Source: Catenulispora sp. EB89 (GTDB lineage: Bacteria; Actinomycetota; Actinomycetes; Streptomycetales; Catenulisporaceae). From it: 64,000 nucleotides of DNA. The position numbers and the translations under genes are program-made. Numbering within the stretch: position 1 is the stretch's first letter; each line of letters begins with the position of its first letter. A model generated the notes under the pieces. The model made no database searches. It was not told the origin of the DNA and saw nothing but the letters and a program-made list of their open reading frames with translations. The stretch lies in contig NZ_JBGCCU010000024.1 of the NCBI RefSeq assembly GCF_041261445.1, positions 124,001 to 188,000 of the forward strand, read 5' to 3'. This document shows positions 1 to 64,000 of the stretch, piece by piece.

Positions 1-1679
1 GCACCGGTGGCATGGGTGAGGTGTACCTCGGCACCCGCGACGGACGGTACGTCGCCGTCAAGCGCGTCAAGCCCCGCCTGGTCTCCGGCGAGCGGTTCAA
101 CCGCGAGGTCGCGATCCTGCACCGGGTGCCCTTCGGCGTCGCGCCGTCGCTGCTCGCCAGCGACAACACCGCGCCGGAGCCGTGGTTCGCCACCGAGTAC
201 GTGCCGGGCCTCACCGTGGACGACGCGATCCGCTCCTTCGGCCCGCTGACCGCCGGGGAACTGTGGCTGCTGCTGGCCGAGACCGCCGCGCATCTCCAGG
301 TCGTGCACGACGCCGGGATCGTGCACCGCGATCTGAAGCCGGCCAACATCATGCTGGTGCGCGACGGCGTGAAGCTCATCGACTTCGGCATCGCGCTGGC
401 CGACGACCAGTCCCGGCTGACGCGCAGCGGCGCGAGCTCCGGGACGCGCGGGTTCACGGCCCCGGAGCAGGAATCCGGGGACCGGGAGGTCTCGGCGCCG
501 GCCGACGTGTACTCGCTGGCCGCCACGCTGACCTACGCGGCCTCGGCCCGGCTGCCCGGCCTGGTCCTGGACATCGGGCCGATCCGGGCGCTGGACGCCG
601 ATCTGGCGGCCGTCATCGAACCCTGTTTCGCCGCCGACCCCCAGGCCCGGCCGACGGCCGCCGACCTGGTCGCCGCTGCCCGGGAGCACGCGGACGCCAC
701 GAGCACGTCCTGGCCGTCGGAGGCGATGGAGCGGATAGCCCGGCGGCGGGACTTCGCCGCGACGCCGGTGAGCGTGATCGACACGGTGGTCCCGCCGGAT
801 CAGGACATTGACACCGCCGAGCCGGAGGCCGGTCCGACGCGGTCGCTGGCCGATACGAAGAAGGCGGCGACGGCGACGCGTCGGCGTTATCTCGTGCCGC
901 TGGCGGCGATCGCGACGCTGTGCGCGCTGGTGGCCGGAGTGCTCGCGGTGCTGTCCTCGCACCAGAAATCCGGGTCGCACCCGATTTCGGCGGCGTCCGG
1001 GGCGGGCATCGTGCCGGTGGCCGGGGAGCTGTCGCCGTCCGCGGGGCGTACCGGCGGCACCGGCGGCACCGGCACGGCCACGGGCTCCGGCCGGCCGACG
1101 ACTCCGGGAGCGACCACGTCCGGCGCGGGTACGCAGCCGAGCGGGCCCTCGTCGAACGCGGCCGGCGGGCCGGGTCCGCAGCCCACCTCGGCGGTCGGCT
1201 CCACGCCGGGCTCGTCGCCGAAGGGCGGCGCCAGCTCGCCGGGGCGGCCGGTCGGCAGCACCACCGGGCCGGGCAGCACGCCGAGTTCCGCGCCGCCGCC
1301 GAAGTCCGGGCCGACGCCCACCGCGTCGTCGATTCCGGGCATCAACAGCGCCGACGACCCAGCGCGCGTTCCGAATTCCGAGGCGGACGTTGACGTGGCG
1401 TTCGGTGACGCGGCGTGCTCGGCGTGGCTGGACTCCGACGGCTCCGGCAACCTCGCGGGAGTGCTGAACACCTCGTGGACCCAGTCCTGCGTCGCCGAGA
1501 TCATCCGCAGCGACGGGTTGGCCTACACCTTCAGCGCCTCTCAATACGCTGAGAAGACGAACTTTCTGCCCGACCAGGGCTACTCGATGCAGATCTGTGT
1601 CTGGCACGCGGACCAGAAGAGCGGACAGGCGTGCTCGCCGCAGTTCGCGATGAGCGGCACCACGCCGGTCCAGAAGTAG
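1..1679 (+). CDS. Membrane Ser/Thr protein kinase (5' end cut by window edge)
   Basis: The gene is already open at base 3, and the first visible residues are the end of a glycine loop followed by MGEVYLG, so the true start lies upstream. Visible kinase motifs are the catalytic loop HRDLKPAN near visible residues 108-115, DFG near 127-129 and an APE-like motif. A single membrane segment follows at about residues 298-318. After it comes a long Ser/Thr/Pro/Gly-rich linker and a compact C-terminal domain of about 100 residues with three cysteines. This is the layout of actinobacterial PknB-type receptor kinases, with an extracellular sensor that carries no PASTA repeats. It converges on the next gene with only 8 bases between them. 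Confidence 0.9.
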   Translation, partial: TGGMGEVYLGTRDGRYVAVKRVKPRLVSGERFNREVAILHRVPFGVAPSLLASDNTAPEPWFATEYVPGLTVDDAIRSFGPLTAGELWLLLAETAAHLQVVHDAGIVHRDLKPANIMLVRDGVKLIDFGIALADDQSRLTRSGASSGTRGFTAPEQESGDREVSAPADVYSLAATLTYAASARLPGLVLDIGPIRALDADLAAVIEPCFAADPQARPTAADLVAAAREHADATSTSWPSEAMERIARRRDFAATPVSVIDTVVPPDQDIDTAEPEAGPTRSLADTKKAATATRRRYLVPLAAIATLCALVAGVLAVLSSHQKSGSHPISAASGAGIVPVAGELSPSAGRTGGTGGTGTATGSGRPTTPGATTSGAGTQPSGPSSNAAGGPGPQPTSAVGSTPGSSPKGGASSPGRPVGSTTGPGSTPSSAPPPKSGPTPTASSIPGINSADDPARVPNSEADVDVAFGDAACSAWLDSDGSGNLAGVLNTSWTQSCVAEIIRSDGLAYTFSASQYAEKTNFLPDQGYSMQICVWHADQKSGQACSPQFAMSGTTPVQK

Positions 1680-1687
1680 GCGTCCGG

Positions 1688-3265
1688 TCAGCTCTGCTCG
1701 TTCGCCTCGGCCGCGACCAGGGCGTCGACGTCGGCCTGGGTCTCGGCCCGGGCCTGGAACTGAAGGCCCACGCTGAAGCCCAGGTCGCCGCCGCCCCCGA
1801 GCGACTGGACCACCGCCGCCGCATCCGGGTCCTGACACGAGAGGTTCTTCGGGCGACCGACCGGAAGCTCGGCGGTCATCTCGCACTGGCCGGCCGGTTG
1901 TCGGCCGACGGTGACCCTGGCCGTCACGTCGACGACGACCGCATCGGTCGGCGCCGAAGCCACGACGCTGTTGACGGATACGGTGCATGTACTGTCCGAG
2001 CAGTACAGTTTCGGATCTTCGCCGTATTGGAAGACGACGCCGAGGTCGAGCGCGTCGGTGAGCGTCCTGGTCTGGTCGATCAGACTGGTGAAGAAGGGTG
2101 TAACAGAGGTCTGCGACGCGGAGTCGATCTCCGTGAGCTGCCCGAGCTGCGCGCTCGGTGGGACCAGACGGAGCACGCGGTAGGGCTGCGTGGTCGAGAT
2201 GTAGAGCACGCCTGCGGAGGTGGTCACGGGCGTCGCCGGATCGGTCTGTGCACTCTGTCCGTCCTGTGCACCCGGCGTGCTCTGTGCGCTCTGTGTAGTC
2301 GACGGCGGGAAGGCAGTGTCCTGAGACGTCAGCGCGGACTGCAGCGAGGCCGCCAGGTTCCCCGCTGAAGCCAGACCGGACGGCAGCAGCGCCTCCAGGG
2401 CGCTGTCGCCGGTGACCCACCTCCCCCGCACCGAGGCCGCCGGCGTGCCCGATGGCAGCGTCCCCAGCAGGCGGACCGACGCCGGGTCGGCGGCCTTGAA
2501 GTAGGTCCGGCCGCCGACCTCCAGGACGCTGAGCTCCCCGCCGCCGAGCTCGATGACGCCCTGCGCCTCGCCGCCGGACGTGACCGTCAGCTGCCAGGAG
2601 GAGCGGCCGTCGGGCGCGAGGCCGGTGTAGTGGAGCAGGGGTTGGGTGGACAGGTTCGCGAGTGCTTGGGTGACCGGGGTCTGATCAGTGTTCTGCGAGG
2701 GCTGGATGGTGCCGGTGCTCACGCTCGGCGCACTCGGCGTCTGCGGCGGGCGCGACACCGACGGCTTGTCGGGCAAAGCGGTCGGGGCCTGCGCACGGAC
2801 TTGTGTTCCCGGCCGCAGTGCCATCGCAGTCGCTGCGAATGCCAGCACCACGACCACCGCACCGACACCCACGGCGACCAGGCGCCGCCGGACGAGCGGC
2901 CGGCCAATGGCAATGGCCCGCGGCGATCCGACCGGCCCCGCCGACAGCCCGACACCGGCTCGATCACCGGCACCCTGCGCGCCCACGGCCGCAGTGCCCG
3001 CGCCGTGACCGTTCGCCGGGGCGACCGGCCTGGCGCCCCAAGGCGTCCGGGGCGCTGCCGTCACCGGCCGCACCGCCGCAGGCCGCACCGTCGAGCCCTG
3101 ATTCGCCGCCGCGAGCCCGATCGCCGTCAGCCGCTTCGGCTTGCCCTCGGCCCCGATCGGCGGCGGCGCCCCCAACTGCGGCGGCACGGCGCGCGGCGTC
3201 CGTTCCCAGATCGGCAGATCCGGGCGCGGGGCCCCGGGTCCCGTCCTCGGGCGTGAGCCGTCCAT
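1688..3265 (-). CDS. Single-pass membrane protein with large extracytoplasmic domain, unknown function
   Basis: This is a protein of 525 residues. The start chosen is the ATG at 3265, which has a GGGAGG ribosome site just upstream; an in-frame start 60 bases earlier has none. The N-terminal 125 residues are cytoplasmic-looking, rich in proline and basic residues. One hydrophobic segment lies at about 127-149. The remaining 375 residues look extracytoplasmic, with four cysteines in the last third and Thr/Gln/Ser-rich spacers. The domain has repeated beta-strand-like stretches ending in short phrases such as GGRTYFKA. It sits between a membrane kinase and a vWA/phosphatase/kinase set, so it may be a sensor or a substrate of that signalling group. 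I do not recognise the family. Confidence 0.75.
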   Translation of the reverse strand: MDGSRPRTGPGAPRPDLPIWERTPRAVPPQLGAPPPIGAEGKPKRLTAIGLAAANQGSTVRPAAVRPVTAAPRTPWGARPVAPANGHGAGTAAVGAQGAGDRAGVGLSAGPVGSPRAIAIGRPLVRRRLVAVGVGAVVVVLAFAATAMALRPGTQVRAQAPTALPDKPSVSRPPQTPSAPSVSTGTIQPSQNTDQTPVTQALANLSTQPLLHYTGLAPDGRSSWQLTVTSGGEAQGVIELGGGELSVLEVGGRTYFKAADPASVRLLGTLPSGTPAASVRGRWVTGDSALEALLPSGLASAGNLAASLQSALTSQDTAFPPSTTQSAQSTPGAQDGQSAQTDPATPVTTSAGVLYISTTQPYRVLRLVPPSAQLGQLTEIDSASQTSVTPFFTSLIDQTRTLTDALDLGVVFQYGEDPKLYCSDSTCTVSVNSVVASAPTDAVVVDVTARVTVGRQPAGQCEMTAELPVGRPKNLSCQDPDAAAVVQSLGGGGDLGFSVGLQFQARAETQADVDALVAAEANEQS

Positions 3266-3397
3266 CGCACCTCCCAGTCGGCAGCGCATACGAACTCTGA
3301 TGGCCGCCACGCTAGGGCCCCGCACTCAGGACCGGTCCTCTGCGCGCTTGCCTAGCCTGCTGCGCAGCGCTGGAAATCGCGAATGGGAGGCGATCGG

Positions 3398-4078
3398 ATG
3401 TCCGAGGCAAGAGGTGTGCTGCTGCCGGCCTACGTGCTGGTCGACGAGTCGGCGTCGATGGGTCCCTACGTGGACGACCTGTCCGCCGGACTGGTCTCGC
3501 TGTGTGAGGAGCTGCGGGCCGCGCCGATGCTGGCGGCGAAGCTCCGGCTGGCGGTGCTGGGGTTCTCGGACGACGTCCGGGTGCACCTGGCGGTGGCCGA
3601 CATGCGGGTCGAGACGAACCTGCCGCGGGTGAGCGTGCGCGGCAGCACCAACTACGGCGCGGCGTTCTCCGACCTGGCCGGACGCATCCCCACCGACGTG
3701 CGCTTCCTGCGCGACGAGGGCTACAAGGTGCACCGTCCGGTGGTGTTCTTCCTCAGCGACGGCCAGCCCACCGACTTCGGCTGGAAGCGGTCGCTGGCCA
3801 AGCTCACCGACCGGCAGAAGATGCCGGCCGCGCCGAACATCATCGCCTGCGGCATGGGGACGGCCGAGCGCAGGACCATCGCCGAGGTGGCGTCCCGACC
3901 GGAGTTCGGGTTCATCGCCGAGCGCGGCGCCGACCTCGGCAAGGCGATCTCAGAGTTCTTCCACGCGCTGACCGCGAGCCTGATCGCGTCCAGCCAGGCG
4001 CTGAACTCGGACCACCCGCAGCTGGTGGTCACCAAGCCCGAGGGGTTCTCCATCGTGCTGGACGAGGTCACGCCATGA
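3398..4078 (+). CDS. TerY-like von Willebrand factor A domain protein
   Basis: This protein of 226 residues consists of one vWA domain. The metal-ion adhesion site is visible as DESAS (D16, S18, S20), a later GSTNYG threonine, and FLSDGQPTD. The ATG at 3398 has GGGAGG eight bases upstream; an earlier in-frame ATG at 3383 lies inside that ribosome site and is unlikely. The stop overlaps the next gene's start (ATGA). Cytoplasmic vWA proteins of this type, TerY in the tellurite-resistance literature, bind partners in a metal-dependent way. Directly downstream are a PP2C phosphatase and an atypical kinase, the partners expected for a TerY-P signalling triad. Confidence 0.85.
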   Translation: MSEARGVLLPAYVLVDESASMGPYVDDLSAGLVSLCEELRAAPMLAAKLRLAVLGFSDDVRVHLAVADMRVETNLPRVSVRGSTNYGAAFSDLAGRIPTDVRFLRDEGYKVHRPVVFFLSDGQPTDFGWKRSLAKLTDRQKMPAAPNIIACGMGTAERRTIAEVASRPEFGFIAERGADLGKAISEFFHALTASLIASSQALNSDHPQLVVTKPEGFSIVLDEVTP

Positions 4079-5016
4079 TGTCCAGGCCGGCGGGCACGGC
4101 CGTACCGGACGACACCGCGCCGTGGCCCCGGATCACGGTCGACATCGCAGGGCCCGAATTCGAGCCGCGACCGCCGGAGCAGTTCGCGTTCGACTTCCCG
4201 GACACCGAGTGCGACGGATGGTCGACCCCTGATTTCACGGTCCGCTCCGCCTCCGTACGCGGGGCCAGCCACCGCTACTCGCGCAAGCCGCGCCAGGACG
4301 CGGCGCGGGTCGCCGTGCACGAGGAGGCCGGCGCCGTGGTGTTCGCGGTCGCCGACGGGGTTTCGGGCGCGACCGACTCGCAGCTCGGCGCACTGGAGGC
4401 GTGCCGGGCCGCGATGGAGCGGATGCTGCACCTGCTGTCGCAGGACGCGCGCGGCACGCAGGGCGGGACCCTGGACCTCGACAGCGTCGCGCACCACGCC
4501 GCCGAGCGGCTGCGGCAGCTCTCCGCGTGGCGGCTGGGCAGCAACGATCCGCAGAGCTCTGCGGTGGCCGCGGACTGGTACGCCACGACGCTGGTCGCCG
4601 GGATCGTGCTGCAGGAGCCGACCGGGCCGCGGGTGCGGGTCTTCCGGATCGGGGACTCGGGCGCCTGGCTGCTGGACCGCGCGACGGGCTCCTACCACGC
4701 GCTGTTGGGGACGAAGACGGGTTCCGACACCGACCTGGTGTCCAACGCGGTGCGGCCGCTGCCGCACGTCCCCGACCCGGTCGAGCAGACCACCGAGCAC
4801 CTGACCCCCAGCGAGGTGCTGCTCATCGGCACCGACGGCTTCGGGGACCCGCTCGGCGACGGGGACGGCCTGGTCGGCGCACTGTTCGCGCGGCACCTCG
4901 CGGTACCACCGACGCCGCTGCGGCTGGCGCACGTCCTGGACTTCTCGCGCGAAACCTTCGACGACGACCGGACCCTGGTCGCGGTCTGGCCGCGCTCGCC
5001 GGGAGGCGCGCCGTGA
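4075..5016 (+). CDS. PP2C-family protein phosphatase
   Basis: This 313-residue cytoplasmic protein has a PP2C fold. The metal-binding motifs are DGVSG (D94), GDSG, GTDGFGD (D254) and a DDD run at 296-298 near the C-terminus. No membrane segment or extra domain is seen. It overlaps the vWA gene by four bases (ATGA) and the kinase gene after it by four bases (GTGA), so the three are almost certainly translationally coupled. The expected role is removal of phosphate from Ser/Thr residues of proteins phosphorylated by the neighbouring kinase. The N-terminal 55 residues precede the PP2C core and are acidic and proline-rich. Confidence 0.9.
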   Translation: MMSRPAGTAVPDDTAPWPRITVDIAGPEFEPRPPEQFAFDFPDTECDGWSTPDFTVRSASVRGASHRYSRKPRQDAARVAVHEEAGAVVFAVADGVSGATDSQLGALEACRAAMERMLHLLSQDARGTQGGTLDLDSVAHHAAERLRQLSAWRLGSNDPQSSAVAADWYATTLVAGIVLQEPTGPRVRVFRIGDSGAWLLDRATGSYHALLGTKTGSDTDLVSNAVRPLPHVPDPVEQTTEHLTPSEVLLIGTDGFGDPLGDGDGLVGALFARHLAVPPTPLRLAHVLDFSRETFDDDRTLVAVWPRSPGGAP

Positions 5017-7148
5017 CCTCGGGCACCCGCACCGTGGAGCACTCCGACCTCCAACTCGGCGGCCAACTCGGACGCGGCGGCCAGGGCACGGTCTACCCGG
5101 TCGCGAACCGGAAGATCAACGAGGCGGCGAACGGCGGCTGGGAGGTCGTCTACAAGGAGTACAACACCGCCACGCTGGCCCTGCTCGACGCCGACGCACT
5201 GCGCGGCATGGTGGATCTGCTCGGCGGCCTGGACGCCGACGACGCGCGCTGGCTGTGCGACAAGACCGCGTGGCCGGTCGCCGTGGTCGAGCAGGCGGGG
5301 CAGGTCCGCGGGTTCCTGATGCGCGCGGTGCCGGACCGGTTCCGGTTCAGCATGCGGAGCCTGGCGGGGACGACGTCGCCGAAGACGGTGCTGACGAACC
5401 TGGAGTTCCTGCTCAACGACGAGGCGTACATCGCCGGGATCGGGCTGACCATCAGCCCGCGCGACCGCCTCGAACTGCTGGCCGACCTGGCCACGACACT
5501 GGACAGGCTGCACCGGATGGGCATCGCGGTCGGCGACATGTCGCCGCGGAACCTGTTGTTCTGCACGGGAAAGCAGGCGGGCTTCTTCCTCATCGACTGC
5601 GACGCCATGCGCCTGCACGGTGTCAGCACCCTGCCACAGGTCGAAACGCCCGACTGGCAGGCGCCGGCGGGCGAGGAGAAGGCGACCGGCGCGACGGACG
5701 TGTACAAGTTCGGGCTGGTGGCCGTCCGCGTCGCGGCCGGGCACCAGGCCACGACCGATACGGCGCGGCTGACGGCGCTGAGCGGCGGTCTCGGGGACCT
5801 GGCGCGGTCGAGCCTGGCCGCGGACGCGGGTCAGCGTCCTGCGACGGCGGGGAAGTGGATCGGGGAGTTGCGGGCCGCGGCGCGGACGGCTCCGGCTGTC
5901 GCGCCGACGCCGGTGCCGACGCCGGCGCCGCCGACGGCCGCGGGGTCGGGAGCGGGGGCTGGAGCGGGGTCTGGAGCGGCGGCAGGTTCCGGGGCGGGGG
6001 CTGCAGGATCGGGGGCCGGGTCCAGGGCCGGGGCGCCAACGCCGGGCACACCTGGCACGCCTGGCACGCCACCGGTCTACAAGGCTCCCAAGCCGGCCGG
6101 AAAGCTGATCGCCCGGTTCGGCGGGCTGGTGACCGCAGCGGTAGTCGTCCTCGCGATCGCACTGAACGCCAACCACAACTCGAGTGCCGCCGTCACGAAC
6201 GGAGGCTCCGGCTCGGGCGGCGCGTACACCTCGACCACATCCGGCGGCGACGCTTCAGGCGGATCCGACGCCACCGGCGGCACCGGGGCCGACGGTTCGA
6301 GCGTGACCGGCGGCACGACAGGCGGCGGCACCACCGGCGGCGGCACGAGCGTCGTCGGCGGAACCACAGGCTACGTCCCGCCACCGGTGACGACGACGTC
6401 GTCCGACAGCGGCGGCGTCACGGGTTCAGGCACCACCGGCGCCTACACCCCGCAGCCACCGCCTCCCCCGCCGGACCTCGTCAAGACCCTGCAGATCGGC
6501 GACTGCGTCTACGACGCCAACCCGTCCACCGCATCGAGCGCGAAGCTGTCCTCAGCCGCCTGCGTCCCGGGCTCCTTCAAGATCGTCGGCGCCTTCGACA
6601 ACACAACGAACATGAGCGCCTGCAACGGAGTCGGCCAAGTCTCGCAAACCGTCTCCTCCCCAACCGACAACCGCGTCATCTGCCTGAGCTACCAGTCGAA
6701 CGGCACCGCCTACTGGGCCACACCCGGCCAGTGCGTCTACGGCCTGAACGGCCCCGGCAACTCCTGGAACGCAGAGGCCTGCCAGACCGGCAACTTCAAG
6801 GTCGTGGCCCGCTACCCCCAGACCACCGACAAGAGCCGCTGCCCCGCCTGGCCGCAAAGCAACGAGAGCTACAGCTACCCCAACTCCGACTCGGGCCTGT
6901 CCGTATTGCTCTGTCTACAGATGAACTACCCCGACGCCCTGGGCAACGCCCAACAGAACGAGTGCCTGGTGAAGAACGGCAACACCTTCACCAACGTCGA
7001 CTCCTGCCCGAACTCCAACGTGATCGTATCCGGACGCACCAGCGCCTACGACGACCCGGCCTTCTGCGGCCACGACGGCGCGTCGTGGTGGCGCCCCTCG
7101 GAGTTCCCCGATCTTGGATACACCGTGTGTTGGCGCTGGAAGCAGTGA
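5013..7148 (+). CDS. Atypical membrane-anchored protein kinase of a TerY-P-like triad
   Basis: The start is the GTG at 5013, which overlaps the phosphatase stop (GTGA), giving 711 residues. The kinase domain is divergent: the glycine loop is GRGGQG (20-25) and the likely lysine is K48. The catalytic loop reads GDMSPRN (D175, N180) instead of HRDLKPxN, and DFG is replaced by DCD (D195). The essential acidic residues and asparagine are kept, so activity is plausible. A Gly/Ala/Pro linker leads to one membrane segment at about 365-385. A Gly/Thr-rich stalk follows, then a cysteine-rich region containing two similar units that begin IGDCVYD and PGQCVYG. The extracellular part may sense the envelope. 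It is the third gene of the vWA-PP2C-kinase set. Confidence 0.85.
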   Translation: MTSGTRTVEHSDLQLGGQLGRGGQGTVYPVANRKINEAANGGWEVVYKEYNTATLALLDADALRGMVDLLGGLDADDARWLCDKTAWPVAVVEQAGQVRGFLMRAVPDRFRFSMRSLAGTTSPKTVLTNLEFLLNDEAYIAGIGLTISPRDRLELLADLATTLDRLHRMGIAVGDMSPRNLLFCTGKQAGFFLIDCDAMRLHGVSTLPQVETPDWQAPAGEEKATGATDVYKFGLVAVRVAAGHQATTDTARLTALSGGLGDLARSSLAADAGQRPATAGKWIGELRAAARTAPAVAPTPVPTPAPPTAAGSGAGAGAGSGAAAGSGAGAAGSGAGSRAGAPTPGTPGTPGTPPVYKAPKPAGKLIARFGGLVTAAVVVLAIALNANHNSSAAVTNGGSGSGGAYTSTTSGGDASGGSDATGGTGADGSSVTGGTTGGGTTGGGTSVVGGTTGYVPPPVTTTSSDSGGVTGSGTTGAYTPQPPPPPPDLVKTLQIGDCVYDANPSTASSAKLSSAACVPGSFKIVGAFDNTTNMSACNGVGQVSQTVSSPTDNRVICLSYQSNGTAYWATPGQCVYGLNGPGNSWNAEACQTGNFKVVARYPQTTDKSRCPAWPQSNESYSYPNSDSGLSVLLCLQMNYPDALGNAQQNECLVKNGNTFTNVDSCPNSNVIVSGRTSAYDDPAFCGHDGASWWRPSEFPDLGYTVCWRWKQ

Positions 7149-7161
7149 TCCAGCAGCGCTG

Positions 7162-7196
7162 AACCGGCCTGCCCGAGAGTACGGGACAGGCCGGTT
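7162..7196. terminator. Strong hairpin between convergent units
   Basis: The arms AACCGGCCTGCCCG and CGGGACAGGCCGGTT pair over 14 base pairs with one bulged base, around a six-base loop. It lies just after the atypical kinase stop and just after the end of the small minus-strand ORF, so it could end transcription from both sides. There is no T-run, which is usual in GC-rich actinomycetes. Confidence 0.7.
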
Positions 7197-7218
7197 CGGT
7201 GTGCGGGTGTCTGGGAGA

Positions 7219-7281
7219 TCAGCCTCCGTAAAAGGCGCACATATGGCTGATGAAGACGCAGATGTGGAACAGGTTGCTCAC
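7219..7281 (-). CDS. Possible 20-residue peptide gene
   Basis: Reading the minus strand from a GTG at 7281 gives 20 residues and a TGA at 7219. The peptide is hydrophobic and aromatic with two cysteines, contains LFHICVFISHMCAFY and ends in GG. An AAGGAG ribosome site lies at 7292-7297, ten bases upstream. A promoter-like pair lies at 7352-7380, and the hairpin at 7162-7196 follows the stop. This full set of signals around so short a frame is what suggests a real gene. It could be a signalling or modified peptide; no modification enzyme is adjacent. A longer overlapping minus-strand frame (7046-7324) lacks these signals and runs into the kinase gene. Confidence 0.35.
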   Translation of the reverse strand: MSNLFHICVFISHMCAFYGG

Positions 7282-7351
7282 GAGGGGATTTCTCCTTGTC
7301 AACGCATGATTCGGGCCGCCACATCGGTTCCCCGCCACCGAGCTTGGAGCA

Positions 7352-7380
7352 ATCCTATTGATTCATCGGGGGTGCACCAA
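7352..7380 (-). promoter_or_regulatory. Candidate sigma-70-type promoter for the small peptide ORF
   Basis: On the minus strand, TTGGTG (7375-7380) and TAGGAT (7352-7357) are separated by exactly 17 bases. Transcription would start about 60 bases before the AAGGAG-GTG of the small ORF. The rest of 7282-7642 holds no gene that I can support. Confidence 0.4.
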
Positions 7381-7642
7381 GGCAAAGTTCGAATCTGTTT
7401 GAAGCCGTGACCCAGCACAGAACAGGTAAAGAAGCTTGCTTATACAAAGCCGCAGATCAGGTGCCCGAGGCGGTATCGATCAGGACGTACCGGCACGATG
7501 CGGCAGGTACCTGTGTCAAGCTGTGGAAAGTAGGGCACCAACTCAGTGCTCTGGTTTGCGGTCACCCCGGGCTGGGCACAGAGCCCTCGGTCCTCCATCG
7601 GTCGAGGGGCATGTCCGGCATCCGAGACATGCGAGGTGTTGT

Positions 7643-8176
7643 ATGGAGCTGCGGGGCGGTTCAGGCGCGCGAAAGCGACTGACCGAGATCCAATCACAGC
7701 TACTGACCACCAGGCACACCGCCGGGCTCGCGCAGCAGACGCTCAGCGAGTGGCTCGGCGTCGCCAGCCGCACCCTCCGCGACTGGGAAAAGGGCTACGA
7801 CTCGCCGAGCTTGAAACATCTTATTAGTTGGGCATATGCGCTCAGCTTCCGCCTGGCGATCGTTGATCCGCTCATAAGTTCGGAATTCTCGCCGGTGATA
7901 CTGGAGAACGGGGAATCCTTCGAACTCCACGAAATGCGACGGCTGACCCGGCCGCTGTGCTTCAGACGCAAAGAACGCAGGCTTTCGCAAGGCGATCTGG
8001 CCTTGCTCCTCGGGGTCAGCCGGTCTTCGATCCAGCGGTGGGAGGACTCCGAGAAGTTCCCGCAGCCCGTCGCGCTCATCGCGTGGGCCGGCCGGCTGGA
8101 GTACTCCGTCGAACTGAATCAGGCCACGAATGTAGTCGATGCGCCACGGCTGCGGCCCGACGAGGAAGCACCCTGA
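7643..8176 (+). CDS. Double helix-turn-helix (XRE-type) regulator
   Basis: This protein of 177 residues contains two successive Cro/C1-type helix-turn-helix domains. The first is around residues 15-65 (LAQQTLSEWLGVASRTLRDWE) and the second around 95-145 (LSQGDLALLLGVSRSSIQRWE). Both contain the SxxxLxxWE pattern of XRE repressors, so one chain may bind DNA like a covalent dimer. The ATG at 7643 has GAGG six bases upstream; longer in-frame extensions read through sequence without coding character. Base composition is noticeably richer in A and T than in neighbouring genes, for example around 7800-7900, which hints at acquisition by transfer. It lies 152 bases upstream of the AfsR-like gene on the same strand. 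Confidence 0.75.
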   Translation: MELRGGSGARKRLTEIQSQLLTTRHTAGLAQQTLSEWLGVASRTLRDWEKGYDSPSLKHLISWAYALSFRLAIVDPLISSEFSPVILENGESFELHEMRRLTRPLCFRRKERRLSQGDLALLLGVSRSSIQRWEDSEKFPQPVALIAWAGRLEYSVELNQATNVVDAPRLRPDEEAP

Positions 8177-8232
8177 CAGTGGGTTGGCCTCTGGTGGCCT
8201 CGTCCTCGACCTGGCGGCGCCGGTTTCTGATT

Positions 8233-8264
8233 CGCCACCTTTTGGCGTTAATTAGCTCTAGAGC
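8233..8264 (+). promoter_or_regulatory. Hairpin and palindrome upstream of the AfsR-like gene
   Basis: CGCCA-CCTTT-TGGCG (8233-8247) followed by TTAATTA looks like a small terminator for the upstream regulator. Immediately after it is the perfect ten-base palindrome GCTCTAGAGC (8255-8264), a possible operator before the gene starting at 8329. The 8177-8328 gap is AT-rich for this genome. Confidence 0.35.
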
Positions 8265-8328
8265 CTGATAACGGCCGGTGCAACCATGGGTACTGAGCAA
8301 CGTCCTGCAGTGCGTGAGGGGAGCACCC

Positions 8329-11300
8329 ATGCAGTACACCGTGCTCGGCCCCGTTGGTTTTCGAAACGATGAACGTTTTCAGGCCGCGGGCAATCCCAAG
8401 GAACAGGGCGTGCTGGCGATCCTGCTGATGGAGCGCGGCCGTGCCGTGTCCGCGCAGATGCTCGCCGACCGACTTTGGGACGAGCATCCTCCCCAGCAGT
8501 TCCGTTCCACATTACAGGCCCATATTTCACGACTTCGCCGCCGGCTGCGCGAGACCGGCCTGCTGACCGAGGTCATCGCCAGCAACCAGGCCGGCTATCG
8601 CATCGACGTGCCGGCCGACGACGTCGACGTGCACCACTTCGACCTCCTGGTCTCCCGGGCCCAGGCCCGCGTCGGGGCCGACCCGCGCTCGGCCCGCTCC
8701 TTGTTGCGCCAGGCCGAGGAGCTGTGGCGCGGCGAGCCGTTCGCCGGTTTGGGTGGGATGTGGGTGGAGACCATCCGGCGCATCCTCACCGACAAGCGGC
8801 GCACGGTGGTGCTCAGACGCCTGGAGCTGGATCTGCAGACCGGCGGCGATGCCGACGAGGCCGTCGCGGAGTTGACCGAACTGGCCTCCGGGAGCCGCAT
8901 CGACCAACGCGTCATCGAGCTCCTGATGATCGCCCTGGACGGTGCCGGACGGACCGACGACGCCCTGGCCCTCTTCCACGACACCAGAGACCGGCTTCGT
9001 GAAGAGGCGGGAACGGACCCGCGCCCCGAACTCCGCACGCTTCACCAACGCCTGCTCAACGGCCCCGTCAAACACCAGACCCCCGTGCCCGAACGCCGCA
9101 GCACGCCGGAGACCGTGGACACGCTGAATCCGGATCCGCCGTATGTGGCAGGACGCGAGGAAGAGCTTGCGACACTCCTCGCGGCCGTCACCGCGGACCT
9201 GCGTTCCGGCAAGCACGGTTCGGTCGTCGCCATCGAGGGGCTGGCCGGCGTCGGCAAGACGACCGTCGCGCTCCAGGCGGCGCACCTGCTTCGCTCCCGA
9301 TGCCCGGACGGTGCGTTGCAGGTCAACATGCACTCGCATGATCCACACCTGCCGCCCCTGGATCCGCAGCAGGCTCTGACGCAACTGCTCGACGCGATCG
9401 GCACACCGTGGCGCGAGCTGGGACGTGCCGACTCGCTCGTGGCGCTCCAAGCGCTCTGGCGAAAACGCACCGCCGGGCGCCGTCTGCTGCTCCTGCTCGA
9501 CGACGTCTCGGACGCGGCCCAGATCGAGTTGTTGCTTCCGCCCCCGGCGGGCACGATCGTCCTGATCACCTCACGCCGCCACCTGACCGGGCTGCCCCAC
9601 GGCCACCAGTTCACCCTCGGTCTGCTGCCCGACAGCGCCGCGACGGCACTCCTGGCGCACATCACCGACCGGACCCTGCCCCACGACGACGATCTCGTCC
9701 GGTTCACCCGATGCTGCGGCGGACTCGCGCTGGCCATCACCGTGGCCGCCGGGCACCTGCGGAGCCGACCGCTGTGGACCGTCGGGGACCTGGCCGACCG
9801 GCTGTCCACGACCTCGCAGTCGTTCGCCGATGACCCGCTGACCGGCCCGATCCACACCGCGTTCGCCATGTCCTACCAAACGCTGAGCAGCCCTCTGCGC
9901 GATCTGCTCCGCTACCTCGCGGCCCACCCCGGCCCGGACATCGGCCTGCCCGCCGCCGCGGCCATGTCCGGCGCGGCGCTGGCCGACACCGACATCAGGC
10001 TCGACAATTTGGTGGACCACCGACTCCTGGAGCACACCAGCGCTCACCGATTCATGCTGCACGACCTGCTCAGACAGTATGTCCTAGCGCAGGCCGACGA
10101 ACAGCAGAACCTTGACAACCAGCGGGGCGTCGACCGCGCCGTCGCCTTCTACCAAACCGCCGCCGCGCGCGCGGACCACGCCCTGCAGCCGCGCCGCCGT
10201 GAACTCCGGTATCCCGTGGCCTCAGCGCCGGTGGCAGGTGTGGATCTCGACACGCCCGAGCAGGCCCGGCGGTGGCTCGACAGCGAGGACGCCAACCTGT
10301 CCGCGGTCATCACCTGGTCGGTGCGGCTCGGCCGCGGCAGACACCTCGGACTGCTCCCCCACGTGCTGGCTCAGCACCTGGACCGGCGCGGGAACTGGCC
10401 TCAGGCTCTGCAGCTCATCGAGAATCTGCTCGCCGCCCCGGACACCGACTCTCCGGACGACCGACCGGACACCGTCAAGGCACGCCTGCTGACCGATCAC
10501 GCGGGGCTTTCCTTCCGGGCCTGCCGTTATGAGGACGCGTTGCAGAGCGGTCACGCCGCACTGGCCGTCTGGAAGGCCGACGACGACCGCTACGGCCAGG
10601 CGGACGCGCACGTCCAGATCGGGCGTGCGCACGACGCCACCGGACACCGCGGCCAGGCGATCGACGCCTTCCGGACGGCGGCTGCCTTGTACGGGAGCCT
10701 CGGCGACCTCAGCCGGGTGGCCGTGGCCGAGGATCAGTGGGCTGTCAACACGTTCCAGCAGGGGCACCAGGACGAGGCGATCGCGCGGGGCCGCCACGCT
10801 TTGGAGATCGCGCGCCGACAGAACGACCTGCCGGTCATCTGCGACGTCCTCATCAATTTGGGCGAGATGTACCGAAGGGCCGATGAGAACGGCCAAGCCC
10901 TGGCCTGCTTCCAGGAAGCCCGCACCCTGTCCGGGACGCTGGGCGACCCGCTCAACACCGCCTCGCTCGACGTCAACATCGCTGCCGTCTACGAACGCGC
11001 CGGGAACCACCAGCGGGCTCTGGCTTCCATGCAGGCCGCGTTGCAGAAGTTCCGGCAGCTCGGCGACCATCGCAACGAGATCGAGAGCCACATCCTGCTG
11101 GCCACGGTGCACACCAGCCTCGGGCATCCCGATTCGGCGTTCGAGGAGTTGCGGAACGCGGCCGAACTCGCGGCGCAGACGCACGATCAGCTGCGGCTGT
11201 TCCAGGTCCGGCTGGCGGAAGGCAGCACGCACTCCGCCGGCGGCGATGTCCGACGCGCTGTCGATGCGTACAAGGCGGCCCTGAAAATCGCCGAGGAAGC

Positions 11301-11433
11301 GGCCGCCTTGCCCGAGCAGGCCCGGGCGCACCGTACCCTCTCTGAGCTCTACGCGAGCCTGAGCATGACCGATCGCGCGCAGAGCCACCTGCGGGAGGCG
11401 GAAGCGATGGGACCGCAAGGCGACGATGCCTGA
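8329..11433 (+). CDS. AfsR/SARP-like regulator: winged helix, BTAD, NB-ARC ATPase and TPR repeats
   Basis: The ATG at 8329 is preceded by GAGGGGAG and gives 1034 residues. An OmpR-type winged helix covers about 1-95, and a bacterial transcriptional activation domain about 100-245. The NTPase module follows, with Walker A GLAGVGKTT (K310) and a LLLLDDV Walker B near 390. Tetratricopeptide repeats fill about 690-1030. This is the AfsR architecture; such proteins activate secondary metabolite or developmental genes and often respond to Ser/Thr kinases. Codon 62 is TTA (8512-8514), the rare leucine codon that makes translation depend on the bldA tRNA in streptomycetes. No biosynthetic cluster lies in the window, so the target is unknown. 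Confidence 0.9.
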   Translation: MQYTVLGPVGFRNDERFQAAGNPKEQGVLAILLMERGRAVSAQMLADRLWDEHPPQQFRSTLQAHISRLRRRLRETGLLTEVIASNQAGYRIDVPADDVDVHHFDLLVSRAQARVGADPRSARSLLRQAEELWRGEPFAGLGGMWVETIRRILTDKRRTVVLRRLELDLQTGGDADEAVAELTELASGSRIDQRVIELLMIALDGAGRTDDALALFHDTRDRLREEAGTDPRPELRTLHQRLLNGPVKHQTPVPERRSTPETVDTLNPDPPYVAGREEELATLLAAVTADLRSGKHGSVVAIEGLAGVGKTTVALQAAHLLRSRCPDGALQVNMHSHDPHLPPLDPQQALTQLLDAIGTPWRELGRADSLVALQALWRKRTAGRRLLLLLDDVSDAAQIELLLPPPAGTIVLITSRRHLTGLPHGHQFTLGLLPDSAATALLAHITDRTLPHDDDLVRFTRCCGGLALAITVAAGHLRSRPLWTVGDLADRLSTTSQSFADDPLTGPIHTAFAMSYQTLSSPLRDLLRYLAAHPGPDIGLPAAAAMSGAALADTDIRLDNLVDHRLLEHTSAHRFMLHDLLRQYVLAQADEQQNLDNQRGVDRAVAFYQTAAARADHALQPRRRELRYPVASAPVAGVDLDTPEQARRWLDSEDANLSAVITWSVRLGRGRHLGLLPHVLAQHLDRRGNWPQALQLIENLLAAPDTDSPDDRPDTVKARLLTDHAGLSFRACRYEDALQSGHAALAVWKADDDRYGQADAHVQIGRAHDATGHRGQAIDAFRTAAALYGSLGDLSRVAVAEDQWAVNTFQQGHQDEAIARGRHALEIARRQNDLPVICDVLINLGEMYRRADENGQALACFQEARTLSGTLGDPLNTASLDVNIAAVYERAGNHQRALASMQAALQKFRQLGDHRNEIESHILLATVHTSLGHPDSAFEELRNAAELAAQTHDQLRLFQVRLAEGSTHSAGGDVRRAVDAYKAALKIAEEAAALPEQARAHRTLSELYASLSMTDRAQSHLREAEAMGPQGDDA

Positions 11434-11493
11434 CGTCCGACTTCGGCAGTGCCCTTACTTGCGATACCAGCCAGCCAACCACCGCCAGCAGGC

Positions 11494-12345
11494 CTAAGGC
11501 TTCCGAGCCAGCACCCCGATGAACGGCACGATCGGCTTGTGCGTGTCGTCCAGTTCCGGCAGCCAGACGCGGATGTCCGCGACGCCCGGGGGCTGGATCT
11601 CCAGGCCGGTCAGCCAGGGGGTGATCTGCTTCGCGGTGCGGGGGACGACGGGGACGCCGGTGCGCTTGGCGTAGTCGCGGGCTGCGTCCTTCTGCCCCTG
11701 GGGGGCGGCGGCGTCGGGGGCGCCGTGGGAGATGGTCAGGTAGCTGCCGGGGGCGCAGGGGTGCATGAAGGCGTGGACGATCTGGTCGGGGCGGGCGGTG
11801 GTGGGTTCGGTGTCGGGGATGAAGTGCAGGACGGAGAACAGCAGGATCGCTACCGGCTTCGTCCAGTCGATGGTGTCGCGGACCAGGGGGTGGTCGAGGA
11901 CGACGTCGGGTTCGCGGAGGTCGGCCAGGGCGGCGTGCGCGGTGGGGTTGTCGGCGAGCAGGGCTCGGGCGTGGGCGATGGCGACCGGGTCGATGTCGAT
12001 GTAGACGACGGTCGCGTCCGGGTCGACGGCCTGCGCCACTTCGTGGACGTTGCCGACGGTGGGGACGCCGGAGCCGAGGTCGAGGAACTGCGTGATGCCG
12101 CGTTCGGCGATCAGGTTCTGCACGACGTGGCGCAGGAAGACGCGGTTCGCCTGCGCGGAGGCCGGCAGGGACGGCATCGAGCTGGCGGCGCGGCGGCCGG
12201 CTTCGCGGTCGGCTTCGAAGTTCTGCGAGCCGCCCAGCCAGAAGTCGTAGATGCGCGCCGGGCTCGGGTGGGTGGGGTCGACTTCGGGCAGGCTCAGGGC
12301 CAACTCGGCCGCGTCGATCGAGTCCATGACAGATGATTGTGGCAT
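11494..12345 (-). CDS. SAM-dependent methyltransferase of the Methyltransf_19 family
   Basis: The protein has 283 residues if started at the ATG at 12345, or 277 from the ATG at 12327; neither has a clear ribosome site. The N-terminal signature THPSPARIYDFWLGG followed by NFEADRE is typical of a family abundant in actinomycetes. The SAM-binding glycine motif FLDLGSGVPT is near residue 95, followed by VVYIDIDPVAIAHAR. The natural substrate of this family is not established. It stands alone between convergent and divergent neighbours. An inverted repeat covers its start region (12341-12379). Confidence 0.88.
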   Translation of the reverse strand: MPQSSVMDSIDAAELALSLPEVDPTHPSPARIYDFWLGGSQNFEADREAGRRAASSMPSLPASAQANRVFLRHVVQNLIAERGITQFLDLGSGVPTVGNVHEVAQAVDPDATVVYIDIDPVAIAHARALLADNPTAHAALADLREPDVVLDHPLVRDTIDWTKPVAILLFSVLHFIPDTEPTTARPDQIVHAFMHPCAPGSYLTISHGAPDAAAPQGQKDAARDYAKRTGVPVVPRTAKQITPWLTGLEIQPPGVADIRVWLPELDDTHKPIVPFIGVLARKP

Positions 12346-12379
12346 TCGGGACGCCGTTGTGCGCGGTGGCCCGAATGCC
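12341..12379. promoter_or_regulatory. Inverted repeat at the methyltransferase start
   Basis: GGCATTCGGG and CCCGAATGCC are perfect ten-base arms separated by 19 bases. The left arm contains the upstream start codon of the methyltransferase. It could be an operator, or the 3' hairpin of the minus-strand SnoaL-like gene, whose stop is at 12398. Confidence 0.4.
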
Positions 12380-12397
12380 GCAAGTCACGCAGCGAAA

Positions 12398-12754
12398 TCA
12401 GCCGAAGAAGTTGTACGCCCGGCGTATGTGACCGTCGGCCGCGATCACTGTTCCGTAACCGGTGGCCACGGGGACGGTCAGCGAGCCAGGCTGCGTCAGT
12501 TCCCAGGAGAACAGCGCCACATCGTGGTGGACGCTGATCACCTTGGCCAGCGAAAGGTCGAGCTCGCCAAGCTTCTCCCGCGCCTCCCCGACCGCGCTGA
12601 CGATCTCCGCGTGCCCGGTGGCCGTCCAGTCGGGGTCGATGATCTCGGCGTCCGGGCTGAAGACGCGTTCCAGGACGGCCTCACGCCGCCGCGCGTCCCG
12701 CTCGCTCCACGCCTCGAAGTACGTCCGGATCAGGTCCTCGATCGTCTGGCTCAT
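12398..12754 (-). CDS. SnoaL/NTF2-like protein
   Basis: This small protein of 118 residues has the cone-shaped SnoaL/NTF2 fold pattern: an N-terminal helix IEDLIRTYFEAWSERD, then SPDAEIIDPD and a string of beta strands. The ATG at 12754 has GGAG eight bases upstream. Family members are ketosteroid-isomerase-like enzymes or ligand-binding proteins. The substrate cannot be read from sequence. Its start lies 74 bases inside the end of the MFS transporter gene, so the two are co-transcribed, and the TetR-controlled promoter upstream probably serves both. Confidence 0.8.
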   Translation of the reverse strand: MSQTIEDLIRTYFEAWSERDARRREAVLERVFSPDAEIIDPDWTATGHAEIVSAVGEAREKLGELDLSLAKVISVHHDVALFSWELTQPGSLTVPVATGYGTVIAADGHIRRAYNFFG

Positions 12755-14144
12755 TCTGTGATCTCCTCTGTTCTTTGAGCGCGAAGGCCAGGAACGCGCC
12801 GAGCATCGCCGTGCCGCCCGCCGCGAAACCGGCCTGTCGCAGACCGTTGATGACTTCCGTCGGAGGCACGTGGCCTCCCACGCTGTGCAGCCCGGCGGTG
12901 GCGATCGCGACCAGTACCGCGAGCCCCGCGGCCCCGCCGAGTTGTTGGGCAGTGGTGGCCATCGCCGAGGCGACGCCTTGTTCCCCGGCCCGCACCCCGC
13001 TCGTCGCGGTCACGAACATCGCCGTGAACGTCATGCCGCCCCCGACGCCCCACACCGCGATGCCTGGGACCAGCGTCCAGAACGAGGCGTCCGGCGCCAT
13101 GCCGGCGGCCAGCAGCACGATCCCCGCACCGTTGATCAGCATGCTGACGAACAAGCTCGTGCGCGCTCCCCACCGGCCGATCAGCGCCGGGCCGAACCTC
13201 ATGCCCGCGACCACCGACAGGACGGTCACCGGCAGGAACGCCAGGCCGGTCGCCAGCGCGCTGTAGCCGTGGCCGACCTGCAGGTACGTGGTGAAGGCGT
13301 AGTAGGCGCCCCCCAAGGCGCTCTGGAATATCAGGATCGCCGCCATGGCCACGGCCAGGCTCCTGGTGCGCAACAACCGCGGCGGCACGAGCGGATCGCG
13401 TGCCCCTGTCTCGATGACCGCGAACGCACCGAGCAACGCGACACCGACCCCGATCGACCCCGCGCCGCGCACCGAACCCCACCCGGCCTGCGGCCCACTG
13501 GCCAGCCCGAACACCAGCAGCATCGAGCCGACGGTGGCGACTAGCGCGCCGGGCAGGTCGAAGCCCGTCAGGGTCCTTCTATCGACACGGTCCCTCGCGA
13601 GCAGGCGCGGTGCGGCCACCATGATGACCAGCGCCGGCGGAACCATCACCAGCATCACCCAGCGCCAGCCCCCGACCTGCGTGAGCACGCCGCCGAGCAG
13701 CGCGCCCGCCGCCAAGCCCGCGCTGCCCGCGGCGGACCACAGCGACAGCGCCCGCGTGCGCTCCGGGCCTTCGGCGAAGCCGGTGGTGACCAGGGACAGC
13801 GTCGCCGGCGTGAGCATCGCGGCGCCGACGCCCTGCACGGCGCGCGCGGCCAGCAGCGTCGCCGGGCCGGTCGCCAGGCCGCCGGCCAGGCACGCGGCCG
13901 CGAACAGGGCCAGGCCGACGACGAACATGTCGCGCCGGCCGATGCGGTCGACGAGCCGGCCGCCGAGCATGAGCAGGCCGCCGAAGGCCACCGCGTAGGA
14001 GCTGACGACCCACTGCAGCGACTGCGCGCCGAAGCCGAGTCCGGTGCCGATGTCGGGCAGCGCGACGTAAACGATGTTGTAGTCCAGGGCGACGACGAAC
14101 TGCGTCGACACCAGCAGTGCCAGTCTGAGCCGCACGATCCCCAC
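12681..14144 (-). CDS. MFS multidrug-type efflux transporter
   Basis: This 487-residue polytopic protein begins with a hydrophobic helix and ALDYNIVYVALPDIG, the motif C-like opening of DHA2-type proton-driven drug exporters. GRLVDRIGRRDMF between TM2 and TM3 is the canonical loop 2-3 motif. The length suits 14 helices. The start is a GTG at 14144, with an alternative GTG three codons on. It is divergent from a TetR gene, with a palindrome and promoter elements in the 80-base gap, so it is probably derepressed by a ligand of TetR that it then exports. Its 3' end overlaps the SnoaL-like gene by 74 bases. Confidence 0.9.
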   Translation of the reverse strand: MGIVRLRLALLVSTQFVVALDYNIVYVALPDIGTGLGFGAQSLQWVVSSYAVAFGGLLMLGGRLVDRIGRRDMFVVGLALFAAACLAGGLATGPATLLAARAVQGVGAAMLTPATLSLVTTGFAEGPERTRALSLWSAAGSAGLAAGALLGGVLTQVGGWRWVMLVMVPPALVIMVAAPRLLARDRVDRRTLTGFDLPGALVATVGSMLLVFGLASGPQAGWGSVRGAGSIGVGVALLGAFAVIETGARDPLVPPRLLRTRSLAVAMAAILIFQSALGGAYYAFTTYLQVGHGYSALATGLAFLPVTVLSVVAGMRFGPALIGRWGARTSLFVSMLINGAGIVLLAAGMAPDASFWTLVPGIAVWGVGGGMTFTAMFVTATSGVRAGEQGVASAMATTAQQLGGAAGLAVLVAIATAGLHSVGGHVPPTEVINGLRQAGFAAGGTAMLGAFLAFALKEQRRSQNEPDDRGPDPDVLRGVERAGRAAA

Positions 14145-14165
14145 CTTTCTGAGCGGCGTATGTTT

Positions 14166-14202
14166 ACTACACGCCGTATAGTTACATCACGGCAAGCACT
14201 AA
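14166..14202 (-). promoter_or_regulatory. Candidate TetR operator and promoter of the MFS gene
   Basis: ACTACAC-GCC-GTATAGT (14166-14182) is a 17-base inverted repeat with a single mismatch. It overlaps a minus-strand -10 (TATACG, 14175-14180), which has a -35-like TTAGTG (14197-14202) 16 bases away. The adjacent TetR protein is the obvious candidate to bind it. Confidence 0.5.
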
Positions 14203-14225
14203 CGCAACGCTGTAGAGTGTCAGCC

Positions 14226-14954
14226 GTGGAAGCCCCAGTGGATGCCCCGACACAGAGCCGGCGGGCCCGCCTCCGGGCCCAGACCGCGCAGGAGATCAAG
14301 ACGATCGCGCTGGACCTGATGGCCGCCGGCGGACCCGACGCCGTCACGCTGCGCGCCATCGCGCGCGAGATGGGCATGACCGCCAACGCGATCTACGGCT
14401 ACTACGCCACCCGCGACGAGCTGGTCACGACGCTGATCGCGGACCTGTACACGGCGTTCGTGGACGGTGCCGAGGCCGCGCGCGACGCCCGGCCGGCCGC
14501 GGACGCGGCGGGCCGGATCCTGGCCTGGGCCGAGGCGTTCCGGCAGTGGGCGCTGACCAACCCGGCGGGCTTCCGGCTCGTCTACGGCGACCCGGTGCCC
14601 GGCTACCAGGCGCCGGCGGAAGGGGCCGCGGTCGAGGCCGAGCGCCGGGCCTGCCTGGGGCTGACCGGGCTGGTCGCCGGGGCGTGGCCGAGCGCGGAGG
14701 GGCTGCAGGCGGACGCGGCGTACCAGTGGTCTGATTTCGATCCGACGCTGGTCGCCACGGTCCGGGATCAGTTCCCTGAGCTGCCGCCGGACGCCGTCGC
14801 GCTCGCGTTGCGGGTATGGGGGCGGCTGCACGGCTTGGTCTCGCTGGAGATCTACGGCCACCTGCGTTATCAGACCCCTGATCCCGGCAAGGTCTATCGC
14901 AGCGAGATCTGTGATCTGGTCCGGTCACTCGGGCTGACTCCCCCGGCCGAATGA
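14226..14954 (+). CDS. TetR-family repressor
   Basis: This protein has 242 residues from the GTG at 14226. TAGAGT at 14213-14218 could be a -10 giving a leaderless message, and an in-frame start 66 bases upstream would run through the operator. The N-terminal DNA-binding domain reads VTLRAIAREMGMTANAIYGY, with the tyrosine-rich recognition helix of TetR proteins. The C-terminal ligand domain contains RLVYGDPVPGYQAP, typical of the WHG-type TetR C-terminal domain. It most likely represses the divergent MFS gene and itself. Confidence 0.88.
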   Translation: MEAPVDAPTQSRRARLRAQTAQEIKTIALDLMAAGGPDAVTLRAIAREMGMTANAIYGYYATRDELVTTLIADLYTAFVDGAEAARDARPAADAAGRILAWAEAFRQWALTNPAGFRLVYGDPVPGYQAPAEGAAVEAERRACLGLTGLVAGAWPSAEGLQADAAYQWSDFDPTLVATVRDQFPELPPDAVALALRVWGRLHGLVSLEIYGHLRYQTPDPGKVYRSEICDLVRSLGLTPPAE

Positions 14955-14975
14955 CGCCGCGCTTAGGGTGACGGT

Positions 14976-15851
14976 GTGACCAACGAGATGCCGACTTTCG
15001 CGCTCAGATACGCCACGCCCTTCTTCGGCGCCGATCCGGAACGGCTGGTGACGGTTGCCCGTCAGGCCGAGGAGTCCGGGTTCGAAGCCATATACGTGCC
15101 CGAACATGTGGCGCTCTATCCGGAGGCCAAGATCGGCGAGTGGGAGCTGCCGACGGATCTGCCGTTCCCGGATCCGTTGGACATGCTGACGTTCGTCGCC
15201 GCACACACCGAGCGGTTGTTGCTCGGCACCGGGGTGCTGTTGCTGCCGTACCACCACCCCGTGACGCTGGCCAAGCGCCTGGCGACCATCGACGTGCTGT
15301 CCGGCGGCCGGATGCGGTTGCTGGGGATCGGCGTCGGGGTGCTGCCCGGCGAGGCGGCGGCGGTGGGGGTCGACTACAGGACGCGCGGGCGGCGTGCAGA
15401 CGAGGCGATCGACGTGATGCGGGCGTTGTGGGCGCGGGACGAGGCCGGGGCTCAGTTCCACGGCGAGTTCTACGACCTGGACCACGTCTACAGCCACCCA
15501 AAGCCGTTGGCGGAGTCCGGGCTGCCGATCCACGTCGGCGGGTCGAGCGAGGCCGCGGCCCGGCGTGCCGGACTGCGCGGGGACGGCTGGCTTCCGGGCG
15601 GTGGGCTCATGCCCGATGAGCGGAAGGCGTTGTGGGAGCTGGTACTCTCGACGGCGGAGAAGGCCGGTCGCGATCCCGGGGCCATCGCGTACACGCACAT
15701 GGGGTCGTTGGAAATGTCTCCGGAGACAGCCGAGCGGCTGGCGGCGGAGGGCGTCACCCGCATCTCGGTCGCCGCGCCGACCGGGGAGCCGGACGAGCAG
15801 TGCGCCGAGTTGGTGGCGTTCGCGGAGCGGTTCGGGCTGGGCAAGGGCTGA
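14976..15851 (+). CDS. LLM-class F420-dependent oxidoreductase
   Basis: This 291-residue protein of the luciferase-like monooxygenase superfamily opens with a TIM barrel. It contains SGFEAIYVPEHV, RLLLGTGVLLLPYHHP and VLSGGRMRLLGIGVG, the pattern of the F420-dependent branch in mycobacteria and streptomycetes. The substrate is unknown. The GTG at 14976 follows the TetR stop by 21 bases, so it may be co-transcribed with TetR. A strong terminator lies downstream. Confidence 0.85.
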   Translation: MTNEMPTFALRYATPFFGADPERLVTVARQAEESGFEAIYVPEHVALYPEAKIGEWELPTDLPFPDPLDMLTFVAAHTERLLLGTGVLLLPYHHPVTLAKRLATIDVLSGGRMRLLGIGVGVLPGEAAAVGVDYRTRGRRADEAIDVMRALWARDEAGAQFHGEFYDLDHVYSHPKPLAESGLPIHVGGSSEAAARRAGLRGDGWLPGGGLMPDERKALWELVLSTAEKAGRDPGAIAYTHMGSLEMSPETAERLAAEGVTRISVAAPTGEPDEQCAELVAFAERFGLGKG

Positions 15852-15901
15852 GGCACGGCTGAAGCGCGGCCGAGGCACGACCCGGGTCTGTCGAGTGCCA
15901 A

Positions 15902-15934
15902 GGTGTGTCCCCGAGGGCAACGCGGGGACACACC
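15902..15934. terminator. Strong GC hairpin
   Basis: GGTGTGTCCCCG and CGGGGACACACC form a perfect 12-base-pair stem with a nine-base loop. It lies between the convergent F420-type oxidoreductase and CBS genes and can serve both. Confidence 0.75.
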
Positions 15935-15967
15935 GCTGACCGCACCGCACTGCGGCGTTTCGGTGGA

Positions 15968-16384
15968 CTACGCCGCGCAGATCCGTTCCACGAACTCGGC
16001 GAGCTGCTGCTCGCTGAGGTGCGCGGCCAGGTCCGCCTCGCTGATCATGCCGACCAGCCGTTTGTTCTCCACCACCGGCATGCGCCGGATGCGGCGGCTC
16101 TCCATCTCGTGCAGCACCTCGCCGACGTCGGCACCGGCGTCGACCCAGCGTGGCGTGCCCTCGCAGAGCTCGGCGCAGCGGACCTGCGCCGGGTCGTGGC
16201 CGAGCGCCACGCACTTCACCACGATGTCGCGGTCGGTGATGATGCCGCACAGCCGCTCGTTCTGGTCGCTGACCGGCAGCGCGCCGACGTCGAGCTGCCG
16301 CATGAGCTGCGCGGCGCGGTCCAGCGTCTCCTCGCGGTAGATCCACTGGGCGCCGGGATGCATGATGTCCTTGGCAGTGGCCAT
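15968..16384 (-). CDS. Two-CBS-domain protein
   Basis: This 138-residue protein consists of a pair of CBS motifs: AQLMRQLDVGALPVSDQNERL with GIITDRDIV in the first half, and EVLHEMESRRIRRMPVVENKR with GMISEADLA in the second. CBS pairs (Bateman modules) bind adenine nucleotides and regulate partner proteins; stand-alone versions are common and stress-induced in actinobacteria. A clear GGGAGG ribosome site precedes the ATG. No partner is adjacent. About 100 bases upstream of the start hold no recognisable gene. Confidence 0.88.
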   Translation of the reverse strand: MATAKDIMHPGAQWIYREETLDRAAQLMRQLDVGALPVSDQNERLCGIITDRDIVVKCVALGHDPAQVRCAELCEGTPRWVDAGADVGEVLHEMESRRIRRMPVVENKRLVGMISEADLAAHLSEQQLAEFVERICAA

Positions 16385-16481
16385 GATCGCCTCCCAGGAC
16401 TAGGCCCCCTTGGGGACTGCCACTTCTATCGTGGGCACCTTGGGGTCGGGGCGCCACCGGAGGGCGCGGCGACGGCCGCGA

Positions 16482-17750
16482 TCAGCCGGCCGGGAACAGG
16501 TTCCGCACGAACGCGTTGCGGAACTTGCCCTCGGGATCGCGCCGCTCCAGCAGTGCGCGGAAGTCGTCGGCCTTCTCGTAGGTGGCGAGCGCCGCCTTCG
16601 GTCCGCTCAGGAACACCTTCCCCCAGTGCGGCCGCGCGCCGAGCGGCAGCAGGGCGCGCTCCACCGCGGCGAGGGCCGGTTCCACGGCGGCGCGGTCGGC
16701 GATCCAGGTGAAGTGGATCGTGACGCTGTCGCGGTGGTAGGCCGGGCTGAGCCAGAGGTCGTCGGCGGCGACGGTGCGCACCTCGGAGATCTGCACCACC
16801 GGGGCGATGAGGGGGCCGAGTTCGCGGACCGCGCTCAGCGCATCGGCGGCGTGCCGCCGGGGGACGAAGAACTCTGATTGCAGCTCTTCGCCGCTGCTCG
16901 GGGTGAAGCCGGGGCGGAAGTGCGGCAGCCGCTCGTGCCAGGGTCCTGGTACGCCGAGCTGCTCGGTGCAGTTCTCGGCGGACATGCCGGGGATCGGGTG
17001 CGCGGCGTGCGTGGCGGGGCGGCCGCCGAGCCAGTCGGCGGCGGGCCGCGACGTGCGCGCCTCTTCCGCGCGCAGCTTCACCCAGACGGCGACGTCGCCG
17101 CGCCAGTCGGTGAAAGCGCTGACGCTGTAGCCGGCCGAGAAGACCTCCTCGAAGCGGCCGATCAGCTCCGACAGCGCCACGCCTTCGTGCACGAACTGCG
17201 CGACGTCGAACGTGGGCACCACGGCGACCGTCAGCTGCGTCACCGCCCCGACCGCGCCGAGCCCGACCACCGCGCCGTCGAAGTCCGGCGACTCGCCGCG
17301 TTTGAGCTCCACGACGTCGCCGCCCGGCGTCACGAACCGCATCCCGCGCACGAGTGCCGCAAGGCCCTGATTCCCGTCGCCGGACCCGTGGGTCCCGGTC
17401 GCGCAGGCCCCGGCGAGCGAGATGTGCGGCAGGGACGGCAGCGCGGTCAGCGCGTAGCCGGCGGCGTGCAGCCGCGACGCCAGGTCCGCGAGCCGCAGGC
17501 CGGCCGAGACGGTCGCCGTGCCGGCGTCCGCGTCGATCTGCACCTGCGGCTCCAGGCGGTCGAGCACGACCAGGTCCCCGTCGGTGTCGGCGATCCGGTT
17601 GAACGAGTGCCCGGTGCCGAGCACCCGCACCGAGCGCGCGCCGGCCACGATCCGCTGGAGCTCGTCGAGCGAGGCCGGATGACGGGTCCGCGCGGGACTG
17701 AACACGACGTTGCCGGCCCAGTTGTGAGTCCGCTCGCTCTGTTCGCTCAT
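16482..17750 (-). CDS. Alditol oxidase-like FAD-dependent oxidase
   Basis: This 422-residue flavoprotein closely resembles Streptomyces alditol oxidase (AldO). The FAD-binding segment VRVLGTGHSFN carries the histidine (H48) that binds FAD covalently in AldO. LPHISLAGACATGTHGSGDGN follows the family pattern, and CTEQLGVPGPWHERLPHF, PHWGK and the C-terminal NAFVRNLF are also conserved. AldO oxidises xylitol and sorbitol to aldoses with release of hydrogen peroxide. The protein is cytoplasmic, with no signal peptide. It is followed upstream, on the same strand, by the ornithine-cyclodeaminase-like gene 37 bases away. Confidence 0.88.
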   Translation of the reverse strand: MSEQSERTHNWAGNVVFSPARTRHPASLDELQRIVAGARSVRVLGTGHSFNRIADTDGDLVVLDRLEPQVQIDADAGTATVSAGLRLADLASRLHAAGYALTALPSLPHISLAGACATGTHGSGDGNQGLAALVRGMRFVTPGGDVVELKRGESPDFDGAVVGLGAVGAVTQLTVAVVPTFDVAQFVHEGVALSELIGRFEEVFSAGYSVSAFTDWRGDVAVWVKLRAEEARTSRPAADWLGGRPATHAAHPIPGMSAENCTEQLGVPGPWHERLPHFRPGFTPSSGEELQSEFFVPRRHAADALSAVRELGPLIAPVVQISEVRTVAADDLWLSPAYHRDSVTIHFTWIADRAAVEPALAAVERALLPLGARPHWGKVFLSGPKAALATYEKADDFRALLERRDPEGKFRNAFVRNLFPAG

Positions 17751-17787
17751 CGCTCGGAGTCTCCCGGCGCTCTCGGCGATCTCGGTG

Positions 17788-18762
17788 TCATCGCCTCAGG
17801 CGGTCCAGCGTAACGTTCGCCGCGGCGAGGTCCTGCACGCCCAGGCCGATCAGCTTCGCCACGGTGATCTGGCCGGCGGTGGCGCGACCTGGCGTTCGGC
17901 TGTCGACGAGCTCGCCGAGCTCGACCGGCGCGGTCTTCGGCCGCACTCCGGCGGCGTGCGCGTAGGCGAGGTCGCCGTAGAGAGCGGTCAGTTCGCGGCT
18001 GTCCACGGCGACGACGTCGGCACGAGCCAGGCACGCGGGAGCGAGTTCGACTTTGCCCGCGTCGTCGGCGCCCATCGCGGTGATATGCGTGCCGGGCGCC
18101 AGCCAGTCGGCCTCGACCAGCGGCTGCGTGCTGCCGGTGGCGGTGATCAGGATGTCGGTGTCGACGCAGGCGTCGCGCGGCGTGGGCACCACGGAGATGT
18201 TCACGCCTGCCAAGCGTTCTCGGAGTGCGGCCGCGAGGCGGTTCGCGGGATCGGTTCGACGTCCCCAGATCCGGACGTCGGTGACAGGACGCTCGCCGGC
18301 TGCGGCCAGCACCTGGAGGAACGCCTGCATTCCGGTGCCGAGCACTCCGACAGAATGACTGTACTCGCGGGCCAGCAGTCGGGTAGCCAAGGCTCCGGCA
18401 GCTGCGGTTCGCACGTCGGACAGGTGGTGGTCGTCGCGGAGTAAGGCCACGGGATCGCCGGTTCGGGCGTCGAAGACCATGATCACGCCGCTCGCGCCGG
18501 TCGCTTCACGGCGAGCGCGTTCGGCGAACCAACTCCCGACCTTGACGACGAAGATCGGCGAATCGGGAAGCCACGCCGACTTGACGTGCACATCGCCCTC
18601 CTTGCCGGCCGGGGCGAACATGGAGACCGGCGACTCCCCGAGCCCCCGGCTGTAGTCGGCGAAGGCGCGCGCGACCGGTTCGACCAGGTCCTCGAAGCCG
18701 ACGGCCGCGCGGATCGCGTCGGCGTCGAAGAATTGCAGCCCTGCCAGCGGTTCGGTACTCAT
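17788..18762 (-). CDS. Ornithine cyclodeaminase / mu-crystallin family protein
   Basis: This 324-residue protein carries the family's NAD-binding fold (SVGVLGTGMQAFLQ) and TGASGVIMVFDARTGDPVALL. It also has the substrate-side motif DVRTAAAGALA and ITATGSTQPLV. Family members include ornithine cyclodeaminase, ketimine reductase and alanine dehydrogenase; which activity applies here is not decidable. It overlaps the PhzF-like gene by four bases (ATGA), so the two are coupled. Confidence 0.85.
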   Translation of the reverse strand: MSTEPLAGLQFFDADAIRAAVGFEDLVEPVARAFADYSRGLGESPVSMFAPAGKEGDVHVKSAWLPDSPIFVVKVGSWFAERARREATGASGVIMVFDARTGDPVALLRDDHHLSDVRTAAAGALATRLLAREYSHSVGVLGTGMQAFLQVLAAAGERPVTDVRIWGRRTDPANRLAAALRERLAGVNISVVPTPRDACVDTDILITATGSTQPLVEADWLAPGTHITAMGADDAGKVELAPACLARADVVAVDSRELTALYGDLAYAHAAGVRPKTAPVELGELVDSRTPGRATAGQITVAKLIGLGVQDLAAANVTLDRLRR

Positions 18763-19670
18763 GCCGGGATCCGATCGAGCGTGCCGGTGCCGACGACCAC
18801 GACGTCGCCGCCCACCTCGACGGAGGAGACGTCCACGCCGGTGCCGTGGGCCCGGATGGTGATCGTGCTGGGACGGCCGAGGTAGCGGCCTTGGTGGAGC
18901 GTCGCTGTTTCGCCGTCGCCGAGGCGGTCGTGGCAGCGGAGGTATGCAGCGACGCAGCCGGCGGCGCTTCCGGTGGCGACGTCTTCGAGGAGTCCGTCGT
19001 TGTTCCAGTGCCTGCCCTCCATGGCGGCCACGTCGAGGAGGTAGGCGAACTGCGCGCCGAGGGCGTCGAGGCGGTTTTCGAGGTCTGGTATGGCGATTCG
19101 GGCACGTTCCAACGCACCGGCGCGCACCGGAAGGATCAGGTAGCGCAGGCCGGTCGACACGACTTGTGGTGGGAGTTCGGGATCGAGGTCCTTGTCGTCG
19201 AGCCCGAACCAGGCAGCGGCGGCGGTTCCTGCTACCTCGTTGTAGAACTCGGCTCGGCCTTGGTCCAGCACGGCTGAGAAGCGACCCGGTCCGTGTCGGC
19301 GCGTGGTGACCTGCACGGTGCGCGCTGCGAGGCGGAAAGTCCAGGTCTGCGGGGAGTCGTCGCCATGGCGCTCGTGCAGGACACAGGCCGCGCCGAGGAC
19401 CGGATGGCCGGCGAAGTCGAGTTCATCGAAGAGGTCGAAGACGCGAGCATGGCGGCGGTGAGCGTCGTCTCCGTCGCCGTCGGGGAACAGGAAGATCGAT
19501 TCGAAGTGCCGCAGCTCGCGGGTGATCCGCGCCATCTGCTCGGCAGTGAGATCGTCGGTGACATCGCCGGTATCCGCGGCAACGGCAGTATCAGCGGCGT
19601 CCGGGAACACCGCGAGACTGTTGCCCGAGTAGGGCTGCGACGAGAAGACGTCGACGTGGAAGTACTGCAT
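18759..19670 (-). CDS. PhzF-family isomerase
   Basis: This 303-residue protein has the two-lobed PhzF fold. It starts YFHVDVFSSQPYSGNSLAVF. The glutamate in LRHFESIFLF corresponds to the catalytic Glu of phenazine-biosynthesis PhzF, and ELDFAGHPVLGAA is the second signature. No other phenazine genes are present, so it is probably a metabolic isomerase or epimerase. It is the first gene of an operon with the ornithine-cyclodeaminase homologue, and is divergent from a LysR gene. Both partners act on amino-acid-like substrates, so this is probably a small LysR-controlled catabolic unit. Confidence 0.85.
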   Translation of the reverse strand: MQYFHVDVFSSQPYSGNSLAVFPDAADTAVAADTGDVTDDLTAEQMARITRELRHFESIFLFPDGDGDDAHRRHARVFDLFDELDFAGHPVLGAACVLHERHGDDSPQTWTFRLAARTVQVTTRRHGPGRFSAVLDQGRAEFYNEVAGTAAAAWFGLDDKDLDPELPPQVVSTGLRYLILPVRAGALERARIAIPDLENRLDALGAQFAYLLDVAAMEGRHWNNDGLLEDVATGSAAGCVAAYLRCHDRLGDGETATLHQGRYLGRPSTITIRAHGTGVDVSSVEVGGDVVVVGTGTLDRIPA

Positions 19671-19696
19671 GATCGCGACGCTACGCGGCAGCAGGG

Positions 19697-19734
19697 TTCA
19701 AAGGAACTGGCGAACTTCGACCCCCTGGTATAAG
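19697..19734 (+). promoter_or_regulatory. LysR-type operator and -10 element
   Basis: In the 72-base divergent gap, TTC-N12-GAA (19697-19714) forms a dyad of the size LysR proteins use. A TATAAG -10 for the lysR-like gene lies at 19729-19734, close enough to its ATG (19743) for a near-leaderless transcript. Confidence 0.4.
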
Positions 19735-19742
19735 TAGCTGTT

Positions 19743-20588
19743 ATGGTCCAGGACTTGGAGACCGGCTTGCTTCGGGCGTTCGTCACCGCGGTCCGCGCCG
19801 GCAGCATCAGCCGTGCCGCGCAGGTCCTCGGCCAGACGCAGCCGGCGCTCAGCCAGCAGCTGCGCAGGCTGGAGCGGCGGACCGGGCAGCCGTTGCTGCA
19901 CCGCGCGGCGACCGGCGTCAGCCTGACCCCGGCCGGGGAATCGCTGCTGCCCTACGCCGAGCGCATCCTCGCGTTGTCGGCGCAGGCGCTGCACGCCACC
20001 CGCACCTCGCTCGCCGGACACTGCGGCGTCGGGCTGATCGAGGACCTGGCCGCGAGCCGCCTCCCCCAGGCCCTCGCCGACTTCGGCCGGCTGCATCCCG
20101 AGGCGACGCTGGAGGTGTTCAGCGCGCCGGGCCCGGCGATGCGTGAGGCGTTCGATCAGGGCCGGATCCACATCGCGTTGTGCGATCCGGACTACCTGCC
20201 CGAGCCGCCGCGCTGGTCGGTGCGGCTGCCGCTCACGTGGGCGGTCGGGGCGGGGCTCGACGTGCGCGCCGATCCGTTGCCGCTCGTGCTGTTCTCGCAG
20301 CCGTGCGGGTGGCGGGCGCCGGTACTGGCCGCGCTGGACGACGCCGGACGTCCGTGGCGCGTGGCGTTCGAGAGCACAGGCCTGGCCGGCGTGCACGCGG
20401 CCGTGCGGGCCGGGCTCGGAGCGGCGGCGCTGTTGCCGGCGAACATCGAGGCCGGGATGACGACGGTCGACGACGCGGCGCTGCTTCCGGTGCTGCCGGA
20501 CGTCACGCTCGGCCTGGTGCGGCACTCCCGGACGGTCGGCGATCCCTTGGTCGACGCGGTGGAAGCCGTGCTGCGCGGCGTCGTGTGA
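19743..20588 (+). CDS. LysR-family transcriptional regulator
   Basis: This 281-residue protein has an N-terminal winged helix-turn-helix with the standard pattern: GSISRAAQVLGQTQPALSQQ, then LERRTGQPLLHR and LTPAGESLLPYA. A periplasmic-binding-protein-like effector domain follows. It is transcribed away from the PhzF-like/ornithine-cyclodeaminase-like pair and is presumably their regulator. The effector is unknown. Confidence 0.92.
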   Translation: MVQDLETGLLRAFVTAVRAGSISRAAQVLGQTQPALSQQLRRLERRTGQPLLHRAATGVSLTPAGESLLPYAERILALSAQALHATRTSLAGHCGVGLIEDLAASRLPQALADFGRLHPEATLEVFSAPGPAMREAFDQGRIHIALCDPDYLPEPPRWSVRLPLTWAVGAGLDVRADPLPLVLFSQPCGWRAPVLAALDDAGRPWRVAFESTGLAGVHAAVRAGLGAAALLPANIEAGMTTVDDAALLPVLPDVTLGLVRHSRTVGDPLVDAVEAVLRGVV

Positions 20589-20653
20589 GGCGCGTCAGTC
20601 TTCTTCTACGGTAGCCAGTGGGAGAGTCTGGCCGGGCCATGTCGGTACCGGCC

Positions 20654-21586
20654 TCAGGCGGCGAGGTTCGCCGTGTAGAACTCGGCGAGTTTGGCGATCG
20701 CCGGGGCGACGTACTCGTCCTTGTCGTACAGGTCGACGTGCGACGCGCCGTCGATCCAGTGCACTTCCTTCGGGCCGCCGGCGTTCTGGAAGGCCTGGAC
20801 GCCCATCCAGGACGTCACGGCGTTCCGGCCGACGATCAGCAGCAGCGGCCGCGGGGCGATCAGGCTGACGGCCGCGAACGCGTCGAAGGTGGCGATGCGG
20901 TCGACGCTGGACCAGGTCAGCGTCTTGGCCGAGCGCTCGTGTCCGGCACGCGGGGTGGCGTAGTACTCCCAGCCCTCGAAGACGTGCTGGCCGCCGAGGC
21001 GGGCTTCCTCGGCAGTGGCCGGGAAGAGGCCGAAGCTCTGGACGCCTTCGCCGCGCGCCTCCGCGGTACGGGCCGCCGCCACGGCGTCGAGCATGCCCTG
21101 GAAGATCGCCGGGTCCTGGGTCCCGTCCGCGCCGACCTTGAACTGCCGGGCGATGTCGACGCCGCTGACCGTGGCCACGGCGCGGATGCGGTGGTCGGTC
21201 GCGGCGGCGGCGAGGCTGTAGCCGCCGGAGGCGCAGATGCCGAGCAGGCCGATCCGGTCCGAGTCCGCTTCCGGGCGCGTGGTGAGGAACGACACGGCGG
21301 ACTTCAGGTCCTCGACCCGCTGTGCCGGGTCCTCCAGGCCGCGCGGTTCGCCTTCGCTCTCGCCCTGGTAGGCGGCGTCGAAGGCGAGGGCGACGAAGCC
21401 GGCATCGGCGAGGCGGCTGGCGTACAGGCCGGCGGCCTGCTCCTTCACGCCGCTGCCGGGGTGGCCGACGACCACGGCGGGGGCCGGGGTGGCGTTCCCG
21501 TCGGCGTCGGCGGCGGTGCCGTCCGGGAGGTAGAGGTGGCCCGCGATCTTCAGGCCGTTGCTGGTGAACGTGACGTCGGTCCTCAT
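20654..21586 (-). CDS. Alpha/beta hydrolase (dienelactone hydrolase-like)
   Basis: This 310-residue cytoplasmic hydrolase contains the oxyanion segment VVVGHPGSGVKEQ and FVALAFDAAYQGES. The nucleophile elbow reads GICASGGYS, where either the cysteine or the serine could act. A late ASHVDLYD histidine completes a triad. Proteins of this type are annotated as dienelactone hydrolases or xylan esterase relatives and often sit beside XRE or TetR regulators. It is divergent from the XRE/MmyB-like gene, which probably controls it. Confidence 0.85.
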   Translation of the reverse strand: MRTDVTFTSNGLKIAGHLYLPDGTAADADGNATPAPAVVVGHPGSGVKEQAAGLYASRLADAGFVALAFDAAYQGESEGEPRGLEDPAQRVEDLKSAVSFLTTRPEADSDRIGLLGICASGGYSLAAAATDHRIRAVATVSGVDIARQFKVGADGTQDPAIFQGMLDAVAAARTAEARGEGVQSFGLFPATAEEARLGGQHVFEGWEYYATPRAGHERSAKTLTWSSVDRIATFDAFAAVSLIAPRPLLLIVGRNAVTSWMGVQAFQNAGGPKEVHWIDGASHVDLYDKDEYVAPAIAKLAEFYTANLAA

Positions 21587-21762
21587 GGGTACCGCTCCCG
21601 TCTTGGTGAGTGCGGGGCTCCCGTTCGGTCACCCCGGTGGCTTTCGGAGTCCGTCGGCCGCATCACCGACTTTCGCCGTATCGGAAGCGGGCAACCAGGG
21701 ACGGTCTCGCCTATGCAAGCCAGTACCAGGCACGCTGGCCGAAACGCATGGAGACTAGGGGC

Positions 21763-22635
21763 ATGGCCTCAGCACAACACGCTCACAGCGACACCGGGCT
21801 CGGCGACTTCCTGCGCTCACGGCGGGCCGCCGTCGACCCGGTCGAGGCCGGTATGCCCGACGACGGCCGCCTGCGCCGGGTGCCGGGGCTGCGGCGTGAG
21901 GAACTGGCGATGTTGGCGCACGTGAGCGTCGACTACATCGTGCGACTGGAGCAGGGGCGCACGACGCGGGTGTCGCGCACGGTGCTCGACGCGCTCGCCG
22001 ACGCGCTGAAGCTGGCGCCGGACGAGCGCGAGTACCTGTTCACGGTGGCCGACGTCACGCAGAGCGCCCCGACCCGGCGGCCGAGCCAGTCCGAGCCGGC
22101 TCCGCGGTTGCGGCGGCTGCTGGACACGATGACGGACGTGCCGGCGATCGTGGTCAACCACCGGTTCGACGTGCTGGCGTGGAACCGCGGCGGGGCGGGG
22201 CTGCTGGCCGACTTCAGCGCGATGCCGCCGGGGCAGCGGAATCTGATCCGGCTGACGTTCCTCGACGAGGCGTTCCGGGCGCTGTACGGGGATTGGGAGC
22301 GTGCGGCGAAGGAGTGCGTGGCGACGCTGCGGATGGAGGCGGGGAGACGGCCCGACGATCCGGCGCTGAACGCGCTGGTCGGGGAGCTGAGTGTGCGTGA
22401 TCAGGACTTCCGGACATGGTGGGCCACGCATCAGGTGCGCGGGCCGAGCCAGCTGGTGAAGATGTACCACCATCCGATCGCCGGGACGATGGAACTGGAT
22501 GTGCAGCAGTTCTCGGTGGACACGCATCCGGACCAGAAGCTGATCGCTTTCACCGCGGAGCCGGGGTCGGAATCCGAGAAGGCGCTGCACTTCTTGCTGC
22601 ACTGGTCAGATGGGCATGTGACAGCAGATCATTGA
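21763..22635 (+). CDS. XRE-family regulator with MmyB-like ligand-binding domain
   Basis: The ATG at 21763 gives 290 residues; the longer upstream frame overlaps the promoter gap and has no coding signature. The N-terminal helix-turn-helix contains RRVPGLRREELAMLAHVSVDY and RLEQGR, the exact opening of the MmyB-like regulator family. The C-terminal PAS-like ligand domain includes VVNHRFDVLAWNRGG and LIAFTAEPGS, which in MmyB binds a fatty-acid-like ligand. It faces the hydrolase gene across 176 bases and probably regulates it. Confidence 0.9.
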   Translation: MASAQHAHSDTGLGDFLRSRRAAVDPVEAGMPDDGRLRRVPGLRREELAMLAHVSVDYIVRLEQGRTTRVSRTVLDALADALKLAPDEREYLFTVADVTQSAPTRRPSQSEPAPRLRRLLDTMTDVPAIVVNHRFDVLAWNRGGAGLLADFSAMPPGQRNLIRLTFLDEAFRALYGDWERAAKECVATLRMEAGRRPDDPALNALVGELSVRDQDFRTWWATHQVRGPSQLVKMYHHPIAGTMELDVQQFSVDTHPDQKLIAFTAEPGSESEKALHFLLHWSDGHVTADH

Positions 22636-22670
22636 CATGTCACGATCCATGCACGGGGAGGATCCTAGAA

Positions 22671-23822
22671 GTGTTTCATGGCCTACATGTCAAGACACTG
22701 CCTACGCTGGTGCTCGTTTCGAGCTTGGGACTCGGCCTGACGGCCGCTGTGCCAGCCGCCGCCACAGCCGCTGCCCAGTCGTCCGGCTCACCGCTGCAAC
22801 AGCAGACTGACGCAGTCGCCGCCGCCGGCGCGGTGGGCGTTCTGGCGCAGGTCACCACACCGCTCGGGCAGGAGGCCGCGAGCGCCGGCACCGCCTCGCT
22901 CGGCACCGGCCGGCCGGTGGCGACGGACGGCGCGTTCCGGATCGGCAGCGCCACCAAGACGTTCGTCGCCACGGTGGTGCTCCAGCTCGTCGACGAAGGG
23001 CGGCTGTCGCTGGACGACACGGTCGCGCGGTGGCTGCCGGGCGTGGTCGCGGGGAACGGCAACGACGGCAGCAAGATCACGATCCGTCAGCTGCTCAACC
23101 ACACCAGCGGCGTCTACGACTACACGCTGGACCTGGCCGAGATGACCGACGCCGCGGCGTTCCAGCGGGACAGGTTCCGAACGTACAGCCCCGACGAGCT
23201 GGTGGCGATGGCGATGCGGCACGCGCCGGTGTCGGCCCCGGGCGCGGCGTTCGCGTATTCGGACACTGATTATGTGCTGGCCGGGATGATCGTCGCGCGG
23301 GTGACGGGGCACTCGTGGGCCGACGAGGTGAACGCGCGCATCATCCGGCCGCTGGACCTGCGCCACACGACGACGCCGGGCACGTTCCCGTTCGTCCTCG
23401 GCCCGCACGCGGACGGCTACTCGGCCTTCGGCGGCACGACACTGCTGGACGTGACGGCGTTCAACCCGAGCGCCGCCGACGCGTCGGGTTCGATGATCAG
23501 CACCGCCGGCGACCTCACGAGGTTCTACACGGCGCTGGTCGCCGGCCGCCTGCTGAGCCCGGCGCGGCTGGCGGAGATGGAGAGCACAGTGCCCGCGCCG
23601 GCGCTCGGTCCGGGGGTGCGCTACGGCCTCGGGCTGGGCTGGATCCCGCTGTCCTGCGGCGGCGGGTACTACGGCCACCCCGGCGGCGTGTTCGGGTACC
23701 AGACCTGGGACGGTGTCACCGCAGACGCGCGGCGCGCGGTGGTGGTGTCGGACACCGGGGACGGGAACGACGCTACGCAGGGGGCTGTCATCGGGCTGGT
23801 CGACGCGGAACTGTGCGGCTGA
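22671..23822 (+). CDS. Secreted serine hydrolase of the beta-lactamase / D-Ala-D-Ala carboxypeptidase family
   Basis: The GTG at 22671 is preceded by GGGGAGG, nine bases away, giving 383 residues. A signal peptide covers about 1-35 (hydrophobic VLVSSLGLGLTAAVPAAATA). The active-site motifs are SATK (S93, K96), YSD (Y196, replacing the usual YxN) and HPG near H336. LLNHTSGVYDY is typical of class C-like esterases and D,D-peptidases. It is expected to act on peptidoglycan peptides or small esters outside the cell. A ten-base-pair hairpin follows its stop. Confidence 0.88.
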   Translation: MFHGLHVKTLPTLVLVSSLGLGLTAAVPAAATAAAQSSGSPLQQQTDAVAAAGAVGVLAQVTTPLGQEAASAGTASLGTGRPVATDGAFRIGSATKTFVATVVLQLVDEGRLSLDDTVARWLPGVVAGNGNDGSKITIRQLLNHTSGVYDYTLDLAEMTDAAAFQRDRFRTYSPDELVAMAMRHAPVSAPGAAFAYSDTDYVLAGMIVARVTGHSWADEVNARIIRPLDLRHTTTPGTFPFVLGPHADGYSAFGGTTLLDVTAFNPSAADASGSMISTAGDLTRFYTALVAGRLLSPARLAEMESTVPAPALGPGVRYGLGLGWIPLSCGGGYYGHPGGVFGYQTWDGVTADARRAVVVSDTGDGNDATQGAVIGLVDAELCG

Positions 23823-23830
23823 GCGAATTG

Positions 23831-23860
23831 CGGCGCCGGGTCGGCGACGGCCCGGCGCCG
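23831..23860. terminator. Hairpin between convergent genes
   Basis: CGGCGCCGGG and CCCGGCGCCG pair perfectly around a ten-base loop, between the serine hydrolase stop and the stop of the LacI gene on the opposite strand. Confidence 0.7.
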
Positions 23861-23934
23861 GCCGGCCATAGCCGCGCAACCGGAACTCGCTCGCAAACCC
23901 GACAACGCCGCCTGCCGACAGCAGGCCAGAAGCC

Positions 23935-24933
23935 CTAACGCCCCGACCCGCTCGAAGCCCGCACCACAAGCTCCGGCGCGAACCGCTCAACCCGCTCCGC
24001 ACGCTCCTCGGCGTCGCCGTGCAGCAGCGCGACGGCGCGGTCCGCCATCGCGTCCAGCGGGTGGCGGATCGACGTCAGCGGCGGGTCGAGGACCTCCAGG
24101 ATCGTGGTGTCGTCGAACGCTGTCACGGCCACTTCTCCGGGTACTGCGACGCCCGCGCGGTTGAGCGTGGTCACCAGGCCGATCGCCAGCACGTCGGCGG
24201 CGCAGACCACCGCGTCCAGCGCGTCGGCTCCGCCGCGGAGCTTGAGGACGCGGCGGCCGGCTTTGCGGCCGGCGTCGGTGGTGATCGAGGGCAGCGCGAT
24301 GGTGCGGCCGGACTCGCCGAGCCGGTCGGCGAAGGCCTGGGCGCGCTCGGCTCCGGAGGACGAGCTCTGCTCGGCCGCGACCAGGGCGATGCGCTCGCGG
24401 CCCAGGCCCTGGAGGTGGTCGATCAGCATGCTGATGGCGGCGTGGTTGTCCATGGTGACGGCGACCGTTCCGGCGTCGGCGGCCCAGCGGTCGAACTGCA
24501 CGATCGGCCTTATCCGCGCCGCCGCGTTGATCGCCGCGCCGGATTCCGCGGTGGTCACCGGCACCACGATCAGGCCGTCGACCTTGCCGTTGACCAGGGT
24601 GTCGATCTCGCGCGCCTCGATCTCCGGGGTGTTCGCCGCGTCGGAGACCACGAGCACCCCGCCGTCGGCCCGCACGCGCCGTGACAGAGCCTCGATGAGC
24701 TGCACGAAGTAGGGGTTCGCCAGCGAGGGCACGACCACGCCGAGCGTCCCGGTCGTCCCGGTGCGCAGCGCCCGCGCCGACTGGTTGGTCCGGTAGCCCA
24801 GCTCCCGTGCCGCGCGCTCGACCCGCTCCACGAGTTCGGGGGCGACGTTGCGCGGCGTTCCGGCGATGACCCGGGACGCGGTCGCGCGGGAGACCCCCGC
24901 GAGTTGGGCGACATCGACCAGGCGAGCCGTCAC
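23935..24933 (-). CDS. LacI-family repressor, probable regulator of the flavin/ribose cluster
   Basis: The GTG at 24933 is chosen because AGAGG lies eight bases upstream; it gives 332 residues. The DNA-binding domain reads LVDVAQLAGVSRATASRVIAG, followed by YRTNQSARALRTG and a sugar-binding-protein-like effector domain (GVVVPSLANPYFVQL, VAVTAFDDT). LacI proteins of this type usually bind sugars, so ribose or a ribityl compound is a reasonable effector. It is divergent from the ribokinase gene, and a CG-centred palindrome (25065-25080) in the gap is the likely operator. Confidence 0.88.
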   Translation of the reverse strand: MTARLVDVAQLAGVSRATASRVIAGTPRNVAPELVERVERAARELGYRTNQSARALRTGTTGTLGVVVPSLANPYFVQLIEALSRRVRADGGVLVVSDAANTPEIEAREIDTLVNGKVDGLIVVPVTTAESGAAINAAARIRPIVQFDRWAADAGTVAVTMDNHAAISMLIDHLQGLGRERIALVAAEQSSSSGAERAQAFADRLGESGRTIALPSITTDAGRKAGRRVLKLRGGADALDAVVCAADVLAIGLVTTLNRAGVAVPGEVAVTAFDDTTILEVLDPPLTSIRHPLDAMADRAVALLHGDAEERAERVERFAPELVVRASSGSGR

Positions 24934-25064
24934 CGCCACGTCCTCTTCTCCCGTCCGAGCTGCCGGGTCTGTCGGTCCGAGGTGCCGCATCCCCGGTCCG
25001 GGGTGCCGCGCCGAGGTTCCGGGTCGATGGTACTTGACGGTGTGGCGAACATCATGCAGGGTAT

Positions 25065-25080
25065 GGGAAATCGATCTCCC
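25065..25080 (+). promoter_or_regulatory. Candidate LacI operator
   Basis: GGGAAATCGATCTCCC is a 16-base palindrome with one mismatched pair and a central CG, the typical LacI-family operator form. It sits directly before the ribosome site of the ribokinase gene. A TTGACG -35-like element is at 25034-25039, but no clean -10 is visible. Confidence 0.5.
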
Positions 25081-25091
25081 GGGAGGTGAGG

Positions 25092-26009
25092 ATGACGTCG
25101 GTCACAGTGGTCGGCTCCGTGAACCGCGATGTGGTCCTGCAGGTGCGGGCCCTGCCGCGGCCCGGGGAGACCGTGCACGCGGTGGGTTCCCGCGAGGGCA
25201 TCGGCGGCAAGGGCGCGAACCAGGCCGTCGCCGCGGCCCGGCTGGGGAGCGCGGTGCGGTTGGTGGCCAAGGTCGGCGGCGACGCGCCGGACATCCTGGC
25301 CTCGCTGGCCCGGAACGGCGTCGACACCGCCCTGATCGCGACCGCCGAGCGCACCCGCACCGGCCTGGCGCTGATCACCGTCGACGCGGCCGGGGAGAAC
25401 ACCATCGTCCTGGACGGCGGCGCCAACCGGGAGCTGACCGTCGCCGACCTCCCCGAGGTGCTGGCCGCCCCCGGCGACGTGCTGATGGCGCAAGGGGAGA
25501 TCCCGCCGGAGGTCACCGGCGCGGCCGTCATCCGGGCCGCGGCGCAGGGCGCGACCGTGATCCTGAACCCGGCGCCGGCGCACGCCTTCGACGACGACGT
25601 CCTCAAGCGCGTCGACGTGCTCGTCCCGAACCTCGGCGAGCTGTGCGCGCTGCTCGGCGTGCCGGTCCCGGCGACGTCCGGCGAGGTCGCGAAACTGCTG
25701 GCGGACCACCCGCTGCCGGTTTCGGCACTGGTCGTGACATTGGGAGCCGATGGTGCGATCGTTCATGATCAGGAGGGAACCGCCTATATCCCCGCTCCCC
25801 GCGTGACCGCCGTGGACACCGTCGGCGCCGGGGACACCTTCTGCGGCGCCCTGGCCGACTCGCTCGTCCGCGGCCTGCCCCTGCGCGCGGCGGCGGAACG
25901 CGCCGTCCTGGCCGCAGCCCTGTCCGTCACCGGCGTGGGCGCGCAGAGCGCGATGCCCACCGCCGCCGAGGTCGACCTATTCGCACAGCAGCAGGAGAAG
26001 ATCCGATGA
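25092..26009 (+). CDS. Ribokinase (RcaD-like)
   Basis: This 305-residue PfkB-family sugar kinase starts at the ATG at 25092, just after GGGAGGTGAGG. Signature 1 is GIGGKGANQAVAAARLG near residues 38-54, and signature 2 is DTVGAGDTFCGAL near 240-252 with the catalytic aspartate. TVVGSVNRDVV at the start is typical of ribokinases. It phosphorylates D-ribose to ribose 5-phosphate. It is the first gene of a run whose other members all concern flavin, and it overlaps the monooxygenase gene by four bases (ATGA). In the riboflavin-degrading rca cluster, ribokinase recovers the ribose released from riboflavin. Confidence 0.9.
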   Translation: MTSVTVVGSVNRDVVLQVRALPRPGETVHAVGSREGIGGKGANQAVAAARLGSAVRLVAKVGGDAPDILASLARNGVDTALIATAERTRTGLALITVDAAGENTIVLDGGANRELTVADLPEVLAAPGDVLMAQGEIPPEVTGAAVIRAAAQGATVILNPAPAHAFDDDVLKRVDVLVPNLGELCALLGVPVPATSGEVAKLLADHPLPVSALVVTLGADGAIVHDQEGTAYIPAPRVTAVDTVGAGDTFCGALADSLVRGLPLRAAAERAVLAAALSVTGVGAQSAMPTAAEVDLFAQQQEKIR

Positions 26010-27361
26010 AGACCCTCAAACTCGGACTGTTCGAGAACGCCCAGACCAACGCCGGAGGCACCGCCACCTGGCGGCACGAGGACAGCGAACGGCACCTGTT
26101 CGACACCCTCGGCTACTGGAAGCGGGTCGCGGCGCTGTGCGAGGACGCGAAGTTCGACTTCCTGTTCCTGGCCGACGCGTGGGGCTGGTCGGAGGTGCGC
26201 GGCACCCGGCCGGCGATCGCCACCGAGGAGAGCCTGGACCTGCCGCGGCTGGACCCGGCGATCGTCGCGGCCGCGCTGCTGTCCGCGACCACCGACCTCG
26301 GGCTGGTCATCACCGGCTCGGTGCTGGTAGAGCCGCCGTACTCGTTCGCGCGCCGGATGGCCACCCTGGACCAGCTCTCGCAGGGCCGGCTGGGCTGGAA
26401 CATCGTGACCACCGGGACGGCGGACACCGCGGTCAAGGCCTTCGGCATGGACATGGTCGCGCACGACGAGCGCTACGCGATGGCCGAGGAGTTCCTGGAC
26501 GTCGTCTACAAGTACTGGGAAGGCGCGTGGGAGCCGGGCGCGCTGGAAAAGGACAAGCACGGCCGGTTCGCCGACCCCGAGCGCGTGCACCTGGTCAAGC
26601 ACGCCGGCAAGTACTTCCGCTCCGAGGGCTATGGCAACACCGCCTACTCGCCGCAGGGCACGCCGGTGCTGTTCCAGGCCGGCGCCTCACCGGCGGGCCG
26701 CCGCGTGGCCGGCCGGCACGGCGAGTGCGTCTTCATCGGCGACGGCTCGGTCGAGCAGCTGGCCGGGCACACCTCGGCGATCCGCGCCGAGGCGGTGAAC
26801 GCCGGCCGGGCCGCCGACGACGTGAAGGTCATGTCGGCGCTGGCCTGTGTGGTCGGGGCCACGACGGCCGACGCCGAGCGGCGCTACCAGCGGATCCTGG
26901 ACGCGCAGCGGCCCGAGGTCACCGTCGCCAGCTACGCGATGTTCACCGGGATCGACCTGTCCTCGTACTCGCACGACACCCCGATGGCGGAGCTGAGCAC
27001 CGAGATCTCCCAGACGCAGCTGGCACGCTTCGCCGACAAGACCGTCGGGGACGTGCTGCGCGACTGGCACACGCACGGCGTCGGCGCGAAGCCGATCGTC
27101 GGCACCGCCGAGGAGATCGCCGACCGGATCTGTACGTTGGCCGACGGCGCGGACCTGGACGGGTTCCTGCTGTCCCCGACCGTGCAGCTGGCCTCGACGA
27201 CCGACTTCATCGAGTCGGTGCTGCCGATCCTGCGTCGGCGCGGCGTCGTCGCGACGGAATACCGCGACGGGGAGTCGCTGCGCGAGAGGCTCACCGGTTC
27301 CGCGCAGCCGACGCTGCCCGCGAACCACCCCGCGGCCGCGCACCGGCACGGGACCCAGTGA
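26006..27361 (+). CDS. FMN-dependent monooxygenase, candidate riboflavin lyase (RcaE-like)
   Basis: This 451-residue protein of the NtaA/SnaA/DszA group of luciferase-like monooxygenases is a two-component enzyme using reduced FMN and oxygen. Family features include FLADAWGW, SQGRLGWNIVTTGTADTAVKAFGM, DERYAMAEEFLDVVYKYWE, and TPVLFQAGASPAGRRVAGRHGECVF split across the barrel. The family name alone does not give a substrate. The surrounding ribokinase, riboflavin kinase, vitamin transporter and flavin reductase match the set found with riboflavin lyase RcaE of Microbacterium, which converts riboflavin to lumichrome and ribose. The alternative is another flavin-dependent C-N or C-S cleavage. 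Confidence 0.75.
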   Translation: MKTLKLGLFENAQTNAGGTATWRHEDSERHLFDTLGYWKRVAALCEDAKFDFLFLADAWGWSEVRGTRPAIATEESLDLPRLDPAIVAAALLSATTDLGLVITGSVLVEPPYSFARRMATLDQLSQGRLGWNIVTTGTADTAVKAFGMDMVAHDERYAMAEEFLDVVYKYWEGAWEPGALEKDKHGRFADPERVHLVKHAGKYFRSEGYGNTAYSPQGTPVLFQAGASPAGRRVAGRHGECVFIGDGSVEQLAGHTSAIRAEAVNAGRAADDVKVMSALACVVGATTADAERRYQRILDAQRPEVTVASYAMFTGIDLSSYSHDTPMAELSTEISQTQLARFADKTVGDVLRDWHTHGVGAKPIVGTAEEIADRICTLADGADLDGFLLSPTVQLASTTDFIESVLPILRRRGVVATEYRDGESLRERLTGSAQPTLPANHPAAAHRHGTQ

Positions 27362-27367
27362 GCTGAC

Positions 27368-27817
27368 ATGACCGTCCACGGCGCCGGGGAGTGGCTGGGC
27401 AAGGTGGTCGGCACCGTGGTCCACGGTGCCGGGCGGGGACGGCTGCTGGGGTTCCCGACCGCGAACGTGGCGCCCGATTCACCGGAATCGGTACCGGAAC
27501 CCGCTATCTACGCGGGCCTGATGGCTCGGCTGAGCGACGACTCGCTCCACCCGGTGACGGTGAGCGTCGGCACCAACCCGACGTTCACCGACGGGACAGA
27601 AGTACATATCGAGGTCTACTGCCACGACTTCTGTGGCCAGCTCTATGGCGAACGCGTGGTGGTCTGGTTGACCTCCCGCATTCGCGACACGGTGCGGTTC
27701 CCGACCACCGCGGCTTTGGTGGCCGCGGCCGGCACGGACGTTGCGACCACCGTGGCGACGTTGACTGAAGAACACCGGGCCCGCGCTGCCACCGAAATGC
27801 GCGCGTACCGGCCGTAA
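27368..27817 (+). CDS. Stand-alone riboflavin kinase (RcaA-like)
   Basis: This protein of 149 residues corresponds only to the C-terminal kinase half of bifunctional RibF. GRLLGFPTANVAP is the GxPTAN nucleotide/metal motif. VSVGTNPTF, VEVY with DFCGQLYGE, and RDTVRFPTTAALVA follow family order. It would convert riboflavin to FMN with ATP. The FAD synthetase domain normally fused in bacteria is missing, so this is not the housekeeping RibF. It lies six bases after the monooxygenase stop, which needs FMN as a cofactor. A single-domain riboflavin kinase in such a context is the mark of the rca cluster. Confidence 0.88.
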   Translation: MTVHGAGEWLGKVVGTVVHGAGRGRLLGFPTANVAPDSPESVPEPAIYAGLMARLSDDSLHPVTVSVGTNPTFTDGTEVHIEVYCHDFCGQLYGERVVVWLTSRIRDTVRFPTTAALVAAAGTDVATTVATLTEEHRARAATEMRAYRP

Positions 27818-27872
27818 GGAACGCAATAGGAACGGGGATCTGTACCTACCCTCACGGACACTGGAGATTCGC

Positions 27873-28589
27873 ATGCACGCGTTCGATTGGCTCAACCACC
27901 AATTCAGCTTCTTCGGGCTCCCCGTCTACTGGTCGGACTTCATCGGCAACATCTTCGCGCTGCTCACCGTGGTCCTGGCGCTGCGCCGGCTGGTCATCTC
28001 CTGGCCGGTGCAGATCCTCGGCTCGATCTGCCTGCTGGTCGCCAGCCTGAACGTGCACCTCACCGGGAACGCCGGGCGGCAGATCATCATCATCGTCGCG
28101 GCGACGTGGGGCTGGGCGACCTGGCGCCGGAACAAGGCGAACGAGGGCACGGTCGTGGTCGGCTGGGCCGAGTGGCAGACGCGGCTGGTGCTGATCGCGG
28201 CGATGGTCGTCGGGACCGGGGTGCTCGGCGCCTTCCTGAAGGCGATGAACTGGTCGTTCTACCCCGGCGCGCCGTGGTGGATGGTGCTGTGCGACGCGTG
28301 GATCTTCACCGGGACGGTCATCGCGATGTACACGCAGGCCCGGCGCTACGTCGAGTTCTGGTTCGCGTGGCTGGCCGTGGACCTGGTCGGCGTGCCGCTG
28401 GCCGTGCACTCGCACCTGTACTTCTCCGGGATCGTCTACGGCATCTTCTTCTTCATGGTGCTCGCCGGGATCCGGGACTGGGCCTCGCGCAGCAAGACAC
28501 AGATCTCCTCGCCGCTGGAGTCCGCGGTGACCGTGGAGGGGCACGGCGCGGGGCACGTCGACCATCTGGCCGCCGAGCCGTCGGCCTGA
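27873..28589 (+). CDS. PnuC/PnuX-type membrane transporter, probably for riboflavin
   Basis: This 238-residue membrane protein has about seven hydrophobic helices. The PnuC-family signature is visible in WGWATWRRNK and in the final helices VEFWFAWLAVDLVGVPLAV and GIVYGIFFFMVL. PnuC transports nicotinamide riboside; close relatives in actinobacteria (PnuX, also called RibM) transport riboflavin. With riboflavin kinase immediately upstream and flavin reductase immediately downstream, riboflavin is the most likely substrate, trapped inside by phosphorylation. No FMN riboswitch was recognised in the 55-base gap upstream. Confidence 0.85.
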   Translation: MHAFDWLNHQFSFFGLPVYWSDFIGNIFALLTVVLALRRLVISWPVQILGSICLLVASLNVHLTGNAGRQIIIIVAATWGWATWRRNKANEGTVVVGWAEWQTRLVLIAAMVVGTGVLGAFLKAMNWSFYPGAPWWMVLCDAWIFTGTVIAMYTQARRYVEFWFAWLAVDLVGVPLAVHSHLYFSGIVYGIFFFMVLAGIRDWASRSKTQISSPLESAVTVEGHGAGHVDHLAAEPSA

Positions 28590-28610
28590 GCTTTCGAAAG
28601 GGATCCGGCC

Positions 28611-29102
28611 ATGAACGACTTCATCGACTTCATCGACGACGCCGAGGACATCCGCGCCGTCTTCGGCGACATCCCCTCGACGGTGGCGGCGATCGGGGCC
28701 GTCGTGGACGGCGCGCCGGTCACCATGGTCGTGTCCTCGTTCACGGTCGGGGTCTCGCACGAGCCGCCGCTGGTCTCGGTCGCGATCCAGCGCACGTCCT
28801 CGACCTGGCCGGTGCTGGCCCGGGCCGCGCACCTGGGGGTGTCGGTCCTCGGCGAGAGCCACGCGTCGAAAACCCGGCAGCTCGCCTCGCGCGACAGCGC
28901 CGGCCGGCTGGCCGACATCGCGTGGCACCAGAACGAGAACGGCGCGATCTTCCTGGAGGGGTCGCCGATCTGGCTGGAGTGCTTCGCGCAGCACGACTAT
29001 CCGGCCGGCGACCACTCGATCATCGTGCTGCGGGTGGAGCGCGTGCACCAGGAGGCGCGGAACCGGGCGCTGGTCTGGACCCGCGACCGCGCCAGCTGCT
29101 GA
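28611..29102 (+). CDS. Flavin reductase (RcaB-like)
   Basis: This 163-residue protein has the split-barrel flavin reductase domain: VAAIGAVVDGAPVTMVVSSF near 25-45, then PPLVSVAIQRTSSTWPVL and GVSVLGESH. It would supply reduced FMN from NAD(P)H to the two-component monooxygenase three genes upstream. AAAGGGA precedes the ATG. It is the last gene of the presumed flavin-degradation operon. Confidence 0.9.
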   Translation: MNDFIDFIDDAEDIRAVFGDIPSTVAAIGAVVDGAPVTMVVSSFTVGVSHEPPLVSVAIQRTSSTWPVLARAAHLGVSVLGESHASKTRQLASRDSAGRLADIAWHQNENGAIFLEGSPIWLECFAQHDYPAGDHSIIVLRVERVHQEARNRALVWTRDRASC

Positions 29103-29338
29103 GCCGTACCCCTTGCCGTATCCGTTCCGTACCCCTGTCGGCACTCCTCGGCACCGCGCGCGCATCCGCGCTGGTGGTGGACGCATGGTTCACTCCCACT
29201 GATCTGTTCGCTACTCTCCACCCAGACGGCGCCGCGCGAGTTCTCGTCAGCGGTGGCCGCACACACCGGGCGACCGGGGAGAGGAACGCACTCGGGGATG
29301 AGACGGCTCGGGGGTTGGGCGTCGGCGGAAGTCACTCC

Positions 29339-30349
29339 GTGATCGCCGCACTCATCCTGGGTTCCTACGCTCTGCTCCTGGCGCTGCTGGGCCCGCGCCT
29401 GCTGACCCGGGCCTGGCCCTCGGAACGGCTGCCGCGGCTGTCGGTGGTGATGCTGCAGGTGATGACCTGCTCGTTCCTGACGGCGGCGGCGACGGCGGGC
29501 CTGGCGCTCGGACTGACGCTGGTCGACACGCTCTCGCGGGTGGACCCGCAGATCGACCGCTGCGCGGACCAGCTGCCGATCAACGACGACTCGCCGGTCG
29601 GGCCGTTCCTGGGCTGGTTCGGCCTGGTCGCGGCGGCGGCCCTGCTGCTGCGGATCGGATTCTGTATGACCGCCACGTTCTTCTCCGCGTGGCGGACCCG
29701 GCGCAGGCACATCGCGATTCTCCGGATCCTGGCCAGGGCCGACGACGAGCTCGGGGTCCTGGTGCTGGAGCACGACGAGCCGGGGTGCTACTGCCTGCCC
29801 GGGCGGCCCGGCACGATCGTGATCACCAGCAGCGCGCTGACCCGGCTCTCGCCGTCCCAGCTCGGCGCGGTGCTGGCGCACGAGCGCGCGCACCTGACCG
29901 GCCGGCACCACTTCGCCGTCGCGTTCGCGCACGCGATCCACCGCACCGCGCCCCGGATCCGGCTGCTGGCGCTGGTGGAGCAGGAGACGCGGCGGCTGGT
30001 GGAGTTCATCGCCGACGACGCCGCGGTGCGGCGCAGCGGGACCGCGGCGCTGGTCTCCGCGCTCGCCGTGCTCAGCGGCGGCACCGCCCCGGGCTTCGCG
30101 CTCGGCGTCGGGATCGACCGGCGCCCGGCGGCCTCGTCGCGGGTGACCCGGCTGAGCCCGCACCGCAAGCTCGGCCGGCGCGGTCTGGCCATGGGCGCGC
30201 TGGGATCCGCGCTGCTGATCATCATCCCGTTGGTGCTCGCCCTGGTGTCGGTCGCGACCGTGATCCACGGGTGCCCGCCGGACAAGGACGGGGACGCGTT
30301 GTCGGTGGCGGCGGCGGTCGAGACGCCGTTTTCCCCGACTTCGCGATAG
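29339..30349 (+). CDS. M56-family membrane metallopeptidase
   Basis: The GTG at 29339 has GGAAG seven bases upstream, giving 336 residues. There are hydrophobic helices near 1-20, 37-60 and 85-110, and another near the C-terminus. The zinc motif HERAH is at 181-185, with EFIADDAAVRRSG downstream supplying the third ligand region. This is the BlaR1/HtpX-like M56 family. Such genes are usually paired with a BlaI/MecI repressor, but none is adjacent here. The 236 bases upstream (29103-29338) contain no supported gene. Confidence 0.85.
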   Translation: MIAALILGSYALLLALLGPRLLTRAWPSERLPRLSVVMLQVMTCSFLTAAATAGLALGLTLVDTLSRVDPQIDRCADQLPINDDSPVGPFLGWFGLVAAAALLLRIGFCMTATFFSAWRTRRRHIAILRILARADDELGVLVLEHDEPGCYCLPGRPGTIVITSSALTRLSPSQLGAVLAHERAHLTGRHHFAVAFAHAIHRTAPRIRLLALVEQETRRLVEFIADDAAVRRSGTAALVSALAVLSGGTAPGFALGVGIDRRPAASSRVTRLSPHRKLGRRGLAMGALGSALLIIIPLVLALVSVATVIHGCPPDKDGDALSVAAAVETPFSPTSR

Positions 30350-30695
30350 AGGCGTTTGTAGGGACATCAGTCGGGTATCCGGTGGCGTCGGTTATGCGCT
30401 CGGGCCCGCTACTACTAATCCGCGTAGGACAAAACAGAGGCCTTACACGTTCGGCAGGTTCACACCGTTCCTGTCATGACGTGGCGAAAGGCGACCCCAT
30501 CTGCGGATATCCAGGGTTCCGCAAGGGTTTTCCCTATACGAGCCTTTACTAAAGCTTTGCCGCTGTCGCCCTTTATACGCATCGCTACTGTCGGCGATAG
30601 TACTAGCACTGATCAAGGCATTGCGAGCCGAGATCCGGCTCAGCGCTGCCTTGATCCGCACCGCCACCTCTCTCCCCCCACGATAAGGAGCAAGA
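30350..30695. other. Intergenic region with a structured leader
   Basis: These 346 bases have no supported ORF and are less GC-rich than the surroundings, with short AT-rich patches such as TTTATACG near 30572. The last 85 bases contain the nested hairpin described separately. Promoter elements for the downstream protease gene probably lie here, but no clean -35/-10 pair was found. Confidence 0.5.
30611..30656 (+). promoter_or_regulatory. Nested stem-loop in the protease leader
   Basis: The outer arms GATCAAGGCA and TGCCTTGATC (ten base pairs) enclose the inner arms GAGCCG and CGGCTC (six base pairs), with small internal loops. It ends 39 bases before the GTG of the S53 protease. It could be an RNA control element, an attenuator or an operator. 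Confidence 0.45.
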
Positions 30696-31958
30696 GTGTT
30701 CCACCTCTCTCGGACGAAGCGGGGCCGCGCCGTGCCGCGTGCCGCCGCCGCCCTGCTGGGCGTCGCCGGCCTGATAACCATGGGCGCCGCTGTCGCCCAG
30801 GCGGCTCCGGCGTCCTCCTCGGCGTCCACCTCCGCGGCCTCGGGACCGACCACGGTCCACAGCTGCAGCCAGGCCGTCGCCCCCGGGTACGCCACGTGCT
30901 TCGCCCTGAAGCGCACCGACAAGAAGGCGCACACCATGGCGGCGAACGACACGCCGTCCGGCTACGGCCCCAGCGACCTGGTCAGCGCCTACAACCTGCC
31001 GGCCAACGGCGGGTCGGGCCAGACCGTCGCGATCGTCGACGCCCAGGACGACCCGAACGCCGAGTCGGACCTGGCGACCTACCGCTCCACCTACGGCCTG
31101 CCGGAGTGCAGCACCGCCAACGGCTGCTTCTCCAAGATCGCGCAGGACGGCAGCACCAACTACCCCACCGCCGACACCGGCTGGGCCGGTGAGATCTCGC
31201 TGGACCTGGACATGGTCTCGGCGACCTGCCCGGGCTGCCACATCCTGCTGGTCGAGGCCAACTCGGCGAGCATGTCGGACCTGGGCACCGCGGTGAACCA
31301 GGCCGTGAGCCAGGGCGCGAAGTACGTCTCGAACAGCTACGGCGGCAACGAGGACGGCACCGAGGCGCAGTCCGACTCGAGCTACTTCAACCACCCCGGC
31401 GTGGCCATCACGGCTTCCTCCGGTGACGGCGCGTACGCCGCCGGCACCGAGTACCCGGCCTCCTCCCCGTACGTCACCGCGGTCGGCGGCACCTCGCTGA
31501 CCAAGGACTCCTCCAGCCGCGGCTGGTCGGAGTCGGTGTGGGAGACCAGCAGCAGCGAGGGCGCGGGCTCGGGCTGCTCGCAGGACGAGACCAAGCCGAC
31601 CTGGCAGACCGACACCGGCTGCAGCAACCGCATGGTGGCCGACGTCGCCGCGGTCGCCGACCCGGCCACCGGCGTCGCCGTCTACCAGACCTACGGCGGC
31701 AACGGCTGGGCCGTGTACGGCGGCACCTCGGCGGCCTCGCCGATCATCGCCTCGGTCTACGCGCTGGCCGGCACCCCGGGCGCGAACGACGTCCCGGCGT
31801 CGTACCCGTACGCCCACACCTCGAACCTGAACGACGTGACCACCGGTAGCAACGGCAGCTGCTCGCCGAGCTACTTCTGCACCGCGGGCCCCGGCTACGA
31901 CGGCCCCACCGGTCTGGGCACGCCGAACGGGCTGGCGGCCTTCACCGCGGGAAGCTGA
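30696..31958 (+). CDS. Secreted S53 (sedolisin/kumamolisin) serine-carboxyl peptidase
   Basis: The GTG at 30696 has AAGGAG five bases upstream; the product has 420 residues. An Arg-rich start and hydrophobic core ending AVAQAAPA form the signal peptide. The catalytic residues are visible: EISLD (E166, D170), SSGDG (D244, oxyanion) and GGTSAAS (S345). These enzymes act at acidic pH, which fits acidophilic or soil actinomycetes. The region between the signal peptide and the catalytic core is only about 60 residues, shorter than the usual S53 propeptide. Two terminator hairpins follow. Confidence 0.92.
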   Translation: MFHLSRTKRGRAVPRAAAALLGVAGLITMGAAVAQAAPASSSASTSAASGPTTVHSCSQAVAPGYATCFALKRTDKKAHTMAANDTPSGYGPSDLVSAYNLPANGGSGQTVAIVDAQDDPNAESDLATYRSTYGLPECSTANGCFSKIAQDGSTNYPTADTGWAGEISLDLDMVSATCPGCHILLVEANSASMSDLGTAVNQAVSQGAKYVSNSYGGNEDGTEAQSDSSYFNHPGVAITASSGDGAYAAGTEYPASSPYVTAVGGTSLTKDSSSRGWSESVWETSSSEGAGSGCSQDETKPTWQTDTGCSNRMVADVAAVADPATGVAVYQTYGGNGWAVYGGTSAASPIIASVYALAGTPGANDVPASYPYAHTSNLNDVTTGSNGSCSPSYFCTAGPGYDGPTGLGTPNGLAAFTAGS

Positions 31959-31962
31959 GGAC

Positions 31963-31983
31963 GTGCCGGTCGACAGCCGGCAC
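31963..31983 (+). terminator. Small hairpin after the protease
   Basis: GTGCCGG and CCGGCAC pair around a seven-base loop, four bases after the stop. Confidence 0.5.
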
Positions 31984-32020
31984 TGACCAGTGACCTTCGG
32001 ATCGAACGGCGCTGAAGAAG

Positions 32021-32046
32021 GCGGCCCCGCTTCGCGGCGGGGCCGC
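32021..32046 (+). terminator. GC hairpin with short T-run
   Basis: GCGGCCCCGC and GCGGGGCCGC form a perfect ten-base-pair stem with loop TTCGCG, followed by TTTC. It separates the protease gene from the next membrane protein. Confidence 0.75.
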
Positions 32047-32078
32047 TTTCGCGTTGCCGGCTTCGATAGCCTCGACCG

Positions 32079-33146
32079 ATGACCACGACCGCCACCGCCG
32101 CCCGGCCGCGCCGGGCGCGCCGCCGCCTCCGACTCGCGGACGGGGTGTGGCGGCTGCGGATGATGACGCTGGCCGGGATCGCGACCGTGCTGATCACGCG
32201 CGCGTACCTGGCGGCGACGGGGTATCCGCGCATCGGGGGCGGCGGGATCCACATCGGGCACGTGGTGTGGGGCGGGCTGCTGATGATCGCCGCCCTGACC
32301 GTCGCGCTGGTGTGGGCCGGCGACCGGGCCCGGGTGTGGACCGCGCTGCTCGGCGGGGTGGGGATCGGGCTGTTCGTCGACGAGGTCGGCAAGTACCTGA
32401 CCACCACCAACGACTACTTCTACCGGCCCGCCGCCGCGATCATCTACCTGGTCTTCGCCGCGTTGCTGGTGCTGGCCGCGCTGCTGGGGCGGGACACGGC
32501 CGCTTCGGGGGCCGGCGATGCCTCGGGCGCTGCGGGCGCGTCCGGCGCATCCGAACGGCTGGCCGGCGCGGCCCAGATCGCGGCGAACGGCTTGGTCAGC
32601 GGCCTGACTCCGGACGAGCGGGACCACGCCACGCGCCTGCTCGACGGCTGCGCCGACCAGGACCGTGACGCCGTCCTGCGGCTGCTGGCGCAGGCGCAGC
32701 ACCGGGATCCGGGGCGCCTCACGCGGGCCGTCGAGCGGGTGCGCGGCTGGACGGAGTGGATCGCGGGCCTGCGGTGGACCGAGACCGTGGTCTTCGTGCT
32801 GCTGATCCTGTCGCGGGTCATCGTCGCGATCATCTTCATCGCGCAGGCCGCGGGCGGCGAGCCGCACAGCACCGACGCCGGGGCGATCACGGCCAGCGCG
32901 TTCACTCGGGGCGCGTCGGCGGTGCTGACCATCGCGGCCGTGGTCATGCGGATCAGGGGCCGACGGTTGACGGCCTACCGGCTCGCCAAGGCCGCGATCC
33001 TGCTGGACCTGATCGTCACCGAGGTCTTCAACTTCCACGACAGCCAGTTCGGAGCCGTCGCGGAGCTGCCGCATCTGGTGCTGGCGTTCGTGTTCATCAG
33101 TATCTGGCAGCGGCAGGTGGAGGCTCAGACGAGCCCGGCCTCGTAG
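32079..33146 (+). CDS. Polytopic membrane protein, unknown function
   Basis: This 355-residue protein begins with a basic N-terminus (RPRRARRRLR), followed by about four hydrophobic helices (25-145). A soluble Ala/Gly-rich middle region of about 80 residues comes next, with two to three more helices near 225-340. GIHIGHVVWGG and GLFVDEVGKYLTTTNDYFY are the most distinctive stretches and look conserved, with charged residues inside or next to helices. I do not recognise the family. Its last 22 bases overlap the 3' end of the response regulator on the opposite strand. Confidence 0.75.
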   Translation: MTTTATAARPRRARRRLRLADGVWRLRMMTLAGIATVLITRAYLAATGYPRIGGGGIHIGHVVWGGLLMIAALTVALVWAGDRARVWTALLGGVGIGLFVDEVGKYLTTTNDYFYRPAAAIIYLVFAALLVLAALLGRDTAASGAGDASGAAGASGASERLAGAAQIAANGLVSGLTPDERDHATRLLDGCADQDRDAVLRLLAQAQHRDPGRLTRAVERVRGWTEWIAGLRWTETVVFVLLILSRVIVAIIFIAQAAGGEPHSTDAGAITASAFTRGASAVLTIAAVVMRIRGRRLTAYRLAKAAILLDLIVTEVFNFHDSQFGAVAELPHLVLAFVFISIWQRQVEAQTSPAS

Positions 33147-33826
33147 GCGAAGATCACCGCCTGGACTCGATCACGCAGGCCGAGCTTGGCCAGGACGTGC
33201 TTGAAGTGGCTCTTCACCGTGTTCTCGGAGAGGAAGAGATCGGCGGCGATCTCAGTGTTCGACTTTCCGAGCGCGACCTCGATCAGGATGTCGCGCTCGC
33301 GGGGCGTGAGCCGGTCGAGGCGGGCGTCGGTGCCGGCGGTGGTCGAACTCGGCAGGCGGTGCGCGACCGTCTCCAGCAGCCGTCGCGTGACGCGCGGTGC
33401 GACGACCGCGTCCCCGGCGGCGACCGTGCGGATCGCGCCGAGCAGTTCGGCGGGCAGCGCGTTCTTGAGCAGGAAACCGGACGCTCCGGCGCGCAGGCCG
33501 TCGAAGGCGTACTCGTCGAGGTCGAACGTGGTGAGGATGAGCACGCGAGACTCCGGCGCGGCTGCGACGATCGCGGCGGTCGCCTCGACGCCGTCCATGA
33601 CGGGCATCCGCACGTCCATCAGAACCACGCGCGGTCGCAGGCGGCGGGCCGTGCGCACGGCTTCGAGGCCGTCGGCGGCCTCGCCGACCACGTCCAGGTC
33701 GGGTTCGGCACCGAGGAGCAGGCCGAAGCCGACGCGGGTCAGCGGCTGATCGTCGACCAGCAGGACACTGATTCGGGCGCTGCCCGCGGAGGGATCGGTG
33801 CGCTGGTCGGCGCGCTGGTCGCTCAT
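33125..33826 (-). CDS. NarL/LuxR-type response regulator
   Basis: This 233-residue protein has a receiver domain with the acidic pocket DD (25-26), phosphoacceptor D71 in VVLMDVRMP and the conserved lysine in GFLLKN. A LuxR-type helix-turn-helix follows (LTPRERDILIEVALGKSNTEIA, split by a turn, then TVKSHFKHVLAKL). The ATG at 33826 overlaps the histidine kinase stop (ATGA); an ATG two codons earlier is less likely. It is the last gene of a four-gene operon with an ABC transporter, which it probably controls. Confidence 0.92.
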   Translation of the reverse strand: MSDQRADQRTDPSAGSARISVLLVDDQPLTRVGFGLLLGAEPDLDVVGEAADGLEAVRTARRLRPRVVLMDVRMPVMDGVEATAAIVAAAPESRVLILTTFDLDEYAFDGLRAGASGFLLKNALPAELLGAIRTVAAGDAVVAPRVTRRLLETVAHRLPSSTTAGTDARLDRLTPRERDILIEVALGKSNTEIAADLFLSENTVKSHFKHVLAKLGLRDRVQAVIFAYEAGLV

Positions 33827-34959
33827 GTCCACGCCTCCCGCGCGACGAACGCCATCGCCTCATTACCAAGCGGTAGCCGAGCCCGGACGCGCCAGCCTCC
33901 CCCGGCCCACGGACCCGCGTCGAACCGGCCGCCGTACGCCGCGACCCGCTCCCGCATCCCCTCCACGCCACGCCCGCCGTTCACCGGCGTGCTCGCGCTC
34001 AAGCCGCCGGCGTCGCAGACCTCTACGTCGACGTAGTCCTCCCCCGCGCTCACCCGCACATGTGCGTCACCGCCGCCGGCGTGCTTCAGGGTGTTGGTCA
34101 GCGACTCCTGGACCACCCGGTAGACCGTCAGCTGAACCGCCGTCGGAAGCCCCGCCGCGTCGCCGTCGAACGCCAACCGGACCGGCAGGCCCGCCGCGCG
34201 GACCGTGCCGACGAGCTCTTCGAGCTGCGCGATCCCGGGCTGCGGATGGCGCGCCGCGTCGGGCTCGTCGTCGCGCAGGACCTCCAGGAAGCGCCGCATG
34301 TCGACGAGGGCCTGCCGTCCGGTCGTGGCCACCATCCCCATGGCGTCGGCGGCCTTGCCGGGGCCGGCCGCGGCCTTGGCGCCGTCGGCCAGCGTGACCA
34401 TCACCGACAGGCTGTGCGTGACGACGTCGTGCATCTCCCGCGCGATCCGCTCGCGTTCGGAGCGTGCGGCGCGGTCGGCGACGGCCTCCAGGTAGGCGCG
34501 GCGGCTTCGCACGTAGGCGCCGATCGCCGCGGCCGCGACCACCAGTCCGGCCATCCCGACCGCGGCCTCGACGACGGCCCAGCCCGAGGCGTGGTGCGGG
34601 ATGGCCCGGAGGCCGTCGAGCAGGACCAGGACGGACGCGATGCCGCCGGCGGCCGACACGGTCCGCAGATCGCGGTTCACGGCCACCAGATACAGCGCGA
34701 CCAGCAGCGCCGCATCGCCCGGCACGTTCAGCGGCGTCACGAGGTACTGCACGAAGACCATCGCGTACACGGCCGCGAACACGGCGACCGGCGAGCGGCG
34801 CCACCACAGCAACGGCAGCACCAGCCCGATCTGGAACACGATCAGGTACGGATTGCCGGAGAACACCGTCGGCGTGATGAAGATCGGCAGCAGAGCCGCC
34901 GCCGCGACCAGCGCCACGGTGATGGCGCCGGTGCGACGGCGGTCTTGGGGCGCTTTCAC
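33823..34959 (-). CDS. Sensor histidine kinase (HisKA_3 type)
   Basis: This 378-residue protein has about four to six membrane helices in residues 12-150. The dimerisation/phosphoacceptor motif ERERIAREMHDVVTHSLSVM follows, with H177. The ATPase domain shows VVQESLTNTLKHA and GRGVEGMRERVAAYGG. No large extracellular loop is seen, as in the intramembrane-sensing kinases that monitor antibiotics or transporters. It overlaps the permease gene before it and the response regulator after it by four bases each. Confidence 0.92.
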   Translation of the reverse strand: MKAPQDRRRTGAITVALVAAAALLPIFITPTVFSGNPYLIVFQIGLVLPLLWWRRSPVAVFAAVYAMVFVQYLVTPLNVPGDAALLVALYLVAVNRDLRTVSAAGGIASVLVLLDGLRAIPHHASGWAVVEAAVGMAGLVVAAAAIGAYVRSRRAYLEAVADRAARSERERIAREMHDVVTHSLSVMVTLADGAKAAAGPGKAADAMGMVATTGRQALVDMRRFLEVLRDDEPDAARHPQPGIAQLEELVGTVRAAGLPVRLAFDGDAAGLPTAVQLTVYRVVQESLTNTLKHAGGGDAHVRVSAGEDYVDVEVCDAGGLSASTPVNGGRGVEGMRERVAAYGGRFDAGPWAGGGWRVRARLPLGNEAMAFVAREAWT

Positions 34960-35759
34960 GCGTCGCGCCTCTTAAGCAGCACGGCGGCCACGGCGAACGT
35001 GCCGGCGACGTACAGCGCGAACAATCCCGTTCCAGGCCACGGATACAGCGTATGCGGCGTGTGGTAGAGCCGGGTGATGTCGGTCCCGGCGTTGCTCGGC
35101 AGGTACGGCGCGATGGCGTTGTACCAGTCGTCGGGAAGGCCGCGGGCGCTGAGCGGCAGGATCGTGAGGATGCCCGTCAGGCACGAGATCCCGCCGGGTG
35201 TCGAGCGCACCAGGGCGCCGAGGGCCAGGCCGAACAAGCCGGCGAGCGTCACGTAGAGCGCGGTGCCGAAGATCTCGCGCGCCACGCCTGGCGACGACAA
35301 CGTGGTCCCGATGTGCCTCCCGGCGAGCATCGCCTGCCCGGCGTAGAACGCGCCGAGGCTCGCGACGACGCTGAGTACGAGGGCCGCGACGCCGAAGACC
35401 ACCGCCTTCGCTTCCAGCACCGGCCAGCGTTTGGGCACGGCGCCGAGCGTGGCGCGGATCATCCCGGACGAGTACTCGCCGGTGACCGTCAGCACGCCGA
35501 GGACGCCGATCGAGAGCTGGGAGAAGGTGAAGCCGATCTGGCTCCAGCCGGCCGGATCCCAGCGCGCTTTCAGGTCTGGGGACATCGAGGCGTAGTGATT
35601 GGACTGGCCCCAGCAGGTGACGATCCCGAGGGCGATCATCACGACGACGGTCAGGGCGCCGGTGATGTAGGTGGAGCGGATGGTGCTGATTTTGAGCCAT
35701 TCCGAGTGCAGCACTCGCCTTTGGGTGATCCGGCCACGGAACGGGGTCGCGACGGTCAT
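34956..35759 (-). CDS. ABC-2 type transporter permease
   Basis: This 267-residue protein has six hydrophobic helices and the ABC-2 pattern TGEYSSGMIRATLGAVPKR after the second helix. Together with the adjacent ATPase it would form an exporter for a lipid, peptide or drug. It is translationally coupled on both sides (ATGA overlaps). Confidence 0.9.
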   Translation of the reverse strand: MTVATPFRGRITQRRVLHSEWLKISTIRSTYITGALTVVVMIALGIVTCWGQSNHYASMSPDLKARWDPAGWSQIGFTFSQLSIGVLGVLTVTGEYSSGMIRATLGAVPKRWPVLEAKAVVFGVAALVLSVVASLGAFYAGQAMLAGRHIGTTLSSPGVAREIFGTALYVTLAGLFGLALGALVRSTPGGISCLTGILTILPLSARGLPDDWYNAIAPYLPSNAGTDITRLYHTPHTLYPWPGTGLFALYVAGTFAVAAVLLKRRDA

Positions 35760-36679
35760 GAGACGGCCTGGTATTCGGTGGCGTCCTTGGTCTGTTCCAT
35801 GAACGCTTCCTCCAACGACGCGACGTGGTCAGTGAGCTGATACAGGGTGATCTGGAGCTCGGCGGCGATGCGGCCGATCCGCTCGCTGGTGAGGCCGGAG
35901 ACAATCAGATCTCTGTTTTCGTCGTCGGCGATGGTGACGGTGACGGTGACGTCGGCGCCGGCGCCGGCCAGGCGGTCCCTCAGCCGTGCGGCGTCGGGGG
36001 TGCGGACCAGGACCGTGTTCTTGGCCGAGCGCCTGATGAACTCGGCGACCGAGCAGTCCGCGATCAGCCGTCCCCGGCCGATGACGACGAGGTGGTCGGC
36101 GGTGAGGGCCATCTCGGACATCAGGTGGCTGGAGACGAACACGGTGCGGCCCTCGGCGGCCAGCCCCTTCAGCAGGGTCCTGATCCACAGCACGCCCTCG
36201 GGGTCGAGGCCGTTCACCGGCTCGTCGAGGATCAGCGTGGCCGGGTCGCCGAGGAGAGCGGCGGCGATGCCGAGGCGCTGGGCCATGCCGAGGGAGAAGC
36301 CGCCGGCTCGGCGGTTCGCCGCCGAGGGCAGGCCGACGAGGTCGATCACTTCGTCGACGCGTGCGGCGGGGATGCCGTGCGTGGCGGCCAGGGTGCGGAG
36401 GTGGTTGCGGGCCGAACGTCCCGGGTGGATCGCGCGGGCCTCCAGCATCGCGCCGACTTCGTGCAGGGGCGCGGGGTGGTCGGCGTAGGAGCGGCCGTCG
36501 ACGGTGGCACGGCCCGCGGTCGGGGCGTCCAGGCCGATGAGCATGCGCATGGTGGTGGACTTGCCGGCACCGTTCGGGCCGAGGAAGCCGGTCACGGTTC
36601 CGGGGCGGACGGAGAAGGTCAGATGGTCGACGGCTTTGGTGCGGCCGTAGCACTTCGTCAGCGAGATGGCTTCGAGCAC
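35756..36679 (-). CDS. ABC transporter ATP-binding protein
   Basis: This 307-residue ATPase has Walker A GPNGAGKST, signature FSLGMAQRL (a variant of LSGGQ) and Walker B LILDEPVNGLD. The C-terminal extension of about 80 residues is typical of drug or bacteriocin export ATPases (CcmA/NatA-like). It is the first gene of the ABC, permease, kinase and regulator operon. A long palindrome (36744-36769) lies 65 bases upstream of its start. Confidence 0.92.
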   Translation of the reverse strand: MLEAISLTKCYGRTKAVDHLTFSVRPGTVTGFLGPNGAGKSTTMRMLIGLDAPTAGRATVDGRSYADHPAPLHEVGAMLEARAIHPGRSARNHLRTLAATHGIPAARVDEVIDLVGLPSAANRRAGGFSLGMAQRLGIAAALLGDPATLILDEPVNGLDPEGVLWIRTLLKGLAAEGRTVFVSSHLMSEMALTADHLVVIGRGRLIADCSVAEFIRRSAKNTVLVRTPDAARLRDRLAGAGADVTVTVTIADDENRDLIVSGLTSERIGRIAAELQITLYQLTDHVASLEEAFMEQTKDATEYQAVS

Positions 36680-36743
36680 GAGCCCACGCTAAATTCCGGC
36701 CGCCGGCCGGCACGAGATCCCGCGGGAGGAGATCGCGGGGGCG

Positions 36744-36769
36744 GCTTCTCACCCCGTGGGGTGAGAAGC
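36744..36769. promoter_or_regulatory. 26-base near-perfect palindrome in a divergent gap
   Basis: GCTTCTCACCCC and GGGGTGAGAAGC are perfect 12-base arms around GT. It lies between the ABC operon and the divergent gene at 36843 and looks like a strong dimer operator. Downstream are two direct repeats beginning GATTCGG (near 36800 and 36819). Confidence 0.5.
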
Positions 36770-36842
36770 ATAAGACCGAGCAAATCGGGTAAGGCCACTG
36801 ATTCGGTAGAAAGACCGATTCGGCAGGAAGGAGCCTGATCCG

Positions 36843-37958
36843 ATGACGATCGACGACCATCTCGACACCCGGCCGTCCGACCAGGAGCTGCAGGAGCTGC
36901 AACGGCTGCTGACCGGCGGGGTCCCGGAGCCGTCGTTCGCCCATCTGGTGCGGATGAGCGACGACACCGGGCTGTTCGAGCACGCGCGGGGGCCGATCCC
37001 CAAGCGCTGGCACGGCTACTGCGTGGACGACGTGACGCGGGGGCTGATCGTGATCTGCCGCGAGCCCGATCCGTCGGACCAACTGGTCCGGCTCGCGGAG
37101 ATCTACCTGGCGTTCCTGCTGCACGCGCAGGACCGCGAACGCGGCTTCCACAACCGGATGGGCCTGGACCGGGTGTGGCACGACGAGCCGGAGACCGGCG
37201 AGTGGTGGGGGCGCGGGGTGTGGGCGCTCGGGACGGCGGCCAACCGCGGGCCCACGCCGTGGATCCGCGCGGTGGCACTGGAACGCTTCGACGACGGCGC
37301 GAAACTGCGCGCGGGCCTGGGGCCGCAGAGCCGCCTGAACCACGCGATGGCCTACGCCGCCCTCGGCGCGGCCGAAGTCGCCGAGGCCCACCCGGGCCAC
37401 CCGGCGGCACTGAGCGTCCTCGCCGACGCGGCCGTCACCATCGGCCGCCCGGCACCGGACCCCGCGTGGCCCTGGCCCGAGCCGCGCCTGGAGTACGGAG
37501 ACCCGGCGCTGCCCGAGGCGCTCATCGCCGCGGGCCAGCACACCGGCGACGAAACCCTGCTGCGCGACGGCCTGGGCCTGCTGGAGTGGCTGCTCACCCT
37601 GTCGACCCGCGACGGACACCTCTCACCGACCCCGGCCGGCGGCTGGTCCCTGGGCGACCCGCGCCCGGCGTACCACCAGCAGCCGATCGAGGCCGCGGCG
37701 TACGCCGACGCGTGCGCGCGGGCGTACACCGCCACGCGCGACCGCAAGTGGCTGACCGGCGTCCGGATGTCGGTCGACTGGTTCCTCGGCGTGAACGACA
37801 GCGGGATCCCGATGATCGACGATGCGACCGGAGGCTGCTTCGACGGCCTGGGACTGGACTGGCGGAACCCGAATCAGGGTGCGGAGTCGACAATCGCGCT
37901 GATCTCGACGCTGCAGCACGCCCGATGGCTGGAGCGGATACCGGCCGAAGCGGCTTGA
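36843..37958 (+). CDS. Alpha/alpha-barrel glycan-related protein
   Basis: This 371-residue cytoplasmic protein is rich in tryptophan and aromatic residues, with helical repeats suggestive of an (alpha/alpha)6 toroid. Distinctive motifs are RWHGYCVDDVTRGLIV near 56-71, FHNRMGLDRVW and EWWGRGVWALG. Proteins with the GYCVDDxxRxL motif are common beside glycosyltransferases or mannoside phosphorylases and are usually annotated as glycosyltransferase-like. The catalytic role is not established. The GGAAGGAG ribosome site lies just before the ATG. Confidence 0.7.
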   Translation: MTIDDHLDTRPSDQELQELQRLLTGGVPEPSFAHLVRMSDDTGLFEHARGPIPKRWHGYCVDDVTRGLIVICREPDPSDQLVRLAEIYLAFLLHAQDRERGFHNRMGLDRVWHDEPETGEWWGRGVWALGTAANRGPTPWIRAVALERFDDGAKLRAGLGPQSRLNHAMAYAALGAAEVAEAHPGHPAALSVLADAAVTIGRPAPDPAWPWPEPRLEYGDPALPEALIAAGQHTGDETLLRDGLGLLEWLLTLSTRDGHLSPTPAGGWSLGDPRPAYHQQPIEAAAYADACARAYTATRDRKWLTGVRMSVDWFLGVNDSGIPMIDDATGGCFDGLGLDWRNPNQGAESTIALISTLQHARWLERIPAEAA

Positions 37959-38136
37959 TGCGGGATGGCATGTATGACGGTTACGGCATAACGATGGCGT
38001 TCTGACTGTGATGTGAAGGTATCCGGACGAGGAGAAGCGCGGTGCGTGAGGTGCGGTGAGGCGGCGGGGCTTCGCTGTGACGTGCGGATCGGGTCGGGTC
38101 GGCAAGGGCGCCGGGCGGCCCGATTTCGTTTTGCGG

Positions 38137-38705
38137 TCACGGAGGTGGGGTCGGATGCCAGGTGGCTTGGATCGCATGGTGGAGATCGACGACGAGCGGC
38201 CACAGCGCGAGGTCGGCATCAGTGAGTGATGCGCGGCGGCGGTAGGCGGTAAGGAAGCGCTCGCCTACGGTGTCGCGGTCAGCGGGAGGGCAGGCGTCCG
38301 TGACGAACAGGTGCCAGGTGGCGACGTCGAAGAGCAGCGGGCCGCGGCTGGGGGTGCCCCAGTCGATGAGCGCGGGAGCGTCATGGGCATCGGGGCCGAC
38401 CGAAGTGACGAGGATCTCCGGAGACGGGTCGCCATAGAGCGTGCCGACCGGAAGGGGCTTCTCGGCCAGGGCGTCGAGTAGCGCCGGGGGATGCCAGCAG
38501 CGTCCAAGAACGCTGCGATGCGCAGCCCGGGCTCGACGTGCTCGGGGCCGTCGAAGGTCAGCTTCGCGACGTGGGCACCCGCCGGGGTGTCGATGCGCCA
38601 CACCAGGGCTCGGTCGCCGAGGTCGGTGAGGTCGGCGCCGATTCGCGGCGTGGGGAGCGGCCAGTGGCGCAGCAGGTCGCCGATGCGGGCGCGCCAAGCG
38701 GTCAC
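38137..38705 (-). pseudogene. Frameshifted phosphotransferase-like gene
   Basis: The GTG at 38705 overlaps the MarR stop (GTGA) and opens an N-lobe with HVAKLTFDGPEHVEPG. The frame then continues into non-homologous sequence. Family-like sequence resumes in another frame: LLDALAEKPLPVG, TLYGDPSPEILV (HGDxxxxN-like loop) and ALIDWG. The two halves meet at a run of five C (minus strand, near 38498), and one extra C would join them. Even when joined, the product is about 189 residues, shorter than usual for aminoglycoside phosphotransferase relatives. It is either a pseudogene, a sequencing error or a slippage site. Confidence 0.65.
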
Positions 38706-39193
38706 GCGTCCCGCAGTTCGCCGACGGCGGCCTCGTAGGCCAGCAGGGTGTCGACGACGGTGCGGCGTTCGGCGGGGGTCAGGGGTGCCAGGGCGCGGCG
38801 CCAGGCTTCGGCGCCGGGGGCGAGCCAGGTTTCGATGGCGGGGCGGGCTTCGGGGGTGATGCTGATGATGCGGCGGCGGCGGTCGGTGTCGTCCTCGGTG
38901 CGGCGCAGGACGGCTTTGCGGCTGAGGTCGGCGATCAGGAGGCTGGCGGTCGTCGGCGCCAGTTGGAGGCGCGCCGCCAGGTCGTTGACCGTCATGGGGC
39001 CGTCCAGGAGGAGGAACACCAGGAGCGACAGGTGGCGGGGGCCGAGGGTGAGGTCGGCGAGTTCCGGGGGCGGGGGGATGCGTTTGGCGCGGGCGACCAG
39101 GCGTGGCATCAGGAGGAGGAGGTCGCGGACGGCTTCTTCGAGGCCTAATTCGGAGGTCTCGGGGGCCTCGGGTGGCTTCGGGGCGGTGGACAC
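38702..39193 (-). CDS. MarR-family regulator
   Basis: The GTG at 39193 has AAGGAG in good position (AAGGAGAACCGCTGCCGTG), giving 163 residues. The winged helix shows MTVNDLAARLQLAPTTASLL and the wing RRTEDDTDRRRRIISITPEA. It is divergent from the NmrA-like oxidoreductase, and a perfect palindrome (39212-39229) lies between them, so it likely represses both genes. The phosphotransferase pseudogene is coupled to its stop. Confidence 0.88.
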   Translation of the reverse strand: MSTAPKPPEAPETSELGLEEAVRDLLLLMPRLVARAKRIPPPPELADLTLGPRHLSLLVFLLLDGPMTVNDLAARLQLAPTTASLLIADLSRKAVLRRTEDDTDRRRRIISITPEARPAIETWLAPGAEAWRRALAPLTPAERRTVVDTLLAYEAAVGELRDA

Positions 39194-39211
39194 GGCAGCG
39201 GTTCTCCTTTT

Positions 39212-39229
39212 ATCTTTGAGAGCAAAGAT
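39212..39229. promoter_or_regulatory. MarR operator
   Basis: ATCTTTG-AGAG-CAAAGAT is a perfect seven-base inverted repeat of MarR operator size, in the 84-base gap between the divergent marR-like and nmrA-like genes. It stands out because it is AT-rich in very GC-rich DNA. Confidence 0.65.
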
Positions 39230-39277
39230 GTTTTGTTGTACAGGGCATTTGCCCATCGTATCCAGGGGAGTCCAGCC

Positions 39278-40081
39278 ATGACCGTCCTCGTCACCGGCGC
39301 GCGCGGGAACATCGCCAGTCGCATCGTGGCCCGGCTGCACGCCGCCGGGCAGCAGGTTCGCGCAGCGGCGCGCGACGACCTCGACCTGACGGACGCCGAC
39401 GGCTTCGACGACGCGGTGAAGGGGGTCGACACCGTCTTCCTCTACGCGACCCGGGGCAGCGCGGCGGCGTTTCTGAGCGCGGCGCGGGAGGCAGGCGTAC
39501 GTCACGTGGTCTTCCTGTCCTCGCCGGCGTCCTACGAAGCCGTCGAGTTCCGTGGGCCGATCGGACGGATCCACCGCGCGGCCGAGCGGACTCTGGACGA
39601 GTCAGGGCTCGATCACACGATCCTCTACCCCGGCTGGCTCGCCACGAATGCCCGGCGGGACTGGGGAGCGGCCATCCGCGCCGGGGAAGCGGTGGAGCTC
39701 CCGTATCCGGCGGCGCAGTGCGTCCCCATTCACCCGGACGACGTCGCGGAAGTAGCCGTCGACCTGTTGCTGAACGACACCCACCGAGGACGCATGCAGA
39801 TCCTGACCGGGCCGGAATCGATACGACTCGACGACGCCGTCGCGACCGTCGGCGCCGTCATGGGCCGCACGATTCCGGTCCGCGAAATCACCCGCGAAGA
39901 CGCACTCGCGCGCCGCGAACCCTGGCTGGCCGCCGAAATCCTGGACTCGCTCCTCGACAGCGCGGCAGCCGCGGTCGGCCGTCCGGCGCCGATCACCAAC
40001 ACCGTCGAGCGGATCACCGGGCATCCGGCACGGTCACTGCGGGAGTGGGTCGTCGAGAACCGCGCGGACTTCGAGGGCTGA
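39278..40081 (+). CDS. NmrA-like NAD(P)-binding oxidoreductase
   Basis: The ATG at 39278 follows AGGGGAG, giving 267 residues. The Rossmann start is VLVTGARGNIASRIVARL, the GxxGxxG type of the atypical SDR/NmrA group. YPGWLATNARRDW and IHPDDVAEVAVDLL are typical of quinone-reductase-like QOR2/YtfG relatives. It may reduce or sense redox-active quinones under control of the divergent MarR. Confidence 0.85.
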   Translation: MTVLVTGARGNIASRIVARLHAAGQQVRAAARDDLDLTDADGFDDAVKGVDTVFLYATRGSAAAFLSAAREAGVRHVVFLSSPASYEAVEFRGPIGRIHRAAERTLDESGLDHTILYPGWLATNARRDWGAAIRAGEAVELPYPAAQCVPIHPDDVAEVAVDLLLNDTHRGRMQILTGPESIRLDDAVATVGAVMGRTIPVREITREDALARREPWLAAEILDSLLDSAAAAVGRPAPITNTVERITGHPARSLREWVVENRADFEG

Positions 40082-40110
40082 TACCACGGATATCGGAAGG
40101 GGAAGAAGGA

Positions 40111-40647
40111 CTACTCCGACTCGAACGAGTAGAACAGCGTGTCGTTGTAGAACGAGTAGAAGTGCTCCCGCCACCGCCCCCGCGCGACCGCCAGCCACTC
40201 GGCGTTCTCGCCGGCGATCGCGGCCTCGGCCTGGGCGGCGAGGGAGGGGATGTGCTCCACGACCAGCCGGTCGATGGCCGCCTCCGCCGGCTCGTCGTCC
40301 ATGTCCAGGATCTCGCCGGCCTCCAGCAGGAAGTACTTCGCGCGCTGCTTGTCCAGCTGCGCCTTGGTCGTGGCGACCACCGACTCGAAGTCCTGCTCCT
40401 CCGCGACCTCTTCCCCCACCACCCGCAGCAGCTCCATTAACAGCGCCGCCCCGCGGTCGTAGTCCCCGGCCACCCCGGTGCGCCGGCCCCAGATCATCGA
40501 GGGGACCACGCGGGTGTCGAAGCTGACCAGCAGCAGGTGGGCCAGCGGGATGCTCCAGTTGTGCTCGGAGATGCCCACCACCGGGTCGGGGCGTCCGTCT
40601 TCGGTGGGCAGCGTGTTCGCTGCGAACAGGTGGGAACGGTTTGCCAT
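40111..40647 (-). CDS. Conserved hypothetical protein (DUF7822-like)
   Basis: The start is the ATG at 40647, giving 178 residues and the characteristic opening MANRSHLFAANTLP, then GISEHNWSIPLAHLLLVS. Proteins with this opening are widespread and of unknown function. The C-terminus (FYSFYNDTLFYSFESE) is acidic and aromatic. Codon 70 is TTA, the rare leucine codon. No strong ribosome site is seen. It ends 29 bases from the convergent NmrA-like gene. Confidence 0.7.
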   Translation of the reverse strand: MANRSHLFAANTLPTEDGRPDPVVGISEHNWSIPLAHLLLVSFDTRVVPSMIWGRRTGVAGDYDRGAALLMELLRVVGEEVAEEQDFESVVATTKAQLDKQRAKYFLLEAGEILDMDDEPAEAAIDRLVVEHIPSLAAQAEAAIAGENAEWLAVARGRWREHFYSFYNDTLFYSFESE

Positions 40648-40780
40648 GGCCGCGACCGTAACAGGGGTGGCGGACAGCCGAAAGGGGGCTTTCGTCGGCA
40701 TTCGTCGGCACCGGCCGGTCGAACGCGGTTGGCACGCTGGTCACATCCCGGCCGCGCACCGCTCGCGCCGCTCCGGTAAG

Positions 40781-40794
40781 TTGGTCTATACCAA
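40781..40794 (+). promoter_or_regulatory. DasR-responsive element (dre) upstream of nagB
   Basis: TTGGTCTATACCAA contains TGGTCTATACCA, which differs at one position from the core of the known dre consensus TGGTCTAGACCA. It lies 54 bases before the nagB start. In streptomycetes DasR, a GntR-family repressor released by glucosamine 6-phosphate, binds such sites upstream of nagB. Confidence 0.75.
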
Positions 40795-40847
40795 TGCATC
40801 AGCCGTACCGGATACCGCCCAATGCCAGCCATCGCCGAGGGGTCGCC

Positions 40848-41630
40848 ATGGAAGTCGTCATCGTCGCGGACGCCGCAGCTCAAGGCGAACTCGTCGCCTC
40901 GGCCGTCGCGCACCTGATCGCCCGCAAGCCCGACGCGCTGTTCGGCGTCGCCACCGGCTCCACGCCGCTGCCGGTGTACCAGGCGCTGGCCGCGAAGACC
41001 GCCGCCGGGCAGGTGGACGTCAGCCGCCTGAAGGTGTGCCAGCTCGACGAGTACGTGGGCCTGCCCGCCGGGCACCCGGAGTCCTACCGCGAAGTGCTCA
41101 AGCGCGAGGTGCTGGCGCCGCTGGGCATCGGCGACGCGGCGTTCCTGGGCCCGGACGGCAGCGCTGAGGACCTGCCGGCCGCCTGCGCCGCGTACGAGCA
41201 GCAGCTCGCCGACGCCGGCGGCGTGGACCTGCAGCTGCTAGGCATCGGCACCGACGGCCACATCGGCTTCAACGAGCCGGTCTCCTCGCTCGCCTCGCGC
41301 ACCCGCATCAAGACCCTGACGGAGCGCACCCGGGTGGACAACGCCCGGTTCTTCAACGGCCTGGACGAGGTGCCCCGGCACGTCATCACCCAGGGCATCG
41401 GCACCATCCTGCAGGCCCGGCACCTGGTGCTGCTGGCCACCGGCGCGGGCAAGGCCGAGGCGGTCGCCGCGACCGTCGAGGGCCCGGTGTCGAGCATGGT
41501 GCCGGCCTCGGCGCTGCAGCTGCACCCGCACGCTACCGTGGTCGTGGACGAGGCTGCCGCGCAGCAGCTGAAGCTGGTGGACTACTACAAGGCGACCTAC
41601 GCGTCGAAGCCGGTGTGGCAGGGGCTCTGA
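40848..41630 (+). CDS. nagB: Glucosamine-6-phosphate deaminase
   Basis: The ATG at 40848 follows GAGGGG and gives 260 residues, close to the usual 260-270. ATGSTPLPVYQAL, QLDEYVGLPAGHPESYREVL (catalytic Asp-Glu) and GIGTDGHIGFNEPVSSL (catalytic His) are diagnostic. It converts glucosamine 6-phosphate to fructose 6-phosphate and ammonia, the last step in using chitin-derived amino sugars. A DasR-like operator is directly upstream. No other nag genes are adjacent. Confidence 0.95.
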   Translation: MEVVIVADAAAQGELVASAVAHLIARKPDALFGVATGSTPLPVYQALAAKTAAGQVDVSRLKVCQLDEYVGLPAGHPESYREVLKREVLAPLGIGDAAFLGPDGSAEDLPAACAAYEQQLADAGGVDLQLLGIGTDGHIGFNEPVSSLASRTRIKTLTERTRVDNARFFNGLDEVPRHVITQGIGTILQARHLVLLATGAGKAEAVAATVEGPVSSMVPASALQLHPHATVVVDEAAAQQLKLVDYYKATYASKPVWQGL

Positions 41631-41701
41631 GGCCGCCGGGCTGAGACGGCTCCGGCCTGATTCGGGTTCAGGCTCGGCCGGTTCGCCGGAGAGGGGCTGC
41701 A

Positions 41702-42307
41702 ATGCGACGAATCCCCGAGGCGGCGTACACCGCTCAGCCGTGGCTGGTCCACGAGATCACGGACGACTTCCGGCTGGAGGACGTCTGGGAGCTGCCGGCC
41801 GCCGGCGGCGGCCCGGACGACTTCCCCAAGCTGCTGGCGGTGTTCGACGCCGGGCTGGAGCACGAGGCGTCGCTGCCGACGCGGCTGCTGTTCTGGCTGC
41901 GGTTCAAGATCGGCGCGGTGCTGCGCCTGGACCGGCGCGCCGGCGGGCTCGGGACCCGGGTGCCGTCGCTGCGGGACCGGCTGCCGGCGGAGCTCCGGGA
42001 CGCTCCGCCGCCGCTGCCGAGTAAGGGCTCTGAGTTCACGTTCCTCTACGAGCGCGACAACGAGCGCGCGATGGAGATCGCCAACGGCACGATGCACGGG
42101 GTCCTGCACATCGGCTGGGTCCCCGACGGCCGGGGCGGGTGGCGCGGACAGCTCGCGGTGCTGGTGAAGCCGAACGGCCGATTCGGGGCCGCGTACATGG
42201 CGTTCATCAAGCCCTTCCGGCACCTGATCGTCTACCCGGCGCTGGGGCGCGCCTGGGACCGGCGGTGGCGGGCATTAAACGAGACGGGCCGTCTCGACAA
42301 GGGGTAA
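41702..42307 (+). CDS. DUF2867-family protein
   Basis: This 201-residue protein contains PWLVHEITDDFRLEDVWELP and FTFLYERDNERAMEIANGTM. FIKPFRHLIVYPALGRAWDRRW is at the C-terminus, as in DUF2867 proteins, which are often fused to NmrA-like domains elsewhere. Function is unknown. A TTA leucine codon occurs near the end (42275-42277), next to a 17-base palindrome. GGAGAGGGG precedes the ATG. Confidence 0.8.
   Translation: MRRIPEAAYTAQPWLVHEITDDFRLEDVWELPAAGGGPDDFPKLLAVFDAGLEHEASLPTRLLFWLRFKIGAVLRLDRRAGGLGTRVPSLRDRLPAELRDAPPPLPSKGSEFTFLYERDNERAMEIANGTMHGVLHIGWVPDGRGGWRGQLAVLVKPNGRFGAAYMAFIKPFRHLIVYPALGRAWDRRWRALNETGRLDKG
42280..42296. promoter_or_regulatory. Candidate TetR-type operator
   Basis: CGAGACGG-G-CCGTCTCG is a perfect 17-base palindrome at the end of the DUF2867 gene, 57 bases before the SDR start. 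TAAACT at 42306-42311 could be a -10. No TetR gene for it lies nearby. Confidence 0.45.
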
Positions 42308-42353
42308 ACTGGGTCCCGCACACCTCATTGACGTCCGTTTAGGAGTCCGTGCC

Positions 42354-43184
42354 ATGACTCATGCCCGCATAGTCCTCATCACCGGCGCCACCGACGGCCT
42401 CGGCCGCGCGCTGGCGCACCGCCTGGCGGCCGGCGGCGACACCGTGCTGCTGCACGGCCGCGACCAGGCCCGCCTCGACGCGACCGCGGACGCGATCCGC
42501 GACGAGCACGGGGGCGCGCGCCCCGCGACGTTCCGCGCCGACCTGGCGGACCTGGCGCAGGTACGCGACCTCGCCGCCGCGGTGCGCGCCGCCACCGACC
42601 GCCTCGACGTCCTGGTGAGCAACGCCGGAATCGGCGGCGGGGAGCCCGACGGCCGCGACCGGCGCGAGAGCAAGGACGGCTACGAGCTGCGCTTCGCGGT
42701 GAACTACCTGGCCGGCTTCCTGCTGACCCAGGAACTGCTGCCGCTGCTGCGCGCCTCGGCGCCGGCGCGGGTGGTGAACGTCGCCTCGCTCGGGCAGCAG
42801 GACATCGAGTTCGACGACGTGATGCTGGAACGCGGCTACAGCGGCATCCGCGCCTACTGCCAGAGCAAGCTGGCGCAGATCTCGTCGGCGGTGGAGATGG
42901 CCGAGCGGGTGCCGGCGTCGGAGGTGACGTTCAACAGCTTGCACCCGGCGACGTACATGCCGACGAAGATGGTCCTGCTGGAGGCCGGACACAGCATCGA
43001 CAGCCTGGAGACCGGAGTCGAGGCGACGGCGCGGTTGGTGACGGATCCGAAGCTGGCGGGGGTCAGCGGGCGGTTCTACGACCGGCAGCGGGAGGCGAAG
43101 GCTTTGGCGCAGGCTTATGACAGGCGGGCGCGGGGTGAGTTGTATCGGCTGAGCTTGAAGCTGGTGGGGCTGCCGGCGGAGTAG
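42354..43184 (+). CDS. Short-chain dehydrogenase/reductase
   Basis: This 276-residue Rossmann oxidoreductase has the cofactor motif VLITGATDGLGRALAHRL (TGxxxGxG), the NAG motif LVSNAGIGGG and the active-site YCQSKLAQ (YxxxK). The catalytic serine position is in VNVASLG. HGRD after the second strand suggests NADP preference. AGGAGT precedes the ATG by seven bases. The substrate is not known. The palindrome upstream suggests repression by a distant regulator. Confidence 0.9.
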   Translation: MTHARIVLITGATDGLGRALAHRLAAGGDTVLLHGRDQARLDATADAIRDEHGGARPATFRADLADLAQVRDLAAAVRAATDRLDVLVSNAGIGGGEPDGRDRRESKDGYELRFAVNYLAGFLLTQELLPLLRASAPARVVNVASLGQQDIEFDDVMLERGYSGIRAYCQSKLAQISSAVEMAERVPASEVTFNSLHPATYMPTKMVLLEAGHSIDSLETGVEATARLVTDPKLAGVSGRFYDRQREAKALAQAYDRRARGELYRLSLKLVGLPAE

Positions 43185-43311
43185 GCGCTGGGCCGTGTCT
43201 GGTGAACGGGTCCGCGTGGGCTCGCCTGGGCCGGCCGGGCCGGAGTCGGCTGCCGTACCGGCTGGGAAAACCCCTGCCGGGCAAGTGGATCAAGATGATA
43301 GAACTGCCGCT

Positions 43312-44094
43312 GTGCATAAGACTCTGGAGTATCCCGATCTGCTGCGGCTGATCGACGAGCGTGCGACCGCCTTCCGCGCCGTGATCGCCTCGGCGCCCAG
43401 CCTCGACGTGCAGGTGCCGACCTGCCCCGAGTGGACGCTGTTCGAGCTGGCGCAGCACCTGGGCCAGGGGCGTCGTTTCCGGGCCGCCACCATCGCGGCG
43501 GGACCCGCCGACGCCGCCCCGGCCGAGGCCGTCGCCGAGCGCGGCGTGCCGGCCCCCCGGGAGCGCGAGGAGCTGCTGGCCTGGCTGGAGGCGACGACGC
43601 AGGAGTTGCTGGACGCGCTGCGGGCGGCCGACCCGGACGACAGTCGCTGGACCGGGTGGGGCACCACCCAGCTGACGGACACCTGCGCTTCCGTCGCCCG
43701 GCACCAGGTCCAGGAGATCGCGGTGCACACGTACGACGCCCAGGTCGCCGTGGGCGCCCCGCAGCCGCTGCCGACCGAGGTGGCCCTCGACGGAGTCGAG
43801 GAGAACCTGTTCATCACCTGCTTCACGACGACCCCCTGGCCGCACAAGCCCACCGCCTTCGACCTCCACGCCACCGAGGGCCGCTCCTGGCGGCACACGC
43901 TCGACGGCGACGGTGCCCGGACCACCCGCCTGCCCGCTCCCGGCGAGGACCCGGACGCGGCCGCCCTCTCCCTCCACGGCACGGCCAGCGATCTGGTCCT
44001 GTTCCTGTACGAGCGCATCCCGCTGGACTCCCTGCGACTCGACGGGGACCCGGGGCTATTCGACCTGTTCCACGCCTGGGAATGGTGGGCGTGA
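43312..44094 (+). CDS. Mycothiol-dependent maleylpyruvate isomerase-like protein
   Basis: The GTG at 43312 gives 260 residues. TAGAAC at 43299-43304 could be the -10 of a leaderless message; an in-frame ATG-like start 117 bases upstream adds a low-complexity extension and is not preferred. The DinB-like four-helix N-domain contains VPTCPEWTLFELAQHLGQG and VARHQVQEIAVHTYDAQ, whose histidines bind metal in this family. The C-terminal alpha/beta domain (LHGTASDLVLFLYERIPLDSL) matches the family. These enzymes use mycothiol, the actinobacterial thiol. The actual substrate is unknown. Confidence 0.85.
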   Translation: MHKTLEYPDLLRLIDERATAFRAVIASAPSLDVQVPTCPEWTLFELAQHLGQGRRFRAATIAAGPADAAPAEAVAERGVPAPREREELLAWLEATTQELLDALRAADPDDSRWTGWGTTQLTDTCASVARHQVQEIAVHTYDAQVAVGAPQPLPTEVALDGVEENLFITCFTTTPWPHKPTAFDLHATEGRSWRHTLDGDGARTTRLPAPGEDPDAAALSLHGTASDLVLFLYERIPLDSLRLDGDPGLFDLFHAWEWWA

Positions 44095-44173
44095 GGACAC
44101 GCCGCCGCTGACTCAGAGAGTGCGGGGCCAGATGGTGGGCGTCGTGCGAGCGGCCGTGCGACACGCCAGGCGG

Positions 44174-45313
44174 CTACCGCACCGCCCCGCGAAACGCCTC
44201 GACCGCGCGCCGCATGGCCTCCAGGTCCGCGTTCGAGGCGATGCCGGCGTGATACAGGCGGATCCCGCTCGCGCCGGCCTCGCGCATCGCAGAGGCCTGC
44301 GCCGCGAGCCCTTCGCTGTCGGAGCCCATGCCGCGCACGCCGAGTAGGCCCGCGTTGACCGGCGCGTCGTGCCCCAGGGCCCGGTTCACGCTCTCCGTCG
44401 AGCCGTTCCAGCAGTTCAGCACGACCCCGGTGTCCTTCGGCAGCGTCCCCACGTCCAGGCCGGTGAACGCGGTCGAGCGGCGGGGGTCGGGATTGGCGTG
44501 GAACAGGATCGGGAAGTCCGGGTCGCGCTGCGTCCGCACTTCGCGCACCATCGCGCCGCGCAGGCGGTTCGCGACGCGCGTGCGGGTACCTAGCACCACA
44601 CCGGCCAGGTCGGCGTCGGCCAGGGCCGGGTCGGGGAGCGGGGCCGAGGCGGCGAAGCGCGCGTCCAGTCGCGCGATGACGGTCTCGCGGAGCTGTCCGA
44701 CGTGGATGCCAGAGGCCTGATACTCGTCGCGGCAGGCGTCGCAGAAGCAGAGCGACATCAGGTACAGCTCTTCGTCGGACAACGGGATGCCCGCCACCTT
44801 GTCGTGCTCGTGCAGGTGGTCGAAGCCGTACCAGCCGGCCGCCTCGAACTCCACGCCGGAGATGTCGGGGCGGGCCGCGATGACGGCTGCCAGACCGACC
44901 GCGTATTCGAGGTTTGCTTCGTGCGACGGGCACAGGGCCCAGGTGTACACGTCGCCGTAGGCGTTCACGACGTGCGGGGCGTCGAAGTCGTCGACGTGGT
45001 CGACGACGACCCACGCGTGCGTGGGCACCCCCGCCGCCGCGAGGGCCGCGGCCGTCCGCCCGAAGGCGTCGTCGGCGTCGACCCAGGTCTGCGCCGCGGG
45101 CAGCACCTGCTCCCAGGCGTCGCCGACCGGCAGGTACGAGGCGCTGTGCTCGGCCACGACCACGCGGTGCCACGCGTGGCGCGGGGTCAGGGCGCGGGTC
45201 GCGTGGTAGAACGCTGCGACGACCGCGTGGTCGACGCCGAGTCCGGCGATCGTCTCGGCCGCCGCGTCGTCTCCCACCACGTCCCACGGGTACACATATG
45301 TCGCCGCAGTCAT
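44174..45313 (-). CDS. Unknown protein linked to glucarate dehydratase, probable TIM barrel
   Basis: The ATG at 45313 has GGAGGAA just upstream and gives 379 residues. The sequence looks like a glycoside-hydrolase-type TIM barrel. It has VVVAEHSASYLPVGD, GVEFEAAGWYGFDHLHEHDK (acidic residues at a strand end), a LCFCDACRDEY cysteine pair, and PILFHANPDPRRSTAF. Proteins with a CxxC in this place occur among putative glycosyl hydrolases without assigned activity. It lies 32 bases after the glucarate dehydratase stop, so it probably acts on a related sugar-acid conjugate. I do not recognise the exact family. Confidence 0.7.
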   Translation of the reverse strand: MTAATYVYPWDVVGDDAAAETIAGLGVDHAVVAAFYHATRALTPRHAWHRVVVAEHSASYLPVGDAWEQVLPAAQTWVDADDAFGRTAAALAAAGVPTHAWVVVDHVDDFDAPHVVNAYGDVYTWALCPSHEANLEYAVGLAAVIAARPDISGVEFEAAGWYGFDHLHEHDKVAGIPLSDEELYLMSLCFCDACRDEYQASGIHVGQLRETVIARLDARFAASAPLPDPALADADLAGVVLGTRTRVANRLRGAMVREVRTQRDPDFPILFHANPDPRRSTAFTGLDVGTLPKDTGVVLNCWNGSTESVNRALGHDAPVNAGLLGVRGMGSDSEGLAAQASAMREAGASGIRLYHAGIASNADLEAMRRAVEAFRGAVR

Positions 45314-45345
45314 TGCGTTCCTCCGAAACTCCGCGCCGGATCGTG

Positions 45346-46620
45346 TCAGAACCGCGGCCGCTTCCCCGTCCACTCCGGCCGCACCCGCTGCATCCATCCC
45401 ACATCATCGCGCCGCCGGATCCCGCACGTCAGGTACTGCTCGTGCAGCCGCGCCACGGCGTCGCGGTCCAGTTCCACGCCGAGCCCGGGGCCCGAGGGCA
45501 GCGTCACAGCGCCGTCGGTGAAGGTCAGGCCGCCGCCGGCGAGGACGTCCTCGGCCTCGGACTTCCACGGCGTGTGCGTGTCCAGCGCGTAGGTCAGGTT
45601 CGGCGTGGCGGCCGCGATGTGCGTCATCGCGGCCAGGCTCAGGCCGAGGTGGGTGTTCGAGTGCATCGACAGCCCGAGGTCGAAGGTCTGGCACAGCGCC
45701 GCCAGGTTCTGGGTGGCGCGGAAGCCGCCCCAGAAGTGGTGGTCGGACAGGATGACCTGCACGGCGCCGAGCCGGATCGACTCGGGGATCTCCGCGAAGC
45801 TGGTGACGCACATGTTGGTGGCCAGCGGCAGCGACGTCTTCGCCGCGACCTCGGCCATCCCGGGGATCCCCGGCGTCGGGTCCTCCAGGTACTCCAGCTC
45901 GCCCTCCAGCGCGGCGGCCACGCGGTGGCTGGTCTCCACGGTCCAGTTGGCGTTCGGGTCGATGCGCACCGGACGCCCGGGGAAGGCCTGTCGCAGGGCC
46001 TTGACGGCCTCGATCTCCTCCTCGGGCGGGAAGACGCCGCCCTTGAGCTTCAGCGAGCCGAAGCCGTAGCGCTCGACCATGCGGCGCGCCTGCTTCACGA
46101 TGCCGTCCGGGTCCAGCGCCTCGCCCCAGGGGTCGACGTCGTAGTCCCCGGGGTGCTCGGCCCACTTGTAGAAGAGGTAGGCGCTGTAGTCGACGCGTTC
46201 GCGGACGGCGCCGCCGAGAAGATCCACGACGCGCCGGCCGGTGGCCTTGCCCTGGGCGTCGAAGCAGGCCACCTCGAACGCCGCGAACGCCTGGGCCACG
46301 GTCTTGTCGTGGCTGGCGGCGCCGATCAGCTCGGTCGGCGAGGAGGCCGCGGAGCCGCCGACCGCCTCGGCGACCCGGCGGCCGAGCTCGTTGAGGTCGA
46401 AGACGTCGGTGCCGACCACCGCGGTCGCGGCCCGGTGCAGCAGCGCCAGGGTCGCGTCGTCGCCGTAGGCCTCGGAGATGCCGACGATGCCGGCGTCGGT
46501 GTGCACCTCGACGATGGAGCGCAGGGCGTACGGCTCGTGGACGCCGGAGGAGTTCAGCAGTGGCGGGTCCTTCAGGGCGACCGGGGTGATCGCGACGGAG
46601 ACAATCTTCAAGTCGGTCAC
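45346..46620 (-). CDS. Glucarate dehydratase-like enolase superfamily enzyme
   Basis: This 424-residue protein has the enolase-superfamily order expected for glucarate dehydratase. It shows SLKLKGGVF (catalytic Lys in KxK), RIDPNANWT (metal Asp), YLEDPTPGIPGM (metal Glu), ATNMCVTSF, SDHHFWGG (Asp) and SMHSNTHLG (catalytic His). It dehydrates D-glucarate or L-idarate to 5-keto-4-deoxyglucarate. It is the first gene of a two-gene operon. The upstream gap contains an inverted repeat (46641-46673) that may bind a regulator. Confidence 0.88.
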   Translation of the reverse strand: MTDLKIVSVAITPVALKDPPLLNSSGVHEPYALRSIVEVHTDAGIVGISEAYGDDATLALLHRAATAVVGTDVFDLNELGRRVAEAVGGSAASSPTELIGAASHDKTVAQAFAAFEVACFDAQGKATGRRVVDLLGGAVRERVDYSAYLFYKWAEHPGDYDVDPWGEALDPDGIVKQARRMVERYGFGSLKLKGGVFPPEEEIEAVKALRQAFPGRPVRIDPNANWTVETSHRVAAALEGELEYLEDPTPGIPGMAEVAAKTSLPLATNMCVTSFAEIPESIRLGAVQVILSDHHFWGGFRATQNLAALCQTFDLGLSMHSNTHLGLSLAAMTHIAAATPNLTYALDTHTPWKSEAEDVLAGGGLTFTDGAVTLPSGPGLGVELDRDAVARLHEQYLTCGIRRRDDVGWMQRVRPEWTGKRPRF

Positions 46621-46640
46621 GCCAGACCTCCACCATTGCG

Positions 46641-46673
46641 TTCACATCCATGAACACGAACCACGGATATGAA
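46641..46673. promoter_or_regulatory. Inverted repeat upstream of glucarate dehydratase
   Basis: TTCACATCC and GGATATGAA match at eight of nine positions as inverted arms separated by 15 bases. It lies 20 bases before the dehydratase start and is AT-rich for this DNA. Confidence 0.4.
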
Positions 46674-46772
46674 TCATCTCGACGCTGTGAAACGTAGTAG
46701 TCCGTACCGGACCGCGTCAAGACGACGTCTCGTGTTTGCCCGCACCCTGCCGCACTCAATGACAATGGCGAT

Positions 46773-47579
46773 ATGACAACCCCGCGCCTGCCGTCCCTTA
46801 TAGCCTGCGATCTCGACGGAACCCTGGTCCGCCACGACGGGACGGTCTCCTCCCGCACCGTCGCCGCTTTCCAGGCGCTGGAGACGGCCGGCATCCCCTT
46901 CGTGTTCGTCACCGGCCGGCCGCCGCGGCTGATGGGCCAGATCGCCGACGCCTTCCGGCTGCACGGCCTCGCCGTCTGCTCCAACGGCGCCTACGACTAC
47001 GATCTGCGGGCCCGTGCGGTCGTCGCGGAGTACGCCATCGATCCGGCGACGTTGAAGAAGGTGGCACGCGGGCTGCGGGAGGCCATCGACGGCATCGGCC
47101 TGGCCGTGGAATACGCCGACTCGTTGGCGGCCGATCCCCTTTACGAGCCGTGGGATTGGGACCGCGACATCACCGTGCAGCGCCTCGACGAGGCCGCCTT
47201 GTGGGAGCGGCCGGCGCCGAAGCTGGTCGGCCGGCACGGGAGCCTGTCGGCCGACGAACTGCTCGCGCTGGCCCAGCCCGCAGTCGGGGACCTGGTCACC
47301 GTCTACCACTCCAACGGCCTGCGCCTGGTCGAGGCCGTGGCACCGGGGGTCAGCAAGGCGGACGGCCTGGCCCGGCACGCGGCGCGCCTGGGCGTCGCCG
47401 CGGAGAACGTGACCGCGTTCGGCGACATGCCCAACGACCTGTCGATGTTCGGCTGGGCCGGCCGCTCCTACGCCGTCGCCAACGCGCACCCGAGCGTGAT
47501 CGCGGCCGCCGGCGGCGTGATCGGCTCGGTCGAGGAGGACGGCGTCGCCGCGTTCCTGGAGGCGATGCTCGAAGCCTGA
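46773..47579 (+). CDS. Cof-type HAD phosphatase
   Basis: This 268-residue haloacid-dehalogenase-superfamily hydrolase has motif I IACDLDGTLV near residue 10-19, motif II FVTGRPPR, the motif III lysine in VSKADGLARH and motif IV AFGDMPNDLSMF. The middle cap is of the Cof (IIB) type. It dephosphorylates sugar phosphates or similar metabolites. It is divergent from the glucarate operon. Confidence 0.9.
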   Translation: MTTPRLPSLIACDLDGTLVRHDGTVSSRTVAAFQALETAGIPFVFVTGRPPRLMGQIADAFRLHGLAVCSNGAYDYDLRARAVVAEYAIDPATLKKVARGLREAIDGIGLAVEYADSLAADPLYEPWDWDRDITVQRLDEAALWERPAPKLVGRHGSLSADELLALAQPAVGDLVTVYHSNGLRLVEAVAPGVSKADGLARHAARLGVAAENVTAFGDMPNDLSMFGWAGRSYAVANAHPSVIAAAGGVIGSVEEDGVAAFLEAMLEA

Positions 47580-47605
47580 TCGGGCAGCACCGATCGGGCA
47601 GCACC
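47578..47605 (+). repeat. Exact 14-base tandem duplication
   Basis: GATCGGGCAGCACC occurs twice head-to-tail, starting inside the stop codon of the HAD gene. The rest of the gap to 47773 shows no gene. Confidence 0.7.
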
Positions 47606-47773
47606 GCGTGATCGCCCGACTACCGGCCTGCTCCCCAGGCAGTAGGCGCTCCTCGCTCGTACTGCGTCCGCAGCAGCGCAAGTGTCTGCGCCTGCCAGAC
47701 GACCCGGACCCCTTCTCCACGGCACCGTGTAAACCGCACGCGTTTCATGCTCGCAAGAAGGCCGGGAGCCCTG

Positions 47774-50068
47774 ATGTCAGTCATTGCCCGTTGGTGCCAC
47801 CAGCACCGTCTCGTCACCGTCCTCGTCTGGTTGGCGCTGATCGTCGGCCTCGGGGCGCTGACCAGCTCGGCCGGCACCAAGTACAACGACACGATGTCGA
47901 TCCCGGCCTCGGAGTCCAGCCAGGCGCTGGACCTGCTGAAGCAGTCCATGCCGGCCTCGGCCGGGGACAGCGACCAGGTGGTGTGGCACACCACCGGCGG
48001 CGCCAAGGTCACCGACCCGGCCGTGCAGCAGCGCATGACCGACACGCTGAACCAGATCGCGTCCTCGCCGGGCGTCGCGGCCGTCACCAGCCCCTACAGC
48101 GGGCCGCGCGGGGCGGTGCAGATCAGCAAAGACCAGACCACCGCCTACGCGACCATCAACTTCACGCAGCAGGCGCACGACATCCCCAACGCGCAGGTCA
48201 CGCACATCATCGACGTCGCGCAGGGGGCTCGGAGCCAGAACCTGCAGGTGGACCTCGGCGGCCAGGCGATCAGCCAGGCCGACCGCAAGGTCGGCGGCGC
48301 CGCTGACCTGATCGGCGTGGTGGCCGCGCTGATCGTGCTGGGACTGGTGTTCCGGTCCTTCGGCGCGGCGGTGATGCCGATCCTGACCGGCGTGGCCGGC
48401 GTGGTCACCGGCATCACCGGCACCGGCCAGCTCTCGCACCTGATCGCGATCAGCTCCACCGCGCCGACCCTGGCCACGCTGGTCGGCCTGGGCGTCGGCA
48501 TCGACTACGCGCTGTTCATCGTGAACCGGCATCGCAAGGGCCTGATGTCCGGGCTGTCGGTCCAGGACTCGATAGCCAAGGCGCTGAACACCTCCGGGCG
48601 CGCGGTGATCTTCGCCGGCGGGACCGTGGTCATCGCGCTGCTGGGCATGTTCGCGCTCGGACTGAGCTTCCTCAACGGAATGGCGATCGGCGCGGCGGTG
48701 ACCGTGTCGATGACGGTGCTGGCGGCGATCACGCTGCTGCCGGCGATGCTGGGCTTCCTGAAGCTGCGCGTGCTGAGCAAGAAGCAGCGCCGGGAGCTGG
48801 CCGCGCGCCAGGCCGGCGTGGGCGTCCTGGTGCCCTACGCGCACGCCTCGCGCCGTCGCGGGTCCGCGGCCGGATCCGGTACCCCCGGACACCCCGAGAC
48901 CGCGTTCACGCGGTGGGCCGCCAAGGTCGAGGCCCGGCCGCTGGGCAAGGCGCTACTGGCGATCGCCGTCATGGCGGTGGTCGCGGTGCCGTTCTTCTCC
49001 ATCAACCTGGGCAACTCCGACGCCGGCAACGACCCCAAGTCGACGACCACGCGCCAGGCCTACGACCTGCTCGCGGACGGTTTCGGCAAGGGCTTCAACG
49101 GCCCGCTGACGCTGGTCGCGCAGACCCCGACGGCCGGGGACCAGCAGGCGCTGACCACCCTGGTCAACACGATCAAGACCGTGCCGGACGTCGCCGCCGT
49201 CTCGGCCCGGCCGATGCAGCCCGGGCAGACGCTCGGCGTGGTGCAGGTGGTGCCGGTCAGCTCGCCGCAGGACAAGGCCACCACGGACCTGATCGACAAC
49301 CTGCGGCACGACGTGATCCCGAAGGCCGAGGCCGGGTCCACGCTGCACGTGATGGTCTCCGGGCCGACCGCGATCAGCAACGACTTCAGCCACACGCTGA
49401 CCAGCAAGCTGCCGCTGTTCGTGGCGATCATCGTGGGGCTGGGCTGCCTGCTGATGATGCTCGCTTTCCGCAGCCTGCTGGTGCCGCTGATCGGCGTGGC
49501 GATGAACCTGCTCACGATGGGAGTCGCGTTCGGTTCGCTGGTCGCGGTGTTCCAGTGGGGCTGGGGCTCGGAGGCGCTGGGCGCCGGTGGTGCGGGGCCC
49601 GTCGAGGCGTTCGTCCCGGTCATCGTGATCAGCATCTTGTTCGGGCTGTCGATGGACTACCAGGTGTTCCTGATCAGCCGGATGCACGAGGAGTGGTCGC
49701 ACTCGGCGGACAACCACCGCTCGGTGCGCGTCGGCCACGGCGAGACCGGCCAGGTGATCGTGGCCGCGGGCATCATCATGACCTGCGTGTTCGGCGCCTT
49801 CCTGTTCAACGGCGAGCGGGTCATCGCCGAGTTCGGCATGGCGCTGGCGCTGGCCATCCTGCTGGACGTGCTGATGCTGCGGCTGATCCTGGTCCCGGCG
49901 CTGATGCACCGCTTCGGACGCGCCAACTGGTGGCTGCCGAGCTGGCTGGACAAGGTGCTGCCGCACATGTCGGTGGAGGGTGAGCCGGAGCCGGTCCCGG
50001 GTGCCGTTCCGGCGCAGGGCGGTCCGCACGAGCCCGAGCTGGCCTCCGCGAATCACCGCATACCCTGA
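47774..50068 (+). CDS. MMPL-family RND exporter
   Basis: The ATG at 47774 follows GGGAG, giving 764 residues. The layout is one N-terminal helix, a periplasmic domain of about 150 residues, five helices, a second periplasmic domain, and five more helices. GVGIDYALFIVNRHRKGL and GLSMDYQVFLISRMHEEW are the paired RND motifs of MmpL proteins, with the proton-relay Asp-Tyr pairs. It would export a lipid or drug using the proton gradient. A histidine kinase and response regulator follow directly. Confidence 0.93.
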   Translation: MSVIARWCHQHRLVTVLVWLALIVGLGALTSSAGTKYNDTMSIPASESSQALDLLKQSMPASAGDSDQVVWHTTGGAKVTDPAVQQRMTDTLNQIASSPGVAAVTSPYSGPRGAVQISKDQTTAYATINFTQQAHDIPNAQVTHIIDVAQGARSQNLQVDLGGQAISQADRKVGGAADLIGVVAALIVLGLVFRSFGAAVMPILTGVAGVVTGITGTGQLSHLIAISSTAPTLATLVGLGVGIDYALFIVNRHRKGLMSGLSVQDSIAKALNTSGRAVIFAGGTVVIALLGMFALGLSFLNGMAIGAAVTVSMTVLAAITLLPAMLGFLKLRVLSKKQRRELAARQAGVGVLVPYAHASRRRGSAAGSGTPGHPETAFTRWAAKVEARPLGKALLAIAVMAVVAVPFFSINLGNSDAGNDPKSTTTRQAYDLLADGFGKGFNGPLTLVAQTPTAGDQQALTTLVNTIKTVPDVAAVSARPMQPGQTLGVVQVVPVSSPQDKATTDLIDNLRHDVIPKAEAGSTLHVMVSGPTAISNDFSHTLTSKLPLFVAIIVGLGCLLMMLAFRSLLVPLIGVAMNLLTMGVAFGSLVAVFQWGWGSEALGAGGAGPVEAFVPVIVISILFGLSMDYQVFLISRMHEEWSHSADNHRSVRVGHGETGQVIVAAGIIMTCVFGAFLFNGERVIAEFGMALALAILLDVLMLRLILVPALMHRFGRANWWLPSWLDKVLPHMSVEGEPEPVPGAVPAQGGPHEPELASANHRIP

Positions 50069-50072
50069 AACG

Positions 50073-51473
50073 GTGACTGACTTGCGGCGGATCAAGGAGT
50101 GGGTACGTCCCGGCACCACCAGCCGGGACGTGGTGACCACCGCGATGTACCTGGTACTCCTGTCCCCGGCCCTGTTCGTCTCGGCGCTGCACAAGCACGT
50201 CAGCGCCGAGACGGCGGGGGCTCTGCTGACCTCGGTGGCCGTCCCGCTGCTGTTCCGCAGCCGGTGGCCGCTGGGCGCCGTGATCGCCACCTCGACGGTG
50301 ACCGCGGCCGCGACGCCGTTCGTGGGCCCGCCCAGCATCCCGCCGATCGCCTGCGCGATCGCGCTCTACTCCTTCGCCAAGCGCTCTGACCGCCCGACCA
50401 CGGTGAAGGTCGGGACGGTGACCGCGGTGACCCTCACCACACTGGCGCTGGCCACACACCCGGAGATGGCCGCGCTCGGCGAGAACCTCGGAATCCTGGC
50501 CTGGACCGGGCTCGCGGTGGCGATCGGCGACGCGCAGCGCAGCCGGCGCGAGCTCCTGGCGTCGGTGATGGAGCGGGCCGAGCGCGCGGAGCAGACCAAG
50601 GAGGAGGAGGCGCTGCGGCGCGTCACCGAGGAGCGGATGCGGATCGCGCGCGAGCTGCACGACGTGGTCGCGCACCACATCACGCTGGTCAACGCGCAGG
50701 CCGGGGTCGCACACCACCTGATGCGGACGGATCCGTCGCACGCCTACGAGGCGCTGGAGCGGATCCGGGACACGTCGCGCTCGGCGCTAGACGAGCTGCG
50801 CGCGACGGTCGGACTGCTGCGCGCCGGCGACGAGACCGCGGCGCCGCGCGAGCCCGCGCCGGGGCTGGCGGACCTGGCGGCGCTGGTGGAGGCGTTCCAG
50901 CACGCGGGACTGAACGTGGAGGTGGCCGGAGCCGGGGCGGCGGCGGAGCTGCCGATGCCGGCGCTGACCGGGCTGACCGCGTACCGGATCGTGCAGGAGG
51001 CATTGACGAACACGCACAAGCACGCCGGGAACCTCGCGGTGGTACGGGTCGTGGTGGAGGTGGCCAGGGACGCGGTGCGGATCCGGGTGGACGACGACGG
51101 CGGGCGCGGGCCGGCCCGGTCGGGCATGGGGACGGGGCACGGGATGATCGGGATGCAGGAGCGGGTGAAGGCGGTCGGCGGGACTTTCGGGGCGGGGCCT
51201 CGGGCGGGGGGCGGGTTCCGGGTGGAGGCGGAGTTGCCTTTGGCGGCTCGGGAGAGTGTGGCGGTGGCGGCGGTGCAGCGGGTTGCGGGGGCGGAGCCGG
51301 GGCCGGCGGTGCCGGAACGAGCCGTGCCGGAGCGAGCGGCGCGGGGCGGGCTGTGTGGGACAGGGCTTTGTGCGCGCGGGGCTGGGGCTGGGGCTGGGGC
51401 TGGATCGGGTGATGCCGGCACCGGCACCGGCACCGGGATGCTGGCCGGCGGCGCGGCGGAGGCGATCGCGTGA
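50073..51473 (+). CDS. Sensor histidine kinase (HisKA_3 type)
   Basis: The GTG at 50073 is four bases after the MMPL stop, giving 466 residues. It has five to six helices in residues 20-150, then the phosphoacceptor motif EERMRIARELHDVVAHHITL with H196 and the ATPase motifs YRIVQEALTNTHKHA and GHGMIGMQERVKAVGG. The last 65 residues are low-complexity Ala/Gly/Thr encoded by simple repeats (around 51375-51440). Its stop overlaps a GTG that opens a small ORF leading to the response regulator. Confidence 0.9.
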   Translation: MTDLRRIKEWVRPGTTSRDVVTTAMYLVLLSPALFVSALHKHVSAETAGALLTSVAVPLLFRSRWPLGAVIATSTVTAAATPFVGPPSIPPIACAIALYSFAKRSDRPTTVKVGTVTAVTLTTLALATHPEMAALGENLGILAWTGLAVAIGDAQRSRRELLASVMERAERAEQTKEEEALRRVTEERMRIARELHDVVAHHITLVNAQAGVAHHLMRTDPSHAYEALERIRDTSRSALDELRATVGLLRAGDETAAPREPAPGLADLAALVEAFQHAGLNVEVAGAGAAAELPMPALTGLTAYRIVQEALTNTHKHAGNLAVVRVVVEVARDAVRIRVDDDGGRGPARSGMGTGHGMIGMQERVKAVGGTFGAGPRAGGGFRVEAELPLAARESVAVAAVQRVAGAEPGPAVPERAVPERAARGGLCGTGLCARGAGAGAGAGSGDAGTGTGTGMLAGGAAEAIA

Positions 51474-51595
51474 GCGGGCTCGGCGTGATCGCGGGTGGCT
51501 GGCGGAGTGCACTGCGTGGAGGCGATCGGGTGAGCGGGATTGGTGTGGTCGAGGCGGGCATCGGTGTGCTCGTCGCGGAGGCGATCGCGTGAGCG
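51458..51595 (+). repeat. Threefold repeated start/stop junction between kinase and regulator genes
   Basis: GGAGGCGATCGCGTGAGCG occurs at 51458-51476 and 51577-51595, with a one-base variant at 51518-51536. Spacing is 60 and 59 bases, and the first 33 bases of each unit are similar. Each copy contains a ribosome site (GGAGG) followed by GTGA, so each can end one frame and start another. Confidence 0.8.
51470..51592 (+). CDS. 40-residue coupling ORF between histidine kinase and response regulator
   Basis: The GTG at 51470 overlaps the kinase stop (GTGA), is preceded by GGAGG, and opens a frame of 40 residues. That frame ends in TGA at 51590-51592, which overlaps the regulator's GTG (GTGA again). 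The peptide starts VSGLGVIAGGW and ends VAEAIA, echoing the kinase end AAEAIA. It appears to be made of duplicated junction sequence. Its likely role is to carry ribosomes from the kinase to the regulator gene, rather than to make a functional protein. Confidence 0.4.
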   Translation: MSGLGVIAGGWRSALRGGDRVSGIGVVEAGIGVLVAEAIA

Positions 51596-52269
51596 CCGCG
51601 ATCCGCGTCCTGCTGGCCGACGATCAGGCCCTGCTGCGCGGCACCTTCCGCCTGCTGATCGACTCGACCCCGGATCTGGAAGTGGTCGGCGAGGCCGGCA
51701 ACGGCCGCGAGGCCGCGAAGCTCTCGGAGGAGCTGCGTCCGGATCTGGTGCTGATGGACATCCGGATGCCCGTGCTCGACGGTCTGGAAGCCACCCGCCT
51801 GATCGCCGCCGATCCGGCGCTGGCCGGCGTCAAGGTTCTGATTCTCACCACGTTCGAGCAGGACGAGTACGTCGCCGAGGCCCTGCGCGCCGGAGCCGGC
51901 GGCTTCCTCGGCAAGGGCGTCGATCCGGAGGAGCTGCTGCGGGCGATCCGCACCGTCGCCGGCGGCGAGTCGCTGCTCTCCCCCGCTGCGACGCGTGCGC
52001 TGATCGCGCGGTTCCTGGCTCAGCCTTCTGACACACCGTCGTCCGTCACGGCTCCGCTGGACGCGCTGACCGCGCGCGAGCTGGAGGTCGTGACGCTGGT
52101 CGCCGCCGGGCTGTCGAACGAGGAGATCGCCGGGCAGCTGTTCGTCACGCCGCTGACCGCGAAGACGCATGTCAACCGGGCGATGACGAAGCTCGGGGCG
52201 CGGGATCGGGCGCAGGTCGTGGTGATCGCGTACGAGTCGGGGCTGGTGCGGCCGGGGTCAGGGCACTGA
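51589..52269 (+). CDS. NarL/LuxR-type response regulator
   Basis: The GTG at 51589 has GGAGG seven bases upstream, giving 226 residues. The receiver domain shows ADDQ (D11, D12), phosphoacceptor D57 in VLMDIRMP and GFLGKG lysine. The LuxR-type helix-turn-helix reads LTARELEVVTLVAAGLSNEEIA followed by TAKTHVNRAMTKL, split here. It pairs with the kinase upstream and probably controls the MMPL exporter gene. Confidence 0.92.
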   Translation: MSAAIRVLLADDQALLRGTFRLLIDSTPDLEVVGEAGNGREAAKLSEELRPDLVLMDIRMPVLDGLEATRLIAADPALAGVKVLILTTFEQDEYVAEALRAGAGGFLGKGVDPEELLRAIRTVAGGESLLSPAATRALIARFLAQPSDTPSSVTAPLDALTARELEVVTLVAAGLSNEEIAGQLFVTPLTAKTHVNRAMTKLGARDRAQVVVIAYESGLVRPGSGH

Positions 52270-52295
52270 CTCTCTTCGGCTCGCTGTCGCGCTGA

Positions 52296-54803
52296 TCAGA
52301 GTGCGCCGCGGCGCTGCAACGCCGTGAACGCGAACCAGCCCGGGATCACCGGCAGCCACCACGTCAGCAGCCGGAACACGATCACCGACGTCGCCGCGAC
52401 CGCCGACGGCACCCCGGCCGTGGTCAGGCCGGCGGTCAGCACCGCCTCGACGCCGCCGATGCCGCCGGGTGTCGGGACCAGCGAGCCCACCGCCTTGGCG
52501 ACCAGGTAGGCGACACCCATCGCGGCCAGGTTCACGTCGTTGCCGCTGACCGCGTTCACCGACGCCCACAGGCAGAAGCTCGCCGCCAGCGGCAGCCCCA
52601 CCGCGCCGCCGAAGGCCTGCGCCAGCTTGCGCGGGGAACGCGCGACCTGCAGGAACTCCGGCCCGATGTCCGTGACGAGCGGCTTGGCCCGGCTGATCAC
52701 GAAGGCGCGCAGCCGTGGGATCGCGGCGATCAGCAGCCCGATCACGGCCAGCGCGATGACGACGCCGGTGACCGTCGCGGACGGCGTGATCGCCGACAGG
52801 CCGCCGGATTCCTTCTGGTGGCTCCCGGCGAAAGCGCTGAACAGCAGCAACAGCACCAGGTAGCAGGCGAAGCCGATGACCTGCGACACGCCGACGGCCG
52901 TCACCGCGCGCGCCACCGGGATGCCGGCGCGTTGCAGAAACCGGGTGTTGACGGCCAGGCCGCCGACCGCCGCCGGGGCGACGAGGCCGGCGAAGGCCGC
53001 GGCGACCTGCGCGGTGATGGTCCGGCCGACCGGGACGCGTTCCTTGACGCAGCCCAGGAGGTTGAAGGCGGCGGCGACGTAGGTCAGTGCGGAGGCGACG
53101 GCGGCGCCGACGACCCAGCCCCAGGCCTGCCAGGTGTTCAGCTTGGGCGTCTGGAAGCCGGTGAGCTGGGTGGCCAGGAGGTAGAAGGCGATGGCGCCGC
53201 CGACGACGCTGAGGAGAGTTCGAGGCCTGACCCGCTCCAGGCTGACCGGCTGGACGTCCGCCTCGGGGTGCAGGGCGACGATGCGGTCGCGGATGGCGCC
53301 GACGAGGTCCGCGCGGTCGCCGGCGGCGCGGTGGCGTCGCAGGGCTTTGGTGGTGTCCTCGGAGAACAGGATCGGCTGCATGAGCGGGAGCAGGGAGGCG
53401 ACGGTCGCCGGGCCGAGGGCGTCGACGGCTTCTTCGGTGGCGCGTCCGGGGCCGACACGCAGGGCGATGGAGACGAGGAGTTCGGCGCCGTCGAGGCGGC
53501 AGAGCACGTCCTCGGCGGTGATCTCGCCGTAGCCGACGTCGGTGAGCCACAGCCGGCCGGCGGGGTCGAGGCGGAGGTGGTCGGTGGTGAGCTCCCGGTG
53601 CGCGAGTTGGCGGCTGCGCAGGTGCTGCCACAGGGCCCAGACGTCGTGGTGGAGGGCGGGGGTCCAGGCCCGGTCGGGGAGATCGGCCAGGCTCGGGGCG
53701 TCGAGGTGGTCGTAGGCGAGCAGGGCGGTGTCCTGGTCGATCTGGCGGGCCGAGCGCAGGCGCGGGGTGCGGATGCCGGCGGCTTCGACGGCCATGGCCA
53801 TCAGAACTTCGCTTTCGACCGTGCGGCGGAGGGAGAAGAAGCTGCGGCGGCGGACGGGGCCGCGCAGGCGGATCCACTGCCATAGGCGGGAGGCGAGGTA
53901 GGCGGCGCGTTGGCTTTGGTCGAGGACGGAGAGGTCGAGGATTTGTTTGCGGGGGTGGTGTTCTTCGGCGGTCGCAGTAACCGCGACGCGGAAGCGGCGC
54001 GCGCCGTCGGCGCCGGGTTCGAGGACGCGGACCGAGCCGGGGTGGGCGCGCAAGCCGTCGTGGTCGAGCTCGGCGAGGATGCGCGCGATGCCGGGGCGGG
54101 TGTCGAGGACGCCGCGTACGGAGATCCAGGCGGTGGCGACGATCTGGCCGAGCAGCGCCGACAGCAGCACCCCGGTGACGGAGTCCTGCCCGAGCAGCAC
54201 GACGGCGAGCCCGCCGAGCGCGGCGGTGGTGAGAAAGAGCGTGCGGTACTGGCTGCGGCTGAACCCGAGCACGGTCACCACCGCGACGCCGACCGCGAGC
54301 TGCACCTGCATCGGCGTGGCGCCGCCGATGGCCTGCGCGACGGCGGAGTCCTGGAAGTGCGAGGTGATGACGTTGACGCTGAACGCGGCGAGATAGGCGA
54401 CGGTCGCGGCACCGACGGCATCGACGACCTGCACGGTCTCGCGCTTGACGAGGCGCTCGACGGCGAGGGCGACCGGCACGCCGATGACGGAGAGGAACGC
54501 CAGGACCTGCACCACGTTGAGCATGAAGCGGGGGAAGGCGGCGGCGCGGTGCAGGATCTCCTGCCGCAGGTCGCAGCCCGCACGGTGGCCGACGACGCCG
54601 GCCAGGGCGAGCAGGACGGCGAGGGCGATGGCGCCGATGAGGCGGAGGCGGTCGGCGGGGAGGCGGATGCGGCGATCGGGGTCGGGGGCTTGGAGGCCTG
54701 GGGGCACGTCGGGCGGAGGCGGCGGCGCGGCGCCGGTGGCGGTGGCACTGGCAGGAGCGGTGGCAGCGGGCTCATTCGGCAGATGTGCTCCGGAGCAGCG
54801 CAC
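52296..54803 (-). CDS. Flippase-like membrane protein with internal kinase-like domain
   Basis: The GTG at 54803 gives 835 residues; the frame is open much further upstream but overlaps another gene, so the start is uncertain. A Pro/Ala-rich cytoplasmic tail leads to about six helices (50-240). A soluble region (250-500) follows, with kinase-like motifs VLMAMAVEAAG, LAHRELTTDHLRLD (in place of HRDxxxxN) and WLTDVGYGE (in place of DFG). The last 300 residues form the lysylphosphatidylglycerol-synthase-type flippase domain (UPF0104), with VGGLAVNTRFLQRAGIPVARAV and TPGGIGGVEAVLTAGL. Actinobacterial relatives exist. It probably moves or modifies an envelope lipid. Confidence 0.85.
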   Translation of the reverse strand: MRCSGAHLPNEPAATAPASATATGAAPPPPPDVPPGLQAPDPDRRIRLPADRLRLIGAIALAVLLALAGVVGHRAGCDLRQEILHRAAAFPRFMLNVVQVLAFLSVIGVPVALAVERLVKRETVQVVDAVGAATVAYLAAFSVNVITSHFQDSAVAQAIGGATPMQVQLAVGVAVVTVLGFSRSQYRTLFLTTAALGGLAVVLLGQDSVTGVLLSALLGQIVATAWISVRGVLDTRPGIARILAELDHDGLRAHPGSVRVLEPGADGARRFRVAVTATAEEHHPRKQILDLSVLDQSQRAAYLASRLWQWIRLRGPVRRRSFFSLRRTVESEVLMAMAVEAAGIRTPRLRSARQIDQDTALLAYDHLDAPSLADLPDRAWTPALHHDVWALWQHLRSRQLAHRELTTDHLRLDPAGRLWLTDVGYGEITAEDVLCRLDGAELLVSIALRVGPGRATEEAVDALGPATVASLLPLMQPILFSEDTTKALRRHRAAGDRADLVGAIRDRIVALHPEADVQPVSLERVRPRTLLSVVGGAIAFYLLATQLTGFQTPKLNTWQAWGWVVGAAVASALTYVAAAFNLLGCVKERVPVGRTITAQVAAAFAGLVAPAAVGGLAVNTRFLQRAGIPVARAVTAVGVSQVIGFACYLVLLLLFSAFAGSHQKESGGLSAITPSATVTGVVIALAVIGLLIAAIPRLRAFVISRAKPLVTDIGPEFLQVARSPRKLAQAFGGAVGLPLAASFCLWASVNAVSGNDVNLAAMGVAYLVAKAVGSLVPTPGGIGGVEAVLTAGLTTAGVPSAVAATSVIVFRLLTWWLPVIPGWFAFTALQRRGAL

Positions 54804-54912
54804 TGGAGTCGAGGCCTTGTGGTCGGCCGACGCGCGCGCCCCGGGCTCGGCACCGGCTCGCGCGAAGACTCCAGCACCATCACCATCGGGTTCGGCCGCG
54901 CCGGCCCTCGCG

Positions 54913-55539
54913 TCAGCCCTCAACGCCGGCTCGCCCCAGCGCGGCCGACGCGCGGCGCCGTCGCCAGACCCGTGCTGCGCCGAGGCAGGCCGCGGCCGCG
55001 CCGGTGAGGCAGGCGAGTGCCGCCGCAGCGCGTTCCCAGCGGGACAGTGACTCGGCGTGCAGGGTGCTGCGGCCTGTCGCGCAGGCCTGGGGACCGGTGT
55101 CGCCGCCGCCGGCGTCGCGGGCGCAGACCGTGGTCGTGAGCTGGCGGTGGTGCCCGCGGTGGATCGTGCCGGCCTGGGTCGCGTGGTCCAGGGGCCGGGC
55201 TTCGAGGTGGTGGCCGGCGGCACCGGTGGTCGTGATGCGGGCGGTGCCGTGCGCCGGGATCGCGAGGGTCCAGGTCAGGTGGCGTCCTGTGCGGTGCGGG
55301 GTCGGGGTGGCGCCGGTGTAGTCCAGGCTGGCCGGGAGCTGCTGCGTGATCACGGCGTCGGGGACGGCGCGGTCGGTGGTGTTGCGGACCACGATCGCGT
55401 ACGACACGTCCTGGCCGCCGTCGGCCCGCCCGGCGCCGGCCTGCACCGACAGCACCACGGACAGCGGCGCCGCGGGCCCGCCGTCGCCGGGCGCGGACAC
55501 CGGCGTGAGCAGGATGGCTGCCGCCGCCAGCCCGATCAT
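54913..55539 (-). CDS. Secreted or membrane-anchored protein with DUF11-like domain
   Basis: This 208-residue protein has an N-terminal hydrophobic export signal. A beta-sandwich domain follows (YAIVVRNTTDRAVPDAVITQ and LPASLDYTGATPTPHR), matching DUF11-type adhesive repeats. Two cysteines are near 140-152, and a C-terminal membrane helix ends in RVWRRRR. This is a sorting-like anchor without an LPxTG motif. CGGAGG precedes the ATG. It lies upstream of the flippase-like gene on the same strand. Confidence 0.75.
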   Translation of the reverse strand: MIGLAAAAILLTPVSAPGDGGPAAPLSVVLSVQAGAGRADGGQDVSYAIVVRNTTDRAVPDAVITQQLPASLDYTGATPTPHRTGRHLTWTLAIPAHGTARITTTGAAGHHLEARPLDHATQAGTIHRGHHRQLTTTVCARDAGGGDTGPQACATGRSTLHAESLSRWERAAAALACLTGAAAACLGAARVWRRRRASAALGRAGVEG

Positions 55540-55714
55540 CAGGCCTCCGAGTCTCGATCAGTCGCCGCTTGCCGAACCCCTCAGCAGTCGAACATCGCGC
55601 GGCGCGGGCCGCACCCGGAGCCGGGCCGGCGCTAGGCCGCCGGGGAGTACCGCCACCCGTTCGGCCCAGCCTCGCCTCCCGGCCGCGCGGGCCGGGGCTG
55701 ACGACAATGGGCGC

Positions 55715-56302
55715 ATGTGGCACGACATGTTCGTCACCGGCATCTCCTACGGCGAGAAGACCATCCGCACGGTGCTCGTCTACGCCGCGATCGTGATCCT
55801 GCTGCGGCTGGCCGGGAAGCGGGAGCTGGCACAGCTCAACACGCTGGACCTGTCGGTGGTGCTGCTGCTGTCGAACGTGGTGCAGAACGCGGTGATCGGC
55901 AACGACAACTCGCTGGTCGGCGGGGTGTACGGGGCGACGGTCCTGATCGTGGTGAACGCGCTGTTCGTGCGCCTGCAGGCGTACCTCAGCGACCGGGCAC
56001 CGCGGTTCGAGCGGGTGCTGGAGGGGAGTCCCAGCGTGCTGATCCGGGACGGCAAGCTGCAGATCAGGACGCTGCGGCGGCTGGCGCTGCGGCCGGCGGA
56101 CGTGATCGCCTCGTCGCGGAAGCAGGGGGCGGAGCACGTGCGGGACGTGCGGGAGATGGTGATCGCGCCGGGCGGCGGGATGCTGATGGAGCTGAAGGAG
56201 AGCCAGGAGGGGGCGGATCGGGAGGACGTGCAGGACATCCGCGCTGATCTGGCGCGGATTCAGGAGCGGCTGGACATGCTGCTGCTCCAGCGCGGGTCGT
56301 AG
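55715..56302 (+). CDS. DUF421 (YetF-like) membrane protein
   Basis: The ATG at 55715 gives 195 residues; a longer in-frame extension upstream is unsupported. There are three helices in the first 85 residues with LAGKRELAQLNTLDLSVVLL, the defining DUF421 motif. The soluble domain follows with GSPSVLIRDGKLQI and the RRLALRPADVIASSRKQG pattern. A charged helical tail (QDIRADLARIQERLDML) may form a coiled coil. Function in the family is poorly known; YetF homologues affect spore or envelope properties in Bacillus. Confidence 0.88.
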   Translation: MWHDMFVTGISYGEKTIRTVLVYAAIVILLRLAGKRELAQLNTLDLSVVLLLSNVVQNAVIGNDNSLVGGVYGATVLIVVNALFVRLQAYLSDRAPRFERVLEGSPSVLIRDGKLQIRTLRRLALRPADVIASSRKQGAEHVRDVREMVIAPGGGMLMELKESQEGADREDVQDIRADLARIQERLDMLLLQRGS

Positions 56303-56306
56303 GGCT

Positions 56307-57647
56307 CTAAGTACCCGAGGGCCCCGGCCCATGCCCCGGCGCCGGGGCGGCGGCGGATTTCGGCAGCTCCATCTCCGGACGGCCGGTGACCAGCAGCCAC
56401 GCGGGAAGCAGCGCCACGCACAGGATCGGGAGCAGCGCCGAGCCGCCGCCGAGCACCGCGGCCGTGAAGAGGCTGACCCAGCCGGAGCGCGTCACGGCCA
56501 GCAGCACGCCGAGCACGCCGCAGGCCACGGCCAGCGTCACCGGGATCGTGGACACCAGGGCGTGCGCGGCGAAGCCGAGGGCGGCGCCGGCGAAGACCGC
56601 GGGGAAGATGCGGCCGCCGCGGAAGCCCGCGGAGGACGCGAACGTCAGGGCGGCCAGGCGGACCAGGGCCAGCCCGGCGAAGCCCGCCGCCGAGTGGCCG
56701 TCGGGATGTTCGGCCAGGTCCTTGACCTGACTGAGGCCTTTGAAGAGGGTGTCCTTGCCGCCGAGCGCGCCGAGCAGGCCCAGGACGAGGCCGCCCAGGG
56801 TCAGGCGGACGACGGGCTGACGGAGCCGGTTGAAGGCGCGGTGCAGGAGGGGGAACGCGTAGACGGCGACCATGGCGACGACCGCGCCGAGCGAGGCGAC
56901 GAGCGCCGCGGTCAGGAGGTCGACCCAGCGGACGCTGTCGTAGGTCGGGAGCGGCATGGCGAACTCGGGGTGGGAGATCAGTTGTGTGGTCATCGCACCG
57001 GCTCCGGCGGCGACCAGGGGCGCGAACAGCTTGTCCCACAACGAGCCCTGACCTGGCACGGAGCCCTGACCTGGCGCAGATGGCTGAGCCGGCTTGGACG
57101 CGAAGCTCTCGGAGAGGATGAGCGCGGCGGCGACCGGCGTGCCGAACAACGCGCCGACGGTCCCGGCAGCGGCCAGCGCCAGCCACACGGGTGCGGGCAC
57201 GCGCCCCATCACCCGCGCACCGAGCCAGCACGCCAGCGCGATGTTGGTCGCGATGATCGGGTTCTCAGGACCCAGGCTCACGCCGCCGGCGAGCGTCAGC
57301 ACGACCGCCAGCGCAAGCCCCGGCAGCACCCCCGGCGCCAGCGGCGGATCGACGAGCCCGGTGGTCGCCGGATCGGGGCCGGCGTGCCCCGGCGCCTTCC
57401 AGACCACGAGCCCGGAGAGCGCCCCGATGCAGGTCAGCACCAGAATGACCCAGCCGGCCGAGTACGCACCGACGCCCAGCCACCCCGGCAAGTGCCGCCA
57501 CAGGAGTTCCTGCACCCGGTTGGCGAGACCGGACAGCAGGATCAGCAGCAGGCTGGACCCGACGCCGACCACGACCGCCGGCACCACCAACGGCAAGAGC
57601 GCCCGCGCCGGGGACCCCGCAGTCGGGGCCTCGGTCGCAGTCGCCAC
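56307..57647 (-). CDS. ClC-family chloride channel/transporter
   Basis: This 446-residue protein of about ten to twelve helices has the ClC selectivity motifs GGVSLGPENPII (GxGxP-like) and SSAGFRGGRIFPAVFAG (GxFxP-like). ALFGTPVAAALILSE also fits, with the E typical of the family. It starts at a GTG (57647) preceded by GGGTGG. It converges on the DUF421 gene with four bases between stops. An internal direct repeat encodes PGQGS twice near residues 195-205. Confidence 0.88.
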   Translation of the reverse strand: MATATEAPTAGSPARALLPLVVPAVVVGVGSSLLLILLSGLANRVQELLWRHLPGWLGVGAYSAGWVILVLTCIGALSGLVVWKAPGHAGPDPATTGLVDPPLAPGVLPGLALAVVLTLAGGVSLGPENPIIATNIALACWLGARVMGRVPAPVWLALAAAGTVGALFGTPVAAALILSESFASKPAQPSAPGQGSVPGQGSLWDKLFAPLVAAGAGAMTTQLISHPEFAMPLPTYDSVRWVDLLTAALVASLGAVVAMVAVYAFPLLHRAFNRLRQPVVRLTLGGLVLGLLGALGGKDTLFKGLSQVKDLAEHPDGHSAAGFAGLALVRLAALTFASSAGFRGGRIFPAVFAGAALGFAAHALVSTIPVTLAVACGVLGVLLAVTRSGWVSLFTAAVLGGGSALLPILCVALLPAWLLVTGRPEMELPKSAAAPAPGHGPGPSGT

Positions 57648-57777
57648 GGCTCCACCCTTCGAGGTGGGAGGGGCGCGCGCATTCGGGGCGGGCCGAACGG
57701 GGCTCGCAGCGCCGGAGCACAGCCGTCCCAGCCGGCGCGCACATCAGGCCTCGCACCCTGCCGCGCACCAGCCTCTT

Positions 57778-57893
57778 AGTGAGCCGACTTCGAGACTCGC
57801 CAGCGCAATTACGGCGGTGCGCCCTCGCCCGACCTGCGCGTTGGTGCAGAACTCGACTCACGTGGTGTCGGCGAATCTCGAAGTCGGCTCACT
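57778..57893. mobile_element. MITE-like element with 24-base terminal inverted repeats
   Basis: The ends at 57778-57801 and 57870-57893 are inverted copies: 18 bases (AGTGAGCCGACTTCGAGA) match perfectly, then one mismatch, then TCGCC. They enclose a 68-base core without an ORF. The total length of 116 bases is typical of a miniature inverted-repeat element, but no clear target duplication flanks it. A very long-stem terminator is the alternative. Confidence 0.5.
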
Positions 57894-57909
57894 GGCTCAG
57901 CCCGAGCTC

Positions 57910-58141
57910 GCCGCGCAGCCGCCCACCCGACCATCGGCCGAATCATCCGATCGGGGCACCCGGACCCCCGCGTTGGCGTGTCACGACCGCCGGGCCACGC
58001 GCCGCCGAAAAGCATGATGGCCACTGCCGCGCAGCCACCCACCCGACCATCGGCCGAATCATCCGATCGGGGCACCCCGACCCCGGCGTTGGCGTGTCAC
58101 AACCGCCGCGCCCCGCGCCGCCGGAAATCATGGTGGCCACT
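57910..58141. repeat. Tandem 116-base direct repeat, two copies
   Basis: Unit 1 (57910-58025) and unit 2 (58026-58141) have identical length and differ at only a few positions. Each begins GCCGCGCAGCC, contains ATCGGCCGAATCATCCGAT (arms ATCGG and CCGAT) and ends GGTGGCCACT or a one-base variant. The second copy ends 29 bases before the ribosome site of the next gene. Confidence 0.8.
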
Positions 58142-58182
58142 TCGGGCGCGCCGGCGGCGGGTCCGGTCGAAAGGAGGTCGTG

Positions 58183-58449
58183 ATGCATTCCGTGCTCGCC
58201 TCGGTGGTGGCCATGCACGGCGGGAGGTCGTGGTGGAACCGTCCGATGGTATGGGCGTCGTTGGCCGCGATCGCCTCCGGGGGGTGGTTGGCTGTGCGGC
58301 GTTCGCAGAAGCGCGCGGAGCGGGAGGCCGCCGCCGATGAGGAGGCTGCCGCCGCGGCGCGGGTGGAGGAACGTGATCGGATCGACGAGGCGATGAACCG
58401 GCTCGGGCGCGACTGGCAGCCGGGGAATCCGACCAACCCGGGGCCGTAG
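58183..58449 (+). CDS. Small single-pass membrane protein
   Basis: This 88-residue protein starts at the ATG at 58183, with AAGGAGG five bases upstream (a GTG one codon earlier is too close to the ribosome site). One hydrophobic helix (VWASLAAIASGGWLAV) is followed by a highly charged Ala/Glu/Arg helix and a C-terminal GRDWQPGNPTNPGP. The strong ribosome site supports a real gene. Function is unknown. It lies 92 bases upstream of the aspartate/alanine antiporter gene. Confidence 0.65.
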   Translation: MHSVLASVVAMHGGRSWWNRPMVWASLAAIASGGWLAVRRSQKRAEREAAADEEAAAAARVEERDRIDEAMNRLGRDWQPGNPTNPGP

Positions 58450-58540
58450 TCGGGAAAGCGTCCAGAACCGTACTCGCACCCTCACACCTACGGCGCAGCC
58501 CCGCGCGCCACCGGCTCCGCCGCGTGATCCCCTCGTCAGC

Positions 58541-60271
58541 ATGGGCTCCGCGCTGGCCGACAGCTGGTACAACCGCGACGTCTTCAAGCCGTACCCCGAG
58601 CTCCTGGTCCTGCTGACCATCGCGACCGGCTTCCTGATCGGCCGGATCCACTACAAGACCATCGCGGTCGGGTCCGTCACCGGCTGCCTGATCATGGGGC
58701 TGGTCCTCGGGCAGAGCAAGGTCGAGATCACCGGCCCGCTGAAGTCCTTCTTCTTCATCCTTTTCCTGTTCGCCCTCGGCTACAAGGTGGGCCCGCAGTT
58801 CTTCCGCGGCCTGAAGAAGGACGGCCTGCCGCAGGTCTACCTGTCGCTCATCGTCTGCGTGTCGGGGCTGGCGGTCACGTGGATCATCGCCAAGGCCGTC
58901 GGTTACGGCCCGGGTCTGTCGGCCGGTCTGCTGGCCGGCGGCCTGACGCAGTCCGCGGTGATCGGCGTCTCGCAGCAGGCGATCGGCACGCTGCCGCACT
59001 ACACCCCGCAGCAGGTCACCGAGCAGCAGAACCTGGTTCCGGTGGCGTACTCCGTCGGCTACGTCATCGCCACCGTGCTGGCCGCGATCTTCGTGGCGAC
59101 CGTGCTGCCGAAGTTCCTCAAGCAGGACCTCGCGGTCGAGTCGCAGAAGCTGGCCAAGGAGATGGCCGTCCCCTCCGACAACCCCGACCTGGGCACCGGC
59201 TACTACGAGGTCGTGCAGCGCACGTTCAAGGTCGAGAACCCCGCCTTCGCCGGCCGGACGATCCAGCAGTTCGAGGACGCCGCCCGGGACGCCGGCCGGC
59301 GCCTGTACATCACCAACGTCGTGCGCGGCGGCGGCGGGCAGCTGGAGCACGACGACAAGTACCAGAACCACGTCCTGCTGGTCGGCGACACCGTCGCGCT
59401 GTCCGGCCTGCGCGACTCGGTCGTCGGCTACGACCCCGAGCGCATGATCGGCACGGAGACGAACGACGTCCCGCTGCTCGACTACGAGACCGAGCACCTG
59501 CACGTCATCGTCAACAAGGACGGCGAGGCGATCGGCCGCAGCGTCGCCGACATCCGCCGCGAGCCCGAGATGGCCGGCGTTTTCATCGACAAGATGTACC
59601 GCGCCGGGTTCCCGTTCCCGTACCGGCTCTCCACACAGCTGGACCGCGGCGACACCCTGGTCCTGACCGGCCCCAAACGCCTCACCCGCGGCGCCGCCGA
59701 CATCGTCGGCAAGGCCGTGCCGACCAGCTACGCCACCGACATGATGTACGTCGCCGCCGGCGTCTTCCTCGGCGGCCTGATCGGTATCCCGGCGCTGAAG
59801 GTCGGCGGCGTGCCGGTGGCGCTGTCCACCTCCGGCGGCGCGCTCATCATGGGCCTGGTCTTCGGCTGGTTCCGGTCGAAGTACCCCACCTACGGCAACG
59901 TCCCGCCGGGCGCGCAGTGGTTCATGGACACCTTCGGGCTGTGCGCGTTCGTCGCGATCGTCGGTATCAACGCCGCCCCCAGCTTCGTCGACGGGCTGAA
60001 GAAGGCCGGCGCCGGCATCGTGCTGTGGTCGGCGCTGGTGTGCCTCATCCCCCTGATCATCGGGTTCGTCGTCGGCCACTACGGCATGAGGATGCGCACG
60101 CCGCTGCTCATGGCGTCGCTGGCCGGGGCCGAGACCACGACCGCCGCGTTCGGCGCGGTGAACGAGGCCGCGAAGTCCTCGCTGCCCACGCTCGGCTACA
60201 CCGTGCCGTACGCCGTCAGCAACGTGCTGCTGACGATCTGGGGCTCGGTCATCGTCCTGCTCAACCACTGA
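58541..60271 (+). CDS. aspT: Aspartate:alanine antiporter
   Basis: This 576-residue transporter of the AAEx family has an N-terminal set of five to six helices starting FLIGRIHYKTIAVGSVTG. Two cytoplasmic TrkA-C-type domains follow at about 210-380 (FAGRTIQQFEDAARD and IGRSVADIR). A second helix bundle has LSTSGGALIMGLVFGW and SLAGAETTTAAFGAVNEAA, the repeated substrate-site motifs. It exchanges external aspartate for internal alanine. The aspartate decarboxylase gene follows 11 bases downstream, the classic aspT-aspD pairing. Confidence 0.88.
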   Translation: MGSALADSWYNRDVFKPYPELLVLLTIATGFLIGRIHYKTIAVGSVTGCLIMGLVLGQSKVEITGPLKSFFFILFLFALGYKVGPQFFRGLKKDGLPQVYLSLIVCVSGLAVTWIIAKAVGYGPGLSAGLLAGGLTQSAVIGVSQQAIGTLPHYTPQQVTEQQNLVPVAYSVGYVIATVLAAIFVATVLPKFLKQDLAVESQKLAKEMAVPSDNPDLGTGYYEVVQRTFKVENPAFAGRTIQQFEDAARDAGRRLYITNVVRGGGGQLEHDDKYQNHVLLVGDTVALSGLRDSVVGYDPERMIGTETNDVPLLDYETEHLHVIVNKDGEAIGRSVADIRREPEMAGVFIDKMYRAGFPFPYRLSTQLDRGDTLVLTGPKRLTRGAADIVGKAVPTSYATDMMYVAAGVFLGGLIGIPALKVGGVPVALSTSGGALIMGLVFGWFRSKYPTYGNVPPGAQWFMDTFGLCAFVAIVGINAAPSFVDGLKKAGAGIVLWSALVCLIPLIIGFVVGHYGMRMRTPLLMASLAGAETTTAAFGAVNEAAKSSLPTLGYTVPYAVSNVLLTIWGSVIVLLNH

Positions 60272-60282
60272 AAGGAACCGCC

Positions 60283-62064
60283 ATGACCGCCACCACCCCG
60301 GAGAAGAAGAGCGCCGCGCGCGCCAAGAGCACCGGCGCCAAGGCGAAGAGCACCGACCCGAAGAGCCCGAAGAGCGCCGACCCGAAGAGCATGAGCGCCA
60401 AGAACGGCACCGCGCGCAAGCGCGTCCCCTCCACCGTCAAGTCCGCCGGCGTCACCCGCACCACGATCAAGCGCTGGTCGTCGCTGAGTCCGTTCGAGCT
60501 CAAGGGCGAGCTGATCGACCTGGCGGCCGACACGCACAAGAAGTCCGCCGCGCAGCTGCTCAACGCCGGGCGCGGCAATCCCAACTGGATCGCCACCGGC
60601 CCGCGCGAGGCCTACCTCGCGCTCGGCGCGTTCGCGCTGGAGGAGTCGCGGCGGGTCTGGACCATGGACAACCTCGGCGGCATGCCGGAGGTCGCCGGGA
60701 GCGCGGTCCGGTTCGACCGCTTCTGCCTGTCGAACCCGGGCATGACCGGCGTGCGGCTGCTGCGCGACATGGTCGACTACGGCGTCACCAAGCTGAAGTT
60801 CGACGCCGACGCGTGGATCGGCGAGCTCACCGACGCCTGGATCGGCGACCACTACCCCGACCCGCCGCGCGTGCTCGACCACTGCCAGGAGGTCGTGCGC
60901 GCGTATCTGGCCGCGGAGATGTACGGCGGCAAGACGCCCGGCACGGTCGACGTCTTCCCCACCGAGGGCGGCACGGCGGCGATGTGCTACCTGTTCGACA
61001 CGCTGGTCACCAACGGCATCCTGCACAAGGGCGACACCATCGCCCTGATGACGCCGATCTTCACCCCGTACATCGAGATCCCGGAGCTGGAGCGCTACTC
61101 CTTCGACGTGGTCCAGGTGAAGGCCGACATGATGACCGAGGAGGGCGTCCACATGTGGCGCTATCCGGACTCCGAGGTCGACCGGCTGGCCGACCCGAAG
61201 GTCAAGGCCCTGATGTTGGTGAACCCGTCGAACCCGCCGTCGATGGCGCTGTCCGACCGGGTCCGCGACCGGATCGCGGGCATCGTCAGGTCCAGGAACC
61301 CGAACCTGGCGATCATCACCGACGACGTCTACGGCACGTTCGTCCCCGGCTTCCGCTCGCTGGCCGCCACCTGCCCGCGCAACACCGCGCTGGTCTACTC
61401 CTGGTCCAAGCACTACGGCGCCACCGGCCACCGCCTCGGCGTGATCGCGGTGGCCGAGGACAACGTCTTCGACCAGCTGCTCGCCAAGCTGCCGAAGGCG
61501 AAGAAGGAGGAGCTGAACGAGCGTTACCGCTCCCTGACTCTGGACCCTGAGAAGACCCGGTTCATCGACCGGCTGGTCGCCGACAGCCGCGCGGTGGCGC
61601 TGAACCACACCGCCGGCCTGTCCACGCCGCAGCAGACGATGATGATGATGTTCTCGCTGTTCGACCTGCTGCCGGAGGGCCAGGAGTACAAGCAGCTGCT
61701 GCGGACGATCGTGCACCGCCGGCTGGACCTGCTGATGGAGGGCATCGGCGTCCACCACATCAGCGACGACCCGGGGCGCGCCTGCTACTACGTCGAGCTG
61801 GACATCCTGGCCGAGGCCGAGGCGTTCGAGAGCAGGGAGTTCGCCGAGTACCTGGAGAAGAACTACGAGCCGACGGATGTGGTGTTCCGGCTCGCGCATC
61901 AGGCCTCTGTGGTGCTGCTGAACGGCGGCGGGTTCGACGGGCCGGAGTGGTCGGTGCGGGTGTCGCTGGCGAACCTGGACGACTTGGACTACCTGAAGAT
62001 CGGGCACCATCTGCACTCGATCATGGAGGAGTACAAGGAAGAGTGGCTGAAGACGAAGAAGTGA
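60283..62064 (+). CDS. aspD: Aspartate 4-decarboxylase
   Basis: The ATG at 60283 has AAAGGA upstream and gives 593 residues. It is a PLP fold-type I enzyme with NAGRGNPNWIATGPREAY, LSNPGMTG, VFPTEGGTAAMCYLF, LVNPSNPPSMA, and the PLP lysine K376 in YSWSKHYGATGHRLG. It converts L-aspartate to alanine and CO2. With AspT, the cycle consumes an intracellular proton and exports charge, generating proton-motive force. The N-terminal 50 residues are an unusual basic Lys/Ser/Pro/Ala-rich tail with repeated DPKS units, absent from the classical enzyme of about 530 residues. Confidence 0.9.
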   Translation: MTATTPEKKSAARAKSTGAKAKSTDPKSPKSADPKSMSAKNGTARKRVPSTVKSAGVTRTTIKRWSSLSPFELKGELIDLAADTHKKSAAQLLNAGRGNPNWIATGPREAYLALGAFALEESRRVWTMDNLGGMPEVAGSAVRFDRFCLSNPGMTGVRLLRDMVDYGVTKLKFDADAWIGELTDAWIGDHYPDPPRVLDHCQEVVRAYLAAEMYGGKTPGTVDVFPTEGGTAAMCYLFDTLVTNGILHKGDTIALMTPIFTPYIEIPELERYSFDVVQVKADMMTEEGVHMWRYPDSEVDRLADPKVKALMLVNPSNPPSMALSDRVRDRIAGIVRSRNPNLAIITDDVYGTFVPGFRSLAATCPRNTALVYSWSKHYGATGHRLGVIAVAEDNVFDQLLAKLPKAKKEELNERYRSLTLDPEKTRFIDRLVADSRAVALNHTAGLSTPQQTMMMMFSLFDLLPEGQEYKQLLRTIVHRRLDLLMEGIGVHHISDDPGRACYYVELDILAEAEAFESREFAEYLEKNYEPTDVVFRLAHQASVVLLNGGGFDGPEWSVRVSLANLDDLDYLKIGHHLHSIMEEYKEEWLKTKK

Positions 62065-62130
62065 GCTGAGGGGCCGGTGGCAGAGGTGCAAGATCCTTTG
62101 CCGCCGGCCGCTTGGCTATCCTTCTCGACC

Positions 62131-62730
62131 ATGGCGACCGAACCGAGCGACTACGTCAAGCACCTCCCCATCGGCCAGGAGATCCCGTTCAACGCCGATG
62201 GCATCCCGGGCTGGGAGATCTTCCCCTTCGAAGGGGATCTGCGGGTGAAGAAGCTCGAACCGCCGGTGCTCCCGGAGCCGGCGCGGAACGGCGCCCCGGG
62301 CGGGACCCCGTGCCAGCCGTGTTCGTGGCTGGACTCCGACTACATCTGGACCGACGAGCACTGGCGCCTGCGCACGTTCCCGGAGGCGGCGATCCCGGCG
62401 CTGGTGATGCTGGAGCCGCGCGAGCACTGCGACCTGGCGGACCTGCCGGCCGAGCGGGCCGCGGAACTCGGCGCGTTGTTCCAGCGGGTCGAGCGCGCGG
62501 TGCTCGGTCTCGGCGGGATCGCGCGGGTGCACGTGGCCCGGTTCGGCGACGGCGGCGACCACCTGCACTGGTGGTTCTCGGCGCGTCCCGAGGGGATGCT
62601 GCAGATGCGCGGGTCGTGCCTGCTGATCTGGGAGGACGTGCTGCCGAAGGTCGAGGCCGAGCGGTGGGCCGAGACGAACCGGAGGGTCGCCGCGGCCATG
62701 GCGGCCGACGGCGGGACCGCGCATGTCTGA
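62131..62730 (+). CDS. HIT-like nucleotide hydrolase
   Basis: This 199-residue protein starts at the ATG at 62131. TATCCT at 62117-62122 could be the -10 of a leaderless message. The C-terminal half shows PALVMLEPREHCDLADLP and DGGDHLHWWFSARP, a HxHxx-type histidine-triad variant. A CQPCSW motif lies near residue 63, possibly metal-binding. HIT-fold enzymes hydrolyse or transfer nucleotide monophosphates. It overlaps the next small gene by eight bases. Confidence 0.75.
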   Translation: MATEPSDYVKHLPIGQEIPFNADGIPGWEIFPFEGDLRVKKLEPPVLPEPARNGAPGGTPCQPCSWLDSDYIWTDEHWRLRTFPEAAIPALVMLEPREHCDLADLPAERAAELGALFQRVERAVLGLGGIARVHVARFGDGGDHLHWWFSARPEGMLQMRGSCLLIWEDVLPKVEAERWAETNRRVAAAMAADGGTAHV

Positions 62731-62935
62731 ACACAACGAGCAGAGATTCAGCGGGCCGGACCCTGGGCTGTGCGCGGTGTGCACGCACGTTCACCGCAAC
62801 GAAACCCGGAAGGGGACGGTCTACTGGCGCTGCACGCGCGCGGCGACCGATCCCCGGTTCCCGAAGTACCCGCGGCTGCCGGTGCTCAGCTGCCCGGGCT
62901 TCGAACCGGAACGTTCGGAGCCGGCGCCAGACTAG
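62723..62935 (+). CDS. Small cysteine-motif protein
   Basis: This 70-residue protein starts at an ATG inside the end of the HIT-like gene. Four cysteines (CAVC, then WRC, then LSC) with a VHRNETRKGTVYW stretch suggest a small zinc-binding fold. Proteins of this sort often follow the HIT-like gene in actinomycetes. Its last 50 bases overlap the 3' end of the LacI gene on the opposite strand. Confidence 0.6.
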   Translation: MSEHNEQRFSGPDPGLCAVCTHVHRNETRKGTVYWRCTRAATDPRFPKYPRLPVLSCPGFEPERSEPAPD

Positions 62936-64000
62936 AAGCCCGCACCACGAGCTCCGGCTGGAACACCAGCTCGCGGTGCACGTGCTCCCCCGCCGCCGCG
63001 CCGCTCTCCTCCAGCAGGATCTCCGCGGCGGCCCGTCCCACGCGCGCCGCCGGGCGCCGGATCGAGGTCAGCGGCACCACGGCCGCCGCCGCGACCTCCA
63101 GGTCGTCGTAGCCGACGACGGCCACGTCCCGGGGCACCGCCACGCCGGCCGCGAACAGGCCCTGGAGCATGCCCAGGGCGATCAGGTCGTTGCCGCAGAA
63201 GACTCCGGTCGGACGGTCCGGCAGGCCGAGCATCCGGGCCGCCGCGTCGCGTCCGGCGGCCACGTCGCCCGGCGCGCAGCCGGGCAGGACGATCAGCTCC
63301 ACGCCCGCGCCGATACCGCCGCCGCCGGCTGTGCCACCGCGCCCCTGGCCGGCGCCGTTCACGCCGCCGCCACCGGCTTCGCGCACACCACCCCCGGCCT
63401 CCGCGACCGCCAACCGCGCCCCCTCCAACCGGTCCCGATACTGCGGCAGCTCCATCGGCCCGGCGACGTAGGCGATCCGCCGATGCCCCGCCGCGATCAG
63501 GTGCGCCACCGCCATCGCCCCGCCGGCGACGTCGTCCACCAGCACCCGGCAGCCGATGCCGCCCGGTATGTCGCGGTCCACCAGCACGTACGGGATCCGG
63601 GCGCGCCCGAACTGGGCCAGCGTCGCGCCGCTGACGTCGGCCGGTGTGACCAGCACGCCGCGGACCCGCTGCTGCGCCAGCATCGCCAGGTGCGTGGCCT
63701 CGCTGGCGGCGCTGGAGGCGCTGTCCATCACCAGGACGCCGATGTCCGCCGCGCGCGCCGCCCCCTCGGCGCCGCGCAGCACGCCGACGAAGAACGGGTC
63801 CGCCAGGTCCAGGGCGAGCAACGCCAGCACCTGGCTGCTGCCGGCGCGCAGCAGCCGTGCGCTCTCGCTCCGCACGAAGCCCAGCTCCGCGATCGCCGCC
63901 CGCACCCGGGCACGGGTGTCCGGAGCCACCACGTCCGGGCGGTTCAGCACGTTCGACACCGTGCCGACCGACACCCCGGCCAGCTGGGCCACATCCCGCA
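62886..64000 (-). CDS. LacI-family regulator (5' end cut by window edge)
   Basis: The frame is still open at the last base: RDVAQLAGVSVGTVSNVLNRPD is the usual LacI helix-turn-helix and its first residues lie beyond the window, so the GTG at 63992 is probably internal. The effector domain has LLALDLADPFFVGVLRGAE, GVFCGNDLIALG and VAVVGYDDL. A glycine-rich insertion of about 30 residues (positions near 63307-63400) interrupts the effector domain, which is unusual. Regulated genes lie outside the window. Confidence 0.88.
   Translation of the reverse strand, partial: RDVAQLAGVSVGTVSNVLNRPDVVAPDTRARVRAAIAELGFVRSESARLLRAGSSQVLALLALDLADPFFVGVLRGAEGAARAADIGVLVMDSASSAASEATHLAMLAQQRVRGVLVTPADVSGATLAQFGRARIPYVLVDRDIPGGIGCRVLVDDVAGGAMAVAHLIAAGHRRIAYVAGPMELPQYRDRLEGARLAVAEAGGGVREAGGGGVNGAGQGRGGTAGGGGIGAGVELIVLPGCAPGDVAAGRDAAARMLGLPDRPTGVFCGNDLIALGMLQGLFAAGVAVPRDVAVVGYDDLEVAAAAVVPLTSIRRPAARVGRAAAEILLEESGAAAGEHVHRELVFQPELVVRASSLAPAPNVPVRSPGS

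Follow-up and report, generated by a model that had tools for sequence, protein, structure and literature searches.

A triad of genes for a vWA protein, a PP2C-type phosphatase, and an atypical receptor kinase lies in the 64,000-nucleotide stretch of Catenulispora sp. EB89 DNA that was analysed (the window), and its sequence identifies it as a membrane-receptor form of the triads typified by TerY-P and by YegL–PphC–YegI of Escherichia coli, distinct from the anti-phage/Ter form, whose kinase has a zinc-ribbon or OB-fold tail. Judged in the same way, the kinase has a single TM helix that separates its intact catalytic core from an exchangeable domain. The triad and its neighbours are laid out as follows.

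1..1679, plus strand: conventional PknB-type Ser/Thr receptor kinase, 593 aa, beginning 102 bases to the left of the window (L003:13898-15679)
1688..3265, minus strand: anchored protein (AnchP) with a Pro-rich cytosolic tail, one TM helix, and, outside, an LprG/LprF/LppX-like domain and an Ig-like domain (predicted)
2816..2881, minus strand: TM helix of AnchP, aa 129–150
3179..3217, minus strand: conserved cytosolic tail motif of AnchP, LPxWxxTPRAVPP
3398..4078, plus strand: TerY/YegL-like vWA protein, 226 aa, MIDAS intact (D16, S18, S20, T84, D121)
4075..5016, plus strand: PP2C-type phosphatase, 313 aa, metal-binding residues intact
5013..7148, plus strand: atypical receptor kinase, 711 aa
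5013..5882, plus strand: atypical kinase domain (K48, G174-D175, N180, D195-C-D197)
6117..6173, plus strand: TM helix of the atypical kinase, aa 369–387
6465..7145, plus strand: ectodomain with 12 invariant cysteines, four in each of three LppU-like repeats

As the first-pass annotation had described, the three genes overlap by four bases each, with ATGA at 4075–4078 forming the vWA–PP2C junction and GTGA at 5013–5016 the PP2C–kinase junction. Its view of the products as a TerY-P-like set of vWA protein, PP2C, and divergent kinase also held: the first two matched Pfam VWA_2 (E = 1.3e-6) and PP2C_2 (E = 1.8e-18), and in the third, GD replaces HRD and DCD replaces DFG. Single-sequence PDB searches with the PP2C and vWA products gave no match at E 0.01. 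The vWA start was placed at 3398 rather than 3383, with GGGAGG directly 5' as judged by eye. The neighbourhood is kept in three congeners at 53–99% protein identity, and it is therefore not a chance arrangement.

The atypical kinase falls below the Pfam Pkinase cut-off (E = 9e-4). A profile of its kinase domain (13 rows) matched solved protein kinases, with a best E of 7.4e-9 and 299 sequences at E ≤ 0.01, and the same profile aligned GD with HRD and DCD with DFG. Residues K48, D175, N180, D195, and D197 were invariant in 91 of 91 rows, so that nothing at the sequence level points to the loss of ATP binding that the first-pass annotation had named as grounds against its reading. The kinase keeps the catalytic Lys, Asp, and Asn and the metal-binding Asp of the protein-kinase superfamily; the alpha-C Glu was not identified in the sequence.

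The full triad was found in 69 of 78 named loci, covering 18 genus names and MAGs named only to higher rank, and was incomplete in nine; the 78 include M. interjectum from two assemblies and a repeated strain number of Actinacidiphila. These loci were recounted separately from the list of 93 kinase hits, which also took in some canonical kinases (L085, L094) and L099, a split hit. A four-base overlap is possible at 62 of the 72 PP2C–kinase junctions examined. The residue counts for kinase and PP2C exclude the loci left out of the kinase tree (below), L044, and short hits; PP2C residues D75, D94, D194, D254, D297, and D298 were invariant (72/72). In a separate strand-aware count, the MIDAS was intact in all 74 single or PP2C-proximal vWA proteins. 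An FHA gene lies just outside the window in the same locus, and the order FHA–PknB–AnchP–vWA–PP2C–kinase occurs in four genomes of the genus, counting that of the window. The first-pass annotation had proposed looking for a conserved five-gene neighbourhood in actinomycetes: conservation was found in these four genomes, but the exact order is a genus-level feature and not a general one; outside the genus, the partners that join the triad (AnchP, PknB-type kinase, FHA gene) do so singly.

The conventional kinase is whole (Pfam Pkinase, E = 1.8e-28; HRD at aa 143, DFG at aa 162), with a TM helix read by eye. It and the FHA gene appear to belong with the triad, because three related genomes that have no atypical kinase at the locus (G006, G007, and, with the genes rearranged, G002) retain FHA, PknB, vWA, and PP2C genes together; the PknB kinase stands beside vWA and PP2C in L172–L174. 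Three ORFs of Mycobacterium fragae join a PknB-type domain to the atypical kinase, and in Actinorhabdospora, an FHA homologue (49%) sits within the operon, between PP2C and kinase. Together with the presence of AnchP beside triads of other genera, these cases argue against a reading in which the triad alone is the unit and the PknB kinase, FHA gene, and AnchP are neighbours by chance or through a shared genomic island. We consider that reading quite improbable, even though no occurrence of the exact six-gene order was seen outside the genus, another Catenulispora genome (G005) keeps FHA–PknB with only a fragment of PP2C, and FHA homologues occur in genomes without the kinase (among 394 class genomes, 7 matched for FHA, and the genome of the window was the sole one of these to match for the kinase too). 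Since actinomycetes have many canonical kinases, distant Pkn matches in L069, L085, L112, L121, and L137 were not counted as association.

The extracellular cysteine-rich repeat that the first-pass annotation had noticed in the atypical kinase was recovered as one TM helix followed by 12 cysteines in three 4-Cys repeats (predicted). Two of the three repeats matched the NCBIfam model NF049863 LppU/SCO3897 at 48.3 bits, against a curated cut-off of 25. The ectodomain model was confident (mean pLDDT 88.7); in comparisons with the PDB, the best Foldseek E was 0.3, VIA gave no match with Z ≥ 2, and a profile search gave none; a missing match of this kind is no proof of a new fold. Across the family, the ectodomains fell into 13 BLAST clusters among 87 tails (five genomes counted twice), all carried by one kinase family. 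The ectodomain type changes at least 20 times on the kinase tree, which is a "quick" one in which long branches are joined and on which rows lacking an ectodomain label stand outside this count; 13 labels need at least 12 changes on any tree. The tree left out L034, L037–L039, L041, and L042 (same genomes as L061, L070, L086, L095, L118, and L132), as well as L043 and hits of <200 aa. M. fragae has two dual-kinase genes that are DNA-identical up to the membrane, through 13 successive 150-nt blocks, and divergent afterwards, with differing ectodomains. The outer sensing part thus varies on a set that recurs in actinomycetes, which gives the set the look of a plug-in cell-surface reader, and the swapping of ectodomains on a conserved kinase argues for a signal from outside.

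An outside signal is not what would be expected if the locus were an anti-phage TerY-P defence module, with a kinase triggered inside the cell and a membrane part that only localises it. That reading draws on a commentary, in the part of it used here, according to which TerY-P (vWA, PP2C, kinase) acts against T7-like phages (PMC7699616), on the link between TerY-P and restriction systems given in passages of PMC11090510, and on the patchy spread of the kinase, found at E ≤ 1e-20 in 15 of 394 class genomes, among them that of the window. Nevertheless, the window vWA gave no PADLOC match at E ≤ 1 even though the library has a TerY model, to which E. coli YegL showed a weak match (E = 0.032). There is no CxxC anywhere in the 711-aa kinase and hence no CxxC zinc-ribbon pattern, and a Pfam scan of eight flanking genes detected no Ter, DNA-processing, nuclease, or restriction gene. 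A PADLOC scan of the triad in search of defence systems returned generic kinase matches only. We regard the defence reading as very improbable. The ter search, which was for TerD only, found no TerD gene in the genome; by the tests made (this search and the PADLOC TerY model), the triad stands outside Ter systems.

In the predicted model of the first outer domain of AnchP, the protein encoded beside the triad, the top five VIA rows were LprG/LprF (Z 10.3–10.6; rmsd 3.5–4.1); by Foldseek alone, LprG/LprF were not ranked first. The tail motif, in its full form LPxWxxTPRAVPPP and about 13 residues in length, was found as an exact pattern at three places in 394 genomes, one being the window and another an AnchP homologue directly 3' of a full triad. 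AnchP or the motif adjoins 12 of 41 one-vWA loci, which, together with the six-gene order, bears out the first-pass placement of the conventional kinase and the anchored protein alongside the triad. Thirty of the 41 showed no motif, some of them being truncated by contig ends, so AnchP is not required everywhere. One locus (L081) encodes a vWA–AnchP fusion; the MIDAS of its vWA part is degenerate, and the fused domain therefore need not mimic an intact vWA. The idea that the motif is a phosphosite was weakened by L067, which carries Ile where Thr stands. In a scan of ten proteins (nine AnchP homologues and L075), five matched Endonuclea_NS_2 and one a ribonuclease family; these nuclease domains are C-terminal in the six relatives. 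For part of the family, AnchP is probably a genuine partner, because of its predicted LprG/LppX-like fold, the conserved tail motif, the one vWA fusion, and the nuclease domains in six relatives.

The nuclease matches could also mean that the locus is a surface-conflict or kin-discrimination module, in which the triad controls AnchP as a surface-tethered effector with a C-terminal nuclease as weapon, the Catenulispora version being nuclease-free. The lengths of the tails after the AnchP domain fit this idea (205–233 aa in the nuclease-bearing relatives versus 7–11 aa in Catenulispora), as does the tail motif on the L069 and L075 proteins, whose outer parts the AnchP profile does not match. However, the window AnchP has no nuclease, the tails of L065, L067, and L129 (203, 51, and 80 aa) contain no recognised nuclease, AnchP or its motif is confined to the minority of one-vWA loci given above, and an outside nuclease could equally mean nutrient scavenging. 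Overall, we find such a module unlikely.

The reading that we favour, and hold to be somewhat probable, is that the locus is a membrane-receptor version of the TerY-P/YegL–PphC–YegI phospho-switch. At the level of sequence and prediction, the kinase shares its overlapping gene set with a PP2C and a vWA protein that keep their metal-binding residues; next to it is another membrane protein, whose outer domain is predicted to be LprG/LppX-like and whose tail motif is conserved; and the locus also contains an FHA gene and a receptor kinase of the PknB type. A putative envelope ligand, such as cell-wall or lipid material, would bind the kinase ectodomain, and perhaps the LprG-like domain as well, and switch autophosphorylation of the atypical kinase, which the PP2C would reset as PphC does with YegI. 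Carrying a metal ion in its MIDAS, the vWA protein may be an adaptor that ties PP2C and kinase to AnchP via the LPxWxxTPRAVPPP tail. The circuit would have the PknB kinase as its second kinase, and phosphothreonine might be read by the FHA protein, which would relay the signal through its own C-terminal half. A broader proposal, which we put forward tentatively and with more doubt than belief, is a plug-in surface-surveillance system of actinomycetes, in which a conserved cytosolic core (atypical kinase, PP2C, and vWA, in places with the PknB-type kinase and FHA reader) would have its ectodomains swapped by recombination, while the vWA protein and the linear motif would dock TM-anchored LprG-fold surface proteins with optional, interchangeable C-terminal nucleases. 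If so, M. fragae, with its dual-kinase receptors, would offer a snapshot of ectodomain swapping. With an outside sensor, a docking motif of about 13 residues, and natural loci missing the atypical kinase, AnchP, or most of the phosphatase, this form would make both the signal sensed by TerY-P/YegLKI triads and the role of their vWA protein testable with purified parts. The system would join atypical bacterial Ser/Thr kinases with envelope surveillance and provide a receptor family whose ectodomain swapping is traceable at the DNA level.

Several known systems share parts of this arrangement. In the passages of PMC6509490 used here, the Sulfolobus ArnA (FHA)–ArnB (vWA) network brings FHA, vWA, kinases, and a phosphatase into one phospho-circuit; that network is archaeal, and the likeness to the window locus is one of analogy only. 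The mycobacterial lipoproteins LprG, LprF, and LppX have a fold like the predicted first outer domain of AnchP (Z 10.6 to 9.2), whereas AnchP, known from sequence and model, is TM-anchored, has a cytosolic tail and an extra Ig-like domain, and shares 11–14% identity with them. PknB-type receptor kinases, one of which is in the locus, have the one-TM receptor layout in common with the triad kinase, which differs in its GD/DCD for HRD/DFG and in falling below the Pfam cut-off.

Sets of a TM kinase, PP2C, and vWA are already in print: as the third theme of GAP1-N2 GTPase neighbourhoods, the passages of PMC7159879 used here describe a PP2C and a standalone vWA that accompany an actinobacterial kinase whose fusion partner is a zinc ribbon or TM helices. 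Those passages contain no exchangeable ectodomains, no AnchP with its motif, and no PknB/FHA link. A GAP1-N2 reading of the window was rejected, since the genome's single GAP1-N2 match lies on contig C3 and the triad on C24. In two-vWA relatives (L038, L040, L101, L113), no GAP1 model was found in seven upstream neighbours, where a divergent GAP1 is possible. The TerY-P triad (Anantharaman 2012; CoCoNuT and Gao 2020 versions), as far as the sources were drawn on, likewise keeps vWA, PP2C, and Ser/Thr kinase genes together, but its kinase tail is a zinc ribbon or OB-fold (passages of PMC11090510), unlike the TM helix and Cys-repeat ectodomain of the window kinase. YegL–PphC(YegK)–YegI of E. coli has the same three kinds of component: the window vWA was 28% identical to YegL over 160 columns (E = 1e-13, small database), and YegI was 27% identical to the kinase of congener L035 (E = 4e-9, small database), with K, GD, and DxD aligned; the window PP2C belongs to Pfam PP2C_2 and gave no pairwise match to PphC. 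According to the account in the part of PMC13232886 used here, YegI is membrane-bound and autophosphorylates, and PphC dephosphorylates it. The yeg neighbours differ from those of the window, with yegJ in between and the Hsp70-family gene yegD beside, and where the C-terminal part of YegI has a helix-hairpin-helix match, the window kinase carries an LppU-like ectodomain instead.

The three-gene arrangement proposed in the first-pass annotation was borne out in the EB89 genome (70 contigs, 11.9 Mb; window at C24:124001-188000), with overlaps of ATGA (vWA/PP2C) and GTGA (PP2C/kinase):

3398-4078, vWA protein
4075-5016, PP2C phosphatase
5013-7148, atypical kinase

The atypical kinase scores below Pfam's cut-off for Pkinase. 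A 13-row kinase-domain profile that includes E. coli YegI matched solved kinases (best E 7.4e-9), and this alignment placed GD at the position of HRD and DCD at that of DFG, as had been read from the sequence alone. C-terminal to the catalytic domain, a linker leads to one transmembrane (TM) helix (aa 369-387) and then to 12 cysteines in three four-Cys repeats, two of which match LppU/SCO3897.

Kinase matches occurred in 13 of 14 genomes of the family at E 1e-3, many of them weak, and in 15 of 394 genomes of the class at E 1e-20 (own genome counted); class-wide, the module is therefore patchy. The named scan confirmed 92 relatives, and the best 80 of these yielded 78 loci spanning 18 genus names, together with MAGs that carry a higher-rank name; the closest named relative among the matches listed was Catenulispora rubra (93%, kinase domain). 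With custom profiles, PP2C and vWA genes were found upstream of the kinase on the same strand at 69 of the 78 loci from these best 80 of 92 relatives. The full same-strand set was not found with these profiles at nine (L070, L109, L118, L122, L130-L133, and L135), among which L109 lies at a contig edge and L122 has triad genes on the other strand. The loci showed two layouts, with one or two vWA genes. The vWA metal-binding site (MIDAS) was intact in all 74 vWAs that are single or the PP2C-proximal of two, and degenerate in all 32 distal vWAs of two-vWA loci. The catalytic residues were invariant in the kinase (91/91 rows) and in PP2C (72/72), except for one Gly in the latter (70/72). The two-vWA loci L113 and L101 have uncharacterised genes upstream, one with a weak nSTAND3 match, and L113 has a Crp-type regulator downstream (L113:1168-5998, L113:9678-10373; L101:1480-6313).

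The 87 tails C-terminal to the TM helix, which include five genomes twice, formed 13 clusters by single-linkage BLAST. One class is LppU-like with 12 Cys, and another has 8 Cys and by eye resembles two LppU-like repeats. Pfam matched DUF4189 (E 3e-17 and 2e-10) and, weakly, SnoaL (E 0.002, below the cut-off); other clusters had no Pfam match. At least 20 ectodomain changes are required on the kinase tree. One M. fragae contig (L130) carries a pair of genes that agree completely through 13 consecutive 150-nt blocks, after which they diverge (0.86, 0.40) from the membrane outward. M. interjectum (L138) has a kinase pair with 98.9% identity across 1005 nt and with ectodomains that differ. There is a small residual chance that these near-identical copies reflect an assembly artefact in repeats. 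Judged from the sequences, the overall pattern of tails looks like that expected of a receptor family with exchangeable sensors.

Two further genes lie left of the triad, one on either side of a conventional PknB-type kinase gene:

L003:12977-13780 (window -1023 to -220), FHA protein, GR...SRxH by eye
1688-3265, minus strand, anchored protein (AnchP)

The order FHA-PknB-AnchP-vWA-PP2C-kinase is kept in three congeners. G006 and G007, of the same genus, have FHA-PknB-vWA-PP2C together, and no match to the atypical kinase or AnchP was found at these loci. In G002, from a sister genus, FHA, PknB, vWA, and PP2C occur in rearranged order, and the atypical kinase is on a different contig, with no vWA or PP2C in reach. 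G005 retains FHA-PknB and only a PP2C fragment, which argues against a tight dependence. FHA homologues also occur without the kinase: seven of 394 class genomes match, and the window's own is the only one on both the FHA and kinase lists. An FHA homologue (49%) lies between PP2C and the kinase in Actinorhabdospora, and three M. fragae ORFs fuse the two kinase types, two of the copies sharing identical DNA as far as the membrane:

L130:3-2357, PknB-type kinase, atypical kinase, TM helix, and ectodomain
L130:3713-6271, the same composition
L130:7017-9581, the same composition

The conserved C-terminal half of the FHA protein had no Pfam match, and a paralogue (44%) lies on contig C11. A GH19 chitinase/lysozyme-family gene adjoins the FHA gene left of the window (L003:11446-12198, minus strand) and also in G006 (L172:8502-9116), a possible envelope link. 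At window 7436-11433, an HTH_3 gene and an AfsR/SARP-type regulator (BTAD, NB-ARC, TPR) hold their position beside the locus in G005, though the triad is nearly gone there.

AnchP relatives (26-33% identity) adjoin triads in Streptomyces, Spongiactinospora, and one Streptosporangiales MAG. The outer part of AnchP was modelled with a mean pLDDT of 81.7, and its best matches in a second-look alignment were LprG, LprF, and LppX (Z 10.6, 147 residues, rmsd 3.5), which were not top-ranked by Foldseek alone. C-terminal to the LprG-like domain is a predicted Ig-like domain, common to many sugar hydrolases. The cytosolic tail carries LPxWxxTPRAVPPP. Searched against every ORF of 89 loci, a loose form of this pattern matched 15 times; the Pro-rich context was shared by 14 of the matches, from 13 distinct genomes, and the remaining match, at L116, is evidently due to chance. 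The exact degenerate-DNA version occurred at three places in the 394 genomes (the window, G265, and G304). The G265 copy is in an AnchP homologue directly 3' of a full triad, and that of G304 was rejected, as it encodes Ser where the motif has Arg. A looser pattern gave four sites in the own genome, including that of AnchP. AnchP or the motif adjoins 12 of 41 one-vWA loci, and neither was found beside the 30 two-vWA or seven vWA-less loci, some flanks being cut by contig ends. Two proteins (L069:2972-4105 and L075:9668-12217) have the LPxWxxTPRA tail motif and an outer part with no AnchP profile match. Nuclease domains were present in six of 10 relatives scanned (five Endonuclea_NS_2, one ribonuclease family); these anchored proteins with a predicted LprG fold lie beside the triad at L062, L063, L073, L081, L085, and L090, with the nuclease domains C-terminal. 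At L081, the position of the tail is occupied by a vWA domain (E 6e-67) whose MIDAS is degenerate. The Catenulispora AnchPs stop 7-11 aa past the AnchP profile.

In the open-access literature searched, we found no mention of the exchangeable ectodomains or the PknB/FHA link, nor of a partner with a predicted LprG fold, the motif, and nucleases. An earlier paper (PMC7159879) already noted actinobacterial kinases that have TM helices fused to them and are accompanied by PP2C and vWA. A second triad in the own genome (L044, G000:C32:45000-62000; 7953-11266, minus strand) has a kinase of 306 aa with neither TM helix nor ectodomain. Downstream of this triad is an Hsp70-like gene (Pfam E 4.8e-6), an arrangement resembling that of E. 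coli, where yegD adjoins yegI; at the counterpart in a congener (L043), a DA1-like gene lies in between. The proposed phospho-switch of the window would have enzyme states, a ligand, binding, and an output that we infer, the nearest biochemistry being that of E. coli YegI/PphC, as related in PMC13232886. By composition and homology, we place the locus with the TerY-P/YegLKI (YegL-PphC-YegI) systems.
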